A stretch of DNA of 40,170 nt from an uncultured Actinomycetes bacterium. Its GTDB lineage: Bacteria; Actinomycetota; CADDZG01; WHSQ01. The stretch covers positions 1 to 40,170 of the forward strand of contig CALMBW010000005.1 in NCBI GenBank assembly GCA_937863385.1, written 5' to 3'. Every line of letters begins with the position of its first letter. Position 1 is the first letter of the stretch. A model generated the notes under the pieces. It saw only the letters and a list, made by a program, of their open reading frames with translations, had not been told where the DNA came from and searched no databases. Of this stretch, positions 1-40,170 are shown one piece after another. Position numbers and translations under genes: made by a program.

Positions 1-76
1 CCATCATCCCGGAGCCGCCCATCATCCCGGAGCCGCCCATCATCCCGGAGCCGCCCATCATCCCGGAGCCGCCCAT
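1..76. repeat. 18-bp tandem repeat encoding MMGGSG units
   Basis: Four complete, essentially identical 18-bp copies (unit catcatcccggagccgcc on the plus strand) run from about position 2 to 73, with partial units on each side. The unit is a multiple of three and lies inside the minus-strand reading frame of the small exported protein, so each copy adds MMGGSG to the protein. The array is cut by the left edge, so the true copy number is unknown. Identity at every base suggests recent slippage or expansion. Confidence 0.95.
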
Positions 77-247
77 CTGCTCGTGGGTTTGCCGGCACAG
101 GGCCTGCATCTCCGGCAACGTTAGGTTCTGCATGTTGCCCGGCATGTTCTGGCTGATCCTGTCCCCCGCCGTGCCCCATGCCAGGCCAGCGGAGAGCAAG
201 AGGACGAGCCCAACAACTGTTCCGATCACGACATATCTGGTCTTCAT
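1..247 (-). CDS. Met/Gly-repeat exported small protein (partial, C-terminus off the window)
   Basis: This open-ended frame shows 82 residues before the left edge. The ATG at 245-247 overlaps the kinase TGA at 244-246 as ATGA, and AAAGGAGG lies about 9 nt upstream, so the start is well supported and translation is probably coupled to the kinase. Residues 5-27 form a hydrophobic signal or anchor segment. A short linker follows with Met35, Met39, Met47, Cys51, His55 and Met58, then MMGGSG repeats from about residue 63. Paired Met residues in a flexible Gly/Ser chain are typical of Cu(I)- or Ag(I)-binding periplasmic proteins. I infer an extracytoplasmic copper-binding role from the composition and from the neighbouring sensor and multicopper oxidase. 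I do not recognise a named family. A structural or adhesive low-complexity protein is the alternative. Confidence 0.8.
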   Translation of the reverse strand, partial: MKTRYVVIGTVVGLVLLLSAGLAWGTAGDRISQNMPGNMQNLTLPEMQALCRQTHEQMGGSGMMGGSGMMGGSGMMGGSGMM

Positions 248-1677
248 CTTTGAAAACCTCCTTTCGAACTCACGTTAGTGAGCCGTTGTGAAGAGGCCAT
301 GAAGGACCTGCGCTGCTTCGATGAGGTGAGCGGGACCCGCACCGTGAAGGTCGTTCCCCTTCCCAACTCGCTGGCGACGGTTACTTCCCCCCCATGGGCC
401 CGCGTCAGCTCACTGACGACGGTCAATCCGATGCCTGACCCACCTGCGGTGGCTCCCCGCCCCCGGTAGAAGCGTTCGAACACCCGAGCCAGTTCGTCTT
501 CGCGGATGCCGGGGCCACTGTCGGCCACGCGCAGAACCGCGGACGTTCCGTCGGTCTCGAGGTACACGCGCACGTACCCCCGGGCAGGAGTGAACTTGAG
601 GGCGTTCGAGAGCAGGTTGGACACGACCTGACGGAGCCGGGCAGGATCACCCAACACGATCACCGAAGCGGCCACCTCCGTCTGCAGATCGATCCCGGCA
701 GTCTCGAAAGCCCCTGAGAAATCCCGGGCCGAATCGACCACGAGCTCGTCGAAGCGCACCTCACGGAGGGCCAAGGAGAACCCCGCAGCATCGGCGGACG
801 CGAGCGCCTCGAGATCGGCAACCGACCGTGACAGACGAAGAACCTCTTCATGGAGCGAGGCCAAGGCAGCATCGTCGAGATCGACGACGCCGTCCTGCAT
901 CCCTTCTACGTGGGAAAGAAGGATCGCCAGCGGAGTCCTAAGCTCGTGAGCGACGTCGGCGGCGAAGCTCCGGCGAAGGCGGTCCTCCTCGTCGATGGCA
1001 TCCGCCATCGCGTTGAAAGCCCGGCCCATCTCACCGAACTCATCCGGCGTCTCTAGCTCCACACGGCGGGCGCGATCGCCAGCAGCGAGGTCCCTCGCCG
1101 CCCGCGTTAGTTCTCTCGCAGGAGCGATCGCACGCTTTCCGAGGAGGAACCCGATCACGACGGCTATGAGGCCGGCCGCGATACCTCCGAAGATCAACAG
1201 CCGGTTCACTTCCGAGCGGAACTCGGCGTCTTGAGGGAACAGTCCAGTTTCGGGGAGGCGGACGAACGCGGTGCCTACAACGACTCCGTCGGCCCTCACC
1301 GGAAGGGTTCTCTCTGGCCCCAGGGTGCCACTTCCCATCATCTCCTGATGCATCTCGGACATGTGGGTTCCGAGTGACCCTTCATCTGCTTCCCAGACGG
1401 GTCTGCCCGACACGTCCTCCAACCGGATCGTTCCCCCGTCCATGAGCGCCGCGGGGGCAAGGGCAGCAAGGTCTCTTGGATCCCAACCATCTGCCCGTTT
1501 GTAGGAATCCGCCAATGTCGCGACCACAAGGCGCTCGCGCGATTCCTGGCGATCCTCGAGATAGCCGGTGAATCGAGTCCCGAAGGCGATATTGACGAGG
1601 ATCGCCGTCAGCGCGGCAGCCGAGATGCCGATCCCGGCGAAAGCAGCGGTAAGCCGGAACGCGAACGATCTAGGCAT
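244..1677 (-). CDS. Two-component sensor histidine kinase with His/Met-rich sensor loop
   Basis: This membrane sensor kinase of 477 residues would phosphorylate the regulator encoded just upstream. Transmembrane segments lie at about 10-33 and 158-180 and enclose an extracytoplasmic domain of roughly 125 residues. A HAMP linker follows (about 180-235), then a HisKA domain with the phospho-accepting His244 in HELRTP. The ATPase domain has an N box (SNLLSNALKF, 353-362), G1 box DSGPGI at 386-391, F box FERFYRG and G2 box GGSGIGL at 412-418. The loop carries HMSEMHQEMMGSG at 105-117, a His/Met cluster suited to copper or silver binding. Its MMGSG resembles the repeat unit of the protein encoded downstream. 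The ATG overlaps the regulator stop by 8 nt. About 27 residues extend past the usual end of the ATPase domain. Histidine kinase is certain; the metal ligand is inferred. Confidence 0.95.
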   Translation of the reverse strand: MPRSFAFRLTAAFAGIGISAAALTAILVNIAFGTRFTGYLEDRQESRERLVVATLADSYKRADGWDPRDLAALAPAALMDGGTIRLEDVSGRPVWEADEGSLGTHMSEMHQEMMGSGTLGPERTLPVRADGVVVGTAFVRLPETGLFPQDAEFRSEVNRLLIFGGIAAGLIAVVIGFLLGKRAIAPARELTRAARDLAAGDRARRVELETPDEFGEMGRAFNAMADAIDEEDRLRRSFAADVAHELRTPLAILLSHVEGMQDGVVDLDDAALASLHEEVLRLSRSVADLEALASADAAGFSLALREVRFDELVVDSARDFSGAFETAGIDLQTEVAASVIVLGDPARLRQVVSNLLSNALKFTPARGYVRVYLETDGTSAVLRVADSGPGIREDELARVFERFYRGRGATAGGSGIGLTVVSELTRAHGGEVTVASELGRGTTFTVRVPLTSSKQRRSFMASSQRLTNVSSKGGFQR

Positions 1678-2371
1678 CGGCCTTGACGCCCAGCTTGTAA
1701 CCCACGCCTGGAACGGTCACCACGTAACGCGGGTCCTTAGGGTGCTCTCCCAGCTTGCGTCTCAGATTCTTCACGTGGGCATCGATCGTCCGTTCGTAAC
1801 CTTCATAATCGTAACCCTGAACCCGCGTGACGAGCTCGTAACGTGAGAAGACCCGGCCCGGGCGAGATGCGAGAGCGCCCAACAGATCGAACTCACTCCG
1901 AGTTAGGGACACCGACCGGCCGTTGCAGACGACATCGCGGGACTCTCGGTCGATCGTCAAGGACCCCTCATCGAGCGATGTCACGTGCCCGGCCGAGGTT
2001 TCGGCACCGGCTCGCCGGAGAACCGCCTTGACGCGCTCGACGAGTTCGCGCGGGCTGAATGGCTTAACTAGGTAATCGTCCGCACCGATACGCAGACCTG
2101 TTACGCGGTCGTCCTCGGACGACTTGGCGGTCAACATGATGATGGGAACGCCGGACCCCTCGCGGAGGCTCCGCGCGACCTCTTCACCGGCGATATCAGG
2201 GAGCATGAGGTCCAGGACGATCAGATCCGGATCCATGCGCATCGCCATCTCCAAGGCCTCTTGGCCGTTCTCGGCTTGGAACACCGAGTAGCCTTCACGC
2301 TCCAGATAGGAGCCGACGAGGTCCCGGATCTTGGGCTCGTCGTCAACGACCAGAACCGATGCGGTTCCCAC
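1670..2371 (-). CDS. OmpR/PhoB-family response regulator
   Basis: This DNA-binding response regulator of 233 residues is the likely partner of the overlapping kinase. The receiver domain has the acidic pair Asp10-Asp11, phospho-acceptor Asp54 in VLDLMLPD, switch Thr81 and Lys103 in the KPF motif. A winged-helix C-terminal domain (about 130-230) contains the typical RSEFDLL, the recognition helix region with TIDAHVKNLRRKLG, and the closing YVVTVPGVGYKL. The start is GTG at 2369-2371, with AAGGAG about 9 nt upstream. The stop lies inside the kinase start region (8-nt overlap), so the two are translationally coupled. It probably controls the downstream repeat protein and perhaps the multicopper oxidase genes. 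No clear operator was seen. Confidence 0.95.
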   Translation of the reverse strand: MGTASVLVVDDEPKIRDLVGSYLEREGYSVFQAENGQEALEMAMRMDPDLIVLDLMLPDIAGEEVARSLREGSGVPIIMLTAKSSEDDRVTGLRIGADDYLVKPFSPRELVERVKAVLRRAGAETSAGHVTSLDEGSLTIDRESRDVVCNGRSVSLTRSEFDLLGALASRPGRVFSRYELVTRVQGYDYEGYERTIDAHVKNLRRKLGEHPKDPRYVVTVPGVGYKLGVKADA

Positions 2372-2743
2372 GTCACACGCTCCTTGCGAATCGCCGCACC
2401 GCTACGAACATCTTCATCCTGGCCGGATGGGGAGATCCACAGCAGAGCCAACCGTCCCAGCCTCGAGGTGACCAACGGCCCTCCGGGATCACTCGACGCC
2501 CAGCCCGCCCCACGGTTTCCGCCAAGCCCTACAAGTCGGTGCCCACGATGAACTAGCAGACTCGAGTGGCGCCTCAGTTGGGTCGCTCCCCGCTGCTGGG
2601 GGGCGAGTTCGTTACCGCACCGATCCTTCGACACCAGGATCCGCTACAAGCCCCGACGTTGAAATCGGAAACGCACACGCGATCAAGGGGCGCTCGTTTC
2701 GAGCGCCCCTTGATGTGCAGCATCTTTGTGGCTGAGTGGCTCC
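2372..2743. other. Intergenic region upstream of the response regulator
   Basis: This 372-bp stretch has no convincing gene. It should contain the promoter of the minus-strand regulator operon and the terminator of the secreted-protein gene. Besides the perfect hairpin at 2682-2714, a second short stem (8 bp with one G-U pair, six-base loop) lies at 2584-2605. Open frames crossing it lack ribosome sites and overlap coding DNA, so I do not call them. Confidence 0.6.
2682..2714. terminator. Perfect 15-bp hairpin, probable bidirectional terminator
   Basis: A 15-bp perfect inverted repeat (ATCAAGGGGCGCTCG and its complement) encloses a TTT loop. It lies about 30 nt past the stop of the minus-strand secreted-protein gene, the expected place for its terminator. 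No U-tract follows on the minus strand, so termination could be hairpin-only or Rho-assisted, as in many high-GC bacteria. Confidence 0.75.
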
Positions 2744-3367
2744 CTAGCAGGACTTCCCGGATGCCGGGGTGCAGGTGAACTCAACCTTCGAGTCAGCGGT
2801 GCCGTAGAACATGCGTCCGTAGCTGGGAGCTCCACCGATGACCGGGGTCACTTGGATCATCAGCAGCGACGAGGCGGTGAAGTCCACATCCTCGAGAACC
2901 GCCTCAACGGCGCCTTCACCGGAGGGAAGATCGACAACTACCGAAGCAGCCGGCTCGATGTAAGCCTCGTTACAGGCCTGAGCGGCAACGTCGGGCCACA
3001 CGCGGATCTCAACCTGGCCCGGCGACGACATAGCGGTGAAGGAGACCTTCATGTCGCCGGTGACACGGCCGGAGAGCTGGCCGACGAAAACCGGCATGAG
3101 GCTGTTGCCTGCACAGTTGGTGTTGGGTCCGCCGGTGTAGTTCGGGATCCCCATGGACTTCTCGCCGGTGCCCTCCGTAGCGGCCAGCTTCAGATACACA
3201 CCGTTGGCGGTTTGATCTTCTTCGCCGTAGTTGCTGGTGCCGTCCATGAACAGCGTGGTAGCAACCGGCTTAGCCTTCTTCTTCTTGCCGGCTTGGGCCG
3301 GCATCGCGGCAGAGCCTGCTACGAGTCCGGCTACCAGGCTAGCGACGATCAGCTTGTTGAGCTTCAC
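2744..3367 (-). CDS. Secreted protein of unknown function
   Basis: The protein has 207 residues and a classical signal peptide: Lys-containing start, hydrophobic stretch at about 6-20, cleavage after AQA at 24-26. The mature N-terminus begins with a run of lysines (GKKKKAKP). The rest is rich in Gly, Thr, Ser and Val with little charge, suggesting a beta-sandwich. A few cysteines, including a C-terminal pair separated by seven residues, could form disulfides. The start is GTG at 3365-3367 with GGGAGG about 6 nt upstream. It lies 225 bp downstream of the multicopper oxidase on the same strand, with a strong hairpin after its stop, so it may be its own transcript or the end of the oxidase transcript. 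I do not recognise the family. Export is well supported; function is unknown. Confidence 0.85.
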   Translation of the reverse strand: MKLNKLIVASLVAGLVAGSAAMPAQAGKKKKAKPVATTLFMDGTSNYGEEDQTANGVYLKLAATEGTGEKSMGIPNYTGGPNTNCAGNSLMPVFVGQLSGRVTGDMKVSFTAMSSPGQVEIRVWPDVAAQACNEAYIEPAASVVVDLPSGEGAVEAVLEDVDFTASSLLMIQVTPVIGGAPSYGRMFYGTADSKVEFTCTPASGKSC

Positions 3368-3592
3368 GGGTGCCTCCCATTTTCGTTTTCAGAACGAGTT
3401 GTGGGATTGGTTCGCTAAGTGCAACCCGTTTCCTTCACGTTTTCTCAAGTTCACGCCGCGTCCACGAAAGGGCCGGCGCCCACCAGACTCAAGGCCGTGT
3501 TCGGCGACCACACGACCGCTTCCACACCCTGCCTCGATGGAGCCTCCGGTTCTATCCCGACCAGGAGGAGGTGGACCGAGAGAACCTCTAGC

Positions 3593-5098
3593 TCAAGCAG
3601 GGAGGTTGCAAACGAACGATCCGGGAGGTTCGCTCTCTCTGCTACCCGCATATGCGGGACCGTCGGCGGCCGCTAAGACCTGCATCTGACCCATCATCGA
3701 GTGGTCCTCGTGGGCCAAGTTGTGACAGTGATACATGTAGAGCCCCGAGAACCCGCGCAAGGTCATGATGATCCTGACCGAAGCCGAGGGGTCGACCCGG
3801 ACGGTGTCCTTCCAACCAAGCTCACCAGGACTCACCGGTCCGTCGCTGCGGTCGAGAATCTGGAAGCGAACCAGGTGCACGTGCATCGGATGAGCCATGG
3901 AGGAAGCGTTTCGGAAGGTCCAGATCTCCGTGTCACCAAGGCGGGGTTTTATATCGACACGCTGAGCATCGAAAGCTTCGCCGTTTATCACCCAACGATT
4001 CTTGTCGAAGTCCTTGCTGAGAACGAACTCCCTCTCGATCGTGCCCGGCCCAGGCAGAAGCGGCTCTACCGGTTTAAGGATCGAGGGGAGAGAACTGTCG
4101 TCCGGTTCCACACTTGCAACATCGAACCGCATGACAGGTTTGGCCACGCCCGTCACCTCGGTGCCCGCTCTGTCCTCCAGCACGATACTGGAACCGACCG
4201 AGTAGTTCGAGAAGTCCACGACAACCTCGATGCGCTCTGCGGGCGCGATGAGTAAGTCGGTCGTGGGAAAGGGCGCGGAGAGCAGGCCTTGATCTGAGCC
4301 GATCTGGATGAGAGGGGCACCGTCGGCGAGGGCCAATCGGTAGATGCGACTGTGCGACGCGTTAAGGATCCGGAAACGGTACTTCCGAGCGGAGACCTTG
4401 AGATATGGCATCGGAACACCATTCACCAGATAGATCTGATCGAGGAGTTGATCGACCGTCTTGCGGAATCTCAAAGACCCGTTCGGTCGAAAATCGCGAT
4501 CCTGAAGGATGAGAGGGATGTCAAAACGGTCCTTGGGAAGGTTGAGGTCGCTCTCGTCCTCATCCTCGATGATATAGAGCCCCGAAAGACCCATGTAGTT
4601 GTTACGAGAAGTCTGGTGGCACAGGTGATCGTGATACCAAAGAGTGGCCGCCTCCTGCCCATTGGGATAAACGTAGTCGTAGACTTCTCCAGGTTCTATC
4701 GCCAAGCTTGGGTGACCATCGCTCCTCCAGGGAACCTCCCCCCCGTGGAGATGCGTACTGATCGGGACGTCCAACCGGTTCCGCCGGCGCACGACAACCT
4801 GGCGGCCACGCTTCACCTTGAAGGTCGGGCCCGGAAACCGGCCGTCGAAGGCCCAAACTCGCGTGCGCAAGCCCTTGACGATCTCGACATCCGCTTTTCG
4901 AACAGCGACATCGTAGAAGTCGTAATCGGCAGTCACGCGTTGAGGACGCGCTATAGGAGGGATCTTCAACCGCATCCTGAACGGACGGATCCGTGAGCGT
5001 CCTGCCTGCTTGGGCACGCCCGGAGACGGCAGCAGACTGGCTGTCGCCACAACAGCTCCCATCTGCAGCGCCTCACGCCGGGTTATCTCCATCGTCAC
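3593..5098 (-). CDS. Tat-exported multicopper oxidase (CotA/bilirubin-oxidase-like)
   Basis: This three-domain, laccase-like oxidase of 501 residues couples one-electron oxidation of metals or phenolics to reduction of oxygen to water. The N-terminus has a twin-arginine signal (TRREALQMG, Arg7-Arg8, then a hydrophobic stretch), so it folds with copper before export. All ligand motifs are present: HLH at 116-118, HDH at 156-158, HPMHVH at 403-408 and HCHNLAHEDHSM at 457-468, with Cys458 the type 1 ligand and Met468 its axial ligand. The GTG start at 5096-5098 lacks a clear ribosome site; the ATG two codons later is an alternative. The gene follows the CHRD gene by 37 bp and is probably co-transcribed. 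Substrate cannot be read from sequence; copper(I) oxidation is plausible given the neighbouring sensor and Met-rich protein. Confidence 0.95.
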   Translation of the reverse strand: MTMEITRREALQMGAVVATASLLPSPGVPKQAGRSRIRPFRMRLKIPPIARPQRVTADYDFYDVAVRKADVEIVKGLRTRVWAFDGRFPGPTFKVKRGRQVVVRRRNRLDVPISTHLHGGEVPWRSDGHPSLAIEPGEVYDYVYPNGQEAATLWYHDHLCHQTSRNNYMGLSGLYIIEDEDESDLNLPKDRFDIPLILQDRDFRPNGSLRFRKTVDQLLDQIYLVNGVPMPYLKVSARKYRFRILNASHSRIYRLALADGAPLIQIGSDQGLLSAPFPTTDLLIAPAERIEVVVDFSNYSVGSSIVLEDRAGTEVTGVAKPVMRFDVASVEPDDSSLPSILKPVEPLLPGPGTIEREFVLSKDFDKNRWVINGEAFDAQRVDIKPRLGDTEIWTFRNASSMAHPMHVHLVRFQILDRSDGPVSPGELGWKDTVRVDPSASVRIIMTLRGFSGLYMYHCHNLAHEDHSMMGQMQVLAAADGPAYAGSRESEPPGSFVCNLPA

Positions 5099-5135
5099 AT
5101 CGGGTCAGACCAATGGCCGCCCAAACCGACGCGCG

Positions 5136-6089
5136 TCACTGAACCCATAGCTTGAGCATCATCGTCCCGCCGGCCGATAGAACGCCTCGGAGATCAAGGG
5201 TGTAGCCCTGGCATCTGGCGGTTTTCAGACCATCTATCTGCTCCGCGCCCAACTCAGAGCGACCACCCGAATCGTTCGGTTGTGAGAGTGGGCCGACACT
5301 GCCGAGATTCAAGCCATCTGCGGCGGCCCTAACTCTTCCTTTCGAATCCAATACGAACAGGTCATGCTCGTCTGAAGGCGTAAAGACATAGCGAACATAG
5401 AGTCTCGAGGAGGGAAGCGTCGTAGCAACCTGCAGATTGCGGTAGAGGGAGACCGGGTCGGTTGGAGTCACCGCCGGAACCGTGACAGGGATCTCAAGAG
5501 GATCCATAGGGGTAGCCGCCCCATCGATGTAGATCGTGTCTTCACCCCGGCCCTGCTTGGGGGGCTTGTAGTTCTTGCACCCATTAAGGGTCGTTGCCCC
5601 CGCGGCGGCGGTCTCCAACTGTCCCCGGAGTGCACCATCCGGGTATTCGTCATTGTGAAGGTCGGTGTAGTACCCGTTTGGGTTGTACTGCATCGCCTCA
5701 ATGGTTGCTGGGTCAACTTCGAACGCACAGCCCTCGCGCGGGTTTCCGTCGTCGCTGAATAGGTCGACCACGACAGGCCCAGCTATACCCCGCGAGCCCT
5801 CGTGTATGTGGCCGGAAGTGGGTCTCTGGATTCGGCTGAAAGTAAACGTGTAGCAAACCACCTCGATCTCCGAAGCAGTCTTGAAATGAGCCTTGGCAGT
5901 GCCGTCTGGATCCCCTTCGTTCGGAATGACTTCCCCTCCAGTGAGGCGCGCTTTCTGCTCCGATGAGTGCGCCGAAGCTGGAGACGCCAGAACGCCTCCG
6001 ACCAGCGCTAGAGCGGTGATCAACAAAGCAAGCCGAGACTTAGAGACCATAGAGGTGTTATTCACCTTGAAGTGGTCATCACCTGCCAT
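5136..6089 (-). CDS. Secreted CHRD-domain protein
   Basis: This exported protein has 317 residues. The open frame runs further upstream through tRNA-Ala, but GAGGAG about 8 nt before the ATG at 6087-6089 marks the probable start; the ATG at 6050 is an alternative. A signal peptide ends at ASA, residues 38-40. Residues 45-150 match the CHRD domain: a Gly-Gly-Glu-Val start, the signature HIHEG at 94-98, then GPVVVDLF, and the closing DGALRGQLE. Such domains occur in chordin and in many bacterial secreted proteins whose role is poorly known. The C-terminal half (about 165-317) is not recognised. It carries RLYVRYVFTP and ends in a hydrophobic WVQ. The gene lies 37 bp upstream of the multicopper oxidase, suggesting shared expression and perhaps shared function at the cell surface. 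Confidence 0.85.
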   Translation of the reverse strand: MAGDDHFKVNNTSMVSKSRLALLITALALVGGVLASPASAHSSEQKARLTGGEVIPNEGDPDGTAKAHFKTASEIEVVCYTFTFSRIQRPTSGHIHEGSRGIAGPVVVDLFSDDGNPREGCAFEVDPATIEAMQYNPNGYYTDLHNDEYPDGALRGQLETAAAGATTLNGCKNYKPPKQGRGEDTIYIDGAATPMDPLEIPVTVPAVTPTDPVSLYRNLQVATTLPSSRLYVRYVFTPSDEHDLFVLDSKGRVRAAADGLNLGSVGPLSQPNDSGGRSELGAEQIDGLKTARCQGYTLDLRGVLSAGGTMMLKLWVQ

Positions 6090-6220
6090 CCGGATGCTCC
6101 TCACGGGATCACAAGGTCGACGGTCACGCCCACGGCTGCGTGATTGAGGAGGCCCGGTGACGGGGCCGTGACGAGCGACCCGCCGTATCCCGACGCCGGT
6201 TCGCGCACCGCAAGTTTGAG

Positions 6221-6293
6221 TGGACCCGACCGGGATCGAACCGGTTACCTCCGCCATGCCATGGCGGCGCTCTACCAAGTGAGCTACGGGCCC
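6221..6293 (-). tRNA. tRNA-Ala (anticodon GGC)
   Basis: A full cloverleaf is visible on the minus strand. The acceptor stem GGGCCCG pairs with CGGGTCC and includes the G3-U70 wobble that identifies alanine tRNAs. The anticodon stem CCGCC/GGCGG holds the loop ATGGCAT with anticodon GGC, and the T arm is ACCGG-TTCGATC-CCGGT. The discriminator base is A, and CCA is not encoded. It lies between the Arg/Gly-rich protein gene and the CHRD gene. Confidence 0.97.
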
Positions 6294-6345
6294 TAGGTGA
6301 GGACTCCGAACGGAGCCCGACGATGCTAACAGGGCTAGGTGATGC

Positions 6346-6960
6346 CTAGTTAGGTGAGTCGTTGTTGGGGGGGCCGGGGTTGTTGTTGCCTCCGTTGGTT
6401 CCGCCGCTGCCTCCACCGCCCCGGCGCCCCCGTCTGCGGCGCCGGCGTTTGGGTGAGCGGCCCCCCGAACCGGGGTCGTTCGAGGTCATTCGAGCTACCG
6501 AAGGAGCCTTCTCGCGCTTGGGAGCGTCCGAAGTGGGCTGGCGGCGTTCTTGCTTCGGCTCCTCGTTGGTTGCCGGAGCACTCTGCCGATCCGCAACCTT
6601 GAGCGTGATGCGGTACTCCTGCGGGTACTGCGGAACCCCCCAGGTCGACTGGAGTTCGCCGATCAGCTCATCGAGGTCGGTTCCGTCGGGCTCGAGCATG
6701 CCGACACGACGAGGCTCTTCCTCGGTCAGAAGCCTGAAGAGATCCTCGGAAAGCTTGGGCGATGGGATGCCGCCGTTGCCACCGCCCGATCGCCCACCGC
6801 GTCTGCGCCGGCGCTTACGCCCTCGTTCACTCGCAGGACCGGAGCTTTGACGCTGCGACGCGTCGGAAGATGCCTGAGGTTGCGCTTGCTCGCGCCCTTG
6901 CCCCCCGGAGCTGCCTCGGCCTCTGCGGCCTCTACGTCGCCTCCGCCGTGGCTCGGGCAT
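6346..6960 (-). CDS. Arg/Gly-rich, mostly disordered protein downstream of rsfS
   Basis: The protein has 204 residues. The ATG at 6958-6960 is chosen because GGGAGG sits about 6 nt upstream. It lies 29 nt inside the end of rsfS in another frame, so the two are probably translationally coupled. Three arginine clusters are visible: one at the N-terminus (PEPRRRRRRGRRGRG), one near residue 50 (RKRRRRRGGRSGG) and one near the C-terminus (PKRRRRRRGRRGGGG), with Gln/Ser- and Asn/Gly/Pro-rich spacers. Between the second and third clusters lies a short segment that may fold (about 67-120: LSEDLFRLLTEEE, then DLDELIGELQSTWGVPQYP and EYRITLKV). This composition fits nucleic-acid binding, perhaps rRNA or ribosome association given RsfS next door. 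No family is recognised, so the function is inferred from composition only. Confidence 0.75.
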   Translation of the reverse strand: MPEPRRRRRRGRRGRGSSGGQGREQAQPQASSDASQRQSSGPASERGRKRRRRRGGRSGGGNGGIPSPKLSEDLFRLLTEEEPRRVGMLEPDGTDLDELIGELQSTWGVPQYPQEYRITLKVADRQSAPATNEEPKQERRQPTSDAPKREKAPSVARMTSNDPGSGGRSPKRRRRRRGRRGGGGSGGTNGGNNNPGPPNNDSPN

Positions 6961-7318
6961 CGACGTCCTCCCATCCTTGATCTTCGAATTCGATCCGCTC
7001 GGCGTCGGCCCAGAGGCGCTCGAGGTCGTAGTAATCGCGATCCTCGCTCTGGAAAACATGAACTACGAAGTCCACGTAGTCCAACAGCACCCAGTGCCCT
7101 TCGCGCTCGCCTTCACGCCGGTAGGGCTTGATATCGAAGCGCTCGTGCAAACTCTTGGAGACCTCCTCAGCGATCGTCCGCACCTGCCGGTCGGTGTTTC
7201 CGCTACAGATCACGAAGAAGTCGGTTATCACCAGCTGCTCAGATACGTCGAGGATGACGATCCGCTGCGCTTTCTTCGAAGAAGCAGCTTCAGCCGCTCC
7301 CAGGGCGGCCTCGCGCAC
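6932..7318 (-). CDS. rsfS: Ribosomal silencing factor RsfS (Iojap/DUF143)
   Basis: RsfS binds ribosomal protein L14 on the large subunit and blocks subunit joining when nutrients are scarce. The 128-residue protein has the family pattern: an N-terminal helix with AASSKKAQ, then IVILDVSEQLVITDFFVICSGN, then the GHWVLLDYVDFVVHVF strand region and the YYDLERLWADA end. The GTG start at 7316-7318 puts the usual helix at the N-terminus. It is 17 nt downstream of the LCP-like gene, in the common nadD-LCP-rsfS order. The acidic C-terminal tail overlaps the start of the Arg-rich protein gene. Confidence 0.96.
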   Translation of the reverse strand: MREAALGAAEAASSKKAQRIVILDVSEQLVITDFFVICSGNTDRQVRTIAEEVSKSLHERFDIKPYRREGEREGHWVLLDYVDFVVHVFQSEDRDYYDLERLWADAERIEFEDQGWEDVDARATAEAT

Positions 7319-7335
7319 GGAGGCACCCTTGCCAT

Positions 7336-8571
7336 CTATCTTGTCCGCAGGAAGTCCTTTCCAACTACTATCGTGAGGTCCACGATACCTTGGTCCTGGG
7401 TCGAGATCTGAACCCTTCCCACACCCAGAAGCTCTACAGCTCGCTCCACCAACGCCTTGGTTTCATCAGTGGTGTCGTAAGCGATGATCAAGGTCCGCTC
7501 GTGATCCAGGCGCCTGGCGTTGCCCGAGAGGATCACCCGGAACCCCTCCCCGACCAGGCGAGTAGCCACCTCTTGGCCGATACCGGGGACCCCGTTCCCA
7601 TTGAGGATCTGCACTCTTGCTTGGGTGAGCGGCCCGGCCCCCTCACCAACCACGTCGGTCACGAAGGTCTCTATCTCCTCTTCCTCCGCGACGTAGAGCT
7701 CGCTGCCGGGAACCTCTAGCGGGGTTACGGACAACGTTCTGAGTACAACCTCGGACCGGCCCACCGCCGCCAGCGCCTCGAAGGTGGCGGCCAGCTCGCC
7801 GGGCCCCCGATCGGACTTCCCAAGCGCTCCCCCGCCTTCGACGATCGCTCGCGCTAAGGAACCTGGGTCGTCTTCGAAAGCATCGAGCAGCGCCGACCAG
7901 AAAGCGATATGGCGAGCCCCCAAAGAGATGTCATCTCCATCAGACCCAAGCGTGTAGAGCAACCTGGCGAGGAACGTCGCGGGCAGGCTCTGGCTGCCTC
8001 TGCTAAAGATGATCCGTTCGCGCGACTCACCAGCCGGAACCCTGACCTCATCGGGAACATCGACGGTGAGAGGCTCGACCTGTGCCAGAAGAGCACGGGC
8101 ATCCGAGGCCGACAGCTCCACGTAGTGATCGATCCCTATCCCCAGAAGGTTCTCGAGTGTCACTAAGGCCAGAGCAACCCCTCCTGATCCGTAGGCACCC
8201 GCGACCCCTTGGAGTCCGCGCCCGGGAACCTCTGCAGCGGTGCGAGCCGGCAGGTATCCGATTGCCGCATCTCCGTCAGCCCCCTCAACCAATAGGTTCA
8301 CCCACACCAGGGCATCGCGGCCCCGGCGCAACTCCGTGCCGAAGATGGCCGTGGTGACGGCTCTCGGCGCCGCGGGAGAGGGGCTTGCCGATGGAGTTGG
8401 GTCCGGCCGGGTGACCTCCCTAGCCGCAAAGAGCACTGCCGTGCTGCCTGCTGCGGTGATCAGGACGGTAACGACGGTTCCCCACGCGGTCCGGCTTCGG
8501 CGAGCTCGCCGGCGCCGTTCCTGCAAGGCGGCTCTGCGGGGGCCGACCTTCTTGTCGGGACCGTCGCTCAA
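7336..8571 (-). CDS. LCP-like protein with C-terminal LytR_C domain
   Basis: This membrane-anchored protein has 411 residues. A short basic cytoplasmic tail precedes one transmembrane segment (about 29-50) and a Pro/Ser linker. Residues about 70-220 resemble the LytR-CpsA-Psr fold, which attaches anionic polymers to peptidoglycan; IDHYVELSASDARALLAQV matches the conserved core. However, the arginine-aspartate signature that normally follows the early strand (LPRD type) appears here as LPART, so catalysis is doubtful. Residues about 316-408 are a clear LytR_C domain (VQILNGNGVPGIGQEVATRL). The start is TTG at 8569-8571, overlapping the nadD TGA by 4 nt. The gene sits between nadD and rsfS, as LCP or LytR_C genes often do in actinobacteria. 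A non-enzymatic wall-binding role is possible. Confidence 0.85.
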   Translation of the reverse strand: MSDGPDKKVGPRRAALQERRRRARRSRTAWGTVVTVLITAAGSTAVLFAAREVTRPDPTPSASPSPAAPRAVTTAIFGTELRRGRDALVWVNLLVEGADGDAAIGYLPARTAAEVPGRGLQGVAGAYGSGGVALALVTLENLLGIGIDHYVELSASDARALLAQVEPLTVDVPDEVRVPAGESRERIIFSRGSQSLPATFLARLLYTLGSDGDDISLGARHIAFWSALLDAFEDDPGSLARAIVEGGGALGKSDRGPGELAATFEALAAVGRSEVVLRTLSVTPLEVPGSELYVAEEEEIETFVTDVVGEGAGPLTQARVQILNGNGVPGIGQEVATRLVGEGFRVILSGNARRLDHERTLIIAYDTTDETKALVERAVELLGVGRVQISTQDQGIVDLTIVVGKDFLRTR

Positions 8572-9170
8572 GCTGCACCATCTCGGTAGAGGCCGCTATC
8601 CCCGATGTGCTTGAGAACGCGGGCGGGAACCATGTAGTTGGCAGGTTCGTCGGCCCTGATACGCGCTCTAACGATGGTCGAGGAGACCCCGATCGGAACC
8701 ATCTCCAAGGGGTGGATCTTCGGCCAGCCGGGCCCGCCAACCACTGTCACCTCTACCCCTGGCCTAGCCGCAAGGATCACTTCTGTCAGTTCGGCAAGAT
8801 CTTCGAACCGATACCAACTCGGCAACAGCGCCAGCGCATCCGCCCCAGTGATGAAGAACAGTTCTGCATCGGGGTGACTTCGGCGCAACAGCTCCAAGGT
8901 TTCGATCGTGTAGGTGGGCCCCTTTCGATCGATCTCCATACGTGAGACCGCGAACCTAGGATCGGCCTCGATGGCCAACTCCACCATCAAGAAGCGGTCT
9001 TCGGGGTCCGCATGCTCGCGCTTCTGCCAGGGATCACCGGCGGGAACGAACAGCACCTGATCGAGCTTGAACTGGGAGCAGGCCTCGGAGGCCGCGATCA
9101 GATGCCCGATGTGGATGGGGTCGAACGTGCCCCCCATGACGCCCAGCCGGCCGATACGTTTCATGCCCAC
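8568..9170 (-). CDS. nadD: Nicotinate-nucleotide adenylyltransferase
   Basis: NadD transfers AMP from ATP to nicotinate mononucleotide, giving deamido-NAD in NAD synthesis. The 200-residue protein has the nucleotidyltransferase signature GGTFDPIHIGH at 13-23 and the C-terminal VSSTIVRARI corresponding to the ISSTxIR motif. The internal FFITGADAL and SWYRFEDL are also typical of the family. The start is GTG at 9168-9170 or ATG two codons later; neither has a strong ribosome site. The stop overlaps the TTG of the LCP-like gene (TTGA), so those two are coupled. It is separated from proA by 237 bp with a GC-rich hairpin, so it probably begins its own transcript. Confidence 0.97.
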   Translation of the reverse strand: MGMKRIGRLGVMGGTFDPIHIGHLIAASEACSQFKLDQVLFVPAGDPWQKREHADPEDRFLMVELAIEADPRFAVSRMEIDRKGPTYTIETLELLRRSHPDAELFFITGADALALLPSWYRFEDLAELTEVILAARPGVEVTVVGGPGWPKIHPLEMVPIGVSSTIVRARIRADEPANYMVPARVLKHIGDSGLYRDGAA

Positions 9171-9252
9171 TAGTCAAACCGATATCCGGGAGCAGGCGGC
9201 GGAACCATCTGCGGCCGGCGATTCAGCATCGGTCACGCATGGGGTGACGGTA

Positions 9253-9281
9253 ACGGGAGGCCCCCGGGAAGGGCCCCCCGT
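9253..9281. terminator. GC-rich hairpin between proA and nadD
   Basis: An inverted repeat with about 11 bp per arm and one A-C mismatch (ACGGGAGGCCC and GGGCCCCCCGT) closes a seven-base loop. It lies about 130 nt past the proA stop and 80 nt before the nadD start on the minus strand. No U-tract follows, so factor-independent activity is uncertain. Confidence 0.5.
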
Positions 9282-9407
9282 CCATGGGCTGGTGTCGGGG
9301 GAGATGACCTGCCGGCCCACTCCGTCTGCCGATCTTGACTCGGCTCTGCCAGGCTAGGGCCGGGATGTGAACCCCTTATGGAATGGCCCTGACCCGGCGG
9401 TGAAGGT

Positions 9408-10657
9408 TCAGGTGCGGATATGGCCCTGACCCCAGACCACGTACTTCGATGACGTGAGCTCGCGAAGGCCCATCGGGCCCCGAGCGTGGAGTTTCTGGGT
9501 TGAGATGCCGATCTCGGCCCCATAACCGAACTCACCGCCGTCAGAGAACCTTGTGGAGGCGTTGACGAAGACCGAGCCCGAATCGACCTCCCACGTGAAC
9601 CTCCGTGCGGCAGAAAGGTCCTCGGTAACGATCGCTTCTGCGTTCGAGGTTCCGAAGATGTTGATGTGCTCGATCGCTTCGTCCAGATCGGACACCACGC
9701 GCACAGCCAGAACCAGATCCAGATATTCGGCCGACCAATCGTCCTTTGAAGCAGCGATCGCATCGGGCCAGATCCTCCGTACCTCATCATCTCCCCGGAT
9801 CTCTACACCCTTTGCCGACAGAGCTTCCAGCGCGGACGGAAGCCAGGTGCCTGCCAGCTTCGAGTGGACCAGCAGAGTCTCGGCCGCATTGCAGACGCTT
9901 GGACGTTGGGTCTTGGCGTTCAAGATGATGTTCGTCGCCATCTCTGGATCGGCTGCGGCGTCAACGTACACGTGACAGTTCCCGTCACCATCGATGATGG
10001 CTGGAACGGTGGCGTGACGTTCGATCGTCTCGATCAGCGACTTCCCACCCCGTGGCACCAAGAGATCGACGTAATCCTTAGCCTGCATCAGCTCTAGTGC
10101 GGCTTCCCGAGAGGTGTCCCCCACAAGCTGGATCGCGTCGGCGACGACGCCTTCTGTTTGGACGGCACGACGAATAACGTCAACGATCGCCGTGTTGGAG
10201 TGCGTGGCTATCGACGACCCCCTCAAGATGCAAGCGTTACCCGACTTCAAGCAGAGACCCGATACGTCCGCGGTGACGTTAGGGCGTGCCTCGTAGATCA
10301 CCGCCACCACTCCCAGTGGAACCCTGACCTTCTCGATCAGAAGTCCGTTGGGGCGACGCCAACCCCGTTCGATCTCCCCCACCGGGTCTTCTTGCGCCGC
10401 TACCGATCGAAGACCTTCTGCCATCGAGGCCAGGCGGCCCTCCGTAAGGGTCAATCGGTCCACGATCGTAGATGAAGTGCCTGCGCCCTTAGCTGCCGTA
10501 ACGTCATCTGCGTTTGCCGCTATGAGCGGTTCGGCCTCGGCAAGGAGTGCTTCTGCCATCGCCAGCAGGGCCGCGTTCCTCGCCGAAGCGGGCAACTTCG
10601 CCACTTCACGCGACGCAGTTTTGGCGTTGCGGCAGATCTCGGCAACCGTGGATGACA

Positions 10658-10658
<1 letters not shown>
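9408..10658 (-). CDS. proA: Gamma-glutamyl phosphate reductase
   Basis: ProA reduces gamma-glutamyl phosphate with NADPH to glutamate semialdehyde, the second step of proline synthesis. The 416-residue length is normal. The catalytic cysteine is Cys256 within QRPSVCNAAETLLVH. The family segments PLGVVAVIYEARPNVTADVSGLCLKSGNACILRG and VPRGGKSLI are present. The ATG at 10656-10658 shares one base with the proB stop (TGATG), and GGAGG is 4-5 nt upstream, so translation is coupled to proB. A 13-bp direct repeat brackets the 3' end of the gene. Confidence 0.98.
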
Positions 10659-13085
<2,427 letters not shown>

Positions 13086-13089
13086 TCAA

Positions 13090-13122
13090 AGATAAAGGGG
13101 GCCGCAGGGGCCCCCTTTATCT
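13090..13122 (-). terminator. Perfect 14-bp hairpin between rpmA and obgE
   Basis: A 14-bp perfect inverted repeat with a five-base loop lies 17 nt past the rpmA stop and 8 nt before the obgE GTG. On the minus strand the descending arm ends in UUUAUCUUU, so it could act as an intrinsic terminator or attenuator that lets part of the transcription read into obgE. It also fills the place where an obgE ribosome site would be. Confidence 0.7.
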
Positions 13123-13138
13123 ACTCTCGATATCGGAA

Positions 13139-13393
13139 CTAGCTCGAAGGATCGACGCTCACCACATTGCGTCCACGAAGGCGATGGAAGCGGATCGTGC
13201 CGTCGCTGAGGGCGAACAGCGTGTCATCGCCACCTCGGCCGACGTTCAATCCCGGGTGGTAGCGGGTTCCGCGCTGACGGACGATGATCTGTCCGGTGCG
13301 GATCTCCTGACCACCGAACATCTTCACGCCGAGTCGCTTGGCCTCGGAGTCGCGGCCGTTACGAGTAGATGAAGCACCCTTTTTATGAGCCAT
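13139..13393 (-). CDS. rpmA: 50S ribosomal protein L27
   Basis: L27 reaches the peptidyl-transferase centre with its N-terminal tail. The 84-residue protein starts [16 protein letters not shown] and contains the family core [28 protein letters not shown]. The ATG at 13391-13393 overlaps the rplU stop by 11 nt. The tail begins directly with AHKKG, without the cleavable extension found in Firmicutes, and no Prp protease gene is present between rplU and rpmA. Confidence 0.99.
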
Positions 13394-13733
13394 CGGTCGC
13401 CTCCTCCTTGTCCTTGCGCGAGCCGCCAGAGAGCTTGATGCCTGAGATCTCGATCTTGGAGTACTTCTGACGGTGACCCGTCGTGCGACGGTAGCCCGTC
13501 TTGTTCTTGTACTTGAAGACCTTGACCTTCGGGCCCTTGGTTTGCTCAACGACCTTCGCGGTGACGGTCGCCTTACCCAGCTCGGAAGAGCCCGAGCGGA
13601 CCTTGCCCTTGTCGTCGACGATCAGCAGCGGCGTGTACTCCACGGTGTCGCCATCGCCGACCAGTTCGACCTCTATGATGTCGCCCTTGGCGACTTTGTG
13701 TTGCTTTCCGCCCGCGCGGATGACTGCGTACAT
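13383..13733 (-). CDS. rplU: 50S ribosomal protein L21
   Basis: L21 is a 23S rRNA-binding protein of the large subunit. The start at 13731-13733 ([18 protein letters not shown]) is fixed by the universal N-terminus and by AAGGGG about 8 nt upstream; the longer open frame is not coding. The protein has 116 residues, with [21 protein letters not shown] near the C-terminus followed by a short charged extension. It heads the rplU-rpmA-(hairpin)-obgE-proB-proA transcript. A 99-bp gap to the divergent SDR gene should hold its promoter. Confidence 0.98.
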
Positions 13734-13832
13734 AGAAACCCCTTGGGAAAAGTGTCTGCCCGCAACTGAAGCGGGCCGAAAGATGATAGCACCTGGGCCC
13801 CGAAGCCCAAAGACTGCTATGGGAGGCCATCC

Positions 13833-14819
13833 TTGCAAGTGTTCCTGACCGGTGCCACCGGCTTCATCGGCGGTGTGGTCGCGGCCAAGCTGGTCGAGCG
13901 TGGCGACAACGTCAAGGCTTTGGTGCGCAGCCCCGAGAAGGCCGGAGCCTTGGCAGAGCTCGGCTGTGACCTCATCCAGGGCAGTCTCTCGGACGAGCAC
14001 GTGATCCAGGCCGCGATGGTGGGGTGTGACGCCGTGATCCACGGTGCTGCCGTCTATTCGGTGGGTATCGCCGAGAAGGATCGCGGCGCCATGTTCGACG
14101 CCAACGTGAGGGGCACCGAACGGGTCCTGCGAGCAGTTCTTCGCACCGAGGTTCCTAGGGTCGTCTACGTGTCCACCGTCAACGCCTTCGGGGACACCGG
14201 GGGCGTTGTGGTCGATGAGGGCTATGAGCACACCGAGCGCTACGTCTCGTACTACGACGAGACCAAACACAAAGCCCACAGGATCGCCAAGATCCTCGTC
14301 TCAGAGCACGGTCTTCCCGGGGTCATCGTGCAACCGGGTTTGGTCTACGGCCCCAACGACACCTCAGAGATGGGCAACCTCATGCGGATGTACATCCGCA
14401 AGCGCATGCCGGTCAAGATCCTGCCGACGACGGGAGTAACCGCCTGCTACGTCGATGACGTTGCCGACGGGATCGTCTTGGCGCTCGACAAGGGACGTAT
14501 CGGTGAGTCGTACGTGCTGGGCGGAGAGGTGACACGAAGCGGCGAGATCTTCGACACCTTGGCCTCACTCATGGGGCGCAAACCACAACGGTTCACATTG
14601 CCCGTCGGGATGATGAAGGCATCGGCCCCAGTCGCCCGCTTCATCAATCCCGTGCTGGGTTTTCCCCCTAACATGCGCGAGATGATCTCGGCCGGTCACA
14701 ACGTCACCTACTGGGCCAGCTGTGACAAAGCTCGCAAGGAACTCGGTTATAGCCCCCGCTCATTGGAACAAGGACTGAAGGACATGCTCACCGCCGAAGG
14801 TCTAGTCCCGTCCTCCTAG
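13833..14819 (+). CDS. NAD(P)-dependent epimerase/dehydratase-type SDR
   Basis: This extended short-chain dehydrogenase/reductase has 328 residues. The N-terminal nucleotide site is GATGFIG at 7-13. Active-site candidates are Ser114 in VYVSTVNAFG and Tyr141-x3-Lys145 in YYDETK. The sequence has the pattern of dihydroflavonol-4-reductase-like and hopanoid-associated sugar epimerases (QPGLVYGPND, YVDDVADGI). The start is TTG at 13833 with GGGAGG about 7 nt upstream. It is divergent from rplU and convergent with pepF, 8 bp from its stop. The substrate cannot be named from sequence. Confidence 0.92.
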   Translation: MQVFLTGATGFIGGVVAAKLVERGDNVKALVRSPEKAGALAELGCDLIQGSLSDEHVIQAAMVGCDAVIHGAAVYSVGIAEKDRGAMFDANVRGTERVLRAVLRTEVPRVVYVSTVNAFGDTGGVVVDEGYEHTERYVSYYDETKHKAHRIAKILVSEHGLPGVIVQPGLVYGPNDTSEMGNLMRMYIRKRMPVKILPTTGVTACYVDDVADGIVLALDKGRIGESYVLGGEVTRSGEIFDTLASLMGRKPQRFTLPVGMMKASAPVARFINPVLGFPPNMREMISAGHNVTYWASCDKARKELGYSPRSLEQGLKDMLTAEGLVPSS

Positions 14820-14827
14820 CTTCGGCC

Positions 14828-16621
14828 TCAGCTAAGGATGCCTGCTTCGCGGGCGGCAGCTTCGGTGTCGTCTAGTTGACGTTCGATGATGCTCAGCCCG
14901 CCGTTCCAGAACCCGGGATCGGTCAGATCGCACTCGACGATCTTGCCGAGTTGCTCGGGCGACATCGATCCACCGGCGGACAACATCTCGATGTACTTGG
15001 GTACGAAGGCAGGGCCGACCTCTAGATAGCGCTGGTAGACCGATAGGGCAAGCAACTCACCGTATGCATACGCATAGACGTAGCCGGGCGATCCGATGAA
15101 GTGCGGGATGTAGGACCACCAGCTCCGGTAGTTCTCGGTGACCTCGACCGAGTCCCCCAACATCGGCATCTGTGTCTCAGCCCAGAGCTCGCTGATCCGC
15201 TCGGTCGAAAGTTCGCCTTCGGTACGACGAGCGTTATGGACGGCGTCCTCGAAACGGTTCATCGCTATCTGACGGAACACCGTCGCGATCGAGCGCTCCA
15301 TCGAGGCGCACAACAACGAGAACCGGCTCATCGGATCGGTTGCTTGCTCGAGCATCCTGCCGACGGTCACGGTTTCTCCGAAGACAGAGGCGGTCTCGGC
15401 AACGGTCAGGGGCGTCATGTGGTGATAGATGCCCTGGGGTCTGGACAGCGCTGCATGGACACCATGGCCCAGCTCGTGAGCCATGGTCGCTACATCCCGG
15501 CGCTTGTGGGTGTAATTCAAGAAGACGTAGGGGTGAAGTCCCGGGGTAGCGTAGCTGCAGAAGGCGCCGAGCCGCTTGCCCGGTCGCACGGGGGCATCTA
15601 TCCAGCGATCATCGAAGAACTGCTTGGCCAAGCGCGCGATGTCGGGCGAGAAAGATGCGTAGCTGCTCAGGACCATCTCGACGGCATCGTCCCATCCGAT
15701 CGTCTCATCGTCGTCGATGAGGCTCGCGATGCGGTCATAGTCCGCGATCTTCTCTAGGCCCCACACCTTGGCCTTCAGGCCGTACCAACGGTTGGGGATG
15801 TCGTAGCGCGCGATCACAGCATCAACCAGAGCTTGCACCGACTCGTCGCTGGCTTCGTTGCTGAGGTTGCGAGAACGGATCCAGTTCGGGTAGCCGCGCA
15901 AGCGGTCGTCGGTAGCCTTATCGGCCAAGATCGTGTTGAACAGAAACGATCGCGTCTTGAGACCCGGTTTCAGAGCATCCGTGATCGCTTGCGCGGTTTG
16001 TTTGCGGATCTCGCGATCGGGAGACGACATAAGGCTCATCGCTTCCTCGAAGGTCTTTGGCTGCTCATCGATCTCGACCTCGAGAGCAGAGATCAGATCG
16101 TCGAACAGCCGTTGCCATGCGCTGCGGCCCGTGACCTTCTTCTCAGCCAGGATCTTCTCTTCAGGTTCGCTCAGGAGGTGATCCTTGTAACGCCTCTCCA
16201 TGCGCAGGTAGTGGCGGCAGCTGTCCAGCGCCGGATCGGCCAACAACTCTTCGACCTTCGCGTCATCAAGAGCTGCCCATTCGAGCTCGAAGAAGATCAG
16301 TTTGGTCGACGTTGCCGTGGCCCGTTCTTGCACCTTTTGGACCAAAGCCCCGTGTTCGGGCGCGTTAGAGTCGGCGGCGTAGAGCAGACCCGCGTAGGTA
16401 CCGGCGCGGGTGATCAGATCCCTCACGGTAGCCAGATCGTCCATCACCACAGCCAGCGTCGTGGCATCGAAGCCGGCGAGCTTCCCCCGCTGGTCGGCCA
16501 GCTTGTCGGCCAGCTGGTCGGCTTCATCGAGAAGATCGTCGACGCCTCGAGGACCCTTGCCATCGACGAGCGGCTCGAGATCCCAGGTGACCTGTTCGAC
16601 GTCCGTGGCGGCTGAACCCAT
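14828..16621 (-). CDS. pepF: Oligoendopeptidase F (M3 family)
   Basis: This cytoplasmic zinc peptidase trims short peptides. The 597-residue length matches the family. The zinc motif is HELGH at 382-386 within TMAHELGHGVHAALSRPQG, and Glu409 in the following VAETASVFGE segment is the probable third ligand. The N-terminal WDLEPLVDG is typical of oligoendopeptidase F. The C-terminus contains the usual YAYGELLALSVYQRY. It starts with ATG at 16619-16621 with a weak AGGGA site and is divergent from the phoD-like gene across 121 bp. It is part of the block that separates rplU from the RNase E/G gene. Confidence 0.96.
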   Translation of the reverse strand: MGSAATDVEQVTWDLEPLVDGKGPRGVDDLLDEADQLADKLADQRGKLAGFDATTLAVVMDDLATVRDLITRAGTYAGLLYAADSNAPEHGALVQKVQERATATSTKLIFFELEWAALDDAKVEELLADPALDSCRHYLRMERRYKDHLLSEPEEKILAEKKVTGRSAWQRLFDDLISALEVEIDEQPKTFEEAMSLMSSPDREIRKQTAQAITDALKPGLKTRSFLFNTILADKATDDRLRGYPNWIRSRNLSNEASDESVQALVDAVIARYDIPNRWYGLKAKVWGLEKIADYDRIASLIDDDETIGWDDAVEMVLSSYASFSPDIARLAKQFFDDRWIDAPVRPGKRLGAFCSYATPGLHPYVFLNYTHKRRDVATMAHELGHGVHAALSRPQGIYHHMTPLTVAETASVFGETVTVGRMLEQATDPMSRFSLLCASMERSIATVFRQIAMNRFEDAVHNARRTEGELSTERISELWAETQMPMLGDSVEVTENYRSWWSYIPHFIGSPGYVYAYAYGELLALSVYQRYLEVGPAFVPKYIEMLSAGGSMSPEQLGKIVECDLTDPGFWNGGLSIIERQLDDTEAAAREAGILS

Positions 16622-16742
16622 CTGATATCTGTCCCTTTCGATAAGCTTTATCCGCAGGGAACACTATGCTGCGACCGGCGACGTAACCGCACGGTCGCCT
16701 CAAGTTCCCCCTACGTTCACGCACCCTAGCTAGACAAAGAGG

Positions 16743-18329
16743 ATGAACAGAAGAAGCTTCCTGCGTACCAGCGCCGCCGCTAGCTCTGGATTGTTTCTCG
16801 CTTCTCATCTGCCCGAGATCCTTTACGCCTCGGCATCGGCGTTGGAAGACTCCCCGTTCCGCCATGGCGTCGCGTCCGGCGATCCCTTCCCAACCCGGGG
16901 AATCATCTGGACGAGAGTGACGCCGTCGGATGACGCCGAGCCGGGATCGGGGAAAGGCAAGCCGGTAGATGTCATCTGGGAGGTAGCGCGCGACCCAGGG
17001 TTCAAGCAGATCGAGGCCGCTGGACGAGTCACGGTCGATAAGCGCACCGACCACACCCTCAAGATCGACGTTTCCAAGCTCGCGCCTGCCACGGACTACC
17101 TGTTCCGCTTCCGGTCGAAGGGGAAGACGTCGAGGGTCGGGCGGCTCCGCACGGCCCCGGATCCCGTTGCGGACAACGATTCGCTGCGCTTCGGGGTCGT
17201 CTCGTGCAGCAACTATGAGGGCGGCTACTTCACCGGCTACCGCCACCTGGCACAGCGCAGCGACCTCGACCTCGTTCTGCACCTTGGCGACTACATCTAC
17301 GAGTACGGGTCCGGCGACTACGGGCCGGGAGCAGATATCGGACGAACGCATGCCCCGAACCACGAGATCGTCTCGCTCAGCGACTACCGGACCCGCTACG
17401 GGCAATACCATCAAGATCTCGACCTCCAAGACCTTCACTCGGCAGCACCATTCATCACCATCTGGGATGACCACGAGGTTACGAACGACTCGTACGCCGA
17501 GGGGGCCGAGAACCACCAAGAAGACGAGGGCGATTACATCGCCCGGCGCAACGATGCCTACCGCGCTTACTTCGAATGGATGCCCGTTCGCCAGAAGCGT
17601 GATCCTCGCCGGCTCTATCGGGGGTTCAGGTTCGGCGAGCTCGTCGATCTCACGATGCTGGACCTCCGTCAGTACCGCACGATCCAGCCTTCCAACCAGG
17701 CAGACCCGGCTAAAGACGATCCCAGCACGACGATCACAGGCGATCCGCAGATGCAGTGGTTCAAGAAGAGGCTGGGCCGGGAGCGGGCGCAGTGGAAGAT
17801 CGTCGGCAACCAGGTGATGTTCGTGCCGTGGGATACCGCCCCAGACGTTCCCTACAACGTAGATGCGTGGGATGGCTACCGCGCCGACCGGCAGGAGCTC
17901 ATCGATCACATGTCGGCTGGCGAGATCAACAACATCACCTTTCTGACAGGCGACATCCACACGTCGTGGGCAGCCGAGGTTCCGCTCGAGAAAGAGACCT
18001 ACGGGACGATCACCGGCTCGGCGTGCACGGAGTTCGTTTGCCCATCGATAACCTCTGACAATCTCGACGACATCAGCGGGGGGCCGTATAGAAGCTCCAT
18101 CCCTGTGGAAGAGTCCATCAAGGCCGATAACCGGTGGGTCAAACATGTCGAACTCGACTCACACGGTTACTCGGTCGTAGACGTCAACCGGGAACGACTC
18201 CAGATGGACTTCTACTACATCTCCGACCGCACCGACCCCGAAGCAACCCAGGCTTTCGCCAGCGCGTGGGCAACGACAGATGGCACCAACGAGGTCACCG
18301 AGTCTTCGGAGCCGATCCCCGAGCGCTGA
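16743..18329 (+). CDS. PhoD-like alkaline phosphatase, Tat-exported
   Basis: This extracellular metallophosphatase has 528 residues. A twin-arginine signal NRRSFLRTSAA begins at residue 2, and the hydrophobic stretch ends near 34. A beta-rich N-terminal domain opens with HGVASGDP at 41-48. The metal-binding phosphoesterase motifs follow: GVVSCSNYEGG at 151-161, LHLGDYIYEYG at 179-189, WDDHEVTNDSY at 241-251 and TGDIHTSW near 401. PhoD enzymes release phosphate from diesters and monoesters, including wall teichoic acids. ATG follows AGAGG directly, so the ribosome site is poor; the Tat motif fixes the start. The gene is convergent with the RNase E/G gene (4-bp gap). No Pho box was identified. 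Confidence 0.94.
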   Translation: MNRRSFLRTSAAASSGLFLASHLPEILYASASALEDSPFRHGVASGDPFPTRGIIWTRVTPSDDAEPGSGKGKPVDVIWEVARDPGFKQIEAAGRVTVDKRTDHTLKIDVSKLAPATDYLFRFRSKGKTSRVGRLRTAPDPVADNDSLRFGVVSCSNYEGGYFTGYRHLAQRSDLDLVLHLGDYIYEYGSGDYGPGADIGRTHAPNHEIVSLSDYRTRYGQYHQDLDLQDLHSAAPFITIWDDHEVTNDSYAEGAENHQEDEGDYIARRNDAYRAYFEWMPVRQKRDPRRLYRGFRFGELVDLTMLDLRQYRTIQPSNQADPAKDDPSTTITGDPQMQWFKKRLGRERAQWKIVGNQVMFVPWDTAPDVPYNVDAWDGYRADRQELIDHMSAGEINNITFLTGDIHTSWAAEVPLEKETYGTITGSACTEFVCPSITSDNLDDISGGPYRSSIPVEESIKADNRWVKHVELDSHGYSVVDVNRERLQMDFYYISDRTDPEATQAFASAWATTDGTNEVTESSEPIPER

Positions 18330-18333
18330 TCGT

Positions 18334-20103
18334 CTAGTTGTCGATGTCCTCGTGGATGAGGATGCCGCGGCCCTCACAGGTGGGGCACGGATCCGAGAAC
18401 GACTCGACGATGCCGGCCGACACGTTCTTGCGTGTCATCTGAACCAACCCTAGCGGGCTGATGTCGAAAACCTGGGTCCTGGTCCGGTCTTGATCCAAAG
18501 CGCGGCGGAAGGTCTTCAGTAGCTCGTCACGGTTGCCCGCGTCCTCCATGTCGATGAAATCGATCACGATGATTCCGCCGATGTCCCGCAGTCGCAGCTG
18601 ACGCGCAACTTCGACAGCCGCCTCTTTGTTGTTGCGAAAGACGGTTTCCTCCAGCGAGGACTTGCCCACGAACTTGCCGGTGTTGACGTCGATAACGGTC
18701 ATCGCTTCGGTGCGTTCGATCACGAGATGCCCACCGGAGGGTAGCCACACCCTTCGGTCCAGGCTCTTGCGGATCTGCTCGGTGATCCTGAACTCCTCGA
18801 AGATAGGGAGATCACCACTGAACAACTCGAGGCGGTGGTCGAGGTCGGGAGTCGTCGCGCGGATGTAGTCGCGCAGCATCGATTCCAGGTTGGGGTCGTC
18901 CACGATGCACCGGCTGACATCTCGATTGAAAAGATCGCGGATCACTCTCAGCTCGAGCTCCGGCTCCGAGTAGAGCAGTGCGGGGGCCTTGGCACCCTTG
19001 CGCTTTGAATCGATCTCGTTCCACGTCTGGACCAACCGCTCGAGGTCCTTCTCCAGATCACTCTTGGACGCTCCCTCAGCGGCCGTTCGAACGATCAATC
19101 CATGGCCTTGCGGCTTCAGAACCTGGGCAAGGTCTCGCAAGCGAGAACGTTCGGCGTCGCCGAGGCGACGAGAGACACCAAGTGAACCGGCCCCGGGAAC
19201 CAGCACCAGATGACGGCCCGCCACAGAAACCAGTGCCGTAAGACGGGCCCCTTTGGCACGCATCGGGTCTTTCGTGACCTGAACGAGGATGGGTTGCCCG
19301 GCCTTCAGGACGGTCTCGATACGGGGCACTTCATCTCCCTCATCGCCCGCGATGCCGACCTCTCCCGCGTAGAGCACGCCGTTGCGGGACTCGCCTATGT
19401 CCACGAACGAAGCCTCCATACCGGGGAGGACGTTCTGGACCTTACCGAGATAGATGTTGCCGACTATGGAGCGGTCATCGTGACGGGTGACGTAGTGCTC
19501 GACGACCGTGTTCTCTTCGAGGACCGCGATCTGCGTACCCTTCACATCCGCGTGAACGAGCATGACGCGATCCGTATCCGAGCGAGGGCGAGGTGACCGA
19601 CGGGTGCGAGGGCGTCTGCTTCGAGACGAACGCTTGCGGTCATCCTGGTTCGCCTCTGCGTCACCGGCGTTGCTCTTGGTCGCTTCAGCGGGAGCCGCCC
19701 CGGCGGCCTTCTCGGGAGCTCTTGCCGGCTTGGCCTCCTCAGAGGCCTTCCCATTGCTGGACCCCACATCGGTAGGGCTGGAGTTGGCACCTCCGGCACC
19801 TTGTCGGGCTCCTGCAGGCTTACGGCTTCGATTGCGTCGTCGCCGGGCAGGAGAGGGCCCGTCGCCGCTCTGCTTGGGTGCTACCGGCTTCTCTCGAGCG
19901 GACCCATCCGTAGAGGAAGCATCGCTCTGCACATCGGCCACTTGTTGCTGCGTCGCCTCCCTTGCCGGTCTCTTGGCATCTACTTGCTTCGCCGGAGTGC
20001 CCTGTCCGCCGGGCGATGCCCGGTCGGGCAACACCGGTTCCTGATGGACCTCACGTTTGAGGTCTAGATCTGCCGCTTTCTCGCGAGGTCTCGGTTCGTT
20101 CAA
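18334..20103 (-). CDS. rng: Ribonuclease E/G family protein with long disordered N-terminus
   Basis: This endoribonuclease of 589 residues would act in rRNA and mRNA processing. The first 180 or so residues are low-complexity and charged (Arg clusters near 87-95 and 157-175, rich in Ala, Pro, Ser and Gln). The catalytic part then starts with RVMLVHADVKG. An S1 domain lies at about 211-290 (SIVGNIYLGKVQNVLPGMEASFVDIG). The magnesium-binding aspartates are Asp472 in TVIDVNTGKF and Asp515 in IVIDFIDMED, and the zinc-link CPTC is at 573-576. There is no long C-terminal scaffold. The start is TTG at 20101-20103, overlapping the DUF2344 stop as TTGA, with AAGGTGG upstream. It is the last gene of the chain beginning at mreC. 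A later start near residue 180 is possible but has no overlap or clear ribosome site. Confidence 0.96.
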   Translation of the reverse strand: MNEPRPREKAADLDLKREVHQEPVLPDRASPGGQGTPAKQVDAKRPAREATQQQVADVQSDASSTDGSAREKPVAPKQSGDGPSPARRRRNRSRKPAGARQGAGGANSSPTDVGSSNGKASEEAKPARAPEKAAGAAPAEATKSNAGDAEANQDDRKRSSRSRRPRTRRSPRPRSDTDRVMLVHADVKGTQIAVLEENTVVEHYVTRHDDRSIVGNIYLGKVQNVLPGMEASFVDIGESRNGVLYAGEVGIAGDEGDEVPRIETVLKAGQPILVQVTKDPMRAKGARLTALVSVAGRHLVLVPGAGSLGVSRRLGDAERSRLRDLAQVLKPQGHGLIVRTAAEGASKSDLEKDLERLVQTWNEIDSKRKGAKAPALLYSEPELELRVIRDLFNRDVSRCIVDDPNLESMLRDYIRATTPDLDHRLELFSGDLPIFEEFRITEQIRKSLDRRVWLPSGGHLVIERTEAMTVIDVNTGKFVGKSSLEETVFRNNKEAAVEVARQLRLRDIGGIIVIDFIDMEDAGNRDELLKTFRRALDQDRTRTQVFDISPLGLVQMTRKNVSAGIVESFSDPCPTCEGRGILIHEDIDN

Positions 20104-20777
20104 CTCGCCACCTTCAGTTCCTTGTAGTTCTCATCAAGCTCGACGAATCCGTCTCCCTGTTGGGTGAGCAGAGCCGTCCTCTCGATCTCGATCGGGTAGC
20201 CGGGTTCCCCGGCAAGTTCTTGCATCACATCAAGCACGTCTAAAGGCCGCACCGAACGCGGCTTGATCGCGCAACGCATGTAGAGATCGTTCCCCGCGAG
20301 CGAGGCATCCAGCACGCCAGCGCGCAGATCATCGGTGCGCTCCCCTCCCTTGTATGGCTTGGTTATGAGATAGGTGTCGAGCCTCATGAAGCCGGCTAAA
20401 GCTTCGGCCAACCAAGGAGCTGCGCTAGCGATGTGGTAGTCCGCCGCGTGGATAGTCGCGCCGAGGCTCGTGACCCCCGGAGGCAACTGCGCGGCGGCAT
20501 GAACGACCATGTCCTTAGGGAGCCCGGCATCGAATCGCCTCACAAGCTCGTCGGAAGGCAGGGGTTCGGTGAGCTCTAGATCGAGCAGCTCGATATCACT
20601 CCGATAACCGACCGGAAGCCCCGATCCGAAAGCGATCTTGGGATGTGGGGAGAACCCTTTCGTGTAGGCCAGGGGCAGGGAGGCTCTGCGGATCGATCGC
20701 TCGATGACCGAAGCCTCATCGTGATGCGACAAGAAGCGCATCTTGCCGCGCTTGCCCCAACGGACGCGATATCTCAT
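20100..20777 (-). CDS. TIGR03936/DUF2344 radical-SAM-associated protein
   Basis: The protein has 225 residues and the family start MRYRVRWGKRGKMRFLSHHD, then RASLPLAYTKGFSPHPKIAFGSGLPVG. The function is unknown. Members always accompany, or are fused to, TIGR03960 radical SAM proteins, and are often beside RNase E/G and L21 genes, pointing to RNA or ribosome modification. ATG at 20775-20777 overlaps the radical SAM stop as ATGA, and its own stop overlaps the RNase TTG as TTGA. The open frame upstream of this ATG is not conserved family sequence. Confidence 0.93.
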   Translation of the reverse strand: MRYRVRWGKRGKMRFLSHHDEASVIERSIRRASLPLAYTKGFSPHPKIAFGSGLPVGYRSDIELLDLELTEPLPSDELVRRFDAGLPKDMVVHAAAQLPPGVTSLGATIHAADYHIASAAPWLAEALAGFMRLDTYLITKPYKGGERTDDLRAGVLDASLAGNDLYMRCAIKPRSVRPLDVLDVMQELAGEPGYPIEIERTALLTQQGDGFVELDENYKELKVAS

Positions 20778-22678
20778 CGCTGGGGACCCATCACGAGTGG
20801 GAGAGCGATCTTGGTATCGGCGGAGATCTCGTGGCACTCAGTGGTCGTACCGAGATCGTGCGTGCCACAGTCGGTGCACGGCCCCCATCTGCAGTCATCC
20901 AGGTCACGACCGGCGCGGGCCATCTCCCAATCCGCCCACAACCAGTCCTTCTCGACCCCCGCGAAGATGTGGTCCCAAGGCAGTGCCTCTCGGCGATCCC
21001 GCTCTCGCTGCGTATACCAACTCACATCCACACCACAGGTTTCGGCCGCCTGCTTCCACAGCGACGGATCGAAGTGATCCCCCCATTGATCGAACTTCGC
21101 ACCGAGCCGCCAGGCCTCTTCGATCACCGGCCCGATACGCCGATCCCCGCGAGAGAGAAACCCTTCGAGTTGTGCCGCCCATCCCCCGTGGACCCTGCAT
21201 TTAACCTTGCGGGACTTGACCGAGCTGCGCAACAGCCGGAGCTTACGTTCGGTTTCGTCGATCGGATCTTGCGCGCACCATTGGAAGGGGGTGTGGGGCT
21301 TGGGGACGAAAGCTCCGCAAGACGCAGTGACCTTCACGTTGCGGTTGCCGGCTATCTTTCCCTGTTCGGCGACCTTGTCGGCGATATCGGCGATACCCAC
21401 GACGTCTTCGTCACGTTCGGTCGGGAGTCCGCACATGAAATAGAGCTTCATGTGATGCCAACCACCGGCGAATGAGGCGCGCGCTGTCGCAAGCATGTCT
21501 TCTTCGGTAACGGTCTTGTTGATCACCCTCCGCATGCGCTCGGTCCCCGCCTCGGGAGCGAATGTAAGTCCGGTCTTGCGTCCCGTACGCGATAGCTCAT
21601 CCGCCAAAGTCACATTGAACGCGTCGACCCTGGTCGAGGGAAGCGAAACCGAAACATTGGTGGCTTCGTTGTCATCAGCAACAGCGCCGACCAGCTCCAG
21701 GATCTCGGAATGATCCGCGGACGAAAGCGAGAGCAAACCCACTTCGGGCAGGCCCGATTCCTGCAAACCGTCATTGATGATCGTTCGAACGGTCTCGGTC
21801 GAACGCTCGCGAACGGGCCGCGTGATCATCCCCGCCTGACAGAAACGGCACCCGCGGGTGCAGCCTCGGAAGATCTCGACCGCCAAGCGATCGTGAACCA
21901 CATCGGTAAGTGGAACCATGGGCTTCTTCGGGTAGGGGTACGCGTCCAGGTCGAAGACGGTCGCCCGCGTGACCCGGGCCGGAGCTGCGGGATGGCGCGG
22001 GAAGGTCCCCCGCAACCTTCCGTCGGGCAGGTATTCGGGTTCATAGAAGCTGGGGACGTAGATGCCCTGGATCCTGGCTAAGGATCCGAGGAGTTGCTGC
22101 TTGGAGGCCCGACTGCTCTTCGCTTGCATCACTGCGTCCGAGATCTCGTGCACCACCTCCTCGCCGTCACCGATCACGAACAGGTCGATGTGAGCCGACA
22201 TCGGCTCTGGGTTGAAGGCGGCGTGCCCACCCGCGATCACCAGCGGGTCGCCCTCGTGCCGCTCGTTAGATCGGATCGGGATGCCTGCAAGGTCGAGGAA
22301 GTTCAGAACGTTGGTGTAGATGTTTTCCTGCGGAAGAGTGAAGGCGATGATGTCGAAGAACCCCGCGGGCAGATGGTTCTCGATCGAGAATGCCGGTACA
22401 GCGGCCGCTCGCATCTGGACTTCCATGTCCGGCATCGGGCAATAACCACGCTCCGCCATGACATCGTGCCGTTCGTTGAGGATCTCGTACAGCACGTGTA
22501 TCCCCTGGTTCGGGAAACCGACCTCGTAGGCATCCGGGAACACCAACAACCAGCTTAGGTCGACGTCAGCAGGATCTTTGATCGTTGCGTTCCATTCGCC
22601 TCCGATGTACTGAGCAGGCTTACGTACCCTCGGCAGCAACGGTTCGATCTGCGACCAGACGGAGATCTCCTCGATCAT
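20774..22678 (-). CDS. TIGR03960 B12-binding radical SAM protein
   Basis: The protein has 634 residues. The N-terminal half has the cobalamin-binding-like fold (LVFPDAYEVGFPNQGIHVLYEILN, GGHAAFNPEP, FVIGDGEEV). The radical SAM core carries the iron-sulfur motif CTRGCRFC with Cys273, Cys277 and Cys280. The C-terminus holds a Cys-rich end (DCRWGPCTDCG), as in the family. It should perform a radical modification of unknown substrate. The ATG at 22676-22678 overlaps the rodA stop as ATGA and has GGAGG about 6 nt upstream. Its immediate partner is the DUF2344 protein. An RNA or ribosomal target is an inference from neighbours. Confidence 0.95.
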   Translation of the reverse strand: MIEEISVWSQIEPLLPRVRKPAQYIGGEWNATIKDPADVDLSWLLVFPDAYEVGFPNQGIHVLYEILNERHDVMAERGYCPMPDMEVQMRAAAVPAFSIENHLPAGFFDIIAFTLPQENIYTNVLNFLDLAGIPIRSNERHEGDPLVIAGGHAAFNPEPMSAHIDLFVIGDGEEVVHEISDAVMQAKSSRASKQQLLGSLARIQGIYVPSFYEPEYLPDGRLRGTFPRHPAAPARVTRATVFDLDAYPYPKKPMVPLTDVVHDRLAVEIFRGCTRGCRFCQAGMITRPVRERSTETVRTIINDGLQESGLPEVGLLSLSSADHSEILELVGAVADDNEATNVSVSLPSTRVDAFNVTLADELSRTGRKTGLTFAPEAGTERMRRVINKTVTEEDMLATARASFAGGWHHMKLYFMCGLPTERDEDVVGIADIADKVAEQGKIAGNRNVKVTASCGAFVPKPHTPFQWCAQDPIDETERKLRLLRSSVKSRKVKCRVHGGWAAQLEGFLSRGDRRIGPVIEEAWRLGAKFDQWGDHFDPSLWKQAAETCGVDVSWYTQRERDRREALPWDHIFAGVEKDWLWADWEMARAGRDLDDCRWGPCTDCGTHDLGTTTECHEISADTKIALPLVMGPQR

Positions 22679-23853
22679 AGGAACCTCCGCATGTGGATAT
22701 TGAGCAGCAGGGCTACGGCGACGAAGTTCGTGAGCATCGCCGACCCTCCGAAAGATATGAAGGGCAGAGGGATCCCGGTGATCGGCATGATCCCCATAGT
22801 CATCCCGACATTCACGAAGACCTGGAATGCCCAATACGCGGCGATGCCGCCTGCAATAAGGGTCCCAAAGAGGTCGCGCGACATCATGGCGATGCGCAGA
22901 GCGCGCCAGATGAGGAAGGCAAACAGCCCCAGGAGGAACGAACAACCCAAGAATCCCACCTGCTCGCCCACCGCGGTAAAGATGAAGTCGGTCTGTTGTT
23001 CGGGGACGAAGTCAAGCGTGGTCTGGGTGTTGTCTGCCTGTAAACCTTTGCCGCGCAGGCCGCCGGACGCGATCGCGATCTTGGACTGAGTGAGGTTGTA
23101 GCCCTCGGACTGAGGGTCGGGATTGGGATCCATGAACGCCGTCACTCGTTCGATCTGGTAGTCACGGATCACACCCATCTTCACGGCGCCGATGACCACG
23201 ACGATGCCAACCGCGCCGAGGATCAAGAAATGACGAAGTCTTGCCCCGCCCAGCATCAGCAGGACAGCCGTCAACGCGACGAAGACCATCATCGTCCCGA
23301 GATCGGGTTCCAAGAAGATCAACACGGCTGGGAGGGCCACGATGCCCAAGGTGGCCAGGATGTCCTTGCCACCGATATCTCCCTTCCGCTCCGCTAAGAA
23401 CGCCGCTACTGCGACGATCACGGCGACCTTGGCGAACTCGGATGGTTGGATCTGAAAGAAGCCGAAGTCGATCCATCGTCTCGCCCCCCCGACGACCTCA
23501 CCGAGACCCGTCAGCACGAGACCAAGCGTCGCAACGGTGCCACCATAGAGAACGACCGAGAGGCTCTTGAGGTGCCGGTAGTCGAACAACGAGAAGACGA
23601 GCAGAGCTATCGCCCCGCCTACCGCATAGGCGATCTGGCGTTTCAGGAACAAGCCCGGGTCAAGCCCAGCCTCTTCCTGTTTGGAGGCAGTTGCAGAGAA
23701 GACCATGACCGCCCCGAAGACCGAGAGCACCAACGTGACCAGCAGCAGAGAGGGATCAAGATGCCTGATGGGCGCCTTGCGCGCCATGCGCGACGAGATC
23801 GGCTCGCCCCCGATGCGATCCACCGCCTGCCCGAATAACCCGTCGGCACGCAT
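22675..23853 (-). CDS. rodA: Rod-shape SEDS peptidoglycan polymerase RodA
   Basis: RodA polymerises lipid II into glycan strands together with a class B penicillin-binding protein during elongation. The 392-residue protein has about ten membrane spans and the SEDS segments QPSEFAKVAVIVAVAAFLAE, EPDLGTMMVF, GLRGKGLQADNTQTTLDFVPEQQTDFIF and the C-terminal SFGGSAMLTNFVAVALLLNI. The conserved aspartate lies in DFIF. It follows the PBP2 gene directly with TGATG overlap, which identifies it as RodA rather than FtsW. The N-terminal 25 residues are an unremarkable cytoplasmic tail. Confidence 0.96.
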   Translation of the reverse strand: MRADGLFGQAVDRIGGEPISSRMARKAPIRHLDPSLLLVTLVLSVFGAVMVFSATASKQEEAGLDPGLFLKRQIAYAVGGAIALLVFSLFDYRHLKSLSVVLYGGTVATLGLVLTGLGEVVGGARRWIDFGFFQIQPSEFAKVAVIVAVAAFLAERKGDIGGKDILATLGIVALPAVLIFLEPDLGTMMVFVALTAVLLMLGGARLRHFLILGAVGIVVVIGAVKMGVIRDYQIERVTAFMDPNPDPQSEGYNLTQSKIAIASGGLRGKGLQADNTQTTLDFVPEQQTDFIFTAVGEQVGFLGCSFLLGLFAFLIWRALRIAMMSRDLFGTLIAGGIAAYWAFQVFVNVGMTMGIMPITGIPLPFISFGGSAMLTNFVAVALLLNIHMRRFL

Positions 23854-26051
23854 CAGCCGGACTCATCCTGTCCGAGAGACACGTCTCCGGTAGCGCTATC
23901 GATACCGAAGATCGCCTCGTAGATCTCGCGCGCGATGGGGGCAGCGCTCTCACCACCGTGACCCGCTTCGTTCATGTAGACCGCGATCACGTACTGCGGG
24001 TCGTCGGCGGGTGCGTAGGAGATGAACCAGGCGCGGGTCTTGCCCGTCTCACCGATCTCCGCAGTTCCCGTCTTGCCGGCGATCGGGATGCGATCGAGCG
24101 GGAAACCGGCGAAAGCCGATACAGCAGTTCCGTCATTGCCTGTGACTACGTCCTCAAGACCCTGCTTCAGCTCTTCCAGAACCTCGGAACCGACCGGAAG
24201 CCGTCCAACCACCTTCGGCTTGATGCGACTGATCACCTTTTCGTCATCAAGCGATGCCCGGGCCTCGGACCCTGAGAGGTCGGTCGAAAAGCCACTCGGA
24301 GACGGGGTAGGGGTGGGTGACGATAACGGTGTGGGGATGGGAGTTGGCGAAAGCTCGCCACTCGGTGAGGGACTGGGCGCGGGCGACGTGGTCGGCGAGA
24401 CGCTTGCCAGCGGAGCGACGCTAGGGAGCTCTTCCTCGATCGTCGTGAGCTCGTGCCGAGGGCGCCCGAAATAGCTGGCCACACTTGGGTCCAGCATCTT
24501 GCCCCCGTTGATCACGGCAGCGTAGTTCAGCGCCATCTGCATCGGTGTGACGGTCAGCGAGAATTGGCCGATCGACATGTTCACGGAGTAGCCGGGGAAC
24601 CAATCGGTGCAACCGGCCGGACCGTCGACCGCTGCGCAGTAATCGTTCAACCACTTCTGATCGGGGATAACACCGCCGGCCTCGTTGGGAAGATCGATGC
24701 CTGTCGGGTCGTCGAACCCTATGCGTCGCAACGCCTTCTGGAAACGCTCGCTGCCATCCCCGTTCCCCGCCCCCCACCGGTCCTCCATCCGCCAACCCAG
24801 CTCGTAATAGAAGGTGTCGCACGAGATCTCCAAGGAACGTGCGTAGTCGATGAGGCCATAGTTGGTGGACGTCCAGTTCCGAAAGGGCTGCTGGTCGGCA
24901 CCGAAGTACCGGATGTTCGGGCAATCGATCAGTTCTCCTATGTCGCTGACACCCAGTGACAACGCCGCGATAGCGACGGGCACCTTGAAGACCGATCCGG
25001 GGGAGTTCGCTGCGGTGATCGTCCGGTTCTTGGTCGCATCGTCTGGCTCGTAGTTCGGGGTTGCCCCGCCCAGGATCTTGTCGTCTTTGGTCTGGAAACC
25101 ATCGGCGAGCAGCGCCGGATCGAACGTTGGGTAGCTCGCCATCGCGACGACTCCACCGGTGTTCGGATCAAGCACTAAGGCCGCGGCATCGGTAGGCGTG
25201 TAGTTAGCGGCTTTGTTGGCGGCGATCCCGGCGGCGAGCGCTTGCTCGGCTGCCTTCTGGATCCTGATGTCGAGATGGGTGATCAGGTCGGCACCGGGCT
25301 CCGCTTCCTGCACCTCGGTGCTATCGACGACTTTGTTCGACGAGTTGACTACCAACCGGCTGATGGCGGGTTTCCCGCGGAGCTGCTTGTCGTAGGTACG
25401 CTCGAGGCCTGTACGCCCCACGATGTCACCGGGACGATAGATGGGTCGCGCCTTACGGAAGTAGTCCTCCTCCAGCATGGTATCGGTGATCTCGCCTACG
25501 TAACCGAGGATCTGCGCCGCCCACTGACCTTGCGGGTAGAAGCGCACCGGTCTGGTGTCGATCTCGACCCCCTCGAAGTTCTCGGGGTTGCCTTCGATCC
25601 ATGACACGACACCGAGTGGCACGTCGTATGCGAGAGCGACAGGCTTGTAGGGAGAAACGTTCACGTCATTGAGTCGCTCGTTCAATTCTTGGACCGGAAC
25701 CTTCAAGAGCCGCGATAAGCGTTTGAAGATGGCCGCCTTCTTCACCGGGGTTTCGACGATCTGCCTATCCACCGTGACCGTGGTCGAGTGGCGGTTGTCG
25801 ACCAGTACGAACCCGTTGCGATCGAGGATGCGCCCGCGGGCCGGTTCGGAGTAGACGGTGCGAACACGATTCTCTTTGGCGAGCTGCTCGAACTCATCGG
25901 CGGCAAGCACCTGGAGGTACCAAAGACGGGAGAAGAGAGCCACGAACACCGCGACAACCAGGACCCCTAGGACCGCCAAGCGCAACTTCAAACGATCGAT
26001 CGGCGGCTGCTCAGGTCCACTGGACGACATCAGGTCGCGTGCGCTGAACAT
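23853..26051 (-). CDS. mrdA: Penicillin-binding protein 2, class B transpeptidase with Pro/Ser/Thr insertion
   Basis: PBP2 cross-links peptidoglycan during elongation as partner of RodA. The 732-residue protein has a cytoplasmic tail, one membrane anchor (about 28-46), a dimerisation domain with ARGRILDRNG, and a transpeptidase domain. Active-site motifs are SVFK with Ser353 and Lys356, SCD at 410-412 and KTG at 660-662. Residues 544-587 are an almost pure Pro/Ser/Thr stretch (SPTTSPAPSPSPSG and similar) lying between the SCD and KTG motifs, which is not usual for PBP2 and presumably forms a surface loop. The start at 26049-26051 shares one base with the mreD stop (TGATG). A longer upstream frame is mreD sequence in another phase. 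Confidence 0.96.
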   Translation of the reverse strand: MFSARDLMSSSGPEQPPIDRLKLRLAVLGVLVVAVFVALFSRLWYLQVLAADEFEQLAKENRVRTVYSEPARGRILDRNGFVLVDNRHSTTVTVDRQIVETPVKKAAIFKRLSRLLKVPVQELNERLNDVNVSPYKPVALAYDVPLGVVSWIEGNPENFEGVEIDTRPVRFYPQGQWAAQILGYVGEITDTMLEEDYFRKARPIYRPGDIVGRTGLERTYDKQLRGKPAISRLVVNSSNKVVDSTEVQEAEPGADLITHLDIRIQKAAEQALAAGIAANKAANYTPTDAAALVLDPNTGGVVAMASYPTFDPALLADGFQTKDDKILGGATPNYEPDDATKNRTITAANSPGSVFKVPVAIAALSLGVSDIGELIDCPNIRYFGADQQPFRNWTSTNYGLIDYARSLEISCDTFYYELGWRMEDRWGAGNGDGSERFQKALRRIGFDDPTGIDLPNEAGGVIPDQKWLNDYCAAVDGPAGCTDWFPGYSVNMSIGQFSLTVTPMQMALNYAAVINGGKMLDPSVASYFGRPRHELTTIEEELPSVAPLASVSPTTSPAPSPSPSGELSPTPIPTPLSSPTPTPSPSGFSTDLSGSEARASLDDEKVISRIKPKVVGRLPVGSEVLEELKQGLEDVVTGNDGTAVSAFAGFPLDRIPIAGKTGTAEIGETGKTRAWFISYAPADDPQYVIAVYMNEAGHGGESAAPIAREIYEAIFGIDSATGDVSLGQDESG

Positions 26052-26602
26052 CAGATGCGCACCACCCGTTCGGGCCTCACCCGGTCGGCGATCCGTTTGA
26101 TCACCGGATAGACGAAAGGCGTCAACAGGGTGTTGTAGAGGATCACCAGCCCCGCAACCTTGGCGGTGTAACCGATGCTTACCCATCGCTGACCCATGAT
26201 GATGGCCAAGATCGCATAGGTACCTTCAGCGAACGCCGATGCCAGGGCGACAACGAACACCGGCATCCACACCGATTGCGATGGCAGGTAGTAGCGGATC
26301 ATCCCCACGACATATCCGATGAAGGTGTACTCAAGGGCAGTTAGGCCCGTCACCGACTGGGGCAGCAAGAAGTCCTGGATCAACCCCGCGAAGAAACCAA
26401 CGACGACGCCGACCCGTTCGCCTTCCAGCATGGCGAGGCTGATCACGACGACGAACAGCAGCTGGGGGATCACCCCCAACAAGGTGACCTTGGTCAACAC
26501 CGTCGACTGAAGAGCGATCGCGACAACGAGGATCGCGCCTACGGCCGCCGGACGAGCGAGGCCAAGTTCCGACATGAAGCCGGACCGAGAGGTCACGCTC
26601 AT
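26051..26602 (-). CDS. mreD: Rod shape-determining membrane protein MreD
   Basis: MreD is a multi-span membrane component of the elongation complex, linking MreC with the RodA-PBP2 synthase. The 183-residue protein has about five or six hydrophobic segments and the family pattern QSTVLTKVTLLGVIPQLLFVVVISLAML followed by GFFAGLIQDFLL. The ATG at 26600-26602 overlaps the mreC stop as ATGA, and its stop overlaps the PBP2 start. Position between mreC and mrdA supports the name, as MreD sequences vary greatly. Confidence 0.94.
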   Translation of the reverse strand: MSVTSRSGFMSELGLARPAAVGAILVVAIALQSTVLTKVTLLGVIPQLLFVVVISLAMLEGERVGVVVGFFAGLIQDFLLPQSVTGLTALEYTFIGYVVGMIRYYLPSQSVWMPVFVVALASAFAEGTYAILAIIMGQRWVSIGYTAKVAGLVILYNTLLTPFVYPVIKRIADRVRPERVVRI

Positions 26603-27447
26603 GACCCCTCCTTACTGCCGGACCCCGTCTCCAGCAGCACCTGCACGAAGTTCAAGGTCGTGAAGTCAACGGCGGGACGGACTGAGATCTGGTAGTTGGG
26701 GTCACGAGCGTCACCACCGATCGCGCTCACGTGCCCGATGGGTATCCCAGGAGGGAACACGGAGCGATTCCGGTTCGACGTATAGATGTTGTCGCCCAGC
26801 ACGACGTCCTCGCTCTTGGAAACGTAGTTCAGCGACAGATCGACACCCTCACCGTTTCCAGAAACGGTTCCCAGCAGCCGGCGTTCACCGGTAGTGGCCC
26901 CCACGCCAAGCTGCGGATCGATCAGCAATAGAACCAGCGCTTCGTCGGCGTTCACATTGATGACCTTGCCGACGAGTCCCTGTGCAGTGATGACGGCCAT
27001 GTCGGTTTCAACACCATCGTCGGCTCCCCGGCTGATGGTGACAGCCCATGAGTAGTTCCCCGGGGCGTCCGCTATCACTTGGGCAGTCACGGCGTCCATC
27101 GTGTACCAGGGTTCGTCCAGGTCCAGGTACTCCCGCAACTCTGCATTCTCTTTGGCCAGCTCACGTGCCTGGTTGATCTCGCGGGTGAGTTCCTCGACCT
27201 CATTGCGAAGGCGTCCGTTCTCTTCGCGTAGGTTTGCAAGGTCGGCGATCGAGGAAAAGAAGTTTCCAACGGGGCGGGTGATCGCCGTCACCCCGCGCTG
27301 GATCGGGGCCACGATGGCCTGAGTGATCTCTTTGGCTCTTTCGAGCGGTCCGCCGTCTCCGCCTCTGAAATCCAGAGTGATGACCAGGACCGATAGGGCC
27401 AGGAAGGCCAGCAACAGCAGCCGGCCTCGCCTTCTAGGGCGATACAT
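26599..27447 (-). CDS. mreC: Rod shape-determining protein MreC
   Basis: MreC is a bitopic periplasmic protein that activates PBP2-RodA. The 282-residue protein has an arginine-rich start, a membrane anchor at about 9-27, a coiled coil at about 70-108 (LREENGRLRNEVEELTREINQ begins it) and a beta-barrel domain with NYSWAVTISRGADDGV, GLVGKVINV and VDFTTLNFVQVLLE. The ATG at 27445-27447 is conserved in position relative to the anchor, with GAGG about 11 nt upstream. It is first in a run of seven overlapping genes and lies 127 bp downstream of mreB. Confidence 0.97.
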   Translation of the reverse strand: MYRPRRRGRLLLLAFLALSVLVITLDFRGGDGGPLERAKEITQAIVAPIQRGVTAITRPVGNFFSSIADLANLREENGRLRNEVEELTREINQARELAKENAELREYLDLDEPWYTMDAVTAQVIADAPGNYSWAVTISRGADDGVETDMAVITAQGLVGKVINVNADEALVLLLIDPQLGVGATTGERRLLGTVSGNGEGVDLSLNYVSKSEDVVLGDNIYTSNRNRSVFPPGIPIGHVSAIGGDARDPNYQISVRPAVDFTTLNFVQVLLETGSGSKEGS

Positions 27448-27574
27448 CCGTATAGAACCTCTTCGCGTCTCGCGAAAAAACCTGGAGGCAGCCGCACCCG
27501 CAGGCGGGGGCCACCCTTAGCGACCCAGGGTACCCCGATATGGCCCGATCACGGCCGCCGTGATCTCAAGGGGG

Positions 27575-28606
27575 TTAGTGACGGGTCGAGGAGATGAGCA
27601 CCCGCTTGAGCGCCTCGAACTCCTCGAGGCATTTGCCGGAGCCGATCGCCACGGCGATCAAGGGGTCTTCGGCGATGTGGATCGGCATCCCCGTCTCGTG
27701 CTTCAGACGCTCGTCGAGACCCCGGAGAAGCGCGCCTCCCCCCGCCAGGACGATCCCCTTGTCCATGATGTCTGCGGCCAGCTCGGGGGGGGTCTTGTCC
27801 AGCGTGTTCTTGACCGCGTCCACGATCGAGTTCACAGGCTCTTCGATGGCCCGGCGGATCTCTTCAGCAGACACGACGATCGTCTTGGGGAGGCCGGTCA
27901 CGAGGTCACGGCCACGGATCTCGGCCTGCTGCTCCTCGGGCATCGGGAATGCGGACGCTATCGCCATCTTGATCTCTTCAGCGGTGCGCTCACCGAGCAT
28001 CAGGGAGTATTCCTTCTTGATGTAGTTGATGATGCTCTCATCGAGCTCGTCACCGCCGATGCGGATGCTTTGGCTGGTAACGATCCCCCCGAGAGACACG
28101 ACTGCAACCTCGGTGGTTCCTCCGCCGATGTCGACGACCATGTTGCCGGTGGGCTCGTGCACCGGAAGACCGGCCCCGATCGCCGCTGCCATCGGTTCCT
28201 CGATGATGAATGCGCTACGTGCGCCTGCCGAGATGCTTGCTTCTTCGACAGCGCGTTGCTCGACACCTGTGATGCCAGATGGGACACAGATAACGACGCG
28301 CGGCTTCGCTAGGAAACTGCGACGGTGAACCTTCTGGATGAAATAACGGAGCATCTTCTCGGTGACATCGAAGTCTGCGATGACGCCGTCCTTCAGAGGA
28401 CGGATCGCAACGATGTGGGCCGGCGTCCGGCCGATCATCCGCTTGGCTTCCGATCCGACGGCAAGGATGGCGCCGGTTTTCGTGTTGATGGCGACGACCG
28501 AAGGTTCGTTGAGCACGATCCCCCGGCCTCGGACATACACGAGCGTGTTGGCGGTTCCGAGGTCCACGGCCATGTCGCGGCCGATGAACGAGAAGAGATT
28601 GTCCAT
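27575..28606 (-). CDS. mreB: Actin-like rod-shape protein MreB
   Basis: MreB forms membrane-associated filaments that guide lateral wall synthesis. The 343-residue length is normal. Nucleotide-binding segments include [25 protein letters not shown] at the N-terminus, [16 protein letters not shown] as phosphate-2 loop and [13 protein letters not shown] near the C-terminus. The N-terminus [15 protein letters not shown] resembles membrane-inserting helices of the family. ATG at 28604-28606 has AGGAG about 12 nt upstream. A 129-bp gap to ndk, with a hairpin, suggests its own promoter. A short palindrome (27547-27565) follows the stop. Confidence 0.98.
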
Positions 28607-28706
28607 CTTTCTGATACTCCTGAGGTTGCTGTTCGTTGTGTGACTGCTTGTGCGCTAGTTCGCTAAGAGTAGCCCACCCCGGCCCATCTCGCACCGGGCG
28701 CGCAAT

Positions 28707-28726
28707 GGCGGTCCTGGTGGACCGCC
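28707..28726 (-). terminator. Hairpin downstream of ndk
   Basis: A perfect 8-bp inverted repeat, GGCGGTCC with GGACCGCC, and a four-base loop lie 10 nt past the ndk stop, upstream of mreB. A U-tract is missing, so it may be a weak or Rho-assisted terminator separating the valS-folC-ndk transcript from mreB. Confidence 0.5.
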
Positions 28727-28735
28727 TCGGCCACC

Positions 28736-29146
28736 CTACCGCGCGAAGAAGAGACCGATCTCCCGTTCCGCCGAGGCTGGGGAATCGGACCCATGAACGA
28801 TGTTCTCGGAGATGAAGCTCGCGAAGTCACCACGGATGGAGCCCGGCGCCGCTTCGATCGGATCGGTCGCGCCCATGATCTGGCGCATCCCGGCGATAGC
28901 ATCTGGCCCCTCGACGACCATCGCCACGACTGGGCCGGAGGTGATGAAGTTCACGAGCTCCCCGAAGAAGGGGCGCTCCTTGTGCTCGCCGTAGTGCTCT
29001 TCGGCTAGCGCCTGGTCGATGGTGAACCGCTTCATCTCGGTGATGTCGTAGCCCTTAGCTTCGATCCGGGAAACAACCTCTCCGACCAAGCGGCGGCGCA
29101 CCCCATCGGGTTTCACCATGATGAAAGTCTTCTGTACGTCAGCCAA
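28736..29146 (-). CDS. ndk: Nucleoside diphosphate kinase
   Basis: Ndk balances nucleoside triphosphate pools by a phosphohistidine mechanism. The 136-residue protein has [13 protein letters not shown] at the start, the nucleotide-contact region [18 protein letters not shown] and catalytic His118 in ENIVHGSDS. The start is TTG at 29144-29146, with GAGGAGG about 6 nt upstream, which outweighs the rarity of TTG. It lies 15 nt downstream of folC and probably shares its transcript. Confidence 0.98.
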
Positions 29147-29161
29147 TCAGAACCTCCTCAA

Positions 29162-30469
29162 CTAGCGGCGCAGAACACTGCGCGCTTCTCCAACCACGTA
29201 ATGGGATCCGGTAACGCAGACGAGGTCACCGGGCTGGGCGATCGCAATGGCTCGGCTAACGGCCGCTCCCACATCCTCGATCACTTCGGTGGTCAAACCT
29301 AACGCCTCGGCCGCCCTAGCAAGCTCACTCGGACCCACTGATCGTGAGGAGCGTGCTTTGGTCACGACGAGGTGGGCGTTCAGGCGGGCGAGCTCGGTGA
29401 GCATCCCTGCGTGGTCCTTGTCTTCGAGGATCCCGACCACGACCAGCACGCGCTCGAAAGGAAAAGCTTCGATCAACGAAGAAACGAGCGCCGACATCCC
29501 CTCCGGGTTGTGCGCCACGTCCAGGACCACCGCCGCTTCCGATCCACTGGCGAGCCGGACAGTTTCCAAGCGACCGTCCACGGTGGCCGTCGCCAACCCT
29601 TCTGCAACCAGGGCCTCCTCGAAGGCGCGCGAGGGAAGGAATCGAGTGACTGCCTCGAGCGCCATCGCCGCGTTGTCTCCCTGGTGGTCACCGTGAAGGG
29701 GAAGAAACATCTCGTCATAGGTACCGTTGGAGGTGAAGAGCGTTAGGTATCGCCCGCCGATGGCAAGCGTGTTCTCGGTCGCCCCGAAGTCCCTTTGGAT
29801 CACGCTGACGTTGGCCTCGACCGCTTCTGCTTCTTCGGTGATAACCCCAAGAGCATCGGGACTGAGCTCACCCGTTATCACTTGGGCCCCCGGCTTGATG
29901 ATCCCGGACTTCTCACGGGCGATGGTGGCACGGTCGGTGCCCAAGAGGGCGGTGTGGTCCAGAGCGATGTTCGTGATCACCGCCACCGGGGCAAGGATCA
30001 CATTCGTCGCATCCCATCGGCCACCCAATCCGACCTCGACAACGAGCACATCCACCGGTTTTTCGGTGGCCCAAAGGAAGAACATCGCCGTCAACACCTC
30101 GAAGTAGGAAAGGCGTTCTCCGAGGTTGCCCTCGACGACTTCGAGGTACGGCTGGATGTGATCGAAAACCTCGCCGAACTCGTCGTCTGAGATCGACGCT
30201 CCGTTGAAGGCGATGCGCTCGTTGACCGACCCGAGATGGGGTGATGTGTAGGTCCCGACATTCAGCCCGGCAGCAGCTAACAGCGATGTCGCGATGCGGG
30301 CGGTTGACGTCTTCCCGTTCGTTCCGGTGATGTGGATCGCGGGGATGCCTCGCTCGGGATGATCGAGCGCCGTGCAGATGGCCTCGATCCGTTCGAGTGA
30401 GGGGGACATGTGCTTCATGGCATCCACGCCCAGCGCCTCTAGATGGGCGCAAGCCTCCTTGTAGCCCAT
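29162..30469 (-). CDS. folC: Folylpolyglutamate synthase / dihydrofolate synthase
   Basis: FolC adds glutamate to dihydropteroate or folates, keeping them in the cell. The 435-residue Mur-ligase-type protein has the P-loop HITGTNGKTST at 46-56, the folate-binding segment SPHLGSVNERIAFNG, VVEVGLGGRWDATN, and TNIALDHTALLG, which holds the magnesium ligand His. The C-terminal domain contains LDVAHNPEGM. ATG at 30467-30469 is 2 nt after the valS stop. The valS-folC pairing is common in Gram-positive bacteria. Confidence 0.97.
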   Translation of the reverse strand: MGYKEACAHLEALGVDAMKHMSPSLERIEAICTALDHPERGIPAIHITGTNGKTSTARIATSLLAAAGLNVGTYTSPHLGSVNERIAFNGASISDDEFGEVFDHIQPYLEVVEGNLGERLSYFEVLTAMFFLWATEKPVDVLVVEVGLGGRWDATNVILAPVAVITNIALDHTALLGTDRATIAREKSGIIKPGAQVITGELSPDALGVITEEAEAVEANVSVIQRDFGATENTLAIGGRYLTLFTSNGTYDEMFLPLHGDHQGDNAAMALEAVTRFLPSRAFEEALVAEGLATATVDGRLETVRLASGSEAAVVLDVAHNPEGMSALVSSLIEAFPFERVLVVVGILEDKDHAGMLTELARLNAHLVVTKARSSRSVGPSELARAAEALGLTTEVIEDVGAAVSRAIAIAQPGDLVCVTGSHYVVGEARSVLRR

Positions 30470-30471
30470 GC

Positions 30472-33096
30472 CTAACCGCCGAGTGCTTCTAGTTGGACTT
30501 CCAGCTTCGCCTTGGCCGCGCGATATTCGTCCAACTTCGCGCGTTCCTTCGAAACAACGTCGGGTGGCGCCTTGGCCACGAAGCCGCTATTGGCGAGTTT
30601 GCGTTCACCACGATCGATCTCGGACCGTGTTTCGGCGATCCGCTTGACCAGACGCTGTCTCTCGGCGTCTATGTCGATGACGCCTCCCAGGTCTAGTGCC
30701 GCTTCGATCCCTGCGGTCGTCACGGTTCTGACGAAACTTCCTCCGCTCGGTAGCTCACCGACCAGATCGATCTTCTCGAGCCTGGCGAGTGTCTGGATCG
30801 CATCACTCATGTCGGTAAGTTCGGCGGCGTAGCCGTGTGCCACGATCAACGCGGGAACACGCTTGCCCTGGGGGATCTCCCTGTCGACCTTTATCCGGCG
30901 CAGCATCGTGACGAGATCCTGGAACCGATCGAGCACCCCCTCGGCAACGGCGTCGATGCGCCCGCCAGGCTGCGGCCACTCGGCGTCCATGATCGAGCCA
31001 CCACGCAACTTGCCCCACAGCTCTTCGGTTAGGAAAGGCATGACCGGGTGCAAAGCTCTAAGGATCGAGTCGAGCACCTCGACCAACACCCCTTTGACCA
31101 CAACGTCGTCGTCCGAGCCGAGACGCATCTTCGCGAGCTCGATGTACCAGTCGCAATACTCGCTCCAGATGAATCGATGCAGTGTGCGCATCCCCTCAGC
31201 CAAGTTGAAAGCGTCGAGGTGGCGTTCGTACTCGGCGATCGTTGCGTCGAGACGCGAAAGGATCCAACGGTCGGTCACATCCAGACGTTCCAGATCGGTG
31301 ATCTCCGGACGCTCATCGCCCAATGCCATCAGCACGAAACGCGAGGCATTCCAAAGCTTGTTAGCGAAGTTTCGAGCGCCTTCGATCCTGTCTTCGGCGA
31401 AGTTCACGTCGTTGCCGGACGTTGCCGAGGAAGCGAGAGAGAACCGGAGAGCATCGGCCCCGAATCGCTCGATCAGGTCCAAGGGGTCGATGACGTTGCC
31501 GAGAGACTTCGACATCTTCTTGCCCGTCTTGTCGCGCACGATGCCGTGGATCAGCACATCACGGAACGGGATGTCGTCAAGGAGATAGAGACTCGAGAAG
31601 ATCATCCGGGCCACCCACAGGTAAAGGATCTCGTACCCGGTCACCATCAAGGCTGTTGGGTAGAAAGCTTTTAGGTCTGGTGTCTCCTTGGGCCAGCCGA
31701 GGGTCGAAAAGGGCCACAACTGGCTGGAGAACCACGTGTCGAGCACATCTGGGTCTTGCCTGAGGTCGCCCGACCCACACTTGTTGCACTCAGAGGGATC
31801 TTCCAGAGCAGCGAACACCTCGTCACAGGAGTCGCAATACCAAACCGGTATCCGATGTCCCCACCAGATCTGACGCGAGATGCACCAGTCTCGAACGTTG
31901 TTCATCCAATCGAGGTACTGCTTCGCGAATCGTTGAGGAACGATACGGATGTCCCCGTCGGCGACCGCGGCGATCGCCGGACCCGCCAGAGGGGCCATCG
32001 CCACGAACCACTGTTCGGAAAGCCACGGTTCGATCTCGGTGTTACAGCGATAGCAGTGGCCGACTGAGTGGACGTAGGGCCTCTCGACCTTCTCGACATC
32101 TCCGCGTTCCTGAAGGAACTCGAGAACCGCGGCACGCGCCTCGTACCTAGTCAGACCTGCGAACTGACCACCCAGTTCGTTTACGACCGCCTTGGAATCA
32201 AAGATGTTGATCTGCTCGGCCCCCGCACGCTCCCCTATCTCGAAGTCGTTCGGATCGTGGGCCGGGGTCACCTTCACAGCGCCGGTTCCAAACTCGGGAT
32301 CGACGTGCTCGTCGGCGACCACCACGAGCTCACGCTTGGGAAAGACGGGGTGGATGAGACGCTTCCCGACAACATCCGAATAGCGTCCGTCGTCGGGATG
32401 AACGGCGACACAAGAGTCGCCGAGCATCGTCTCCAAACGTGTCGTCGCAACCGAGATGCTGCCCGTTCCATCCTCGAACGCGTAACGGAAGGTCACGATC
32501 TCGCCGGCGACATCCTCGTGCTCTACCTCGATATCTGACAGTGCGGTCTCGTGGAAGGGGCACCAGTTGATGATCCGGTTCCCGCGATAGATGAGCCCCT
32601 CGTCGAACCACCGCACGAAAACTGTGCGAACAGCAAGGGACAACCCCTCGTCCATCGTGAATCGTTCCCGTTCCCAGTCGCACATCAGACCAAGGCGGCG
32701 AACCTGGTCGATCATGCGGCCGCCGTACTCTGCCTTCCACTCCCACACTCGCTCGATGAAGGCCTCTCGCCCCATCTCGTTACGATCTAGTCCTTCCTTA
32801 CGAAGCTCGCGCTCGACGACGTTCTGAGTCGCTATCCCCGCATGGTCAGACCCGTAGAGGAACAAGACCTCTTTGCCTTGGAGCCGGGCACGCCGCGCGT
32901 AGAGATCCATATGGGTCTGCCCGAACGCGTGACCCATATGCAAGCGGCCGGTCACGTTGGGTGGGGGTATGACCAGGCACCAAGGCTCCTTATCCGAGTG
33001 AGGATCGGCCCTGAAATAGCCGTCACGCTCCCAGCGTGCGTAAAGGTCGCCCTCTATCTCGGCAGGTTGATACGCGGTAGGTAGTGGTTCGGTCAC
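30472..33096 (-). CDS. valS: Valyl-tRNA synthetase
   Basis: ValS charges tRNA-Val. The class I synthetase of 874 residues has the HIGH-type motif HMGH at 53-56 after PPPNVTGRL, an editing domain (about 180-330, with SVATTRLETMLGD), zinc-binding cysteine pairs (CDSCDE and CNKCGSG), and KMSKS near residue 526. A C-terminal coiled coil (RIAETRSEIDRGERKLAN) binds tRNA. The start is GTG at 33094-33096 with AGGAG about 5 nt upstream; it overlaps the stop of the DUF3352-like gene as GTGA. The C-terminal domain is of normal length. Confidence 0.98.
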   Translation of the reverse strand: MTEPLPTAYQPAEIEGDLYARWERDGYFRADPHSDKEPWCLVIPPPNVTGRLHMGHAFGQTHMDLYARRARLQGKEVLFLYGSDHAGIATQNVVERELRKEGLDRNEMGREAFIERVWEWKAEYGGRMIDQVRRLGLMCDWERERFTMDEGLSLAVRTVFVRWFDEGLIYRGNRIINWCPFHETALSDIEVEHEDVAGEIVTFRYAFEDGTGSISVATTRLETMLGDSCVAVHPDDGRYSDVVGKRLIHPVFPKRELVVVADEHVDPEFGTGAVKVTPAHDPNDFEIGERAGAEQINIFDSKAVVNELGGQFAGLTRYEARAAVLEFLQERGDVEKVERPYVHSVGHCYRCNTEIEPWLSEQWFVAMAPLAGPAIAAVADGDIRIVPQRFAKQYLDWMNNVRDWCISRQIWWGHRIPVWYCDSCDEVFAALEDPSECNKCGSGDLRQDPDVLDTWFSSQLWPFSTLGWPKETPDLKAFYPTALMVTGYEILYLWVARMIFSSLYLLDDIPFRDVLIHGIVRDKTGKKMSKSLGNVIDPLDLIERFGADALRFSLASSATSGNDVNFAEDRIEGARNFANKLWNASRFVLMALGDERPEITDLERLDVTDRWILSRLDATIAEYERHLDAFNLAEGMRTLHRFIWSEYCDWYIELAKMRLGSDDDVVVKGVLVEVLDSILRALHPVMPFLTEELWGKLRGGSIMDAEWPQPGGRIDAVAEGVLDRFQDLVTMLRRIKVDREIPQGKRVPALIVAHGYAAELTDMSDAIQTLARLEKIDLVGELPSGGSFVRTVTTAGIEAALDLGGVIDIDAERQRLVKRIAETRSEIDRGERKLANSGFVAKAPPDVVSKERAKLDEYRAAKAKLEVQLEALGG

Positions 33097-34145
33097 TTGA
33101 CTCCTATGAAGATGCGGATCGTCCGGTCCGTGCGCGTCCCGAGAACGATATGGGATATGTACCGGGCCAGATCAAACAAGCCGTCCGGACCCCTACCCAG
33201 CATCGGCAGAAACCCAGCCAACGTCTCGATCCTCCCCACATCGAAGACCAGGGACGACGAATACCCATCTTCGAGGGTGTCGTCATAGCCCCGATCTCCG
33301 CCGGCCATGACCCCACTGAGCCGCAGGGCGGTGATGACCCGAGGCGCGGCCTCGTCCAGGGAGCGCAGGAGACCCTCGAACCGGTCCACCGGCAGGATGT
33401 CTGCCTCGTCGAGACGGCCGAGCAGCTGCAGGATGTCACCAGGGGTGACCTCGTCGAGCTGAAAGCCGGGGGCCGAGATGTCAAGGGCGATGCCTTCACT
33501 CCTGGCCGTCCCGGAGGCGGCCAGGAGTGATCCGTCCTGCTTCGCAAAGAGGGAAAGGATCCGGTCGTCCGGCAGCGGGTCGATCACCTCCTGGAACCCC
33601 TCGTCACCTTCAAGTGACCCACGATCCGACACTGCGGTACGGGCGGCAGCCGTCACGGCAGCATCGTTGCCGATAACCAACAGGTCTTCGACCACCTCGA
33701 AAGAGATCCCACTTCGACCCTTCAGCGCCTGTCGCGCCGCCGCAAGCGCTTGGTTTCGTTCATCCTCCTCGATACTCAAGAGAACGGCCTGTCCGGTGTC
33801 CGCAGGAAGGACGAAGAACCCCATCTGATGGCCCAGCCACCCCGAAACGTCGCGTCGGTAGCTCATCCCCGAGACTCGCAAGACGGGATCGAGCAGCCGG
33901 CCGAGTGCTTCTTTCAGATCCTCTGCATCTTTGAGATCAATGGGCAGTCTTGCGAGCAGGTCACTGAGGGCAAGCTGCTGCTGCGTTGACGGACGAAGGT
34001 AGAGGTGCGCGTACGCCGCCACATCGGATGGCACGAACCGAACGATCTCGTCCCGGGCTGGTTTGTGAAAGAGCCACAACACGAACGAACCCATCGCCGT
34101 CAAGACGAACGAAGCCACGAGCAGCCAGGTGATCTTGGTCCTCAT
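33093..34145 (-). CDS. DUF3352-like membrane-anchored protein
   Basis: The protein has 350 residues, with one N-terminal membrane anchor (about 7-25) and a large extracytoplasmic domain. The segment FVPSDVAAYAHLYLRPSTQQQ, followed by a repeat of the same style at about 240-290, resembles DUF3352 proteins, which have no known function. The rest is alpha/beta with many acidic residues (GFFVLPADTGQAVLLSIEEDE). The ATG at 34143-34145 fits the anchor. It is 25 nt downstream of the GT-C gene and its stop overlaps the valS start, so the three are likely co-transcribed. The family assignment is by pattern only. Confidence 0.7.
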   Translation of the reverse strand: MRTKITWLLVASFVLTAMGSFVLWLFHKPARDEIVRFVPSDVAAYAHLYLRPSTQQQLALSDLLARLPIDLKDAEDLKEALGRLLDPVLRVSGMSYRRDVSGWLGHQMGFFVLPADTGQAVLLSIEEDERNQALAAARQALKGRSGISFEVVEDLLVIGNDAAVTAAARTAVSDRGSLEGDEGFQEVIDPLPDDRILSLFAKQDGSLLAASGTARSEGIALDISAPGFQLDEVTPGDILQLLGRLDEADILPVDRFEGLLRSLDEAAPRVITALRLSGVMAGGDRGYDDTLEDGYSSSLVFDVGRIETLAGFLPMLGRGPDGLFDLARYISHIVLGTRTDRTIRIFIGVK

Positions 34146-34170
34146 CGGCCCACGACGTTACACGGGGACT

Positions 34171-35355
34171 TCAGATCAAGACGTTTCGATAGAAAAGGAT
34201 CGCCATCGGATACGACATCGCTACCAGCACACCGGTCAAGGCGAATCGGAACCACACGGGCATCCTCGGCAGGAGGATCACCACCGGTAACAACACCGAC
34301 TCGATCCGATAGAGGCTTGCTTGACCACCCAGCGTCAGAGGGAAGAGCCACAGGGCAGCGGTCGCAAGGACCACCCAAGACTCCTTCGGATCGAGCTTCC
34401 TCCACTGCACTAGGCACACAGATACGATCGACACCACAGTCACGGCCGCCAGCACCGTGTGCAACCGTGGCACCGATCCCAGCTCGAGGCCCGTATCGAA
34501 GATGGGGCGCGCCACATCGAACAGTCGCTCGGTCGGAAGATTGGTGCCATAGTTGAACTGCGACTGGACCTTGAAGAATCCTCCCCAGCTCCCCGTCTGA
34601 CTCCACTGAAGGATCTGTACCGCGCAGAACCCGAGGAGGGTTCCACCTGCAGCGAACATGCCTGCCCTCAACCTCGTTCTACGCGTCAGATCGGAGCGCG
34701 CCATCAAGAGCCAGGCGATGGTGACCGGAGCGATAGCGAAGATGGTCGGATAGGTGAACGCTGCTGCCGCGCCCGCAAGGCCGGCCAGTTGCCACCGCTG
34801 CCTCTCCAGCATCCGCAGGTAGACCAGCATCAGCAGCGTAGTCATCGACATCGGAAAGACTGCTCGGTAATAGACGTGCCCGAAGAAAAAGGCCGCAGCT
34901 CCCAGCGCGAGGAGGGCATGGGACATGCTCCTCGGCAAGAGGAACCATCTCCATAAGACGACAAGCGTGGCGAGCTGGGCCACAACCGAGACCGTCACTC
35001 CCGACGCAACGGGTGACAAGCCGGTCAGGGAAACGGTCTTTAACAGCAGGGGGTACCCCGGGAACCATCCCGCCGTTCCACACCATTGGGTGGGCTCTAC
35101 CGCGAAACCGAGTGTGTCGAGGAGAGCGGTCGTAACAGACAGAGGATCCCACCAAGTGATGTCTATACACCCCGACAAGGTGTATCCGTGGCGAGCGATG
35201 TCGAGATAGTGGAACGAGTCCCAATGCGCCCAGGTCCAGGGATCTAGGTAGCTGTATCCGTCTATCCAAGCTGCTAGCGCAAGGACCGAATTGACGAGCA
35301 GGAATGCGAGGAGCGGCGGCAGCCACGCAAAGACCCCTCGCTCTGCCTGCCTCAT
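34171..35355 (-). CDS. Polytopic GT-C/PIG-V-like glycosyltransferase
   Basis: This integral membrane protein has about ten hydrophobic segments over 394 residues. The first extracytoplasmic loop has WAHWDSFHYLDIARHGY, close to the WD-x-x-x-Y-x-x-IA-x-x-GY pattern of PIG-V-like mannosyltransferases, and WFPGYPLLLK resembles their FFPLYP segment. Such enzymes use polyprenol-phosphate sugars as donors, which agrees with the divergent GT2 gene. I choose ATG at 35353-35355 because TAGGAT lies exactly six bases before it, as expected of a leaderless transcript; ATG at 35361 adds two residues. The acceptor is unknown. Confidence 0.8.
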   Translation of the reverse strand: MRQAERGVFAWLPPLLAFLLVNSVLALAAWIDGYSYLDPWTWAHWDSFHYLDIARHGYTLSGCIDITWWDPLSVTTALLDTLGFAVEPTQWCGTAGWFPGYPLLLKTVSLTGLSPVASGVTVSVVAQLATLVVLWRWFLLPRSMSHALLALGAAAFFFGHVYYRAVFPMSMTTLLMLVYLRMLERQRWQLAGLAGAAAAFTYPTIFAIAPVTIAWLLMARSDLTRRTRLRAGMFAAGGTLLGFCAVQILQWSQTGSWGGFFKVQSQFNYGTNLPTERLFDVARPIFDTGLELGSVPRLHTVLAAVTVVSIVSVCLVQWRKLDPKESWVVLATAALWLFPLTLGGQASLYRIESVLLPVVILLPRMPVWFRFALTGVLVAMSYPMAILFYRNVLI

Positions 35356-35360
35356 AGCCA

Positions 35361-35367
35361 TATCCTA
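35361..35367. promoter_or_regulatory. Near-symmetric -10 element between divergent GT-C and GT2 genes
   Basis: The 7-bp TATCCTA reads TATCCT on the plus strand and TAGGAT on the minus strand; both fit TANNNT. On the minus strand, six bases separate the hexamer from the ATG at 35355, so transcription would begin at that start codon. On the plus strand, 10 bases separate it from the ATG at 35377. Only 15 bp lie between the outermost start codons. No -35 elements were identified. Confidence 0.5.
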
Positions 35368-35376
35368 CGGGTAAGC

Positions 35377-36147
35377 ATGGCAAGCCCCTCGTTCCAGCCG
35401 AAGCCTTACGACAGCCTGTCGGTGATCATGCCTTTCCGCGATGAGCAGGCCACGCTGCGTCACGCCCTCAGTCGCCTCCTCGCCGTCGAGTTCTCCATCC
35501 CTCTTGAAGTTGTCTTGGTCGACGATGGGTCTCAAGATCGCAGCGTCGACACCATCGAAGATCTGCTCTCTTTGGATCACGTCCTTCTCTTGCGCAACGA
35601 AGAGGGCCGGGGGAAGGGGAACGCCGTTCGGAGCGCCCTGAACGATGTGAGTGGCGACATCGTCGCAGTCCTCGATGCCGATCTCGAATACGACCCAGCG
35701 GATCTCGTTCCTCTCGTTAACGCGGTCCGAAGTGGTCAAGCATCCGTGGCCTATGGATGCCGACCCCGCTCGCGCGACAGTTTCTATTCGTTCTGGTACA
35801 TGGTTGGGGGCCGGGCAACCTCGCTATGGGCCAGCCTCCTATTCGGTTCACGCGTTCGAGACATACACACATCGCTGAAGGTAGCCTCGAGAGACCTGTG
35901 GCATTCCCTCGGCTTGCGATGCGATGGATTCGATCTGGACACCGAGATCACGGCGAGATCACTGCGACTCGGTCACCGTATCGTCGAGCTACCGGTCGGC
36001 TATTCGGCCAGAAGCAAGAAAGAAGGAAAGAAGTTGCGATGGACGGCAGGCGTCAAGAGCATGTGGTTGCTCACGCGCATCCGGCTCGAGGCAGCAAAAC
36101 CACCGGCGGCACAAGAGGCTCAACCAGAAACGAACGTAGCGGTCTAG
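35377..36147 (+). CDS. GT2 family glycosyltransferase, DPM-synthase-like
   Basis: This soluble GT-A fold enzyme of 256 residues would transfer a sugar from a nucleotide donor to polyprenol phosphate. It has VVLVDDGSQD with Asp49-Asp50, RNEEGRGKGNAVRSAL, and the metal-binding DADLEYDP with Asp100 and Asp102. GFDLDTEITARSLRLGHRIVELPVGYSARSKKEGKK is typical of dolichyl-phosphate mannose synthases and relatives. No membrane segment follows. The ATG at 35377 is 15 bp from the divergent GT-C gene, and the pair forms a plausible donor-synthesis and transfer unit. No ribosome site is visible, which supports a leaderless or very short leader. Confidence 0.88.
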   Translation: MASPSFQPKPYDSLSVIMPFRDEQATLRHALSRLLAVEFSIPLEVVLVDDGSQDRSVDTIEDLLSLDHVLLLRNEEGRGKGNAVRSALNDVSGDIVAVLDADLEYDPADLVPLVNAVRSGQASVAYGCRPRSRDSFYSFWYMVGGRATSLWASLLFGSRVRDIHTSLKVASRDLWHSLGLRCDGFDLDTEITARSLRLGHRIVELPVGYSARSKKEGKKLRWTAGVKSMWLLTRIRLEAAKPPAAQEAQPETNVAV

Positions 36148-36183
36148 GCGCTGAGTGAAGCAGGACGGTCCAAAGAGGGACCT

Positions 36184-37446
36184 CTAAGCGGAACGTTCCT
36201 TGCGCTCGCGCTCCTTGGGACGGGGCACCAAGGTTGGGTTGACCTTCTCTTGAACGACCTCACGGGTGATGATGCAACGCCCCACGTTCGCTTCGCTCGG
36301 AAGGTCGTACATGACGTTTAGAAGGACCTCTTCAAGGATCGCCCGCAGGCCGCGTGCTCCGGTCTTACGAAGCATCGACTGCTGGGCGATAGCCGCCAGT
36401 GCATCGTCCTCGAACTCGAGCTCTACGCCATCGAACTCGAAGAAGCGCTGGTATTGCCTAACCAGTGCGTTCTTCGGCTCGGTCAGGATATTGATCAGTG
36501 CGTCCTCGTCTAGCTGATGCACCGTGGTGATGACGGGAAGGCGACCGATGAATTCGGGGATCAAGCCGTACTTCAAGAGATCCTCAGGCAGGACCGAAGC
36601 CAAGATGTCGGTTTGCTCACGCTCTTCGATCCCGCGGACATCGGCACCGAATCCGATCCCCTTGCGGCCCACGCGTCCCTCGATGACCTTGTCCAAACCC
36701 GCGAACGCTCCACCGCAGATGAACAGAACGTTGGTCGTGTCGATCTGGATGAACTCTTGATGAGGGTGCTTACGCCCACCTTGAGGAGGCACGCTCGCCG
36801 TAGTGCCTTCGAGGATCTTCAACAGAGCCTGTTGAACCCCCTCGCCGGACACATCTCGGGTGATCGAGGGGTTTTCGGACTTGCGAGCGATCTTGTCGAT
36901 CTCGTCGATGTAGATGATTCCGGTCTCGGCGCGCTTCACGTCGTAGTCCGCGGCCTGGATCAGTTTCAGCAAGATGTTCTCGACGTCCTCGCCGACGTAA
37001 CCGGCCTCGGTCAAGGCGGTCGCATCGGCGATGGCGAAAGGAACGTTGAGCATGCGAGCAAGCGTCTGTGCCAACAACGTCTTGCCGCAACCCGTCGGTC
37101 CGAGCAGCAAGATGTTGCTCTTGGCCAGCTCGACGTCGGACTCCTTACTGCCGACCTGGATCCTCTTGTAGTGGTTGTAGACGGCGACGGAAAGAACCTT
37201 CTTGGCCTGCTCCTGACCAACGATGTAGTCGTTGAGGAATTCGTAGATCTCTTTCGGCTTGGGAAGGTCCTCGAGCTTGAGCTCGGGGGCTTCGGCGAGC
37301 TCTTCCTCGATGATCTCGTTGCAGAGGTCGATGCACTCGTCGCAGATGTACACGCCGGGACCGGCGATGAGTTTCTTAACCTGCTTCTGAGACTTCCCGC
37401 AGAAGCTGCACTTCAGCAGGTCGCCGCCGTCCCCGAACTTTGGCAT
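36184..37446 (-). CDS. clpX: ATP-dependent Clp protease ATP-binding subunit ClpX
   Basis: ClpX unfolds substrates and feeds them to ClpP. The 420-residue protein has a zinc-binding domain with Cys13, Cys16, Cys35 and Cys38, Walker A GPTGCGKT at 116-123, Walker [10 protein letters not shown] (Asp181, Glu182), and the IGF-type loop region ([10 protein letters not shown]). The C-terminal domain is of normal length and ends in Arg/Glu-rich sequence. ATG at 37444-37446 is 13 nt after the clpP stop. It is convergent with the GT2 gene across 36 bp holding a short 5-bp stem. Confidence 0.98.
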
Positions 37447-37459
37447 CTAGATGTCCCCC

Positions 37460-38164
37460 CTACGCCTCTTCCGGGCCTTCTACAGCCTGGACCTGTTGCT
37501 CACGCGCCAACCTAGTCGGCTCACCCGGCATCAGCGCTTCACCTTGCTTCTCCGCTAGAGCTCTGCGGGTCAAGATGTCATCGATAATACCGTAGGCCTT
37601 GCTTTCCTCGGCGGTCATGAAGCGATCGCGATCGATGTCTTTGTCGACCTGCTCGAGTGGCTGGTCGGTGTGATCCGCGATGATCTCTTTCATCCGTTGC
37701 TTGAGGGCAAGGACTTCCTTCGCCTGGATCTCGATGTCCGATGGCGTGCCCGAGAAACCTGCCGATCCTTGGTGGATCATGATCTTGGAGTTCGGGAGTG
37801 AGTAGCGCTTGCCTTTGGTTCCACCCAACAGCAAGATAGCGCCCATCGACATCGCCATCCCGACGCAGATCGTCGAAACATCAGGCTTGATGTACTGCAT
37901 CGTGTCGTAGATCGCGAGGCCGGCATAGACCTGGCCGCCTGGTGAGTTGATGTAGATGCTGATGTCTTTGTCGGGGTCTTCGGATTCGAGATGGAGTAAC
38001 TGGGCGACGATGAGGTTCGCCACCTGGTCATCGATCGGAGTGCCGAGCATGATGATCCGCTCCTTGAGCAGACGCGAGTAGATGTCGAACGAACGCTCGC
38101 CCCGGCTCGTCTGTTCGATGACGACCGGAACAAGGTAGTTCTGGTATCGATCTTGCTCTTTCAT
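37460..38164 (-). CDS. clpP: ATP-dependent Clp protease proteolytic subunit ClpP
   Basis: ClpP forms the proteolytic barrel used by ClpX. The 234-residue protein has the triad Ser106 (VGMAMSMGA), His131 (MIHQGSAG) and Asp180 (DRDRF). The ATG at 38162-38164 is chosen because GGAGG lies 5 nt upstream; the open frame also contains a TTG 12 nt earlier. The protein is about 30 residues longer than most ClpP at the C-terminus, ending in an acidic and Gln-rich tail (EGEALMP-type to EGPEEA). Unlike many actinobacteria, only one clpP is seen here; a second may exist elsewhere. Confidence 0.98.
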
Positions 38165-38233
38165 CTGATCCTCCAAGCGACTGTTCTCGTTGTTATCGGT
38201 AGTCTCTCAGTTGTCCTGAATGAATCTTTCTAT

Positions 38234-39595
38234 CTAGTCCTGGGGGCTTGTAGCCGGTTCTTCGGGCAACTCGGTTCCGTCGGCCGCCGTCTCGACCACA
38301 GGCTCTATGGGCGCAGGGCGCCCCTTGACCTCGATGTTGGCTGCTATGTGCTGAACGGACTTGCGTCGCATCACATCTGCCGCTAAAGCCGACAAACGAC
38401 CTTCGGCCACCAATCGTTCCGCCACCTGTTGAGGCTCCTGGCCGCTGCGGGCCGCTACGAAGGCCACCTCCTGGCCCAGGTCTTGTTCGGTCACCTCGAC
38501 GTCGATCGCACGGGCGAGTTCCTCAAGGAGCAGTTCTGCCTTGACCGACCGGGTCGCTTGAGCGCGGAGATCGCTGCGCACCTCAAGTTCGGTGGAACCG
38601 GACTGCTCGGCATACTCGGCCAAGCTGAGGCCCGCCTTCTGGAGGTCGTCTTCGACATGGTGGATGCGGTGGTGGAACTCCGAATCGACGAGTTTCTCTG
38701 GAGGTTCGAGATCGGATGCGTCCACGAATGCCTGTAGCGCCATCGAATGGATCTGCTCGTCCACCAAGGCGCGCTTGTAATCCGCCATACGGGCCCTAAG
38801 GTCGTCACGCAAAGCGTCGACCGATTCGAATTCGCCCACCTGTTTCGCGAACTCTTCGTTCAACTCAGGCAGTTTCTTGGTCTTAACTTCCTTCACTAGC
38901 ACCGTGAAAGAAAGCTCTTCGCCGCTGCCGGGAAGCGGGTCGGTGAATCTCAGGATCGCGCCTGCTTTCTCGCCCTCGAGCTGCTCGTCAAGGCTGGGAG
39001 GCCCGAGCCTCGAACCCACCTCGTACAGCATGTCGGGAGCCGTCGCACCTTCGACCAACTCCTCGTGGCGATAGCCCTTGAGGTCGATCAGCACATGGTC
39101 ACCACGCATCGCGGGTCTCGAAACCGTTTCCAGATCGGCGAAGCGATCACGCAACCGATCGATCTGCTCGTCGATCTCTTCATCGGTTACCTCAGATGGC
39201 GGAGCCTCGATGGAGATGCCGGCGAGGTCGGGCAGGGAGATCTCAGGCCGGAGGTCTATCGTCGCTTCGAAGACGAGCGGTTGGCCATCCTCCCACTGGG
39301 TCACGTCGAGCTCCGGAGGTGCTATCGGCTCGAGGTTCTCGCTAGTGACCGCCTCCCGATACAGGTCGGGCAGGGCATCCCGTAGCGCCTCTTCGCGGAT
39401 CACCTCGGGACCGACACGGGCGTCGATCAGTTGACGGGGGACCTTGCCCTTACGGAAACCCGGGACCTTGATGTCTTTCGCCCACCGCCTGTAGGCCTGA
39501 GCGATGGCAGGCTCGAGGGCAGCGGGGGGAACGGTGACGGTGAGCTTGACCTGGTCTTTGCCGAGGCTCTCGCTCGTGATCTCTAGTGAAGTCAT
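38234..39595 (-). CDS. tig: Trigger factor
   Basis: Trigger factor binds the ribosome exit tunnel and shields nascent chains. The 453-residue protein has the ribosome-binding signature GFRKGKVP at 46-53, a PPIase-like FKBP domain (about 160-240, with RGDHVLIDLKG), and a helical C-terminal domain. The last 20 residues are acidic. ATG at 39593-39595 fits the conserved N-terminus SLEITSESLGKDQVKLTVTVP. It is the first gene of the tig-clpP-clpX cluster, 69 bp before clpP, and lies next to a 429-bp noncoding region. Confidence 0.98.
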   Translation of the reverse strand: MTSLEITSESLGKDQVKLTVTVPPAALEPAIAQAYRRWAKDIKVPGFRKGKVPRQLIDARVGPEVIREEALRDALPDLYREAVTSENLEPIAPPELDVTQWEDGQPLVFEATIDLRPEISLPDLAGISIEAPPSEVTDEEIDEQIDRLRDRFADLETVSRPAMRGDHVLIDLKGYRHEELVEGATAPDMLYEVGSRLGPPSLDEQLEGEKAGAILRFTDPLPGSGEELSFTVLVKEVKTKKLPELNEEFAKQVGEFESVDALRDDLRARMADYKRALVDEQIHSMALQAFVDASDLEPPEKLVDSEFHHRIHHVEDDLQKAGLSLAEYAEQSGSTELEVRSDLRAQATRSVKAELLLEELARAIDVEVTEQDLGQEVAFVAARSGQEPQQVAERLVAEGRLSALAADVMRRKSVQHIAANIEVKGRPAPIEPVVETAADGTELPEEPATSPQD

Positions 39596-40024
39596 TGGAA
39601 GCGCATCCTAAGGCGGTGACAGGCCGACCCAGACGACGCCGTTGGGAAAGGGAGGTACTCGCGGATCTCAAGTTGGGAGCCAGGAGCCGCGCTAGGCGGA
39701 CGAAAGTGGGGATGGCGACCCCTGACTCCCAAACTGAAACCCACGAGTTGATAGTGCGCCTGCTGATGATTCTACGGCTGCCCCCAAGATAAGGAACCCT
39801 GACGGCAGCGATATGGGTACCGGTCTACCTCGGTGTTACACGTGTCCGCTACCGACCGCAGCAGGTCACCCGGTCACGGCGGTAAGCGAAGCAAGGAGAT
39901 ACTAGCCCGGTCTCGGCCGGACAGGCGGCAAAACTGCCATCTCCAACCGCTTCCACCGCTCTCTTGGGGGGTCTACGACCTTGGGATACCAGCGTTTTCG
40001 ATCGCATGCGATGCTACGGGGAGA
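39596..40024. other. Noncoding region between tig and tRNA-Pro
   Basis: This 429-bp stretch shows no credible gene. On the minus strand, 10-bp arms at 39675-39684 and 39721-39730 can pair in RNA with one G-U, giving a long-loop structure about 80 nt upstream of the tig start. It probably holds the tig promoter and the tRNA-Pro promoter, but no clear boxes were found. Confidence 0.5.
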
Positions 40025-40101
40025 CGGGGCGTGGCGCAGCTTGGCAGCGCGCGTGCTTTGGGAGCACGAGGTCGTCGGTTCGAATCCGGCCGCCCCGACC
40101 A
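40025..40101 (+). tRNA. tRNA-Pro (anticodon TGG), CCA encoded
   Basis: The acceptor stem CGGGGCG pairs with CGCCCCG. The anticodon stem CGTGC/GCACG holds loop TTTGGGA with anticodon TGG, the T arm contains GGTTCGAATCC, and the discriminator is A followed by encoded CCA at 40099-40101. The first base pair C-G is typical of proline tRNAs. Apparent proteins in this area on both strands are read-through of the tRNA. Confidence 0.97.
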
Positions 40102-40106
40102 TGTGA

Positions 40107-40149
40107 TGTCGCGGGGCATGGTGGACGGGTGTCGCGGAGCATAGTGGAC
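40107..40149. repeat. Two tandem 20-bp repeats just past tRNA-Pro
   Basis: Copies at 40107-40126 and 40130-40149 (TGTCGCGGAGCATAGTGGAC in the second) differ at two positions and are spaced by three bases. They start 5 nt after the tRNA CCA end. Multiple short subterminal repeats with TGT at the edge are known from ends of IS21-like elements. An insertion sequence or attachment region continuing off the window is possible; no transposase is visible here. Confidence 0.5.
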
Positions 40150-40170
40150 ACTCGTCAACCTTGCCCTCGC

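Follow-up and report, generated by a model that had tools for sequence, protein, structure and literature searches.

Does a membrane sensor kinase handle the same metal as the small exported protein encoded just behind it? This question is raised by one end of a 40,170-base stretch of actinobacterial DNA (the window), which is the complete contig C5 of a 2.77-Mb genome in 27 contigs. An earlier, sequence-only reading had described there a kinase with a Met-rich loop and, joined to it by an ATGA overlap, a gene for an exported protein made of MMGGSG repeats. Both genes proved to be real, as judged from open reading frames, Pfam matches and hydropathy.

Gene order and a small gene split by the assembly

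On the minus strand, the window encodes successively a multicopper oxidase, a secreted protein, a response regulator, the sensor kinase and the small exported protein (Table 1). The 3' end of the regulator gene overlaps the start of the kinase gene by 8 nt. CueO was the best NCBIfam match of the oxidase, with a score under the CueO cut-off. The secreted protein (207 aa) has a lysine-rich stretch behind its signal. Next to the oxidase lies an ORF with a CHRD domain, the upstream part of which, as mechanically called, overlaps a tRNA-Ala gene; its real start is therefore probably further downstream.

Table 1. Features of the window (positions refer to the forward strand of contig C5)
Feature	Position	Strand	Evidence
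Perfect 18-bp tandem array encoding MMGGSG, 4.3 copies	1..77	-	TRF; overlap with C27 end
Exported Met-rich small protein, incomplete at contig end	2..247	-	ORF; C27 continuation
ATGA overlap, kinase stop/small-protein start	244..247	-	Sequence
Membrane sensor histidine kinase, 477 aa	244..1677	-	Pfam HAMP, HisKA, HATPase_c; hydropathy; AlphaFold; Foldseek
Met-rich loop HMSEMHQEMMGSG, kinase residues 105-117	1327..1365	-	
OmpR/PhoB-type response regulator, 233 aa	1670..2371	-	Pfam Response_reg 2.9e-33, Trans_reg_C 1.5e-26
Secreted protein between oxidase and response regulator	2744..3367	-	No Pfam match
Multicopper oxidase, 501 aa, upstream, same strand	3593..5098	-	Pfam Cu-oxidase_3 + Cu-oxidase_2
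CHRD-domain ORF	5136..6416	-	
tRNA-Ala gene	6220..6293	-	

The small gene is split by the assembly at the contig end, not in nature. Another contig of the same genome, C27, terminates in an identical array, with the same frame and direction and an exact 77-nt overlap with C5. Overlaps of 77 nt between contig ends are common in assemblies made with k = 77. C27 supplies the stop codon, so that the joined frame ends in ...MMGGSR* and the joined protein counts at least 92 aa, this length being a lower bound because the number of repeat copies across the overlap is uncertain. Downstream of the small gene, and on its strand, C27 carries a DUF2933-like gene, which narrowly misses the Pfam cut-off (E 0.0016), and then a SHOCT gene (2.3e-6). 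A SHOCT gene is also found directly behind the small gene in the relatives G110, G090, G029 and G178, which independently supports the join. The genome assembly can thus be joined at this place (C5 1-77 with the end of C27), inside the repeat.

The sensor loop, the small-protein family and their linkage

The kinase possesses the HAMP, HisKA and HATPase_c domains and the PAS-like fold of a two-component sensor kinase with an extracytoplasmic PAS/PDC domain. By hydropathy, its hydrophobic segments begin near residues 9 and 156; the Met-rich loop lies between the two and is therefore predicted to be outside the cytoplasm. An AlphaFold model based on 17 sequences (mean pLDDT 80) showed a PAS/PDC-like extracytoplasmic sensor domain in which the Met segment is a predicted helix (104-114) flanked by two pairs of strands. 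With this domain, Foldseek retrieved WalK and the silver-bound sensor domain of CusS (5ku5; prob 0.98, E 0.02); a profile of the sensor had no match among PDB sequences. With the model of the heavy-metal sensor family TIGR01386 (CztS/SilS/CopS), the kinase remained under the curated cut-off (186.8 vs 292.55 bits), as it did with PRK09835. The BaeS model gave it a higher score than TIGR01386, yet also below the cut-off.

Close kinases were collected from 396 genomes of the phylum, from 84,980 species genomes and from plasmids. An alignment of 17 sensor domains (A4) revealed a conserved loop signature, MHRxMMGxG, with M113 and G115 kept in all 17 sequences, H110 in 16, and M109 and M114 in 15. 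As judged from these sequences, the conservation of the loop, including an H-x-x-M element, is beyond chance, and we regard MHRxMMGxG in the predicted helix as a candidate site for Cu(I)/Ag(I).

The small protein of the window consists of a signal-like N-terminus, a short core (LPEMQALCRQTHEQM) and a tail of GGSGMM units. Past the signal, Met accounts for 22% of the residues (12 of 54), as against 1-4% in the eight other window proteins that were compared, an enrichment that on composition is beyond chance. Its relatives are similarly built: the signal sequence is followed by a short core centred on [M/L]PAxxRAxxxxxHxQM and then by a Met/Gly/Ser tail, which varies and takes different forms in different families (MMGGSG, MNGMMGSGSG, GMDGMDG, GPGMMGGTGSTM). 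The window protein matched the family profile with E = 1.2e-15, the profile itself containing that protein. No Pfam or NCBIfam family was found above cut-off for this small-protein family, and NCBIfam had none for the window protein or its relatives L014, L015, L067 and L081. The Pfam family Metal_resist (PF13801) weakly matched 5 of 16 members, not including the window protein (E <= 0.01; best 7e-4). In the model of the G090 relative (mean pLDDT 63), the helices are short and the tail is disordered; Foldseek found no match for this model, and there is no solved structure related to the small protein. A tblastn search of plasmids with the small protein gave no match. A hit on a Tsukamurella plasmid lay in an unrelated context and was set aside.

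According to the sequence-only reading, loop and tail share an MMG(G)SG motif. They have only MMG (3 aa) in common, and shuffled loops shared an equally long word with the repeat protein in 50% of the trials. Furthermore, among eight kinase/protein pairs, the likeness within own pairs did not exceed that within permuted pairs (P = 0.44 and 0.35). An exact shared motif was rejected on the basis of these two tests. Since the match is at chance level, the likeness between MMGSG and MMGGSG is a coincidence within two Met-rich segments.

A link between the two genes was found at another level. We scanned the kinase loci on both strands for exported Met-rich proteins, and then with profiles. A member of the small-protein family was present in 17 of the 21 loci with a Met-loop kinase (window included), either adjacent or within about 5 kb. 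It lay directly downstream of the kinase in 8 of them (window, G110, G090, G029, G178, G227, Pseudonocardia MH-G8 and P. nigra), with a 4-nt overlap in the first four and with a contig gap inside the G178 pair. Nine others had it about 4-5 kb upstream, on the opposite strand and divergent: G046, Streptomyces NBC_00637, wuyuanensis, cellulosae, A3M-1-3, zinciresistens (twice) and iakyrus, and Rhodococcus marinonascens. Looking only at downstream genes would thus have made most Streptomyces kinases appear partnerless. No member was detected in the four remaining loci (G032, A. marina, G401 and the Acidimicrobiales locus YX2), the last of which has a run of 100 Ns immediately behind the kinase gene.

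Profiles made from either half of the family recovered members of the other (E 1.8e-9 to 1.7e-5 in one direction; 9e-11 and 1.7e-7 at best in the reverse one), and the linkage is therefore not a circular result. In 12 loci of related kinases without a Met loop, the best match had an E of 4.4e-5 (G180) and fell short of 1e-5. The difference (17/20 Met-loop loci vs 0/12 others, G401 having been found later) was significant, with a Fisher P of 2e-6, or 3e-5 if G180 is counted. Among the 396 genomes of the phylum, kinase and small protein occurred together in 6, out of 8 and 7 (P 4e-11). Genome G276 (66% complete) contained the small protein, with a tail of GTGSTMGPGMMG repeats (L089), and the SHOCT gene without an adjacent kinase, indicating that this pair can travel alone; ArsR-like, cation-efflux-like, thioredoxin-like and CcdA-like genes were recognised by eye in its vicinity. 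This locus and the Met-loop kinases without the small gene indicate that the link is not obligatory. These comparisons support an evolutionary link between kinase and small protein. The idea that the repeat gene always follows the kinase was rejected, the gene lying upstream in 9 of the 21 loci and being undetected in four.

A putative copper sponge and its alternatives

Neighbouring genes point to copper as the likeliest ion. A P-type ATPase with the CPC motif of copper pumps was found beside the two-component system in all 8 Streptomyces and Rhodococcus loci that were read, and also in G046. The ATPases of NBC_00637 and G046 passed the copper-ATPase cut-off of NCBIfam; a RicR-like and a CopZ-like gene also occur in NBC_00637. 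A multicopper oxidase is encoded in the window and, in P. nigra, another one close to the kinase. Genes with DUF2933 have been noted in islands for copper and silver (PMC12582456, PMC8478169). Other metals may come into play, because genes for zinc uptake are located close to the G110 kinase. In view of the linkage in evolution, the conserved H-x-x-M loop and the copper-related neighbourhood, it is plausible that kinase and small protein handle the same metal.

Two-component copper sensing is best known in proteobacteria and cyanobacteria. The sequence-only reading knew of no three-part system of this type, but pcoRSE, silE with silRS, copMRS and zraPSR had already been described. The present locus is an undescribed actinobacterial version of arrangements known in the copper and silver resistance of other bacteria. 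It may work like pcoRSE/silE, copMRS and zraPSR, the resemblance being one of organisation rather than of demonstrated family membership. The pcoRSE (pcoABCDRSE) and silE-silRS systems of Enterobacteriaceae likewise combine in one locus a regulator, a kinase and a small exported Met/His-rich sponge, and this type of island also holds a DUF2933 gene, as on C27. As for SilE and PcoE, a small exported Met-rich protein (with few His) is encoded with an RS two-component system in the window. SilE and PcoE are metal sponges, and direct signalling from SilE to SilS has been proposed (PMC5008109). SilE is disordered in its apo form and uses His and Met motifs to bind Ag+, while binding is predicted here. 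In contrast to SilE and PcoE, to which it has no recognisable homology (no SilE/PcoE model of NCBIfam matched), the window protein is actinobacterial, has a Met/Gly/Ser tail with few His, and overlaps translationally with the kinase.

In Synechocystis, the Met-rich exported protein CopM is similarly encoded in an operon with CopRS and binds copper (PMC4335983), an activity that is again predicted for the small protein. CopM differs by its two DUF305 domains, which carry an HH motif, and by the place of its gene, ahead of RS; DUF305 was absent from the Pfam matches of the window and of the family members. ZraPSR and CpxPAR also tie an exported accessory protein to a kinase, with feedback in the case of ZraP and CpxP, and zinc-bound ZraP represses its own operon (PMC10848872). 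They differ by responding to Zn or envelope stress and by belonging to a recognisable Spy-like family, of which Metal_resist gives only a weak hint here. As to the kinase, the sensor fold of CusS is likewise PAS-like and includes a Met/His segment (M133-M135). The Met triad and His stretch of the periplasmic CusS loop contribute to copper sensing (PMC10100754); the sequence subfamily of CusS is different. On plasmid pPRO1 of Pelobacter propionicus, we observed a ZraP-like protein (L017, 5352-5741, plus strand; NCBIfam ZraP E 1e-5, below cut-off), encoded directly after a response regulator and a related kinase and upstream of a heavy-metal P-type ATPase.

The best reading, to which we give a probability of about 60%, is that of a putative two-component system that responds to copper and has an exported sponge for Cu(I). 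The operon would comprise the response regulator, the kinase, the Met-rich exported protein, the DUF2933-like gene and then the small membrane protein with SHOCT, the last two on C27. Outside the membrane, the MHxxMMG helix of the PAS-like sensor domain would probably allow the kinase to sense Cu(I) and perhaps Ag(I) as well, and the regulator would switch on the envelope copper defence, with the upstream multicopper oxidase as the obvious candidate target. The helical core and the disordered Met/Gly/Ser tail of the small protein would probably bind several Cu(I) with low specificity and, as a sponge, buffer copper outside the membrane; the short helices and disordered tail in the G090 model are as expected of such a protein. 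Being made from the kinase's own transcript, the sponge would therefore also damp the signal. An actinobacterial counterpart of the known copper systems is thus indicated. It has a clear signature in its sensor (MHRxMMGxG), and the Met-rich exported protein linked to it falls outside the Pfam and NCBIfam families. The presence of this counterpart in Streptomyces and Pseudonocardia would allow the question posed by SilE, PcoE and ZraP, sponge or kinase regulator, to be asked in a second, unrelated lineage.

The small protein could instead be an accessory of the kinase, its apo or metal-bound form binding to the sensor domain and repressing or activating it, much as ZraP acts on ZraSR or CpxP on CpxA. 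This is possible, though in our opinion rather unlikely. The linkage of its gene to sensor kinase genes in different families, the weak Metal_resist matches, the position of the Pelobacter ZraP-like gene, and the precedents of ZraP and of the proposed SilE-to-SilS signalling (PMC10848872, PMC5008109) agree with such a role; the lack of a recognisable Spy/ZraP-like fold or solved relative, the poorly conserved core and the kinases that have no partner do not. We consider it improbable that the tail is mostly low-complexity sequence generated by slippage, with little function, next to a helical core unrelated to metal. The 18-bp units of the window are indeed identical in DNA, as after recent slippage, and the tail varies widely in length and letters between relatives, but differing Met-rich tails recur across families beside copper-type or sensor genes, with a Met fraction far above background. 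That the small protein hands copper to a neighbouring multicopper oxidase or efflux pump instead of buffering it, as the oxidases on the same strand in the window and near the P. nigra kinase might suggest, is highly improbable, since most family loci have no oxidase in the stretch read, but a P-type ATPase or neither, and no conserved docking element is apparent.

His-rich loops and other exported proteins

Three kinases of one other family (G180, G161 and G141) were found to have a His-rich sensor loop. The exported proteins linked to them are richer in His than in Met (M5/H10 for G180, M0/H4 for G161 and M0/H5 for G141), the G161 protein having HGGERHGG repeats, but two of the three are marginal homologues only. 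Over 20 pairs, the compositions of loop and protein were correlated (Spearman 0.60, p 0.005), with the proviso that the pairs are not independent on the tree. No credible partner was found, in the stretch examined, for a second His-loop kinase of G161 or for the kinases of G403 (His loop) and G401 (Met loop), which came from extending the His-loop comparison to the order of G180. The covariation of loop and exported protein in ligand type is thus suggestive only. It is quite doubtful that the two form a co-evolving pair tuned to one metal chemistry (Met with Met, His with His), in which the protein sets the threshold of the sensor; if this were true, the exported protein would tune this threshold by competing for, or passing on, the same ion.

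The exported proteins with more His than Met that are linked to His-rich-loop kinases are encoded in L054 (6973-7338, minus strand), L056 (6014-6541, plus strand) and L057 (9514-10038, minus strand), the L056 protein having HGGERHGGERHGG repeats. A different Met-rich exported protein (MMGSGGMAKNCAKM...) is encoded shortly downstream of a distant kinase without a Met loop (L058, 6668-7060, minus strand). Met-rich exported proteins of yet another type, with MGMDGMNM repeats and DMGMQDD, were encountered near Streptomyces copper loci, in L015 (7642-7971 and 8280-8927, plus strand) and in L073 (8206-8547 and 11547-12062, minus strand).
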